A DNA stretch of 25,458 bases from a virus, in IMG/VR virus record IMGVR_UViG_3300031758_000521, positions 1 to 25,458 of that record; one strand, given 5' to 3'. Shown here one piece after another: positions 1-25,458 of the stretch. A program made the translations under genes and the position numbers. The notes beneath the pieces were generated by a model. That model was not told the origin of the DNA. It was given only the letters and a program-made list of their open reading frames with translations, and made no database searches. Position 1 is the first letter of the stretch, and the number at the start of each line of letters is the position of its first letter.

Positions 1-201
1 TCACACGGTTCCTCCGTAGTATGGAATCAACAGTTCTAAAGCGGCAATGAGGGCGGCATTATTCACAACATCTTCTGGATGTAACCATTTTCCTTCTTTA
101 TAATCTTCAAGTTCTTTTCGCAAATATTTTAGTTGGTCTTGCAAAGTTAGCAAGGTAATTTTATCTGCAATATCATAGTCAAGCATAAGCCCTTTACTCA
201 T
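1..201 (-). CDS. Small conserved phage protein, unknown function
   Basis: Complete 66-residue protein; the TGA stop is the first three bases of the window. It is mostly helical and charged, with a central stretch (YLRKELEDYKEGKWLHPEDV) followed by a hydrophobic helix ending in a Tyr-Tyr-Gly-Gly turn. The pattern of a Leu/Glu helix, then LHPEDV, then an Ala/Leu-rich helix is one I associate with small proteins of T4-like phages, none with a known function. It is the last gene in the window of the operon read from the promoter at 1840-1867 and lies 3 nt after the preceding gene. There is no signal peptide or membrane segment. The family resemblance is from memory. Confidence 0.8.
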   Translation of the reverse strand: MSKGLMLDYDIADKITLLTLQDQLKYLRKELEDYKEGKWLHPEDVVNNAALIAALELLIPYYGGTV

Positions 202-204
202 AAT

Positions 205-393
205 TCACCTCAAAAATGTTTTAGCAATTTTATCTGCACAATAATGTCCATCTTTACCATTGTCGCCCATCTCTTCGCATATGTTTAGGCATTCTTGAAT
301 AATCAACTTGGCAAATTTTTCTAGGTTGTTATTCACAAAATTTAAACTGACACAATCACTTTCGACCATTAATTTGTAAATTCGTTCGTTCAT
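205..393 (-). CDS. Small phage protein, unknown function
   Basis: 62 residues, starting MNERIYKL, with a helical core (about residues 23-42) containing two Cys and acidic residues, and a C-terminal HYCADKIAKTFL segment. Its start overlaps the stop of the upstream gene by 4 nt, so it is translationally coupled. Short MNERI-type proteins with a helix of the form EKFAxLIxxEC are common in phage early regions and have no known role. It belongs to the operon read leftwards from the 1840-1867 promoter. Confidence 0.8.
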   Translation of the reverse strand: MNERIYKLMVESDCVSLNFVNNNLEKFAKLIIQECLNICEEMGDNGKDGHYCADKIAKTFLR

Positions 394-623
394 GCGAATT
401 CCTCAATGTCAAATTTAGTCATAACAATTTGACCCTTAACTTTCTTTGGATAGAATTCTGGTGCTGTCATTGTCTCTGCAACGAGAATCTTACCAATTGC
501 AATCCATTCAACAAGTGGCATTGCAGTATCAGTATACGCTTCAAGATATTCTTGGCATTCGGCAAAAGATTTGAATTGCTTAGAGTCAAGTGTGTTTGTC
601 AATTTTGGTTTTGCGAGTAACAT
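390..623 (-). CDS. Hypothetical phage protein
   Basis: 77 residues (MLLAKPKL to the C-terminal DIEEFA). No signal peptide, membrane segment or recognisable motif is visible. It is predicted soluble, mixed alpha/beta, with one Cys. It starts 3 nt after the upstream stop and overlaps the next start by 4 nt, as expected for a member of the same compact early operon. I do not recognise the family. Confidence 0.75.
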   Translation of the reverse strand: MLLAKPKLTNTLDSKQFKSFAECQEYLEAYTDTAMPLVEWIAIGKILVAETMTAPEFYPKKVKGQIVMTKFDIEEFA

Positions 624-626
624 AAT

Positions 627-848
627 TTATTCCTTATAAACAAGTGAGGAGGTACCATCGTAACGTGAAATGTCTTCGTTCCATGAAGGCGGTTGTCCAC
701 ATTCAAAATGCGCCACATCCCGTCCCTCAATGTCTTCTTCAACATTCAATATATCAACTTCATCGGTGTAGTGCCAATCGTGGCACCACTCACAATAAAC
801 TTTGAATCTGTCTTCTGCCATTTTTCGTTTGCTTTGAAAGCCAGTCAT
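627..848 (-). CDS. Small protein with a possible zinc-binding CxxC
   Basis: The frame is open further upstream, but I place the start at the ATG at 848: it follows a good ribosome binding site (GGAG, 5 nt spacing) and sits 2 nt after the upstream stop, whereas an earlier start would overlap that gene by about 50 nt. The resulting 73-residue protein (MTGFQSKRK...) has a CEWCHDWH cluster and a later ECGQPP, compatible with a small zinc-ribbon-like fold. It is rich in acidic residues. The function is unknown and the zinc site is inference. Confidence 0.75.
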   Translation of the reverse strand: MTGFQSKRKMAEDRFKVYCEWCHDWHYTDEVDILNVEEDIEGRDVAHFECGQPPSWNEDISRYDGTSSLVYKE

Positions 849-850
849 GT

Positions 851-1282
851 TCACTCCGCAGAAATTGGATCTAAACAGAATTGTGCAAAGTCTTCCCATG
901 TGCCATCAAATATAACTTGATTGTGTCCACTATCATATACAGTATTGCAATTCTGCACAATCACTTTGTCTTCATACACATGGTATTCATAGTCTTGGCT
1001 GTAATCACGACCAAGCACAGGTGCGTAAATATAAATTCCACCAACACCGTGTTTCAACTGAACAACCAATTGTGCGGCAAGACAACTCATGCCATTTGCT
1101 TCAACTTCTAAGTCAACACCACCAAAGCCATTGACGAGGGTTTTAGAACCTAAAAACTGAGCAAGTTCATGTCCATGCCCTGAAGGATATCCATCGTATT
1201 GACGATAGATGCACATGATTGGTTCAGATTCACCAGTGTCACCAGTAGAATCATAAACAAAAGTTAAAGACCGAGTACCCAT
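851..1282 (-). CDS. Conserved phage protein (MGTRSLTFVYD family)
   Basis: 143 residues. The N-terminus MGTRSLTFVYD and the segment MCIYRQYDGYPSGHGHELAQ are strongly reminiscent of a widespread, uncharacterised phage protein family. It is predicted soluble and beta-rich with several aromatic residues, and it has no signal sequence. Its start codon overlaps the stop of the upstream 62-residue gene (TAATG-type), so the two are coupled. It lies in the operon driven by the 1840-1867 promoter. Nothing visible points to an enzymatic activity. Confidence 0.85.
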   Translation of the reverse strand: MGTRSLTFVYDSTGDTGESEPIMCIYRQYDGYPSGHGHELAQFLGSKTLVNGFGGVDLEVEANGMSCLAAQLVVQLKHGVGGIYIYAPVLGRDYSQDYEYHVYEDKVIVQNCNTVYDSGHNQVIFDGTWEDFAQFCLDPISAE

Positions 1283-1470
1283 TACATATTCTCCTTTGCC
1301 ATATCATAACCATTCATAAAATCATCATTGGAAAACAACAAGTCATTCCAACGCTTCTCAACAATTTTTTCAACCCATTCAACTGGACATCCAACTTGCT
1401 CTGCAATTTCTTCGCAAAGCATAACTGTAGTGTCTAGTATCTCATTAATTTCAATTTCAATATCGCTCAT
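1282..1470 (-). CDS. Small acidic phage protein
   Basis: 62 residues, very acidic (MSDIEIEINEILD...). The middle (IAEQVGCPVEWVEKIVEKRW) resembles a short helix-turn-helix, as in small phage proteins with a 'CPxxWVxxIV' pattern. Both its start and its stop overlap neighbouring genes, so it is coupled within the operon. A DNA-binding role would be speculative. Confidence 0.8.
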   Translation of the reverse strand: MSDIEIEINEILDTTVMLCEEIAEQVGCPVEWVEKIVEKRWNDLLFSNDDFMNGYDMAKENM

Positions 1471-1634
1471 TATGCATCCTCACGCATTACACTAACACCA
1501 ATCAACATGCCGATTAGCCCGCCAATTGCAACCATCATTAGGGTCAACAAGTCGGCATCAGGATTCACTTCAATACCACCAACGGCACCAAAAACAATTA
1601 GAAAACTCACAAGCATTATAATAGAACCACGCAT
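1470..1634 (-). CDS. Small two-helix membrane protein
   Basis: 54 residues, read directly from the sequence. There are two hydrophobic segments (about residues 5-19 and 30-49, Gly- and Ile-rich) joined by a short acidic loop (IEVNPDAD), so it is most likely a hairpin inner-membrane protein. The start ATG overlaps the TAA of the upstream 58-residue gene and the stop overlaps the next ATG, which strongly supports its being translated despite its small size. No family recognised. Confidence 0.72.
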   Translation of the reverse strand: MRGSIIMLVSFLIVFGAVGGIEVNPDADLLTLMMVAIGGLIGMLIGVSVMREDA

Positions 1635-1810
1635 TAATTCCAACTCCTAACATTAAGTACTTCAATTTCAACAAATTCATCCTCAATATCATCAGGTATT
1701 TGTTTTTCAACGGTATTAGCAAAATACACAGCGGCATCATTATTATCAAATGCCTTCAAATTGACCCAACCATTCTCAGGACTAAAACTCTTAACGATAT
1801 AAACTTCCAT
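1634..1810 (-). CDS. Small hypothetical protein, first gene of its operon
   Basis: 58 residues (MEVYIVKSFS...VRSWN), read directly from the sequence. It is a compact acidic protein, probably one small alpha/beta domain. It is the promoter-proximal gene of the leftward operon: the -10 hexamer is at 1840-1845 and the ATG lies about 23 nt downstream of the predicted transcription start, behind an AAGAGA ribosome binding site. The stop overlaps the next start. No family recognised. Confidence 0.72.
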   Translation of the reverse strand: MEVYIVKSFSPENGWVNLKAFDNNDAAVYFANTVEKQIPDDIEDEFVEIEVLNVRSWN

Positions 1811-1839
1811 TTTAATCTCTTTTCAACTGAACAAATTCT

Positions 1840-1900
1840 AGTATAGCACAACGGGAAACAATGTCAACAACTATTTTCATTATTGTTGTTTTCTCGCAAC
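1840..1900 (-). promoter_or_regulatory. Boxed sigma70-type promoter 1
   Basis: Minus-strand -10 TATACT (1840-1845), 16-bp spacer and -35 TTGACA (1862-1867). It is preceded by the conserved GAAAATAGTTG core and a 16-bp palindrome GTTG-N8-CAAC at 1885-1900, 17 bp upstream of the -35. It drives the small-gene operon 1-1810. The palindrome side overlaps the 3' end of the upstream gene (stop at 1880-1882). Confidence 0.85.
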
Positions 1901-2125
1901 ACCAGAAATTTGCCATAATTTCTCTTCACCCTCATAATCGTGGGCATAAACAGAAAGTTTTTTTCCGTATGCTTCGATAGTACCCCAATTATCATAAACA
2001 TTATTCGGGTCTGGTTCTACAGTAACGTTCCGCATAATCTCACAATAACCTTTTTGTCCCGTAGGCAATTTGCTTTTAAAATATTTGTAACTATCGGGAT
2101 AAGTAATAAAGATTTTAGATTTCAT
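1880..2125 (-). CDS. Hypothetical phage protein
   Basis: 81 residues from the ATG at 2125 (MKSKIFITYPD...). A TTG at 2140 also lies in frame, but the -10 box at 2149-2154 puts the transcription start at about 2142, leaving no leader for it; the ATG has a GAGTGAGA-type ribosome binding site. The protein is basic at the N-terminus, then acidic, with no signal or membrane segment, and ends in Gln-Gln. It is the only gene between two boxed promoters, and its last codons lie inside the operator of the next promoter. Family unknown. Confidence 0.75.
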   Translation of the reverse strand: MKSKIFITYPDSYKYFKSKLPTGQKGYCEIMRNVTVEPDPNNVYDNWGTIEAYGKKLSVYAHDYEGEEKLWQISGVARKQQ

Positions 2126-2148
2126 AAATTTCTCACTCAACAGAATCT

Positions 2149-2209
2149 ATTATACAGGAATTGGTGGGTATGTCAACAACTATTTTCATAGTTGTTGTTT
2201 TTTTGCAAC
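2149..2209 (-). promoter_or_regulatory. Boxed sigma70-type promoter 2
   Basis: TATAAT (2149-2154), 16-bp spacer, TTGACA (2171-2176), a 17-bp gap, and palindrome GTTG-N8-CAAC (2194-2209). This copy also has a perfect 9-bp inverted repeat around GAAA just upstream of the -35. It drives the single gene 1880-2125. Confidence 0.87.
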
Positions 2210-2212
2210 ACC

Positions 2213-2704
2213 TCAACCTTGAGATATGACTTTGTATATTTTACACACCATGGCTGGATCACTTTCACCATAGACATATACTACTGAGTTCATAACCCTA
2301 ACCAAGTTTGCATAATGTATATTCAGATGTGCTTTGAATTTTTTTTCTATATTTACTTTATTTGCCTTAGGTCTCAGCACTTTTTGGTAATGCTTTGCAT
2401 TTCCTTTTGCATCAGTCCATTCTAAATTCGAAAGACGGTTATCATCTTTCTTACCATTTTTATGATTGACAATAGGTAAATTTTTAGGATTTTTAATAAA
2501 ACATTGTGCGATCAAACGATGAACTTGAAAATGCTTTATTACTTTATCATCATTCGATAGTGCAATTTTACGATACCCGGACGCCGTGAGTGAATCTCTT
2601 AATTCAACTTTTTTGCCAAGGCGTTTATCAGAGTAAACTTTACCTTCTTTAGAAACATAGTAACCAGAGAATCCAGGAATAGATTTTAAATTTTTGACTG
2701 TCAT
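2213..2704 (-). CDS. Free-standing HNH homing endonuclease with NUMOD4-type N-terminus
   Basis: 163 residues. The N-terminus (IPGFSGYYVSKEGKVYS, about residues 9-25) matches the NUMOD4 DNA-binding module common in phage homing endonucleases. An HNH_3-type core follows: His62-Arg63 in the VHRLIAQCF helix, then VNHKNGKKDDNRLSNLEW (79-96) with the expected Asn-His and Asn residues. The C-terminal 60 residues are basic and probably bind DNA. It nicks or cuts DNA at a specific site and spreads by homing. It lies 1 nt after the gene at 2706-3455, with no promoter of its own, as expected for a mobile gene inserted at the tail of an operon. Confidence 0.92.
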   Translation of the reverse strand: MTVKNLKSIPGFSGYYVSKEGKVYSDKRLGKKVELRDSLTASGYRKIALSNDDKVIKHFQVHRLIAQCFIKNPKNLPIVNHKNGKKDDNRLSNLEWTDAKGNAKHYQKVLRPKANKVNIEKKFKAHLNIHYANLVRVMNSVVYVYGESDPAMVCKIYKVISQG

Positions 2705-2705
2705 T

Positions 2706-3455
2706 TTAAGCCGCTTTCAACATAAGAGTAGGATATTTCACAAAACCAGTGGTATCTTTTTTAGCTTTACCTTTTGCATACAAGCCAACAACAACACCTT
2801 TAGGATCAAGGAAACGCAGGTCAGATTCGTCACCATTGAAAACTGGCATACCGATGTAAGTCTCAGGCATTGGCAAAGTTTTCTTAATACCGAACACTGT
2901 AGCAACATTATACCCTTGTTGGATTGCTTTTGCAACATCGGCATCATTGCCATCGGCAACTGAGAATGTCAAATGATAATTAGCGATATCAACAATTTTA
3001 CGACCAAGCACCTTGGTGTAGTCATAGAATTGGACTTCAGGAAAAGCAGTGAACATGTTACGGAACAATTGTCCGTTACGAACAACTTCATACTTTTCGA
3101 ATGCAAGGTCGGAAGTGCCATTCAAACGGAACACAGGAACAAGGTTCATCCGTTTGCTTTGCTTAATTGCTAATTCAATATCAGCAACCAGCAGGTTCAT
3201 AAAATCAATACGATTTTCGAAAAACATTTTGGTTTTGCGAATACGTGCCTTTTGAATAACGTTGGTGAATTCACCACGCTTAAACATACCACCACGACCA
3301 GCAGTATTCAAACAGGCGGAAGTACATCCAGCGGTACGCTTAGGGCAAGTTTCATAGCCACTCAAATCAGCGGGAGCCAAATGCAGAATGTAGGTATTGT
3401 AACCTTGTGACATTCCTTTGAGGACTTTAGGATTTCCAGTAGATAGCAGTTTCAT
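2706..3455 (-). CDS. GP88-like phage protein
   Basis: 249 residues. Features include LLSTGNPKVLKG at the start, a Cys cluster (CPKRTAGCTSACLNTAGRGG, about residues 37-56), RLNGTSD near the middle and QFYDYTK at about 142-148. Together they match the phage 'gene product 88' type of protein, widespread in phages and of unknown biochemical function. The three spaced Cys could hold a metal or a cluster, which is inference. It is the first gene behind a boxed promoter (3489-3549) and is followed 1 nt later by the HNH gene. Length fits the family. Confidence 0.8.
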   Translation of the reverse strand: MKLLSTGNPKVLKGMSQGYNTYILHLAPADLSGYETCPKRTAGCTSACLNTAGRGGMFKRGEFTNVIQKARIRKTKMFFENRIDFMNLLVADIELAIKQSKRMNLVPVFRLNGTSDLAFEKYEVVRNGQLFRNMFTAFPEVQFYDYTKVLGRKIVDIANYHLTFSVADGNDADVAKAIQQGYNVATVFGIKKTLPMPETYIGMPVFNGDESDLRFLDPKGVVVGLYAKGKAKKDTTGFVKYPTLMLKAA

Positions 3456-3488
3456 AAATTCCGTTCGTTTTCTTAATCTCTAGACTCT

Positions 3489-3549
3489 AGTATAACAGAA
3501 TGGGAATACTAGTCAACAACTATTTTCGGAAATGTTGCAGAAAAACAAC
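3489..3549 (-). promoter_or_regulatory. Boxed sigma70-type promoter 3
   Basis: TATACT (3489-3494), 16-bp spacer, TTGACT (3511-3516), a 17-bp gap, palindrome GTTG-N8-CAAC (3534-3549). It drives 2213-3455. The terminator of the upstream operon lies directly behind it. The first transcribed bases (AGAGTCTAGAGATT) are shared with the promoter at 15714. Confidence 0.87.
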
Positions 3550-3551
3550 GC

Positions 3552-3574
3552 AAAAAACCGCCTTTTGGGCGGTT
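3552..3574 (-). terminator. Intrinsic terminator of the 3634-9015 operon
   Basis: On the minus strand, stem AACCGCC/GGCGGTT with a 5-nt loop, followed by a run of T. It ends the long envelope/heptose operon. An 11-nt segment at 3618-3628, transcribed first, is perfectly complementary to 3562-3572, so an alternative stem could block the terminator. Confidence 0.85.
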
Positions 3575-3617
3575 CTTCTAGTCTCGGAGAGGTATGAGTA
3601 CAGTCTATAGCAAAAAC

Positions 3618-3628
3618 CCGCCCAAAAG
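3618..3628 (-). promoter_or_regulatory. Candidate antiterminator arm
   Basis: The minus-strand RNA here reads CTTTTGGGCGG and can pair with CCGCCCAAAAG at 3562-3572, which contains part of the terminator stem and its loop. The two folds are mutually exclusive. This is a structural inference; no leader peptide or ligand site is evident. Confidence 0.4.
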
Positions 3629-3633
3629 CCTGG

Positions 3634-4071
3634 TTATGGGGTCGCTTTATGCCAGTTTTTGATTGCTTTTTCTAAGTCTTTGAATGCTTCGTCTTCCTCA
3701 AACGTGGTATTAGTACCTTGGTTCTCAGAACCAGATATTGTAACTTTACTGTAATTTGTATTGTCCCAATTATTGTCGTTCATTGTCGGAAAACTAAATT
3801 CGTATTCTTCCTTAAGTGTATCGAATGTAAATTCTTCTTCGCCGCCTTCAGTTTCTTCATCACGAACCGCATCCCACACAGTTTGAAATTTTTCATACAA
3901 TGTAGAATCGATATCGTCAATCATACCTTCCATTGTGTAGATTGCAGATTGCAATACTTTAACATCCACGTAGTTTTCTGAACCAGCAACAAGAAGTTTA
4001 AAGAGGTTTTTAAATTCTCCAACTCGAATGATTGCAGATTCTAGGTCGGTTAATTCGTTCCAGTGTTTCAT
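3634..4071 (-). CDS. Hypothetical acidic protein
   Basis: 145 residues. The N-terminal half is predicted helical (an ESAIIRVGEFKNLFKLLV segment and a following amphipathic stretch). The central region is very acidic (DEETEGGEEEF), followed by a low-complexity Asn/Thr/Ser region and a final helix. No signal peptide. The start has a GGAG site 5 nt upstream and overlaps the preceding stop (ATGA). It is the last gene of the long operon before the terminator at 3552-3574. I do not recognise it. Confidence 0.78.
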   Translation of the reverse strand: MKHWNELTDLESAIIRVGEFKNLFKLLVAGSENYVDVKVLQSAIYTMEGMIDDIDSTLYEKFQTVWDAVRDEETEGGEEEFTFDTLKEEYEFSFPTMNDNNWDNTNYSKVTISGSENQGTNTTFEEDEAFKDLEKAIKNWHKATP

Positions 4072-4241
4072 ATCGACTCCATTTTCATTTGTTGATTGTT
4101 TTGTTGTGGTTGTTCACGAACAGATTCTTTGATAGTGTTTTGAAATTTACTAACACTACTATCTATAAGCATAGCAATACCAGAAGTTCCTGCTGTTGCT
4201 AAAAAGATACCAACAGCGCATCCACATATAAATTTCATCAT
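4068..4241 (-). CDS. Small single-pass membrane protein
   Basis: 57 residues when started at the ATG at 4241, which overlaps the upstream TGA (ATGA). An ATG 12 nt earlier is in frame but would overlap more. Residues 3-25 (FICGCAVGIFLATAGTSGIAM) form one hydrophobic segment; the rest is polar and Gln-rich. It may be an inner-membrane anchor or an uncleaved signal. It lies among other envelope-directed proteins. Unknown function. Confidence 0.7.
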   Translation of the reverse strand: MMKFICGCAVGIFLATAGTSGIAMLIDSSVSKFQNTIKESVREQPQQNNQQMKMESI

Positions 4242-4564
4242 GCTATTTTCCAATCCATTTCATCACGAATTTCTACCGATTCAGAACCATCATATTCGTG
4301 AATGCGAAAAGCAGTACCAACAGGCAACCATTCGATTGTCAAATCGTCTGCACCACCACAGTATGTGTGTGGATGAATAGCAGTAACGTATGTTTCAATT
4401 TCTTCTGCCAATGCACCACGTTCAACCATCTCAACTAATGTTGGATCAAACAACATAAAGTCACGATTATCTTCTTCACCACTATATGCCCATGTTGACC
4501 AACCAGCACCAAATCCTGGAGATACTAGTACTGCAACTTTCCCATCACGAATAACTTTGTTCAT
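4238..4564 (-). CDS. Conserved phage protein, unknown function
   Basis: 108 residues from the ATG at 4564, which overlaps the upstream TGA. Segments VAVLVSPGFGAGWSTW near the N-terminus, LFDPTLVEMVE in the middle and IEWLPVGTAFRIHEYDGSES near the C-terminus belong to a small soluble protein I recall as common in T4-like and other large phages. No function is known. No signal sequence, so it is cytoplasmic although its neighbours are exported. Confidence 0.82.
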   Translation of the reverse strand: MNKVIRDGKVAVLVSPGFGAGWSTWAYSGEEDNRDFMLFDPTLVEMVERGALAEEIETYVTAIHPHTYCGGADDLTIEWLPVGTAFRIHEYDGSESVEIRDEMDWKIA

Positions 4565-5175
4565 CAATTCACCTTGATTGCATTCAATTCATTAATTTTT
4601 TGTGTTTCGATCTTATCTGTTTCTTTATCTAACTCACGGAAAGATTTAGATGCACGTAGTTGTGCGTAGAGTGCGGCGTTACGTTGAATTTCAGCAAGCA
4701 TGATCTTGTTTGATTCGTCAGCAGAGAAACGCAAACGAACGAATGTGCGAAAGCCAGAACCTTCTTTGACTACCATAAAGTTTTGACGTTGCACACCAAC
4801 TAGATTTACTTTAGCGACAATCAATCGTGTGGTACGTTCAATGTCAGCATTAGCAACACCTCTACCAAGCACACCAGACTCAACTGCAAAGTCTTTCATC
4901 ATAGCACTAGTGTATGAAGAATAGTTAGATGCAAGTTCACGTTTAGCAGATAGCATTGCTTTGTCTACAGAGAATTGAAAATCGTTTGAGTATTCAGTAC
5001 CAACACCATAGATAGCAGAATCATCTTTCTTTGGTGCATCAGCATACCACTTAGGATAGTCTACTTCGTTACTAAACATTTTCGTTTCACTCACACTCGG
5101 ACCAGTTTTGATGGAACTACATGCACTTAATGAAAGTACAACTGGCAATACGATATAACACAATAGTTTATCCAT
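4564..5175 (-). CDS. LPP20-like lipoprotein
   Basis: 203 residues. A lipoprotein signal with lipobox LSAC places the lipidated Cys at residue 19. Residues about 42-130 show the LPP20/FlgP-like pattern: W-Y-A-D-A-P, then IYGVGTEYSNDFQFSVDKA and an Ala-rich helix, as in proteins of the Helicobacter LPP20 and Vibrio FlgP type. A C-terminal coiled region follows (RASKSFRELDKETDKIETQK). Probably an outer-membrane lipoprotein. It starts 3 nt after the entericidin-like gene and sits in a run of exported proteins. Family assignment from memory of the pattern. Confidence 0.75.
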   Translation of the reverse strand: MDKLLCYIVLPVVLSLSACSSIKTGPSVSETKMFSNEVDYPKWYADAPKKDDSAIYGVGTEYSNDFQFSVDKAMLSAKRELASNYSSYTSAMMKDFAVESGVLGRGVANADIERTTRLIVAKVNLVGVQRQNFMVVKEGSGFRTFVRLRFSADESNKIMLAEIQRNAALYAQLRASKSFRELDKETDKIETQKINELNAIKVN

Positions 5176-5178
5176 AAT

Positions 5179-5307
5179 TTATTTTCCCACGTTCTTAATG
5201 TATTGACCTGCTTGATTCAAGTCTTGTCCAGCACCTTGCAGAGTGCCACCCACAGTACCACAGCCAGTTAAGACTACCAGTACACCCATAATAAAAAGAG
5301 ACTTCAT
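5179..5307 (-). CDS. Entericidin-like small lipoprotein
   Basis: 42 residues: MKSLFIMGVLVVLTGC then a Gly-rich tail with GAGQDLNQAGQYIKNVGK. The lipobox is LTGC (Cys16). The short mature part with spaced Gly, an Asp and a final amphipathic helix resembles entericidin A/B, small bacterial membrane lipoproteins tied to lysis and stress. It is separated from its neighbours by 3-4 nt on either side. Phage carriage is unusual. The call rests on the pattern only. Confidence 0.72.
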   Translation of the reverse strand: MKSLFIMGVLVVLTGCGTVGGTLQGAGQDLNQAGQYIKNVGK

Positions 5308-5311
5308 TTCA

Positions 5312-6034
5312 CTACCTTTCAATGCTCACATGATGATTAATAACTTTTCTGCTAGAGAACGGAATGTCCTTTATCAGCGATTCAAACTCCATTGTACTAT
5401 ACCGACTCTTAAAAGTCAAATTCTTATCGGTAAACAAAAACACAAGCAACTCATTAGAATGACTTTTGCCATTTAGTAATTCTGCCTGCATCTTGTATCG
5501 CTCAGATGGAATTTGAACCTCTTTGTTAATCTCCAGCACTTTGTCAGTATAGACTAGTTGATACTGTTTGTCAACTAGATTGAAAACGCCAACGGTACCG
5601 GTAATCCCAGAGACTGCACGGAAAACAAATCGTTCACCTTGCTTGAAGTTATTCTTGCCTTCAACGTGAAATTTTATTGTATTGGTAATCTTCTCTACAT
5701 CGGCTACAATATCAACTTCACACACTTGCCGATTTCTGTCAGGATAAACTTGTTTGTCTTTCTTGATGATTGTTTTAATCTCACCACTCACTTCGGTGTA
5801 AAGAGTAGAAAGCATAGTACACTTCTCATCTTTACAATTTTCGTTTTGTGCAGATTCAATCAATTCACCAACAAAATTTGCAATTGCATTTTGCTTTGCT
5901 TTTTCTTCAGCAAGTCTACACGCAACATTCTCAGCAGTATCAGGACCGAATGAATATTCACCAGTACCCGACACACGTTCAGCATGTGCAAGACTACTCA
6001 CACAAAGCAAAGTCATAATAAAGAGTTTACGCAA
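5312..6034 (-). CDS. Exported FlgT-N-like / DUF4384-like protein
   Basis: 240 residues with a Sec signal (MRKLFIMTLLCVSSLAHAE). Residues about 20-115 follow the FlgT N-terminal/LPP20 pattern (GTGEY...AENVACRLAEEKAKQNAIANFVG, four Cys likely forming disulphides). The C-terminal part (GERFVFRAVSG...GVFNLVDKQYQLVYTDK) resembles DUF4384. I start it at TTG 6034, which has AAGGA 7 nt upstream and begins a full signal peptide; an ATG at 6016 would give a short one. It overlaps the upstream gene by 8 nt. Predicted periplasmic. Together with the LPP20-like gene it recalls the FlgO/P/T set of outer-membrane flagellar proteins. Confidence 0.68.
   Translation of the reverse strand: MRKLFIMTLLCVSSLAHAERVSGTGEYSFGPDTAENVACRLAEEKAKQNAIANFVGELIESAQNENCKDEKCTMLSTLYTEVSGEIKTIIKKDKQVYPDRNRQVCEVDIVADVEKITNTIKFHVEGKNNFKQGERFVFRAVSGITGTVGVFNLVDKQYQLVYTDKVLEINKEVQIPSERYKMQAELLNGKSHSNELLVFLFTDKNLTFKSRYSTMEFESLIKDIPFSSRKVINHHVSIER
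5546..5574 (-). promoter_or_regulatory. Candidate internal promoter within a coding region
   Basis: TATACT (5546-5551), 17-bp spacer, TTGACA (5569-5574), a 12/12 consensus match on the minus strand inside the FlgT-like gene. It could boost the lipoprotein genes downstream (5307 to 3634). There is no upstream palindrome. A chance match within coding sequence is possible. Confidence 0.5.
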
Positions 6035-6497
6035 CTTTCAATCCTTTCAGTCTGTCTGCCGCATATGATGCCGCAAACGCATTTGGTTTAACCATAGGCA
6101 CAACATTACATGTGCCTTTGATGTACCCAATTGCTTCGTTAATAACACAAGAACTACCATGCATTTCGTTTGGATTAATATCCAAATGAACTTCAACATC
6201 TCGCCCCTCCAATACATCTGCAAGTTTAATATACAACTCAGAAAGTTTATACACTTCACTCATCAGACGATACCTTGGACGATTCACTTTTTGGTCGTAG
6301 TCACGTTCACGTTGTACTTCACCAAACAATTTGCATCCATTATTTCCATTAATGTGAACTACGATAGCAAGAACATAGTCTGCGTACCACAATTCATTTA
6401 CTCTCATTCTTTCAGAATCACAACCAATATAGATTTTAGTCTCCGGTGTTTGTGCTTCTATGAATTGCCTCACCTCTTCTAAATCTAATCTACGCAC
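6027..6497 (-). CDS. RNase H-like protein, DUF458/YkuK-like
   Basis: 156 residues from the GTG at 6497, preceded by AAGGAG at 7 nt. A longer frame exists but would run into the tRNA gene upstream. KIYIGCDSE near the N-terminus gives the first acidic position of an RNase H-like fold. The C-terminal half (EVHLDINPNEMHGSS, then GYIKGTCNVVPMVKPNAFAASYAADR) closely follows the YkuK/DUF458 pattern of a D-I-x-P-N motif, a G-x-x-x-G segment and KPxxxAxxxADR. Family members are predicted RNase H-fold nucleases of unknown substrate; a role in RNA turnover is plausible. Placed between a tRNA and the envelope genes. Confidence 0.78.
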   Translation of the reverse strand: MRRLDLEEVRQFIEAQTPETKIYIGCDSERMRVNELWYADYVLAIVVHINGNNGCKLFGEVQRERDYDQKVNRPRYRLMSEVYKLSELYIKLADVLEGRDVEVHLDINPNEMHGSSCVINEAIGYIKGTCNVVPMVKPNAFAASYAADRLKGLKVA

Positions 6498-6520
6498 AGC
6501 GTACTCCTTAATAAAAACAA

Positions 6521-6595
6521 TGGTGGGCTGACTAGGAATTGAACCTAGACTCAATGAATTATGAGTTCACTGCTTTACCATTAAGCTATCAGCCC
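6521..6595 (-). tRNA. tRNA with CAT anticodon (Met, or Ile2 after lysidine modification)
   Basis: 75 nt including encoded CCA. Acceptor GGGCTGA/TCAGCCC, anticodon stem GTGAA/TTCAT, loop CTCATAA, T stem CTAGG/CCTAG. It is isolated from the main array. Its 5' end overlaps the last 15 nt of the hldD-like gene. Identity between elongator Met and Ile2 cannot be settled by eye. Confidence 0.9.
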
Positions 6596-7354
6596 GTTTA
6601 CTTTACTCATGTCTGCACGTGTATATTCTTGATAACTGTTTTTCAAATTATCTGGCATTGGAATTTCTACAATATCAGCTTTATGCTTATCTGCAATTTC
6701 CTCAGCAACATCTAAAAAACTTTTTGTCTCACCTGTTCCAATGTTAAAAACACCAGACTCTTTACAATCTAAGAACTTCAAATGATATTGTATCACACTT
6801 TCTACAGGAATGAAATCCCTGAAATATTTGTCACTACCATGGAAGACTTTAATCTTGCCAGTTTCTTTAGCTTGTTTGGCAAACTGAGTTTGTGGACTTG
6901 CTTGATTGCCCTTATGCTCTTCACCAGAACCATACACATTAAAGTATCTAAAACCTTGTACAATTGATCCGCATGGATGTTTACGCACATGACGTTCAAA
7001 CAAATACTTCGACCATGCATATGGTGTTCTTGGGTCTAATGGCGACTCTTCGGTAAACTCTTGATTCAAACCATATACACTCGCTGAACTTGAGTATTGA
7101 AAATTAACACCAAACATCTTACATGCATCATACAGTTGAATGCTGAAATCTAAATTTTGTGTTAAAACTTTTTCAATGTCTTTCTCTGTTGTTGCACTGA
7201 TTGCGCCAATGTGAATAACCCAATCTTGTTCCATAACACTTGGTAATTGTTTATCGCCCCATTCATACGTATCAACAGAATGTCCTGCATTCTCTAATGC
7301 AGTAAGCATATGACTACCGATGAAACCTTTGTGACCCGTCAGAAGAATTTTCAT
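6581..7354 (-). CDS. hldD: ADP-glycero-manno-heptose 6-epimerase-like, C-terminally shortened
   Basis: 257 residues. Short-chain epimerase with an N-terminal Rossmann motif TGHKGFIGSH (6-15), YSSSASVYG (87-95) and catalytic Tyr112-x3-Lys116 (PYAWSK). RYFNVYGSGEEHKG and YFRDFIPVESV are typical of HldD/RfaD, which converts ADP-D,D-heptose to ADP-L,D-heptose for the LPS inner core. It ends soon after YQEYTRADMSK, where bacterial HldD (about 310 residues) continues for some 30 residues more. The last codons and stop lie inside the tRNA at 6521-6595. The start overlaps the cupin stop (ATGA). Other SDR epimerases are possible, but the gene set supports HldD. Confidence 0.82.
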   Translation of the reverse strand: MKILLTGHKGFIGSHMLTALENAGHSVDTYEWGDKQLPSVMEQDWVIHIGAISATTEKDIEKVLTQNLDFSIQLYDACKMFGVNFQYSSSASVYGLNQEFTEESPLDPRTPYAWSKYLFERHVRKHPCGSIVQGFRYFNVYGSGEEHKGNQASPQTQFAKQAKETGKIKVFHGSDKYFRDFIPVESVIQYHLKFLDCKESGVFNIGTGETKSFLDVAEEIADKHKADIVEIPMPDNLKNSYQEYTRADMSKVNGLIA

Positions 7355-7707
7355 TTCTGAGAATCTCCAGGAAGAACTCTATAATTGTCTTCAACGGAAT
7401 CTGGAGTAGACACTTCAATGATTGTGCCTTCTTCTAAGCAAATCACTTGATGTGGTTCTAGTGGCTCATTGCGCCAAACGTCACCCTCATTCAGAATTGT
7501 GTTACGCATACTAGCATCTTTAGTCTGAATGTACTTAACTTCAAACTTGCCATTCAAGACATACCATGTTTCATCTTTGTGTGCATGAAAGTGCATACTG
7601 AATTTTGCGCCTGTGTTAAACTTCAACAGCTTACCGCAATACTTATCATTGGTTGCAAAAATGAATTCGTGCCCCCAACCTTTTTCAACAAAGCCTTCTA
7701 ATCTCAT
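7351..7707 (-). CDS. Cupin, phosphomannose isomerase type II-like
   Basis: 118 residues, one cupin barrel. KGWGHEFIF near the N-terminus and SMHFHAHKDETWYVLNGKFEV (37-57) carry the metal-binding His/Glu pattern; a second motif includes PHQV (about 84-87). This matches the cupin half of mannose-6-phosphate isomerase/mannose-1-phosphate guanylyltransferase and the sugar-nucleotide cupins. It sits between the heptose kinase and epimerase genes with 4-nt overlaps on both sides, so it probably acts on a sugar phosphate or nucleotide sugar of the same pathway. The exact reaction is unknown. Confidence 0.85.
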   Translation of the reverse strand: MRLEGFVEKGWGHEFIFATNDKYCGKLLKFNTGAKFSMHFHAHKDETWYVLNGKFEVKYIQTKDASMRNTILNEGDVWRNEPLEPHQVICLEEGTIIEVSTPDSVEDNYRVLPGDSQK

Positions 7708-8495
7708 TGTATCTCCTTTAGTGTGGGTGCATAATTACCCACATGCTGTACTGTAATTGACGATGCTTTATTTGCAAATTTGATTGCATCATCAATGCTA
7801 TTCGTCACAAGATATTGATAAGCTAATGCGGCTAAGAATGTATCGCCTGCACCACACACATCAAGAACATCAACTTTTTTTGTTGGGTAATTTGTATTGA
7901 CATGTTCACTACGTAGCATTGCGCCATCGGCACCCAATGTTACAATCATATCCCATGCATATGACTCAGCCGCTTCAAATTCTTTTTCGTTGATTTTAAC
8001 AAAAGCACCATTGAATGCTTCTAAGTTTCTTTTCTTCGTATCGATAAAAACTGGTCCATTAAAATCGTGAATCAGATTTTGGATATGCTCATAAGTTAAA
8101 AAGCCTTTGTTGTAATCAGATATAACAACAGCATCATAACCTTCGGTATCTACAATTCCATTCCACGGCTCTATCTTTGGCTCTTCATCTATTCTGACGA
8201 TTTGATATCCAGACTTTTCGTCTATGATTCTAGTCTTTGTGATTCTTGGTTCGCCATTGACACCTGCCGCTTGATTTGAAATTATCGTTGTGTCACAGCC
8301 GAGTTTGTACAGATTGCTATGGACATTTCGTGCCATACCAAGTCTGGTTTCTTTTCGTGTTAGTTTGATTACGGGAATTGGTGCTTCTGGACTCAATCTG
8401 TCGATTGTTCCATATTGATAAACATCTATGCAAGAATCACCGAGTAGCAATATCTTGAATTTTGTTTGTGGTTGAGTACTGTTCAAGTCTGTCAT
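7704..8495 (-). CDS. PfkB-family heptose-7-phosphate kinase (HldE N-terminal domain-like)
   Basis: 263 residues from the ATG at 8495 (an ATG at 8552 is in frame but deeper in the upstream gene). KILLLGDSCIDVYQYG followed by RLSPEAPIPV is the signature of the RfaE/HldE kinase domain, which makes heptose 1,7-bisphosphate. ETRLGMARNVHSNLYKLG matches the Gly-rich segment, and VDVLDVCGAGDTFLAAL near the C-terminus is the PfkB anion-hole/catalytic motif with the active-site Asp. Slightly shorter than the bacterial domain (about 315). It overlaps the nucleotidyltransferase gene by 59 nt and the cupin gene by 4 nt. Confidence 0.88.
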   Translation of the reverse strand: MTDLNSTQPQTKFKILLLGDSCIDVYQYGTIDRLSPEAPIPVIKLTRKETRLGMARNVHSNLYKLGCDTTIISNQAAGVNGEPRITKTRIIDEKSGYQIVRIDEEPKIEPWNGIVDTEGYDAVVISDYNKGFLTYEHIQNLIHDFNGPVFIDTKKRNLEAFNGAFVKINEKEFEAAESYAWDMIVTLGADGAMLRSEHVNTNYPTKKVDVLDVCGAGDTFLAALAYQYLVTNSIDDAIKFANKASSITVQHVGNYAPTLKEIQ

Positions 8496-8838
8496 AAAAT
8501 TTAATTTCTTTACAGAATTCGGCACCAATGATCGGTGTGTTTCTGTAGTCACTTCCTTTAACCATTATATCAGGCTTATAGTCACGAATCAAGTTTATCA
8601 ATTCTTCATCGGTATCAAACACATCTACTCTATCTACGTATTTAAGTGCGAATAATAATGATGTACGTTCATACTCGGTATTGATTGGTCTATCTGCACC
8701 TTTTAATTCTTTGATGCGTCTGTCGCTATCAGTAAGCACGTACACGTATGCGCTAGGATAAGATTTTGCATACTGCAATAATCGCAAGTGTCCTAGATGT
8801 ACAATATCAAATGATCCGTTTACTATAATTTTCATCAT
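8437..8838 (-). CDS. Heptose-1-phosphate adenylyltransferase-like (HldE C-terminal domain-like)
   Basis: 133 residues from MMKIIVNGSFD; any earlier start would lie in the tRNA upstream. NGSFDIVHLGHLRLLQYAK (7-25) is the cytidylyltransferase-type HxGH nucleotide-binding motif, and MVKGSDYRN and YSTTNKI match the KGGDY and STT-x-KI motifs of RfaE2/HldC, which joins heptose 1-phosphate to AMP. Bacteria such as E. coli fuse this to the kinase (HldE); here the halves are separate and in swapped order. No strong ribosome binding site is visible; the gene begins 11 nt past the tRNA-Leu end. Confidence 0.87.
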   Translation of the reverse strand: MMKIIVNGSFDIVHLGHLRLLQYAKSYPSAYVYVLTDSDRRIKELKGADRPINTEYERTSLLFALKYVDRVDVFDTDEELINLIRDYKPDIMVKGSDYRNTPIIGAEFCKEIKFYDRLEQYSTTNKIQDIATR

Positions 8839-8849
8839 ACATTTATATA

Positions 8850-8936
8850 TGGTGCGAGTAGCCGGACTCGAACCGGCACACCTTTTAAAGCGAGAGATTT
8901 TAAGTCTCTTGTGTCTACCAATTTCACCATACTCGC
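8850..8936 (-). tRNA. tRNA-Leu(TAA)
   Basis: 87 nt with CCA. Acceptor GCGAGTA/TACTCGC, anticodon stem AGAGA/TCTCT, loop CTTAAAA, long class II variable arm, discriminator A. Reads UUA/UUG. Confidence 0.96.
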
Positions 8937-8940
8937 TAAC

Positions 8941-9015
8941 TGGTCCGGCGTGAGGGAATCGAACCCCCATAATGACTTTAGAAGAATCATGTCCTATCCG
9001 TTGAACGAACGCCAG
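8941..9015 (-). tRNA. tRNA-Arg(TCT)
   Basis: 75 nt with CCA. Acceptor CTGGCGT/ACGCCGG with one G-T pair, D stem GTTC/GGAC, anticodon stem TGATT/AGTCA, loop CTTCTAA. Reads AGA/AGG, codons typically rare in proteobacterial hosts. Confidence 0.93.
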
Positions 9016-9034
9016 AATTAATTTCTATACACGT

Positions 9035-9063
9035 AGTATAGTCTACATTTTCTATCTTGTCAA
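9035..9063 (-). promoter_or_regulatory. Consensus promoter inside the tRNA array (unboxed)
   Basis: TATACT (9035-9040), 17-bp spacer, TTGACA (9058-9063), 12/12 consensus, no palindrome upstream. The -35 nearly touches the 3' end of tRNA-Gly. It would drive tRNA-Arg, tRNA-Leu, the heptose genes and on to the terminator at 3552. Confidence 0.8.
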
Positions 9064-9064
9064 G

Positions 9065-9138
9065 TGGAGCGGGGTAAGAGAATCGAACTCTCAGCATTAG
9101 CTTGGAAGGCTAAGGTATTACCACTATACGAACCCCGC
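9065..9138 (-). tRNA. tRNA-Gly(TCC)
   Basis: 74 nt with CCA. Acceptor GCGGGGT/ACCCCGC, D stem GTAT/ATAC, anticodon stem TTAGC/GCTAA, loop CTTCCAA, T stem GAGAG/CTCTT, discriminator T. Confidence 0.95.
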
Positions 9139-9145
9139 ATTTTTT

Positions 9146-9219
9146 TGGCTACCCACCAGGGACTCGAACCCCGACCAACGGTTTTGGAGACCGTGATGCT
9201 GCCATTACACCAGTGAGTA
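9146..9219 (-). tRNA. tRNA-Trp(CCA)
   Basis: 74 nt with CCA. Acceptor TACTCAC/GTGGGTA, anticodon stem ACGGT/ACCGT, loop CTCCAAA, T stem CGGGG/CCCTG, discriminator G as expected for Trp. It begins 1 nt past the stop codon of the gene upstream (9221-9523). Confidence 0.95.
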
Positions 9220-9220
9220 A

Positions 9221-9523
9221 TTATTTGTTTAATTGTCTGAACTTAACTTCTTTGGTTTCTTCATTGTACTTATGAATTGCATCATACTCATCATCATACA
9301 ATCCTAATTCTTCATTAGCAGTATGTAACTTGTCTAACGCATCTTGGCGTTTCTTATTGAATGCTTCATAGCCTTCTTTGGTTCCCAATTCATATCCTTT
9401 ATCGGAATGAATTTCTTCAGCCGATTTGATATTCTTTTTAAAGATGGCATCAAATCGATTTGCGTATTCTTCCTGACTTACGCTAAATGGACGTGGTGCG
9501 CTTCCTTTTCCACCATCACTCAT
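9221..9523 (-). CDS. Conserved phage protein (SDGGKGSxPRPFSV family)
   Basis: 100 residues. The N-terminus MSDGGKGSAPRPFSVSQEEY followed by ANRFDAIF is a pattern I know from a widespread small phage protein of unknown function. The rest is helical, charged and rich in Lys/Glu with several Tyr. There is no signal peptide. It is coupled to the gene upstream by an ATGA overlap, with an AGGGTG ribosome binding site. It lies between tRNA-Trp and tRNA-Ala inside the tRNA array. Confidence 0.85.
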   Translation of the reverse strand: MSDGGKGSAPRPFSVSQEEYANRFDAIFKKNIKSAEEIHSDKGYELGTKEGYEAFNKKRQDALDKLHTANEELGLYDDEYDAIHKYNEETKEVKFRQLNK

Positions 9524-9966
9524 AAAATCACCCTATGATATTCGTAGTTAACTGTATCGTCATTCTCTCTAAAAACAACTGCACCATTACGCATATGAAA
9601 ACGTTTAGCCATTTCAGTCTTAGGACTCAGCGTAACGTATCTTTGAATCTCTGGTTTGTTTTCTTTGATGTGTTTAACAGCATCAAAAATTAATGTGCGA
9701 CCTGCACCTGGAGCATAACTCCAAATGGTATAAAATATTGCAACAATCGGTTCAGATGAAATCTGAAACAATTCAGTTTCTTTTGTTGGAATTTCTGTTT
9801 GATAACTTACGCATGTGATTGCTTTCACTTGTTCATTTTCGTCACGTAACACAAAGATATCTTTGTTGTCACCAACTCTGTCAACATGTGGAATATGAGG
9901 ACGCACAGGGTCTTCACTTAACATACTCATTACACTATCAGTAAACGATTTTATTAGATATAACAT
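9520..9966 (-). CDS. GNAT-like acetyltransferase-fold protein
   Basis: 148 residues. After an acidic N-terminus, a strand (VKAITCVSYQT, about 47-57), a long central strand (EPIVAIFYTIWSY) and then APGAGRTLIFDAVKHI (about 90-105), which resembles the GNAT acetyl-CoA loop and helix. The C-terminal PKTEMAKRFHMRNGAVVFRE matches the closing strand-helix of small acetyltransferases ('A..F..k.Ga'). The pyrophosphate-binding loop is not the full R/Q-x-x-G-x-G/A, so activity is uncertain. Coupled with 9221-9523 by a 4-nt overlap and enclosed by tRNA genes. Confidence 0.62.
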   Translation of the reverse strand: MLYLIKSFTDSVMSMLSEDPVRPHIPHVDRVGDNKDIFVLRDENEQVKAITCVSYQTEIPTKETELFQISSEPIVAIFYTIWSYAPGAGRTLIFDAVKHIKENKPEIQRYVTLSPKTEMAKRFHMRNGAVVFRENDDTVNYEYHRVIL

Positions 9967-9987
9967 TCTATACTTTCATTTCTTATA

Positions 9988-10062
9988 TGGTGGAGAATAA
10001 GAGATTCGAACTCTTGACTATTGCTTGCAAAGCAATTGCGTTCCCAATTACGCCAATCCCCC
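9988..10062 (-). tRNA. tRNA-Ala(TGC)
   Basis: 75 nt with CCA. Acceptor GGGGGAT/ATTCTCC with two G-T pairs, D stem GCGT/ACGC, anticodon stem ATTGC/GCAAT, loop TTTGCAA, discriminator A. Confidence 0.94.
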
Positions 10063-10073
10063 ATTATTATATT

Positions 10074-10150
<77 letters not shown>

Positions 10151-10151
10151 A

Positions 10152-10159
10152 TATTTATA
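10152..10159 (-). promoter_or_regulatory. Possible T4-type late promoter octamer
   Basis: The minus strand reads TATAAATA, the exact T4 late consensus, in the 10-nt gap between tRNA-Thr and tRNA-Pro. It could direct late synthesis of tRNA-Pro and genes to the left. With one 8-bp hit in AT-rich DNA, chance is a serious alternative. Confidence 0.3.
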
Positions 10160-10160
10160 C

Positions 10161-10234
10161 TGGTGCCCCATGACAGAATCGAACTGCCGTAACCTGATTA
10201 CAAAACAGGTGTAATGCCATTATACTAATAGGGC
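10161..10234 (-). tRNA. tRNA-Thr(TGT)
   Basis: 74 nt with CCA. Acceptor GCCCTAT/ATGGGGC, anticodon stem CCTGT/TCAGG region, loop TTTGTAA, T stem GGCAG/CTGTC, discriminator A. Confidence 0.93.
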
Positions 10235-10240
10235 TAAAAC

Positions 10241-10984
10241 TTAAATTATCTTCTCCATTATATTCTTTGCTAAGTTATCCACATCGGCTCTTGTTGTGCC
10301 TCCGAGAATAACAATAGCATACTGTTCACCATTCTTATGTACGATCATCACAAGACACTTACCAGCCGCATTCGTTGTGCCAGTTTTAGATACTTCAATG
10401 ATATCATATTTGTTCATCAACTTCACGTTAGTGTTATTGACTGGAATGTGTTTCTCTCTATTCTTCTTATCTACGACTTTCAAATCGTATCTACTCAATG
10501 CAGATATATCACGTATCTTATCATGCCTGTACGCATCTGTCAACATGATAACTAAATCTTTTGCGGTACTAATGTTCTTTGCACTCAGACCAGATACATC
10601 ATCAAATTTTGTATCGTACATTTGAAGCATAATTGCACGTTTATTCATTTGATAAACTGTCCACAATTTACCACCCATGCTTTCTGCTAATGCTTCTGCG
10701 GCTCTGTTGTCACTTTTGACTAACATTAAATTCAACAATTCTTCTCTAGTGAATTTCTTGTGTGAATAGAACATTCCTTTATATGGAACTTTCTCATCCA
10801 ATGAAACTCCACTCTCAAGTAACACCAATGCAGTCATCAGTTTCGTAATGCTTGCTATTGGTCTCATTTTATCAATTTCAGCATCAACAATCGGATATTG
10901 TTTTGTGATGTTGTATGCGTAAACTGTAATAGCATTAGCACTCAAACAAGTCAATAGGATTAGAGATAAGATTATTTTTTTCAT
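10241..10984 (-). CDS. Exported D,D-peptidase (peptidase S11, PBP7-like)
   Basis: 247 residues with a Sec signal (about residues 1-18). All three penicillin-binding motifs are present: Ser45-x-x-Lys48 (SITK), Ser91-Asp-Asn93 (SDN) and Lys200-Thr-Gly202 (KTG). RPIASITKLMTALVLLE and LLNLMLVKSDNRAAEALAE follow the PbpG/DacA pattern. It should cut D-Ala-containing peptide bonds in periplasmic peptidoglycan. It lacks the C-terminal amphipathic anchor domain of DacA, so it is closer to the endopeptidase PBP7. It lies between tRNA-Thr and tRNA-Asn as cargo in the tRNA array. Possible roles are cell-wall remodelling during infection, lysis support or blocking superinfection. Confidence 0.92.
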   Translation of the reverse strand: MKKIILSLILLTCLSANAITVYAYNITKQYPIVDAEIDKMRPIASITKLMTALVLLESGVSLDEKVPYKGMFYSHKKFTREELLNLMLVKSDNRAAEALAESMGGKLWTVYQMNKRAIMLQMYDTKFDDVSGLSAKNISTAKDLVIMLTDAYRHDKIRDISALSRYDLKVVDKKNREKHIPVNNTNVKLMNKYDIIEVSKTGTTNAAGKCLVMIVHKNGEQYAIVILGGTTRADVDNLAKNIMEKII

Positions 10985-10998
10985 ATTCTTCTTTGTAA

Positions 10999-11077
10999 TG
11001 GCTCCGAGTAAGAGGATCGAACTCTTCTAACCAGTGATTAACAGTCACGCCCATGCACCTTGCTCGGGTTTCTCGGA
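10999..11077 (-). tRNA. tRNA-Asn(GTT)
   Basis: 79 nt with CCA. Acceptor TCCGAGA/ACTCGGA with an A-A mismatch at the last pair, large D loop, anticodon stem of four clear pairs plus a C-T mismatch, loop CTGTTAA, discriminator G as in bacterial Asn. Somewhat degenerate but coherent. Confidence 0.86.
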
Positions 11078-11084
11078 ATAAAAT

Positions 11085-11158
11085 TGGAAGCGGGTGTTGG
11101 ATTCGAACCAACGATGCACCTGGCTTATGAGACCGGTGTGGTGACCGCCCTACCCGCT
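11085..11158 (-). tRNA. tRNA with CAT anticodon, irregular D and anticodon arms (Met, possibly initiator)
   Basis: 74 nt with CCA. Acceptor AGCGGGT/ACCCGCT, loop CTCATAA, T stem GTTGG/CCAAC, discriminator T. The D stem and the anticodon stem each contain a mismatch. There is no C1-A72 mismatch of the bacterial initiator type. Which Met (or Ile2) role it has is unclear. Confidence 0.8.
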
Positions 11159-11171
11159 ATATTATATATCT

Positions 11172-11248
11172 TGGAGTGAGTGACAGGACTCGAACCTGCA
11201 TAGAACGGATTTGCAATCCGTAGCCTAACCATTCAGCGGCACACTCAC
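11172..11248 (-). tRNA. tRNA-Cys(GCA)
   Basis: 77 nt with CCA. Acceptor GTGAGTG/CACTCAC, anticodon stem ACGGA/TCCGT, loop TTGCAAA, discriminator T as is typical for Cys. Confidence 0.94.
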
Positions 11249-11257
11249 ATAAAAACT

Positions 11258-11332
11258 TGGCGATGCGTGGGAGAATCGAACTCCCGTAAGCGGATAGACA
11301 ATCCGCAGTAATAACCTCTATACGAACGCACC
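11258..11332 (-). tRNA. tRNA-Asp(GTC)
   Basis: 75 nt with CCA. Acceptor GGTGCGT/ACGCATC, anticodon stem GCGGA/TCCGC, loop TTGTCTA, discriminator G as for Asp. Confidence 0.95.
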
Positions 11333-11341
11333 TAAAAAACT

Positions 11342-11426
11342 TGGTGGAGACAGTAAGATTCGAACCTACTCACCCGAAAGAACAGATTTACAGTCTGCCG
11401 CAACTCTCCAACTTTGCCGTATCTCC
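11342..11426 (-). tRNA. tRNA-Tyr(GTA)
   Basis: 85 nt with CCA. Acceptor GGAGATA/TGTCTCC, anticodon stem GCAGA/TCTGT, loop CTGTAAA, long class II variable arm as in bacterial Tyr tRNA. Confidence 0.94.
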
Positions 11427-11441
11427 AAAATACTAAACTCA

Positions 11442-11517
11442 TGGTACACGATAGGGGAATCGAACCCCTCTTCCCGCCGTGAAAGGGCGGTGTCCTAAAC
11501 CGATAGACGAATCGTGC
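11442..11517 (-). tRNA. tRNA-Glu(TTC)
   Basis: 76 nt with CCA. Acceptor GCACGAT/ATCGTGT, D stem GTCT/GGAC, anticodon stem CCGCC/GGCGG, loop CTTTCAC, T stem AGGGG/CCCCT. Confidence 0.95.
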
Positions 11518-11540
11518 ATACTTTTTTAATCTATGAATAG

Positions 11541-11569
11541 AGTATAACACTCTAAACATTTTCTGTCAA
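11541..11569 (-). promoter_or_regulatory. Consensus promoter inside the tRNA array (unboxed)
   Basis: TATACT (11541-11546), 17-bp spacer, TTGACA (11564-11569). The sequence just upstream (AATGTTG) recalls the proximal core of the boxed promoters, but the GTTG-N8-CAAC palindrome is absent. It would drive tRNA-Glu and the tRNAs and genes to its left. Confidence 0.8.
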
Positions 11570-11578
11570 CAACATTTT

Positions 11579-11666
11579 TGGCAGAGAGTATGAGATTCGA
11601 ACTCATGCACCGCTTTCGCAATGACAGTTTAGCAAACTGCTGGTTTAACCACTCACCCAACTCTCT
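11579..11666 (-). tRNA. tRNA-Ser(GCT)
   Basis: 88 nt with CCA. Acceptor AGAGAGT/ACTCTCT, anticodon stem GCAGT/ACTGT, loop TTGCTAA, long variable arm, discriminator G. Confidence 0.95.
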
Positions 11667-11673
11667 ATAATTT

Positions 11674-11763
11674 TGGCGGAAGCGGTGAGATTCGAACTCA
11701 CGGAACATTTCTGTTCGACAGTTTTCAAGACTGTTGCCATAAACCAGACTCGACCACACTTCC
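11674..11763 (-). tRNA. tRNA-Ser(TGA)
   Basis: 90 nt with CCA. Acceptor GGAAGTG/CGCTTCC, anticodon stem ACAGT/ACTGT, loop CTTGAAA, long variable arm, discriminator G. Confidence 0.95.
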
Positions 11764-11769
11764 ATAACT

Positions 11770-11844
11770 TGGTGCGCCCTGAGAGAATCGAACTCCCACT
11801 CGTAGGTTCGTAGCCTACTGTAATATCCATTTTACTAAAGGCGC
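11770..11844 (-). tRNA. tRNA-Arg(ACG)
   Basis: 75 nt with CCA. Acceptor GCGCCTT/AGGGCGC, D stem GTAA/TTAC, anticodon stem GTAGG/CCTAC, loop CTACGAA. A34 would need the host TadA deaminase to become inosine. Confidence 0.93.
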
Positions 11845-11855
11845 ATAAAAACATT

Positions 11856-11932
11856 TGGTGCCCTCTCTCAGATTCGAACTGAGACTTTACGGCTTCTAAG
11901 ACCGTCCTCTCTACCAATTGGAGTAAGAGGGC
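11856..11932 (-). tRNA. tRNA with TAG anticodon (Leu by codon) but short variable loop
   Basis: 77 nt with CCA. Acceptor GCCCTCT/AGAGGGC, anticodon stem ACGGT/GCCGT, loop CTTAGAA, T stem CTCAG/CTGAG, discriminator A. The anticodon UAG would read CUA (Leu), yet the variable region is only about 5 nt, unlike the long arm of every bacterial tRNA-Leu. The amino acid identity is therefore open. Confidence 0.85.
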
Positions 11933-11935
11933 ACT

Positions 11936-12009
11936 TGGTTCCCAGAGAAAGAATTGAACTTTCGATAATCGCTTATCAAGCGACCGTTATACCATTTAAC
12001 TATCCGGGA
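11936..12009 (-). tRNA. tRNA-Ile(GAT)
   Basis: 74 nt with CCA. Acceptor TCCCGGA/TCTGGGA, D stem GTTA/TAAC, anticodon stem GTCGC/GCGAT, loop TTGATAA, discriminator A. Confidence 0.93.
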
Positions 12010-12018
12010 CTATCTTGT

Positions 12019-12093
12019 TGGTACCTTGTGACGGGATTGAACCGCCGACCTTCTCCTTGTAAGGGAGACACTCTACCGCTGAGTTAACAAGGC
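12019..12093 (-). tRNA. tRNA-Val(TAC)
   Basis: 75 nt with CCA. Acceptor GCCTTGT/ACAAGGT, anticodon stem TCTCC/GGAGA, loop CTTACAA, T stem GGCGG/CCGTC. Confidence 0.95.
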
Positions 12094-12102
12094 AATTTTC
12101 TT

Positions 12103-12178
12103 TGGGGTGACCTATGGGATTTGAACCCATCCTATCGGAATCACAATCCGAGGTGCTGACCGCTAACACTAAGGTCAC
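12103..12178 (-). tRNA. tRNA-His(GTG)
   Basis: 76 nt with CCA. Acceptor GTGACCT/AGGTCAC, anticodon stem TCGGA/TCCGA, loop TTGTGAT, discriminator C as for His. The base before G1 is T, so the usual encoded G-1 of bacterial tRNA-His is missing. Confidence 0.94.
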
Positions 12179-12190
12179 ACCAAAGAAAAC

Positions 12191-12265
12191 TGGTAGGGGC
12201 ACCGAGAATCGAACTCGGATTTACTGGTTAAAAGCCAGCTACTCTAGCCGTTGAGTTATACCCCC
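12191..12265 (-). tRNA. tRNA-Lys(TTT)
   Basis: 75 nt with CCA. Acceptor GGGGGTA/TGCCCCT, D stem ACTC/GAGT, anticodon stem GCTGG/CCAGT, loop CTTTTAA, discriminator A. Confidence 0.94.
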
Positions 12266-12269
12266 AAAT

Positions 12270-12344
12270 TGGTGGTGACAGTTGGATTTGAACCAACGAC
12301 CGATTGCGTATGAAGCAATTGCACTACCGCTGTGCTATGTCACC
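12270..12344 (-). tRNA. tRNA-Met(CAT), elongator-like
   Basis: 75 nt with CCA. Acceptor GGTGACA/TGTCACC, D stem GCAC/GTGC, anticodon stem ATTGC/GCAAT, loop TTCATAC, T stem GTTGG/CCAAC, discriminator A. One of three CAT-anticodon tRNAs in the window. Confidence 0.92.
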
Positions 12345-12347
12345 ATT

Positions 12348-12421
12348 TGGCAGGGGATACAAGAATCGAACTTGTGCCAACGGAATCAAAATCCGTTGTG
12401 CTACCATTACACTAATCCCCA
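12348..12421 (-). tRNA. tRNA-Gln(TTG)
   Basis: 74 nt with CCA. Acceptor TGGGGAT/ATCCCCT with a U1-U72 mismatch, D stem GTGT/GCAC, anticodon stem ACGGA/TCCGT, loop TTTTGAT, discriminator G as for Gln. First tRNA after the operon leader. Confidence 0.92.
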
Positions 12422-12439
12422 TCATAAAAAATATGGATG

Positions 12440-12456
12440 CAAATTGTTAAAGAACG
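12440..12456 (-). promoter_or_regulatory. rrn-type boxA in the tRNA operon leader
   Basis: The minus-strand leader reads CGTTCTTTAACAATTTG. The core TTCTTTAACA (12445-12454) plus following AATTT differs from the E. coli rrn boxA region (GCTCTTTAACAATTT) at one base. In rRNA operons boxA binds NusB-S10 and prevents Rho termination. It lies between the promoter at 12489 and the first tRNA, which is where antitermination would be needed. Confidence 0.78.
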
Positions 12457-12460
12457 TTTT

Positions 12461-12482
12461 GTTGAACCTCTATCGACTCAAC
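12461..12482 (-). promoter_or_regulatory. Leader hairpin upstream of boxA (boxB-like position)
   Basis: Minus-strand RNA GTTGA/TCAAC stem with a 12-nt loop, 5 nt before the boxA copy. Rrn and lambdoid nut sites pair a small hairpin with boxA, although this order (hairpin first) is the rrn leader one. The stem is short and AT-containing, so this is suggestive only. Confidence 0.4.
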
Positions 12483-12488
12483 ATATGA

Positions 12489-12549
12489 AGTATAACACAA
12501 TCGGAAAGACTGTCAACAACTATTTTCATAGATGTTGTTTTCATACAAC
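12489..12549 (-). promoter_or_regulatory. Boxed sigma70-type promoter of the tRNA array
   Basis: TATACT (12489-12494), 16-bp spacer, TTGACA (12511-12516), a 17-bp gap, palindrome GTTG-N8-CAAC (12534-12549). It drives the leader with boxA and the tRNA array from tRNA-Gln leftwards. Confidence 0.87.
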
Positions 12550-12554
12550 ACAAA

Positions 12555-12588
12555 GAAAAACCCCCTAGAGTTTTCAGTCTCTAGGGGG
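12555..12588 (-). terminator. Strong intrinsic terminator after the mazG operon
   Basis: Minus-strand stem CCCCCTAGAG/CTCTAGGGGG (12579-12588 with 12561-12570), 8-nt loop, then GTTTTTCTTTG-type T-rich tail. It insulates the mazG operon from the tRNA promoter. Its 5' arm shares five C with an alternative stem (12584-12593 with 12631-12640). Confidence 0.92.
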
Positions 12589-12738
12589 CTTGTCTTTGTA
12601 TTCTCTTTGGACTTATGGTCCTCAGGTATAACAAGCCCCCATCACTGGTGCGTGGCAATCGGATTTCTCTGAGCGAGAAATACTCTGCCACGTAATCGGC
12701 ATATAATTTCTTGTTGAGAGTTTCGATATTAAATTCAT
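12589..12738 (-). ncRNA. Structured non-coding stretch with antiterminator-like stem
   Basis: No convincing gene; a 38-codon frame from 12738 has no clear ribosome binding site. The minus-strand RNA can form a two-part hairpin (12651-12657 with 12686-12692, inner stem 12663-12669 with 12675-12681), a 10-bp GC-rich stem (12631-12640 with 12584-12593) and a small inner hairpin at 12609-12621. The 10-bp stem competes with the terminator at 12555-12588. It is read as the 3' untranslated part of the mazG operon. Attenuator or stable RNA are both possible. Confidence 0.45.
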
Positions 12739-12739
12739 T

Positions 12740-13021
12740 TTAGTTTACTGTTTCTTCGTTAAAAATATTAGACCATTTCTGGAGTTTTGCTTTCTTGTTT
12801 GCGGATGCTCTATCTACTTCATCAATGCTAATGATACCTGTTTCAATCATCAACTGAATCATACAAAATAAATCACCAACTTCTTCTGTCAATCGTTCAC
12901 GATTAGATGCACCATTGTGTTCACCATCTAAACCAAATCTAAAAACTTTACTGATTGCCTGTGTCACTTCGGCACATTCTTCTTGTGCAATGAGTAAAAC
13001 TTCTTTTTCAACACTATTCAT
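12740..13021 (-). CDS. MazG-like nucleotide pyrophosphohydrolase
   Basis: 93 residues, one MazG-type four-helix unit. The first metal-binding motif is E14-E15-x-x-E18 in AQEECAEVTQAISK; the second is E47-x-x-D50 in LTEEVGDLFCMI. This family hydrolyses (d)NTPs, or ppGpp in some cases, to monophosphates; phage copies are thought to protect or tune host metabolism and nucleotide pools. It has an AAGG ribosome binding site 7 nt before the ATG and is the last gene of the operon from the 14739 promoter. Substrate unknown. Confidence 0.9.
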   Translation of the reverse strand: MNSVEKEVLLIAQEECAEVTQAISKVFRFGLDGEHNGASNRERLTEEVGDLFCMIQLMIETGIISIDEVDRASANKKAKLQKWSNIFNEETVN

Positions 13022-13250
13022 TATCTAACCTTTTCTCAATACATAAAATGCTCTGCGAATCTCGGCGGTAATTATAGAACATCAAGATATGACGCTATCA
13101 TACCCATCACACGTTCCTTCCACCCGCTCCCCGACAGATTCCGTTCTCGCATTGCCAGCGGCCTTTCGGTTTAAAGACTACCACCCGTAGCTGTCACACT
13201 ACTTCTCATCCTGTGGGTCACAGTATCCAGAGACTAACCCGGAACGTTCT
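13022..13250 (-). ncRNA. GC-richer, structure-rich non-coding stretch (candidate RNA)
   Basis: About 229 nt with no open frame of note, GC-richer than its surroundings. The minus-strand RNA offers many short hairpins: CTGTG/CACAG, CTAC/GTAG, CC-GAAA-GG with a GNRA-type loop, CCGCT/AGCGG spanning about 28 nt, and TATGA/TCATA. It lies inside an operon, between the 13251 gene and mazG, where neighbours elsewhere are packed with no gaps. I cannot match it to a known RNA family. Confidence 0.4.
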
Positions 13251-13553
13251 TTACATATTCTGAATGAATTGCTTCACCAAGAATCGTTTCACTTCCCATG
13301 CGTTAGTCATTCGCACAGTCTTTTCTTTACTATTCAATCTGTATGTAATATATAGCCTTTTTGGAGCAGAAATTACCACAGCACCAAAAATATTTTTACT
13401 GAGTCCAAACGGTATCACATAAGCATCACCGTTGTCAAGTTTTTTCTTGGCATAACCATTAGCACCTTTGATCTTATCAAGACCACCAAATCGAACTGTA
13501 TCTAAAATTTCAACAGCCATCGATTGTCGTGGACCCATACCATCAATATACAT
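13251..13553 (-). CDS. Hypothetical basic phage protein
   Basis: 100 residues from the ATG at 13553, which has AAGGA 5 nt upstream; an upstream in-frame ATG at 13601 would overlap the preceding gene far more. The N-terminus MYIDGMGPRQSMAVEILDTV is followed by a Lys-rich middle and a strand-rich end with RLYITYRLNSKEKTVRMT, then a helix WEVKRFLVKQFIQ. Predicted soluble and DNA/RNA-compatible in charge, but no motif recognised. It is followed by the unusual non-coding stretch at 13022-13250. Confidence 0.72.
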   Translation of the reverse strand: MYIDGMGPRQSMAVEILDTVRFGGLDKIKGANGYAKKKLDNGDAYVIPFGLSKNIFGAVVISAPKRLYITYRLNSKEKTVRMTNAWEVKRFLVKQFIQNM

Positions 13554-13686
13554 ATTGTTCCTTATGCTTTGGTTCTCTCTTACGCTTGTCTTCAACCACA
13601 CGCATACGATACTTAGGGCTACGCAAGTCCTTCGCTACCATGTTACGTGGTTTTGTTTTCGACAATTTAAAATTCAGGCTCTCCAT
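13543..13686 (-). CDS. Small very basic phage protein
   Basis: 47 residues from the ATG at 13686 (13695 is an alternative). The sequence RNMVAKDLRSPKYRMRVVE is a pattern I recall from a short, conserved T4-like phage protein of unknown function. It overlaps both neighbours (20 nt upstream gene, 11 nt downstream gene) in another frame, but the basic, conserved-looking sequence and a GGAAG site argue that it is real. Confidence 0.65.
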   Translation of the reverse strand: MESLNFKLSKTKPRNMVAKDLRSPKYRMRVVEDKRKREPKHKEQYVY

Positions 13687-13903
13687 AACTTCCATAATCC
13701 TCATCGGTTCCATATCCTGCTGAAGCCATAGCGGAATCAAAATCTCCGTCCATGCTTTCATTATACTCTGCATCCATAAAACTTGCAACAAAATTGTCAA
13801 CCAATTCTACTGGTATATTAAGCATTGTTGCAATCGTGAATTCATTGTATCCTTGAAGATACAACTCTTCAATCTCCATAGCCAACTCGCTCATCTTACT
13901 CAT
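13667..13903 (-). CDS. Small phage protein with helix-turn-helix-like N-terminus
   Basis: 78 residues. The N-terminal 40 residues (ELAMEIEELYLQGYNEFTIATMLNIPVELVDNF) have the spacing of a small helix-turn-helix: helix, 'GYNEFTIATMLNIP' turn, recognition helix. The C-terminal part is acidic with Asp/Gly/Tyr repeats. Similar short proteins with 'LYxxGxxxxxIAxxLxIP' occur widely in phages. The start overlaps the upstream stop (ATGA). It may bind DNA; no target is known. Confidence 0.8.
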   Translation of the reverse strand: MSKMSELAMEIEELYLQGYNEFTIATMLNIPVELVDNFVASFMDAEYNESMDGDFDSAMASAGYGTDEDYGSYGEPEF

Positions 13904-14244
13904 GCTAGTTCCTTTTGCTTATCCAAAACTTGTTGATACGTCATTGTGGGTTCTTTGCTAGTGATAGCACCATCAAACTGTAACTGAGACCTCTCAAACC
14001 ATGAAAGGTAGTCATCACTTTCCATAGACCAATCGACCATGTACTCGCTAGAATAATCCGTATTCGTTTCAATGCCAGTCAATGTGAACTTCACAAACTC
14101 ATTGTAATCTATGTTAAGCGGAACGTCAAGTATCTTATACTCTGAACCGCCTTTGGCTTTCCAATACTGAGGACACTCACCCACACCATCCCAATCATGT
14201 GCGCCATAATTTTCGTGGTACTGAGTGCGGATAACTATCATCAT
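13900..14244 (-). CDS. Conserved phage protein (IRTQYHENYGAHDWDG family)
   Basis: 114 residues. IRTQYHENYGAHDWDGVGEC near the N-terminus, followed by PQYWKAKGGSEYKI, is a pattern common in T4-like phages. The rest is soluble with many aromatics (YLSWFERSQLQFDG). The start is a tandem ATG behind AAAGGA. Function unknown. It is the second to third gene of the operon from the 14739 promoter, coupled to the next gene by ATGA. Confidence 0.85.
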   Translation of the reverse strand: MMIVIRTQYHENYGAHDWDGVGECPQYWKAKGGSEYKILDVPLNIDYNEFVKFTLTGIETNTDYSSEYMVDWSMESDDYLSWFERSQLQFDGAITSKEPTMTYQQVLDKQKELA

Positions 14245-14256
14245 ATATTTATTCCT

Positions 14257-14451
14257 TTAATAACTTTGGTGAGAATGTCCTACTGCAAACAATGGGGTAC
14301 CATCGTTGTCATCGCCAGCAGGTCGTGGCATAAAACAATCGGCAAAATCATCATAACAGTAGTAACCAGTCTGTGTCACAACCAAGCGGGCATCAGCCGG
14401 CAAGGCAGACAAAGCGGTAATCATATCCGCAACAGTAACAAAATTAGTCAT
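14257..14451 (-). CDS. Small phage protein, unknown function
   Basis: 64 residues. The N-terminal helix (VTVADMITALSALPADARLVV) then TQTGYYCYDDFADC and a Gly/Asp turn, ending in GHSHQSY. The layout 'helix, LPxDARLVV, strand' is typical of small phage proteins I recall with motif 'AxLPxxAxVxV'. No known role. It starts 1 nt after the upstream stop. Confidence 0.75.
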   Translation of the reverse strand: MTNFVTVADMITALSALPADARLVVTQTGYYCYDDFADCFMPRPAGDDNDGTPLFAVGHSHQSY

Positions 14452-14452
14452 A

Positions 14453-14725
14453 TTATCTTTCCTTAAAACCTAATTCAAATTCCATCATCAACATTTTTGC
14501 AATATTAATATATTGCCTTGCATCATTCAACGCACGTTCACTACCGTGTTCCATCACTTCCTGTGCATCAGAAAGGTAACTTGCAATCACCATACCAGGA
14601 CCAGAAAGTTGGAAACTAATTGAATCTTGTACAGACTCAAGAATTTCGGATTTCTTAGCACCGTATGCTTGGATTTCCCAGAGGGTTTGTTCGCTTGCTG
14701 TTCTCATTTCAATGTCCTTTATCAA
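14453..14725 (-). CDS. Hypothetical phage protein, first gene of its operon
   Basis: 90 residues, all-helical by pattern (MIKDIEMRTASEQTLWEIQ..., then AREYINIAKML-type C-terminal helix with RALNDARQYINIAKM). The segment ALNDARQYINIAKML recalls helices in other phage proteins that sit beside mazG-like genes, but I cannot name the family. It lies just behind the boxed promoter at 14739-14799, with AAAGGA upstream of the ATG. Confidence 0.75.
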   Translation of the reverse strand: MIKDIEMRTASEQTLWEIQAYGAKKSEILESVQDSISFQLSGPGMVIASYLSDAQEVMEHGSERALNDARQYINIAKMLMMEFELGFKER

Positions 14726-14738
14726 CTCAACAGAATTA

Positions 14739-14799
14739 ATTATACACGGTTCGGAGGGTAAGTCAACAACTATTTTCGTTACTGTTGTTATTCTGCAAC
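14739..14799 (-). promoter_or_regulatory. Boxed sigma70-type promoter
   Basis: TATAAT (14739-14744), 16-bp spacer, TTGACT (14761-14766), a 17-bp gap, palindrome GTTG-N8-CAAC (14784-14799). It drives 14725 down to mazG. The palindrome lies over the end of the 14788 gene. Confidence 0.87.
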
Positions 14800-14970
14800 A
14801 GGTGCAAACATCTTGCGACCATCAACCATGAACCGTTCAAATGCTTCCATAGTCTTTTCAGAGTAAACCATCTTACCTTCATGTTGGATATCTTGCAATA
14901 ACTCCAAGAAACCCAAACCTAAAAATTCACGTTCTTTATTCAGAATACCAATTGCTGTTTCGATTTTCAT
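14788..14970 (-). CDS. Small phage protein, unknown function
   Basis: 60 residues: an N-terminal helix with NKEREFLGLGFLELLQDIQ then KMVYSEKTMEAFERFM. This 'EREFLG.xFLxLLxDxQ...MVYSxKTxEA' pattern is familiar from small uncharacterised phage proteins. RBS AAGGAAA. Last gene of the operon from the 15714 promoter; its final codons form part of the next operator. Confidence 0.8.
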   Translation of the reverse strand: MKIETAIGILNKEREFLGLGFLELLQDIQHEGKMVYSEKTMEAFERFMVDGRKMFAPVAE

Positions 14971-14979
14971 TTTATTTCC

Positions 14980-15159
14980 TTAATCAAAAAAGTTGCCAGA
15001 CTGATACGAAAATGCATTCTGGCCAGCATCAGCCCAAGCCATAGGATGCAAATCCAACTTATCAATCACTTGACGATTACACATTTCCATCGCATTCAGT
15101 TTAGACTCTGCGGCGAATTCATAAACATCTTTACCAACATAAAATTTGTATGTAATCAT
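14980..15159 (-). CDS. Small phage protein, unknown function
   Basis: 59 residues from the ATG at 15159, 1 nt after the upstream stop; longer in-frame starts would overlap the upstream gene and add an unrelated hydrophobic stretch. The segment VYEFAAESKLNAMEMCNRQV, then LHPMAWADAGQNAFSYQSGNF, has the look of a conserved small phage protein. No membrane segment with this start. Function unknown. Confidence 0.75.
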   Translation of the reverse strand: MITYKFYVGKDVYEFAAESKLNAMEMCNRQVIDKLDLHPMAWADAGQNAFSYQSGNFFD

Positions 15160-15160
15160 A

Positions 15161-15397
15161 TTAAGCACCATAAAAGTCAGAAGTAAAACCACAAGTATTG
15201 TAGACACACTCACGAACTGTGGTGTCCATCGCTTCACCAAATTTGTTGTAATCATTTTTGGCTAACATGTTGAGACACTTGTAAGTTTCTGGCCATGTTA
15301 GGTTCATTGTTACTGCGGCAACAACAACACCGTGAACGGCTAAGTTGCCAACTTCGCTAAACATTCCGTAAGAGATATCATGTGATAATGTAGTCAT
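15161..15397 (-). CDS. Small phage protein, unknown function
   Basis: 78 residues (MTTLSHDISYGMFSEVGNLA...). It contains YGMFSEVGNLAVHGVVVAAV and a C-terminal DTTVRECVYNTCGFTSDFY with two Cys. This 'YGxF...GNxAVHxVVVxAV' pattern recalls a small protein found in T4-like phages. Soluble by charge. RBS AAGGAAAT 5-6 nt from the ATG. It belongs to the three-gene run read from 15714. Confidence 0.78.
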   Translation of the reverse strand: MTTLSHDISYGMFSEVGNLAVHGVVVAAVTMNLTWPETYKCLNMLAKNDYNKFGEAMDTTVRECVYNTCGFTSDFYGA

Positions 15398-15406
15398 TTT
15401 ATTTCC

Positions 15407-15676
15407 TTAAATCAAATCAACTTGAACTTGCGTACCAACTTGCGAGGTATTGTAACTTGTCATGCCAACACCAGTCGGAACTAACGCACCATCTTTTTGT
15501 GCCATGTAACGCATGTAAGACAAACGGAGCAAAGCATCATTAGCCGCTTGTGAATGGGTGTATGTAGCAAACACACTTGACACACCAGCAACGGTGGTGT
15601 AGACACCAATTCCGTCAAACATCACACGAATTTTTTGTGAATTCTTGAAGCCCTGAATGTAAGTTTTTGTACGCAT
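15407..15676 (-). CDS. Small phage protein, unknown function, first gene of its operon
   Basis: 89 residues, beta-rich at the start (KTYIQGFKNSQKIRVMFDGI), then a Ser/Thr/Ala segment (FATYTHSQAANDALLRLSYM) and a strand-rich end. No signal or membrane segment. It is the promoter-proximal gene behind the boxed promoter at 15714, with a GGAAAT site. I recall similar short proteins in T4-like phages but no function. Confidence 0.75.
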   Translation of the reverse strand: MRTKTYIQGFKNSQKIRVMFDGIGVYTTVAGVSSVFATYTHSQAANDALLRLSYMRYMAQKDGALVPTGVGMTSYNTSQVGTQVQVDLI

Positions 15677-15713
15677 TTCAAATTTCCTTTTCTTTTCTCA
15701 ATCTCTAGACTCT

Positions 15714-15774
15714 AGTATACCACAATGGGCACACTTGTCAACAACTATTTTCGATTCTGTTGTTTTTTTGCAAC
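15714..15774 (-). promoter_or_regulatory. Boxed sigma70-type promoter
   Basis: TATACT (15714-15719), 16-bp spacer, TTGACA (15736-15741), a 17-bp gap, palindrome GTTG-N8-CAAC (15759-15774) with seven T in the middle. It drives 14788-15676. The early transcribed sequence matches that of the promoter at 3489. Confidence 0.88.
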
Positions 15775-15789
15775 TGAATACTTTGGTAT

Positions 15790-16122
15790 TCACATTGCCC
15801 CCATCCAACGAACGTTCTGGAAAGTCCGTGCCATCGTGTTACCACGGGCAAAATTCTTTGCAGGAGCCGACCAACCAGCCGCTTTCAAAATGTCGCCTTT
15901 GGTGAATTTGCCCATGTCACGGAGACAAACAAACGAATGCACGGAACGACCGCTACCAGCACGACCAGTAATTACTTTGATATAACTACGACCAACTTCA
16001 TAGGACAAGGAATCGCAAAATTCTTGTGCCATTGCTTTTTGAATTTCAGAAGGATTGTCACCATGCCATTTAACATAGTCAGCTTTGATGCATTCGAGGT
16101 ATTCGTTAAATCCGTCAATCAT
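15790..16122 (-). CDS. Conserved phage protein, unknown function
   Basis: 110 residues. The first half is helical (MIDGFNEYLECIKADYVKWHGDNPSEIQKAM-type start), then SYEVGRSYIKVITGRAGSGR, then RSVHSFVCLRDMGKFTKGDILKAAGW. The segments 'SYIKVI...GxGxxRSVHSFVC' and 'KFxxGDILKAAxWxxPAKNFARGN' belong to a small protein seen in many large phages, function unknown. The GRAGSGRS stretch looks like a loop but lacks a following Walker B, so an ATPase is unlikely. It follows the 26-residue peptide gene. Confidence 0.85.
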   Translation of the reverse strand: MIDGFNEYLECIKADYVKWHGDNPSEIQKAMAQEFCDSLSYEVGRSYIKVITGRAGSGRSVHSFVCLRDMGKFTKGDILKAAGWSAPAKNFARGNTMARTFQNVRWMGAM

Positions 16123-16145
16123 TTTCTTTTCCTTAAAAATTAAAA

Positions 16146-16226
16146 TCAGCCGAGGGTCGTAACAGAACCACTAACAGCGGCACCGAACAAAACTATTACT
16201 GTAAAAATCATCAAAACTGTAAGCAT
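16146..16226 (-). CDS. 26-residue membrane peptide
   Basis: MLTVLMIFTVIVLFGAAV then a short Ser/Thr/Gly tail: almost one single transmembrane helix. It has one of the best ribosome binding sites in the window (AGGAG) and is the first gene behind the boxed promoter at 16263. Small hydrophobic peptides of this kind are often missed in annotation. Function unknown; inner-membrane location likely. Confidence 0.65.
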   Translation of the reverse strand: MLTVLMIFTVIVLFGAAVSGSVTTLG

Positions 16227-16262
16227 CTAAATCTCCTATTAATCTTACTCACTACAGAATCT

Positions 16263-16323
16263 ATTATACACGGTTCGGTAGGTACGTCAACAACTATTTT
16301 GGCTTTTGTTGCTGGAAAACAAC
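16263..16323 (-). promoter_or_regulatory. Boxed sigma70-type promoter
   Basis: TATAAT (16263-16268), 16-bp spacer, TTGACG (16285-16290), a 17-bp gap, palindrome GTTG-N8-CAAC (16308-16323). It drives the 26-residue peptide and 15790-16122. A terminator lies immediately upstream. Confidence 0.85.
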
Positions 16324-16328
16324 AAAAA

Positions 16329-16345
16329 AGCCGTCTAAAACGGCT
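16329..16345 (-). terminator. Intrinsic terminator of the Rnh operon
   Basis: Minus-strand stem AGCCGT/ACGGCT with a 5-nt loop, followed by TTTTTTG. It closes the operon read from 19968. No competing upstream complement was found for this one. Confidence 0.87.
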
Positions 16346-16372
16346 CGAAAAGGGGTATTAGTACTTCGGTAT

Positions 16373-16972
16373 TCAATCTTCGGACTCTAGTTCCTCGTTT
16401 TGCGGCAATTTCTCACCTCGTTCTAATCGATGGGTATCGCACAATGTTGAAATCCATCCGTAGTTATTTGAACGACCAGGACTACCACACACTTCACATG
16501 TACGATATGACATGGACTCAGCCATACGAATCATTCCATCAATTGTATCTGTAAAACCATTTGTATAGAATCGCAATCCGCCAAACTTTTCTTTCACTTG
16601 ACTTGCTGTGATGTGTGGCATATGTGGAGGAACTTCTCTGAACTCTCCTTTTACAATTGCTTTGCTAGAATGTTCAATCGCCCATTCATCTGGTTCTGTT
16701 TTATTACCAAATGTAAAATTCATTTGAAGTGGGCGTGTGTCTCCAGCCAATGCACGTTTCAACGCACGATTGAATTTCAATACTCTTGCACGTTCTTTAC
16801 GTCTTTGATCCACGTGATGTTGAATGTTTGAACACAATACATCAATGATGTTGTACCAACCATCACCACAATCAAAACCCCAACACATAGCGGTGTGTGT
16901 CATTGGGGCATGACGATACTTAAAAATCTTTGGGTACTTTGCTACTAGTGCTTCGTCCAATTCTTTTTTCAT
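16373..16972 (-). CDS. Conserved phage protein with C-terminal zinc finger
   Basis: 199 residues. The N-terminal part (FKYRHAPMTHTAMCWGFDCGDGW) and the C-terminal part (VKEKFGGLRFYTNG, then CEVCGSPG...GWISTLCDTH) match a pattern widespread in phages: a 'KEKFGGLRFY' segment followed by a CxxC...CxxH zinc-binding site (Cys-Glu-Val-Cys and Cys-Asp-Thr-His). The middle is basic, suggesting nucleic-acid contact. Function unknown. It is the last gene of the Rnh operon, 30 nt before the terminator. Confidence 0.82.
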   Translation of the reverse strand: MKKELDEALVAKYPKIFKYRHAPMTHTAMCWGFDCGDGWYNIIDVLCSNIQHHVDQRRKERARVLKFNRALKRALAGDTRPLQMNFTFGNKTEPDEWAIEHSSKAIVKGEFREVPPHMPHITASQVKEKFGGLRFYTNGFTDTIDGMIRMAESMSYRTCEVCGSPGRSNNYGWISTLCDTHRLERGEKLPQNEELESED

Positions 16973-16989
16973 AATATACTCTCAATAAA

Positions 16990-17178
16990 TTATTTCACTT
17001 CGTCAAATTCTTCAAACTCGTCCCAATCATCTTCTTTGAGATTCTTAGGATCAATAAACTTAGTCTGGTGCTTGAACTTATCTTTTTGCTTTTTAGATTC
17101 GTCCAACTTCGGTTTCCCTTTGCGACCTTCGTCATCATAGAAGTCACGGAAACTGGAATACTTTTTTGTTTTTGCCAT
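16990..17178 (-). CDS. Small highly charged protein
   Basis: 62 residues from the ATG at 17178 (MAKTKKYSSFRDF...). An upstream in-frame ATG at 17226 would overlap the upstream gene. A basic N-terminal two-thirds rich in Lys is followed by a very acidic tail (DDWDEFEEFDEV). Probably disordered. Short Lys-then-acid proteins like this occur near rnh in T4-like cyanophages, with no known function. Confidence 0.75.
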   Translation of the reverse strand: MAKTKKYSSFRDFYDDEGRKGKPKLDESKKQKDKFKHQTKFIDPKNLKEDDWDEFEEFDEVK

Positions 17179-17182
17179 TTTG

Positions 17183-17626
17183 TTACTCTGATTCTCCCTG
17201 CAAGATTTCGGGCAACGCTTCTTCAATAAGTTTTCTAGTGATGCCTTTGTACGTAAGTTTTTTATCCTTCATCATCAAAACAAGTTTAGCCTCTTCTGGA
17301 GAAACTGTTTCAAGAACCTCAATAAAAATTGATTCACGCTTGATAGGGTTTATAGCACTACCCTTTAGAAAATATTCAAACTTTCTCAATTCTTTTGGTA
17401 GACGATTGTGTCCCCAATTGTCTGGAGTTTCCATAGGTCTATATGGTGGAGCGCCTGCGGGCAATTCAAATATAACATTCTTATGAAATGTATATCGCAA
17501 AACCGTTTTCAATTCTGGTGTCAAGTTTGCAATCTGCTTCAATGAACTTGCTCTTTTAGCCGCTGGTAATTCTGCGACATGCTGGAGCAACTCTGGTAAA
17601 GTCATTTTACTAATATCAATAGCCAT
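17183..17626 (-). CDS. DUF6433-like protein
   Basis: 147 residues. The segment ELKTVLRYTFHKNVIFELPAGAPPYRP (about 38-64) and the end MMKDKKLTYKGITRKLIEEALPEIL match a family, DUF6433, that sits beside replication genes in T4-like cyanophages: a 'LPxGxPPY.P' motif followed by 'FIExLExVxPxEAKLxLxMKDKKL..KG'. No enzyme activity is known. It is separated by 1 nt from the rnh gene. Assignment from memory, no search done. Confidence 0.75.
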   Translation of the reverse strand: MAIDISKMTLPELLQHVAELPAAKRASSLKQIANLTPELKTVLRYTFHKNVIFELPAGAPPYRPMETPDNWGHNRLPKELRKFEYFLKGSAINPIKRESIFIEVLETVSPEEAKLVLMMKDKKLTYKGITRKLIEEALPEILQGESE

Positions 17627-17627
17627 T

Positions 17628-18494
17628 TTAAAATTCCTGTATATGTTCCAACAACTGCTTCATGCGGTTTTGGATAAAATAGTTAAGTAGTTTTTCCCTA
17701 CCACGTTTAGGGGTATTTTCATAAGTCTCAAGAATCTTCTCTTGATACTCAGTTGGAATCTTAGACAGGTCAATCAGCAATTCATTTCGCTTGTAATTTC
17801 TCAGCATCACTTCATCGCAAAAAGACTCAGGTTCTTCTTCTAACCACTTATTTAGCTTTTTCTCAGTTACAGGTTTTTGACGGGCTTCTGTTACGAATGT
17901 GTCATCAGAAGACATGAAGTTAGGAATACCATCGCTTCTGTCACCTCTGATAATGTGTTCCTTTAAGAATGCTTCTGGCGTATTGGTACGCAAGAACTTC
18001 TTACCCATTGGGCTATACTGTTCTACGTTTGCGAACTTCTGCAATTGCATAAAGTCTTTATCGCTGGATAGAATCAGAATCTTTTCAGTAGTGCTATTCT
18101 TAAGAGGAACACCGAACTTGTGTGCCAATGTTGCGATAACATCATCGGCTTCAGTCTTCTCAACTTGAATCACTTTGTACGGAAAGTATTCTTTGATTTC
18201 GTCACGCACTTTGTTTAGCGTTTCGAAAATCATATTCCAGTCAAACGGAGATGCCTCTCTGTCTTTCTTACGACCAGCTTTGTAATATGGAAAGTAGTCT
18301 CTGCGCCAGTACTTCTTATCATCGCAACAGATAACAATGTCGCCATACTCATCTTTGAATTTAACATTGTACATTCGAATGCTATTCAGCACCATGTGGC
18401 GAACCATGTTCTCATCAATAGGATTTGATGCATTTGAATTCACTTGCATCATCAGGTTTGAAATCATTACCTGATTCAAGTCGATTAAAATCAT
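17628..18494 (-). CDS. rnh: T4 Rnh-like RNase H / 5' flap nuclease
   Basis: 288 residues, close to T4 Rnh (305). Metal-site residues and motifs follow the T4-like FEN order: Asp5 in LIDLN, Asp58-Asp59 in VICCDDKKYWRR, the PYYKAGRK loop (69-76), EADD (115-118) in TEADDVIATLA, DKD (145-147) in LSSDKDFMQ, and the helix-hairpin-helix-like GDRSDGIPN (184-192). It removes RNA primers and 5' flaps during lagging-strand synthesis. Starts 6 nt after the upstream gene's stop. The strongest single marker of a T4-like virus here. Confidence 0.94.
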   Translation of the reverse strand: MILIDLNQVMISNLMMQVNSNASNPIDENMVRHMVLNSIRMYNVKFKDEYGDIVICCDDKKYWRRDYFPYYKAGRKKDREASPFDWNMIFETLNKVRDEIKEYFPYKVIQVEKTEADDVIATLAHKFGVPLKNSTTEKILILSSDKDFMQLQKFANVEQYSPMGKKFLRTNTPEAFLKEHIIRGDRSDGIPNFMSSDDTFVTEARQKPVTEKKLNKWLEEEPESFCDEVMLRNYKRNELLIDLSKIPTEYQEKILETYENTPKRGREKLLNYFIQNRMKQLLEHIQEF

Positions 18495-18500
18495 TTTAAG

Positions 18501-19625
18501 TTATCCAGTTATTACTCTAACAACAATTGTATCAGAGTTAATGCGTCCTGTCAATTCGGAGGGCTTGGTAGTCAATCCATCTAACAGTTTTTTCAACACA
18601 ATCTTACCACCATCAAGTACTTGCTTAACAGTCACTTCGGGCTTACGCAAACGTTTGCCAATGGACGTTTCTGTATTAAAGTTTTGAATTGTCGTACCTT
18701 TGATTGTCAGGCCTTTTGCATTGTCAGCATTGTACATGCCAAGCAATTTAGTTTTGGTATTGTACAACCACACCTGATTCGCACCAACAATCTTTTCTGG
18801 TAGAACACTCTTCAAATTCAACTCAGCAAAATCTTTCATGTATTGCACTTTAGCGGCAATCACACTTGCAGGTTTCTCTTTTACTTTACGTGTTTTACGT
18901 GTGGGTTTCTTTTCTGCACCACGATTTGTTTCTGTAACAATCGCATCATAAAATTCTTTGATCTTGCGTAATTGAACTTTACTGAAATTAGAATACCCTT
19001 CTTTAATATCAGCATCGGAGGTATTCATCGCATCTTCAAATTCTTTAGAACGCTTGATGAACACTTCACACATTTTCTTTTGCACAACGGCAGATAATTC
19101 TTTACCCTTTAGATACGATTCCATATCTGGTGCGAACTTACATCCGCCGGCAATGAACTCATCAACAAGTCCTTCAATCTCACCGACTTCATCCGAAGCC
19201 TTTTCACGAATTCGATCTTGAATAGATACGACTGGTGCAGTTGTTGTTGCGACAACGGGCGCTTTTGTTTTTTTAGTTTTCTTTGCAGTCTCAATGACAG
19301 TCTTAAACTCTTTGACAAAAAAGTTTTTGAATGTGTCAGATGGTTCGTAGCCCATACACATCATACGTGCTACCCAACCAAGTTGTACTGGAATAGATGC
19401 GTCACTTGATGACACTAAAGAAATTTCTTCCTTCGGTCGACCAATGCTAGCCATGTATTCGACAACAAACGTTTTTGCTTGCTTGCTGTCACAAAAATAG
19501 TTATACCAATTCAATGCACGAATCTCAGCAATCTTAAGATTGTTGATTTCCTCTTGATTGGTCCAAGAAGGTTCTGTGCCAAAGGCTTGTGCGTCAGCGC
19601 CAGGATTGATCTTGGAAAATTTCAT
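18501..19625 (-). CDS. Large phage protein, unknown function
   Basis: 374 residues, the longest gene in the window. An N-terminal block (ALNWYNYFCDSKQAKTF, VEYMASIGRPKEEI) is followed by a Lys/Thr/Ala-rich linker (about 114-134), a helical middle, a basic linker (KKPTRKTRKVKEKP, about 242-255) and a C-terminal strand-rich domain with QVWLYNTKTKLLGMY. The combination of helical N-terminal domain, disordered linkers and a beta C-terminal domain is seen in cyanophage hypothetical proteins near rnh. It lacks a signal peptide. I cannot assign a role. Confidence 0.75.
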   Translation of the reverse strand: MKFSKINPGADAQAFGTEPSWTNQEEINNLKIAEIRALNWYNYFCDSKQAKTFVVEYMASIGRPKEEISLVSSSDASIPVQLGWVARMMCMGYEPSDTFKNFFVKEFKTVIETAKKTKKTKAPVVATTTAPVVSIQDRIREKASDEVGEIEGLVDEFIAGGCKFAPDMESYLKGKELSAVVQKKMCEVFIKRSKEFEDAMNTSDADIKEGYSNFSKVQLRKIKEFYDAIVTETNRGAEKKPTRKTRKVKEKPASVIAAKVQYMKDFAELNLKSVLPEKIVGANQVWLYNTKTKLLGMYNADNAKGLTIKGTTIQNFNTETSIGKRLRKPEVTVKQVLDGGKIVLKKLLDGLTTKPSELTGRINSDTIVVRVITG

Positions 19626-19628
19626 AGT

Positions 19629-19928
19629 TTATTCACCTAATGTAAATGATACAGACTTAACAGAATCGTAACGGAAAGAACGCCATTCGTTTTTCTCTAA
19701 GTCGACTACAGAGATTGCCTCATCAGTTGCCGTTGTACGAACACGTTCGGTTTTCTTTTCGTATGTTGGGATTGCGCTCTCTTGCAATGTGCATTTCATG
19801 GTACGCATTGTGCCGTCTTTCTTAAGAAAGTCAACAGTCACAGGACCATATTTGAGGTGGCTAACAAGCCAATCACGAAATACTTTTTGCTCTTTTGCGT
19901 CACTTGTTGCATAGTTAAAAGTTGTCAT
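19629..19928 (-). CDS. SH3-like barrel protein, DUF2693-like
   Basis: 99 residues from the ATG at 19928, which has GGAG 9 nt upstream. An ATG at 19961 is in frame, but the promoter at 19968-19996 puts the transcription start at about that base, leaving no leader. VTVDFLKKDGTMRTMKCTL (about 30-48) matches a DUF2693-type pattern ('xxFxKxDGTxRxMxxTL') found in T4-like phages as an SH3-like barrel. The rest is strand-rich with WRSFRYDSVKSVSF near the end. First gene of the Rnh operon. Confidence 0.78.
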   Translation of the reverse strand: MTTFNYATSDAKEQKVFRDWLVSHLKYGPVTVDFLKKDGTMRTMKCTLQESAIPTYEKKTERVRTTATDEAISVVDLEKNEWRSFRYDSVKSVSFTLGE

Positions 19929-19967
19929 ATCAAAGTTCTCCATGTTAAAAATATCTTTCATGTCTCT

Positions 19968-19996
19968 AGTATACCTACAATCCGTTCGGTTGTCAA
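19968..19996 (-). promoter_or_regulatory. Consensus promoter of the Rnh operon (unboxed)
   Basis: TATACT (19968-19973), 17-bp spacer, TTGACA (19991-19996). There is no palindrome upstream. Transcription would start near 19961, which makes the ATG at 19928 the likely first start codon. Confidence 0.78.
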
Positions 19997-19997
19997 G

Positions 19998-20240
19998 TCA
20001 ATCATTCTGTGTTCTTAATTCATCATAAAGATAATCATGCAATTCATTGATACCACCAACGTATTTGAATTCATGGTATATGTGTGGAACAAAGTTTGTG
20101 TTAGGAATCAATTTCTGTAATTGGGCTACTGTATAATCTTCGCCAAGTATGAAAAGTTTGTATCTTCTTTTGCATATGTTAAGGAGCAATTCTGTTTTTT
20201 CGGTTGCTTTGCTTCCAATCGCACCATAGACATAATACAT
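19998..20240 (-). CDS. Glutaredoxin-like protein lacking the CxxC motif
   Basis: 80 residues. The end NTNFVPHIYHEFKYVGGINELHDYL matches the glutaredoxin 'TVPxIFxxxxxIGGxxEL' block (cis-Pro and Gly-Gly), and the start MYYVYGAIGSKATEKTELLL fits its first strand and helix, but the active-site CxxC is replaced by Ser-Lys-Ala-Thr. A dithiol redox role is therefore unlikely; a binding or structural role is possible. It overlaps the upstream gene by 1 nt. The fold call is by motif. Confidence 0.75.
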   Translation of the reverse strand: MYYVYGAIGSKATEKTELLLNICKRRYKLFILGEDYTVAQLQKLIPNTNFVPHIYHEFKYVGGINELHDYLYDELRTQND

Positions 20241-20647
20241 TAAGGCACATTGTACACCTGCACATAGTCACTGGGTTCATTATTTAATATTGCAGTTTTG
20301 AGTGTACCCTTGAAATCATACGTAACTTGATAACCCTTTACGACATTATAGAATTCTTCGTGGGTTACTAAATTGCATATTGGTTTTTGGTTTAATGGTG
20401 TTGTTGCTAATATAACAGGTGTTCCGACAGACGCACCTGAATAGTGAACTGTTCCATAATGTTTTTCACAATAATTTTTTGTTGCCATGTACGGTACCTT
20501 TTCTATGATAGGTTTCTTGCTTATTACTTTTGCCATGTATACTTTATTCGTTGAAGAATTATCTTCAACAAGGGTAACCTCGGCATGTGCAAAATTACAC
20601 ATAATTAAAAGTGCTACAATACTATGTAGCGTAGACAAGTTTTTCAT
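20240..20647 (-). CDS. Secreted protein, paralogue of 20644-21078
   Basis: 135 residues with a Sec signal (about 1-22, ending NFAHAE). Two Cys in the mature part (NYCEKHYG and PICNL) may form a disulphide. The C-terminal YNVVKGYQVTYDFKGTLKTAILN shares its layout with the upstream gene's GYDVTFEYYGQIRTVRMNHDPG. That end resembles the last domain of bacterial glycine-zipper outer-membrane proteins. Start overlaps the upstream stop by 4 nt. Probably periplasmic. Confidence 0.72.
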   Translation of the reverse strand: MKNLSTLHSIVALLIMCNFAHAEVTLVEDNSSTNKVYMAKVISKKPIIEKVPYMATKNYCEKHYGTVHYSGASVGTPVILATTPLNQKPICNLVTHEEFYNVVKGYQVTYDFKGTLKTAILNNEPSDYVQVYNVP

Positions 20648-21078
20648 TCCATCACATATATGCTAGTTACTGATTTTACACGTACTGCGGTACCTGGATC
20701 GTGATTCATACGAACGGTTCTGATTTGTCCGTAGTATTCAAACGTTACATCATATCCAATAATGAATTGTTTGTATTCTCTATCAGCATAGGGAATGCAT
20801 CTTTGAATCATGTTGCTTGGAGGTTTGCCCGTAGGTGTGCCAGCAGTTTGTGCCGATGCGCCAGACAAGTCTTCTACCATTGTGCATGATGTTCTAGTCA
20901 CGTTATACGTTCTGGATTCTTGAATCGGTTGAATGCGAACAACTCTTGCCAATTCGAACTTAACTAAACTGTCACCCTCAAGGCTACTTCGATAATTGCT
21001 AGAATTACCTTGAAGCATACCAGAAACTGCGGATGTTGAAATCATAATTCCAACTAGTGCAGTGGTCAAGAATTTCAT
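20644..21078 (-). CDS. Secreted protein resembling a glycine-zipper surface antigen without the zipper
   Basis: 144 residues with a signal peptide (cleavage likely after about residue 20). ARVVRIQPIQESRTYNV with Cys, then a short Gly/Ala/Ser/Thr stretch (SGASAQTAGTPTGKPPSN), then YKQFIIGYDVTFEYYGQIRTVRMNHDPG. In bacterial 17-kDa/SlyB-like proteins a similar N-part and C-part flank a long glycine zipper; here that segment is only about 18 residues. Its role is unknown; an envelope one is likely. Translationally coupled to neighbours on both sides by 4-nt overlaps. Confidence 0.65.
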   Translation of the reverse strand: MKFLTTALVGIMISTSAVSGMLQGNSSNYRSSLEGDSLVKFELARVVRIQPIQESRTYNVTRTSCTMVEDLSGASAQTAGTPTGKPPSNMIQRCIPYADREYKQFIIGYDVTFEYYGQIRTVRMNHDPGTAVRVKSVTSIYVME

Positions 21079-21296
21079 TTTGAACTCCCAATGATAGCAT
21101 TAATTATTGCAGTCAACCAAAACACCGACATTACAGTTTCCCATGTCACAGGAATGTTAACGGCAAACAAAGTATTGACAGCAGACAATGTAATGTATGA
21201 ACCTAGAATGTACAGTGACACCCAAGCAATCAACGCACCAAGAATGACGCCGGCCGTTGCTTTTTCAGGCGCAAATGTAAACGGACCAATTTTCAT
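21075..21296 (-). CDS. Small two-helix membrane protein
   Basis: 73 residues. Two hydrophobic segments, roughly 14-37 and 48-69, connected by a short loop, in an N-in/C-in hairpin. The N-terminal MKIGPFTFAPEKATAGVILG leads into the first helix. It starts with an AGGAG site 5 nt from the ATG and is the first gene behind the promoter at 21322. The stop overlaps the start of the secreted protein gene. Family unknown. Confidence 0.78.
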   Translation of the reverse strand: MKIGPFTFAPEKATAGVILGALIAWVSLYILGSYITLSAVNTLFAVNIPVTWETVMSVFWLTAIINAIIGSSK

Positions 21297-21321
21297 AAAA
21301 ACTCCTATTCAATGTTTATAC

Positions 21322-21350
21322 AGTATAACATAACAATCATGGCATGTCAA
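21322..21350 (-). promoter_or_regulatory. Consensus promoter of the secreted-protein operon (unboxed)
   Basis: TATACT (21322-21327), 17-bp spacer, TTGACA (21345-21350). The -35 overlaps the stop codon of the GIY-YIG gene. It drives 19998-21296. Confidence 0.78.
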
Positions 21351-21664
21351 AATGTATTCAACGATGGTTCGAATTCGGCAATCAATTCTCGTTCACGCTG
21401 GTGTGCGGGTTTACGTCCACGAATCACTTCAAGGACTTCATATTGCCATGCGGCACCAGCCAACTCACGCAATGCAGTACACATTGCCCAATTTTTGTTT
21501 TCGCACTTTGCACGACTCACATGTTTTTGCCAGCGAACTTTAACAGAACGGACATAGGCTTGACCCTGTGCAACAGTCAAGCCAACATATGAATCGCCAG
21601 TATCCACGCACGTAACTTTGTACAGCACATGGTTTCGGTCGGAACGTTTCTTTCTCAATGTCAT
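21347..21664 (-). CDS. GIY-YIG nuclease-like protein
   Basis: 105 residues. VLYKVTCVDTGDSYVGLT (13-30) carries the GIY-YIG-type pair of strands with Tyr15 and Tyr26-Val-Gly28. A helix with WQKH follows, and the likely catalytic Glu is Glu93 in ERELIAEFEPSLN. The length fits a stand-alone GIY-YIG domain without a large DNA-binding tail. It may be a free-standing homing enzyme or a repair-type nuclease. It lies alone behind its own promoter at the strand switch. Confidence 0.87.
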   Translation of the reverse strand: MTLRKKRSDRNHVLYKVTCVDTGDSYVGLTVAQGQAYVRSVKVRWQKHVSRAKCENKNWAMCTALRELAGAAWQYEVLEVIRGRKPAHQRERELIAEFEPSLNTF

Positions 21665-21670
21665 ATGACT

Positions 21671-21730
21671 AGTATACCATAGTGGGACAACAAGTCAAGG
21701 GTTATTTCGGCTTTGTTGCAGGAAAACAAC
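21671..21730 (-). promoter_or_regulatory. Boxed sigma70-type promoter, diverged copy
   Basis: TATACT (21671-21676), 16-bp spacer, TTGACT (21693-21698), a gap of 16 bp, palindrome GTTG-N8-CAAC (21715-21730). The GTTG before the -35 is lost. It drives the GIY-YIG gene. Confidence 0.75.
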
Positions 21731-21768
21731 AAAATCCCCCTCTGATAATTGCTGAAAACTTGGTTTAC

Positions 21769-21776
21769 CATAAATA
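21769..21776 (+). promoter_or_regulatory. T4-type late promoter octamer
   Basis: CATAAATA, matching the NATAAATA late promoter consensus of T4-like cyanophages (T4 itself TATAAATA), 25 nt before the first plus-strand start codon. Position and strand fit a late promoter for the rightward block. Confidence 0.6.
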
Positions 21777-21801
21777 TATCGACATTTAAAGGGAGGTTGT
21801 C

Positions 21802-22362
21802 ATGGCAGAAGTAGTATTTTCAGAAAAGAAACCATTGTCACGTAGTGAGCGTGAAGCAAATATCAAAGACAAAGCGGGATGGTTGATTACTGTTCTAGCC
21901 GCTTTGCTTGCAATCAATACATATGTTTCAAGTGGTAACAGCAGTAAAGTATTGAACAATACAATTAGTGCAAATAATACTTGGGCATTCTATCAAGCAA
22001 AATCAGTTAAACAAACTCTTGCTGAGATGGCTAGAGATGATGCTATCGATAGAAAACAATTTGATAAAGCAGACAAGTTAACTGCAAAGATTGATAGATA
22101 CGAATCTGAGCCTGCAACAGGTGAAGGTAAGAAAGAACTATTTGCTAAAGCAAAGGCACTTGAAGCGGAACGTGACCAAATTCGTAAGTCTGGTCCTTGG
22201 ATGACATTTGCTGGTTCTGCATTTCAAATTGCAATTGTTTTATTGACGGCAAGCATTTTAGCAGTTAGCATGTCGTTATATTTTGCTAGTATTGGCGTTG
22301 GAATTTTTGCCGCCTTACTAATGAGTCAAGGTCTATGGCTTTGGCTTCCAATAGTTTTATAA
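21802..22362 (+). CDS. DUF4337-like membrane protein
   Basis: 186 residues with three hydrophobic segments, about 27-44, 134-155 and 158-182. The block SSKVLNNTISANNTWAFYQAKSVKQTL (about 46-72) is the DUF4337 signature. Between the first and second segments there is a charged, coiled-coil-like region. Bacterial and phage members have no known function; an inner-membrane location is expected. An AGGGAGG ribosome binding site precedes the ATG. First gene of the plus-strand block, 25 nt after the late-promoter octamer. Confidence 0.87.
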   Translation: MAEVVFSEKKPLSRSEREANIKDKAGWLITVLAALLAINTYVSSGNSSKVLNNTISANNTWAFYQAKSVKQTLAEMARDDAIDRKQFDKADKLTAKIDRYESEPATGEGKKELFAKAKALEAERDQIRKSGPWMTFAGSAFQIAIVLLTASILAVSMSLYFASIGVGIFAALLMSQGLWLWLPIVL

Positions 22363-22553
22363 AAATTATTGTCTTTATAATATGTTTAATAATTCTAAAT
22401 GCGAGTGCTGAAAGGACAAACAAAAACGAAACGATGAAGTGTGTCCGTTGGGGATGGACTGGTGATGTGTTTGAACGAAAAGTATATTGCATAGAGTGGG
22501 TTAAAAAAGACTGTTCGAATAGATTACACAAAGAAATTTGTAAACGGGAGTAA
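22335..22553 (+). CDS. Small secreted Cys-containing protein
   Basis: 72 residues from the ATG at 22335, overlapping the previous gene by 28 nt in another frame. A hydrophobic signal (about 8-24, IKIIVFIICLIILNASAE) is followed by a mature part of about 48 residues with four Cys (KCVRWGW, YCIEW, DCSN, ICKRE), enough for two disulphides. I recall similar Trp/Cys patterns in phage secreted proteins. Function unknown; exported, likely periplasmic. Confidence 0.72.
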   Translation: MALASNSFIKIIVFIICLIILNASAERTNKNETMKCVRWGWTGDVFERKVYCIEWVKKDCSNRLHKEICKRE

Positions 22554-22558
22554 AACAA

Positions 22559-23056
22559 ATGATCGATCCTATCACGGCACTAGCAGGCATTACGTCTGCT
22601 ATTTCGATGGTTAAAAAAGCGGCTAAGGTCGCAAATGACCTAGGTTCTCTTGCGCCAATGATCGGCAAGATGTTCGATGCCAAGAGTACCGCTACTAAAG
22701 CATTGATTGAAGCTAAAAAGACAAAGAAGGGTTCCAACATGGGAACCGCACTTCAGATTGAAATGGCATTAGAACAAGCTAGGGCATTCGAAGAAGAGTT
22801 AAAATTGCTGTTTATGCAGACAGGCAAGATTGACGTATGGAATAAAATCAAGGCTCGTCAAGCAGAAATGGATGCAGACGATGCTAATGATTTAAGACTT
22901 CATAACGCACAAGAACGTAAGCGTAAACAAAAAGAAGAAGAGTTAAATGAATGGGCGATGATTATCGGCGCAGTTGCATTTGTCATATTCATATTTGCTA
23001 TCGGTAGTTATGAACTGATACAATGGTGCCAAACAAGTGCTAGGTGTGGAAGATGA
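22559..23056 (+). CDS. C-terminally anchored membrane protein, paralogue of 23216-23989
   Basis: 165 residues. The N-terminus MIDPITALAGITSAISMVKKAAK is shared in layout with the later gene at 23216 (MDPITLFALANGAVSAVKAG). A long charged helical region (about 60-135, Lys/Glu/Gln-rich) precedes a single hydrophobic segment, about 134-153 (IIGAVAFVIFIFAIGSYELI). Such an arrangement suggests a cytoplasmic protein held in the inner membrane by its C-terminal end. Related proteins occur in T4-like marine phages, function unknown. Confidence 0.8.
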   Translation: MIDPITALAGITSAISMVKKAAKVANDLGSLAPMIGKMFDAKSTATKALIEAKKTKKGSNMGTALQIEMALEQARAFEEELKLLFMQTGKIDVWNKIKARQAEMDADDANDLRLHNAQERKRKQKEEELNEWAMIIGAVAFVIFIFAIGSYELIQWCQTSARCGR

Positions 23057-23205
23057 ACGAATACCAAAAAACATTTGATCTTTGCTTAAAGATATTTTGT
23101 TATGGCTCAGTAGCATTATACTTATTAGGCTTCCTTAAATTCTTGCCTGATGACCTATCAGACAGAATTGTCAATGGATTGATTAATAAGTACCTACCTT
23201 TTTAG
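23053..23205 (+). CDS. Small single-pass membrane protein
   Basis: 50 residues (MNEYQKTFDLCLKIFCYG then SVALYLLGFLKFLPDDL). The start overlaps the preceding stop (ATGA), which supports translation. One hydrophobic segment at about 11-30. It lies between the two paralogous anchored proteins. Function unknown. Confidence 0.7.
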   Translation: MNEYQKTFDLCLKIFCYGSVALYLLGFLKFLPDDLSDRIVNGLINKYLPF

Positions 23206-23215
23206 CACATGAAAA

Positions 23216-23989
23216 ATGGATCCAATCACCCTCTTTGCATTAGCGAACGGAGCAGTCTCCGCAGTCAAGGCTGGATGCAAACTTTATAAAGATATTAAAG
23301 GTGCCGCTGGAGATATCAGAGGCGTACTCAAAGATTTAGATGAACAGTTTGCAAATAACCATAAGAATAAACCAGCAACAACTACACAACGTAATGCGTA
23401 CATAGAAGAGAAAAATCGTGTAATAGAATTAAACAAGCGTGATGGTGATACAACTAGCATCTATACAGAGATTGGTAATCATCTTGGCACATACTACGAT
23501 AACTTAAATAAATGTATTGCTGTGTTTGAAGAAGAAGAACGAAAAGCAAGGACTAAAATTTATGAGGGTGATGATAGTTTAGGTAAACGTGCGTTACAGC
23601 GTGTGTTAATGCGTAAACAATTAGAACAAATGGCTGTTGAGTTGCGTGAATTGATGGTATATCAAAGTCCGCCTGAGTTGGGTGCATTGTATACTGAAGT
23701 TGAAGAGATGATGGTTCAGATGGGAAAAGAACAAAAGATTCTTATCACAAAACAAATACAAAGAGAAGAAATTGAAAACCGTAGACGCACCGTTAGGAAA
23801 AAACAAATGATGCATCAGGCAATGATTGGCATTGCTATCTTATTTGTAATTTTTGTTTTTGGATTCAGCATGATGTGGGTTGCACAAATGCGACAAGAAA
23901 TGTACCCTCAGTACGGCAACGAATTTATTCCAAAAACAGAAGAACAACGCAGACAGGAATCCCAACCACAAATTTATGTGGGTAGATAA
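23216..23989 (+). CDS. C-terminally anchored membrane protein, paralogue of 22559-23056
   Basis: 257 residues: N-terminal MDPITLFALANGAVSAVKAG, then a long helical charged region (about 40-200, several heptad-like stretches), a basic run (ENRRRTVRKKQMM) and one hydrophobic segment (about 203-220), ending in a short polar tail. The plan is the same as in the gene two before it, so the pair arose by duplication. A coiled-coil oligomer anchored to the inner membrane is the likely form. No motif for an enzyme. The stop is directly followed by the next ATG. Confidence 0.8.
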   Translation: MDPITLFALANGAVSAVKAGCKLYKDIKGAAGDIRGVLKDLDEQFANNHKNKPATTTQRNAYIEEKNRVIELNKRDGDTTSIYTEIGNHLGTYYDNLNKCIAVFEEEERKARTKIYEGDDSLGKRALQRVLMRKQLEQMAVELRELMVYQSPPELGALYTEVEEMMVQMGKEQKILITKQIQREEIENRRRTVRKKQMMHQAMIGIAILFVIFVFGFSMMWVAQMRQEMYPQYGNEFIPKTEEQRRQESQPQIYVGR

Positions 23990-24763
23990 ATGGTTCATAC
24001 GAAAACATATCGTTCTATTTTTGTGAGTGATGTGCATTTAGGCACGAAAGATAGTCAAGCAGATAAGTTAAATAACTTTTTAAAGCATAACAGTTGTGAC
24101 ACACTATATCTAGTGGGTGATATTATTGATGCATGGCGCATACAACAAAACAAGTGGCGATGGAAACAAAGCCATACCAATGTAGTACGTAGAGTATTAG
24201 GTCACGCAAAACGTGGCACTAGAGTTGTTTATATAGCCGGGAATCACGATGAGTTTCTTAGACCCATGATACCATATGGTTTTAGTTTTGGTCTTGTTGA
24301 AATTCACAATCAAATAGAACATATAGGTGCAGATGGTAAGCATTATCTAGTCACACATGGAGACTTGTTTGACGGCATTACTAAACTGGCACCATGGTTA
24401 GCATTCTTAGGAGATAAAGCATATGACTTCATCCTTTCTGTCAATAGTAGGTATAATTGGCTACGTCATCGCATGGGTTTTGGGTACTTTAGCATTAGCA
24501 AGTTTCTTAAACACAGAGTTAAAAAGGCAGTAGACTTTATGTTCAAGTTTGAAGAAAACTTGGCCAATTACTGTAAGAAGCGAGGTTTTGATGGAGTTAT
24601 ATGCGGACATATACACCACGCAGAGATTAAAGAAATTAATGGCGTTATGTATATGAATGATGGCGATTGGGTTGAAAGTTGTACAGCACTTGTAGAACAC
24701 CATGACGGCCGCTGGGAAATTATAACTTGGACTAAGGAAAAAGACAATGATGAAACTCTGTGA
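23990..24763 (+). CDS. Calcineurin-like phosphoesterase, LpxH-like UDP-diacylglucosamine hydrolase
   Basis: 257 residues. All metallophosphoesterase motifs are present: SDVHLG (13-18), GDIIDAW (43-49), GNHDE (84-88), HGD (123-125) and GHIHH (206-210). DVHLGTK with DAWRIQ and the Tyr/Trp-rich region fit the LpxH/YkuE-type UDP-2,3-diacylglucosamine pyrophosphatase, which releases lipid X in lipid A synthesis. Phage copies probably act on a nucleotide-linked substrate of the host envelope. It follows the stop of the previous gene with no gap. Confidence 0.85.
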   Translation: MVHTKTYRSIFVSDVHLGTKDSQADKLNNFLKHNSCDTLYLVGDIIDAWRIQQNKWRWKQSHTNVVRRVLGHAKRGTRVVYIAGNHDEFLRPMIPYGFSFGLVEIHNQIEHIGADGKHYLVTHGDLFDGITKLAPWLAFLGDKAYDFILSVNSRYNWLRHRMGFGYFSISKFLKHRVKKAVDFMFKFEENLANYCKKRGFDGVICGHIHHAEIKEINGVMYMNDGDWVESCTALVEHHDGRWEIITWTKEKDNDETL

Positions 24764-25458
24764 TAAAATTACTATTGTTGTGCCGTGTAAGAATGAAGAA
24801 AATTATATTCATCATCTACTAGATTCACTACGTTCACAAAACATAGGTGACACTAGAGTAATCATTGCTGACTGTTCCACCGATGCCACTAGACAAGTTA
24901 TTAAAGATAACAGTATTGGACTGAATGTTGAAATCATTGATGGTGGTCCAGTGTCTATTGCTAAGAACAACGGAGCAAGACTAGTCACTACTCCTTACAT
25001 TCTGTTCATCGATGCCGATGTTCGATTCTTTAAAGATACAGTTATTCAAGATTCTGTTAACAAGATGGAATTAAAGAAACTACATCTTGTTGGACTAAAC
25101 ATTAAATGTTACGATAAAGATATACGTGCAAAGATTGGCTTTACTGCATTCAACCTAATTAATCATACACTAAAATTCTTTTCACCATTTGCAGTTGGCG
25201 CATTCATGCTGACACGTAAAGATAAGTTTGAAGAGTATGGTGGGTTTCCTGAAAACCTATTAACATCTGAAGACTACTTCTTGTCTAAAAAATATAGTCC
25301 TAGAAAGTTTAAGATTATTCGACACCACTTCGGACAAGATAGCCGTAGATTTAAAAAGATGGGCTACTTAGGTATGGGCAAATATCTTATTAAAAATTTT
25401 GTTAATCGCAATAACAAAAAGTATTGGGAAAGTTTATACCATAATAGATACTGGAATT
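24747..25458 (+). CDS. Family 2 glycosyltransferase, cut by the window end
   Basis: The first 237 codons are visible; the gene continues past 25458. Start is the tandem ATG at 24747, overlapping the previous gene by 17 nt, with AAGGAAAA upstream. The GT-A fold is clear: ITIVVPCKNEENYIHHLLDSL (9-29), IADCSTDATRQ (40-50) and the Asp-x-Asp motif FIDADVRF (87-94). It should transfer a sugar from a nucleotide sugar. Coupling with the LpxH-like gene suggests a cell-surface polysaccharide or lipid A target. Partial, so the C-terminal region cannot be judged. Confidence 0.87.
   Translation, partial: MMKLCDKITIVVPCKNEENYIHHLLDSLRSQNIGDTRVIIADCSTDATRQVIKDNSIGLNVEIIDGGPVSIAKNNGARLVTTPYILFIDADVRFFKDTVIQDSVNKMELKKLHLVGLNIKCYDKDIRAKIGFTAFNLINHTLKFFSPFAVGAFMLTRKDKFEEYGGFPENLLTSEDYFLSKKYSPRKFKIIRHHFGQDSRRFKKMGYLGMGKYLIKNFVNRNNKKYWESLYHNRYWN

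Follow-up and report, generated by a model that had tools for sequence, protein, structure and literature searches.

The stretch of DNA analyzed here (the window) is a 25,458-nucleotide virus contig from IMG/VR record IMGVR_UViG_3300031758_000521 that encodes a T4-type RNase H. A 48-kb contig, L261, showed 85-94% nucleotide identity to the window over most of the shared region and carries T4-like gp32, gp59, baseplate and tail-tube genes; the window was therefore regarded as part of the genome of a T4-like myophage. BLAST of the window against the remainder of the near-relative contig, which extends past the window's left edge, gave no matches. Four open, overlapping genes (NT, KIN, CUP, and EPI) run along the minus strand from 8838 down to 6581, where the first-pass annotation had placed four adjacent heptose-type genes including a cupin; family models and intact motifs confirmed that description. 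Overlaps between successive genes are 59 bp (NT/KIN), 4 bp (KIN/CUP), and 4 bp (CUP/EPI). The cassette lies in a tRNA region, with 22 tRNA genes at 6521-12421 covering most amino acids. The features at the locus are:

9035-9063, minus strand: sigma70-like promoter TTGACA-N17-TATACT, upstream of tRNA-Arg, tRNA-Leu and the cassette
8850-8936, minus strand: tRNA-Leu(taa), immediately upstream of NT
8437-8838, minus strand: NT, HldC-like nucleotidyltransferase (TIGR02199, HLGH and STT motifs, PHROG 7878)
7704-8495, minus strand: KIN, HldA-like PfkB-family kinase of 263 aa, compact form (TIGR02198, PDB HldA 4e84, motifs); alternative start GTG at 8552
7351-7707, minus strand: CUP, single-domain cupin with a complete HxH/E/H metal site (Cupin_2, invariant residues, model)
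6581-7354, minus strand: EPI, HldD-like ADP-heptose 6-epimerase of 257 aa, C-terminally short (TIGR02197, E. coli HldD 1eq2)
6521-6595, minus strand: tRNA-Met(cat), overlapping the end of EPI, including its stop codon

A tRNA-Met gene likewise follows the cassette in L261 (4748-4822). Comparison with L261 yielded dN/dS values of 0.32 for NT (based on few changes), 0.16 for KIN, 0.018 for CUP, and 0.078 for EPI, and this purifying selection indicated that all four are maintained genes. Decay to a pseudogene, or truncation of EPI by the tRNA-Met gene, was rejected, since dN/dS is low and a short C-terminus is common in the viral family, for which both a short KIN and a short EPI are normal.

The promoter at 9035-9063 is conserved in L261 (2282-2310). 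It is one of eight near-perfect sigma70-like sites (TTGACA-N16/17-TATACT) in the window, against 0.03 expected by chance, all on the minus strand (1840-1867, 5546-5574, 9035-9063, 11541-11569, 12489-12516, 15714-15741, 19968-19996, and 21322-21350). Some of these sites sit in dispersed repeats of approximately 90 bp that are common to the window and L261. The tRNA-Leu(taa) gene is probably co-transcribed with NT, and the sharing of a sigma70-like promoter by cassette and tRNA genes suggests that the cassette is expressed early, together with these tRNA genes. Control by T4 late promoters was rejected, as the single TATAAATA in the window corresponds to chance level.

For three of the four proteins, the best-scoring NCBIfam models were those of heptose enzymes: TIGR02199 for NT (E 1.7e-29; 102.5 bits, vs. 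44 for TagD), TIGR02198 for KIN (E 1.8e-47), and TIGR02197 for EPI (E 1.1e-62). These models outscored any unrelated model by wide margins. Scores were nevertheless below the curated equivalog cut-offs (bits/cut-off: NT 102.5/181.5, KIN 162/345, EPI 212/274.6), and the three proteins are therefore treated as divergent relatives and named HldC-, HldA-, and HldD-like only. The closest solved relative of KIN was Burkholderia HldA (4e84, E 4e-19). EPI aligned to E. coli HldD (1eq2) with an E-value of 1.7e-40, Y140, K144, and K178 of HldD corresponding to Y112, K116, and K148 of EPI. Motifs were intact in NT (HLGH, STT), KIN (SPEAPIPV, NEKE, GAGD), EPI (GxxGxIG, YxxxK, HKG), and CUP (HxHx4E). Together with this retention of catalytic motifs, the homology of kinase, nucleotidyltransferase, and epimerase to the bacterial ADP-heptose enzymes suggests putative substrate and nucleotide specificities of the ADP-heptose pathway for NT, KIN, and EPI. 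The window set differs from the bacterial pathway in its compact, sub-cut-off enzymes, in the lack of GmhB and in the presence of a cupin in the place of the SIS-fold GmhA. Absence of GmhA and GmhB had already been noted in the first-pass annotation, and indeed neither an SIS_2 GmhA nor a GmhB or mini-HAD phosphatase was detected in the window.

CUP matched the Cupin_2 and MannoseP_isomer families. Across 30 homologues, K9, W11, G12, E14, K26, H39, H41, K44, E46, H86, E98, D107, and R110 were invariant; these include the metal ligands (H39, H41, E46, and H86) as well as three lysines and an arginine (K9, K26, K44, and R110) that would suit a sugar phosphate. An AF2 model (pLDDT 91) showed a fold different from that of SIS-fold GmhA. 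Fold searches with this model retrieved a Thermococcus phosphomannose isomerase (Z 14.7) and a D-lyxose isomerase (Z 13.8), but CapF, quercetinase, and KdgF scored as high as the isomerases, so that cupin functions are not separable by this criterion. Cupin phosphomannose and D-lyxose/mannose isomerases (7zvm, 7zvy, 7nzo) resemble CUP in their single barrel and HxH/E/H metal site, and the aldose-ketose isomerization that they catalyze is of the same kind as the putative chemistry of CUP, although identity to CUP over the fold is only 13-21%. Conversion of sedoheptulose-7-phosphate to heptose-7-phosphate is the phosphomannose isomerase reaction, one carbon longer. Two other assignments of CUP were rejected: cysteine dioxygenase (the PHROG and RefSeq label), because no CDO model of Pfam or NCBIfam matched, and an RmlC-type 3,5-epimerase, because dTDP_sugar_isom did not match and the metal site is intact. 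To our knowledge, RmlC-type epimerases do not need a metal.

The first-pass annotation had proposed that either host enzymes or the cupin must substitute for the missing early steps, and the distribution of CUP and GmhA was compared over viral and cellular loci. CUP occurred in 71 of the 72 viral loci that have EPI plus KIN or NT, the one CUP-less locus ending at a contig edge, and GmhA in none of them. A viral scan seeded with GmhA yielded 80 loci, 20 with KIN or NT (several arranged as GmhA-KIN-NT) and none with CUP, while a cupin-seeded scan yielded 78 new loci, 55 with KIN or NT and none with GmhA; these exclusivity counts are not phylogenetically independent and could in part reflect phage lineage. 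No SIS_2 (PF13580) GmhA was found in five complete cassette-bearing cyanophage genomes and 21 viral contigs, the window included, nor was a true GmhA found in 16 further contigs of up to 355 kb. Cellular loci followed the same pattern. A bacterial operon (L114) has the order CUP-HldA-GmhB-HldC, with a GmhB that passes the equivalog cut-off of NF006506, and its draft genome gave no SIS_2 match. Within one bacterial class, G303 and G090 carry GmhA-KIN-NT and no cupin, whereas G032 carries cupin, KIN, NT, and EPI and no GmhA. In phage and cell loci alike, the cupin thus takes the isomerase slot of heptose operons to the exclusion of GmhA. These counts and operons support the suggested substitution by the cupin, for the GmhA step specifically: on this comparative evidence CUP most likely does the job of GmhA, as a sedoheptulose-7-phosphate isomerase, a judgement that falls on the favorable side of even. 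In a literature search for a link between a cupin and isomerization of sedoheptulose-7-phosphate, no cupin was mentioned in any of the papers listed.

Myophages of Prochlorococcus and Synechococcus have members of all four families, as do more than 100 IMG/VR contigs. The full set of four was present at 107 viral loci, in numerous arrangements and with correlated distances (Mantel r 0.29-0.66). In P-SSM2, NT, KIN, CUP, and EPI correspond to T4-GC 304, 305, 307, and 308, which are among seven co-occurring "LPS genes" whose functionality was left undecided by Sullivan et al. (2010; PMC3037559). Co-occurrence of these genes was thus already noted in 2010, and what is new is the probable replacement of GmhA by a cupin. 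While the cyanophage clusters (P-SSM2, S-SM2, S-SSM7, and S-CAM1) contain the same four families as the window, they also have their own mini-HAD protein (T4-GC 306), which has no equivalent in the window. One contig with NT, cupin, kinase, epimerase, and mini-HAD genes (L101, 5543-10408) is part of a metagenome-assembled genome labeled Bifidobacterium breve, probably through a binning error.

T4-GC 306 is named "phosphoheptose isomerase" in RefSeq cyanophage records, yet it has no SIS domain. Its HAD motifs (DxD, T, K, and DD) were all invariant in 18 homologues, and it matched TIGR01689, a capsule biosynthesis phosphatase model. In both sequence and fold it was closest to 9iqw (E 8e-20, Z 12.2), with GmhB at Z 8.5-8.7. 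By its PDB title, 9iqw is AfhF, a phage D-arabinose-1,5-diphosphate phosphatase; a literature search on AfhF/HY126 gave nothing relevant. From its motifs, the TIGR01689 match and the likeness to 9iqw, T4-GC 306 is classed as a HAD phosphatase that probably fits the GmhB step. The labels "phosphoheptose isomerase" for T4-GC 306 and "cysteine dioxygenase" for T4-GC 307 look wrong. In P-SSM2 (NC_006883.2, locus L085), they are carried by PSSM2_311 and PSSM2_312, the former a HAD phosphatase and the latter a cupin without a CDO match. In four loci of another type, a canonical GmhB-like gene replaces the mini-HAD. In the window, L261, and several further relatives of freshwater type, neither mini-HAD nor GmhB was found beside the cassette. 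Since some LPS core is still produced by E. coli without GmhB, a host phosphatase may serve in such phages.

With respect to use of the sugar, a GT9-like gene that adjoins a NodU-type carbamoyltransferase gene was seen beside the cassette and near tail-fiber genes in S-CAM1, in P-SSM2, and in most of the marine-type loci whose flanks are long enough. The product of the GT9-like gene gave a weak or borderline PF01075 match and has the heptosyltransferase motif DSxGQHxA. In contrast to P-SSM2 and S-CAM1, no GT9-like or carbamoyltransferase gene was found in the window or its relatives of up to 99 kb, all of which are fragments. A heptosyltransferase elsewhere in the genome, for which the first-pass annotation had recommended a search, was thus encountered as a candidate in marine relatives and not in fragments of the window lineage. 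The same annotation had suggested that the genes might restore the LPS receptor. This cannot be a general role, because the best-known carriers infect marine cyanobacteria, and marine Synechococcus LPS lacks heptose (PMC4515613), so that the cassette cannot serve to rebuild a normal core there. Carbamoyl groups on heptose are known from Pseudomonas LPS (PMC8005017). For two further suggested roles, precursor depletion and DNA modification, this analysis gave no positive evidence. The sugar would most likely serve to alter a glycan on the surface of the infected cell or to supply a phage glycan. Other glycan-related genes were seen in the window, where genes for an LpxH-like metallophosphoesterase and for a GT2 glycosyltransferase truncated at the contig edge (23990-25458, plus strand) lie on the strand opposite to the cassette, and in a near relative (L346, 6427-9304), which has a cluster of GT2, sugar C-methyltransferase, and NAD-dependent epimerase genes left of the region covered by the window.

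Taken together, these observations can be accommodated in a five-step ADP-heptose route through cupin, kinase, phosphatase, HldC-like and HldD-like enzymes, which we consider reasonably probable. The cupin would act as a metal-dependent ketose/aldose sugar-phosphate isomerase that replaces GmhA and converts sedoheptulose-7-phosphate to D-glycero-D-manno-heptose-7-phosphate. By homology, the HldA-like kinase would then phosphorylate C1. The 7-phosphate would be removed by a phosphatase, supplied by the phage mini-HAD in many relatives, by a canonical GmhB in a few and, in the window phage, presumably by the host. AMP would be added by the HldC-like enzyme and C6 would be epimerized by the HldD-like enzyme, both steps being assigned by homology and the last also by the retained catalytic residues. 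A broader proposal is given slightly better than even credence. In it, the cupin represents a second, non-orthologous kind of sedoheptulose-7-phosphate isomerase, which aquatic T4-like and jumbo phages have spread and some bacteria use. Phages would thereby have a GmhA-independent route to ADP-heptose, and in marine phages this route would supply a GT9-like heptosyltransferase and a carbamoyltransferase.

An alternative is that host GmhA performs the first step, the host perhaps owning this enzyme, and that the cupin has another function, for example in ring opening or anomerization of the heptose phosphate, as in KdgF, or in later epimerization or tailoring of the nucleotide sugar. The match of KdgF cupins to the CUP model would fit such a role, as would the existence of phages with a cupin and no kinase. 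Phages of this kind are also the main weakness of the favored five-step route, against which the sub-cut-off scores, the generic fold matches and the missing mini-HAD of the window count as well. No cassette partner was present for six viral cupins flanked on both sides by 4 kb or more, and no HldA-like kinase was found in two whole cupin-bearing contigs of 141 and 259 kb. Four contigs combine cupin and epimerase genes with a GmhB-like gene and a carbamoyltransferase gene and have no kinase or transferase nearby; three of them also have a GT9-like gene. In the cupin tree, the lone cupins occupy scattered positions, a pattern that fits repeated loss without proving it. Campylobacter is reported to use RmlC-type cupins on heptose nucleotides (PMC7949155). 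The mutual exclusion of cupin and GmhA and the position of the cupin in the GmhA slot of phage and cell operons argue against this alternative. If host GmhA were sufficient, loss of the cupin would be expected more often than the single case among 72 loci. Moreover, the metal ligands of CUP are invariant, unlike the situation in epimerases of the RmlC type, generally known as metal-free, whose dTDP_sugar_isom model CUP does not match. This alternative is accordingly rated as unlikely, albeit not negligible. Among the cupin loci without a nearby kinase or transferase, L273 (7962-12736) and L293 (2656-7414) carry cupin, epimerase, carbamoyltransferase, and GT9-like genes, and the GmhB-like protein in both has a broken DxD motif (DRGVIL). 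Two stand-alone cupin relatives (L281, 7098-8357; L314, 7995-9397) adjoin a gene that was judged QueE-like by eye, and neither has heptose genes in its vicinity.

It is improbable that the set activates a different sugar. One example would be D-arabinose, which RB69/LC53-type phages use for DNA hypermodification; the cupin would then isomerize a pentose phosphate. The arabinose pathway (AfhF; Serratia phage LC53; RB69 group) has a similar logic of isomerase, phosphatase, and nucleotidyltransferase, and the mini-HAD family, with AfhF as its closest relative, is common to that pathway and to relatives of the cassette. However, its isomerase and transferase are of their own types, annotated in LC53 as a D-arabinose-5-phosphate isomerase and a separate "NTP transferase domain" protein, and the LC53 set has no annotated HldC-like gene, cupin, or HldD-like gene next to it. 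EPI, in addition, keeps the catalytic residues of HldD, which acts on C6, a carbon that is absent from pentoses, and some relatives of the cassette use a canonical GmhB. Still less credible is that the genes are cargo without a function in infection, a stuffer for headful packaging, an idea raised earlier for the LPS gene clusters of cyanophages. This possibility was not settled by Sullivan et al. (2010; PMC3037559) and gene order is fluid, but the strong purifying selection, lowest in dN/dS for the cupin, the intact active sites, the co-retention across more than 100 loci and the conserved promoter all speak against it.

If the assignment of CUP as the isomerase of an ADP-heptose route is correct, it would explain the gene co-occurrence in cyanophages that was noted, and left open, in 2010. 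It would also name an unrecognized enzyme for the first committed step of the ADP-heptose pathway, an antibiotic target, and correct the "phosphoheptose isomerase" and "cysteine dioxygenase" annotations in many phage records. It raises the question why phages of cyanobacteria with heptose-free LPS make ADP-heptose; a heptosylated, carbamoylated glycan of phage or host is a possible product.

Two further genes were observed in the window, both on the minus strand. An HNH/NUMOD4 homing-type endonuclease gene (2213-2704) has no counterpart at that place in L261 and is probably a recent mobile insertion. At 10241-10984, the phage encodes a protein resembling S11 D-alanyl-D-alanine endopeptidases/carboxypeptidases (Peptidase_S11, E 2.8e-34), in which the SxxK, SDN, and KTG motifs are intact.
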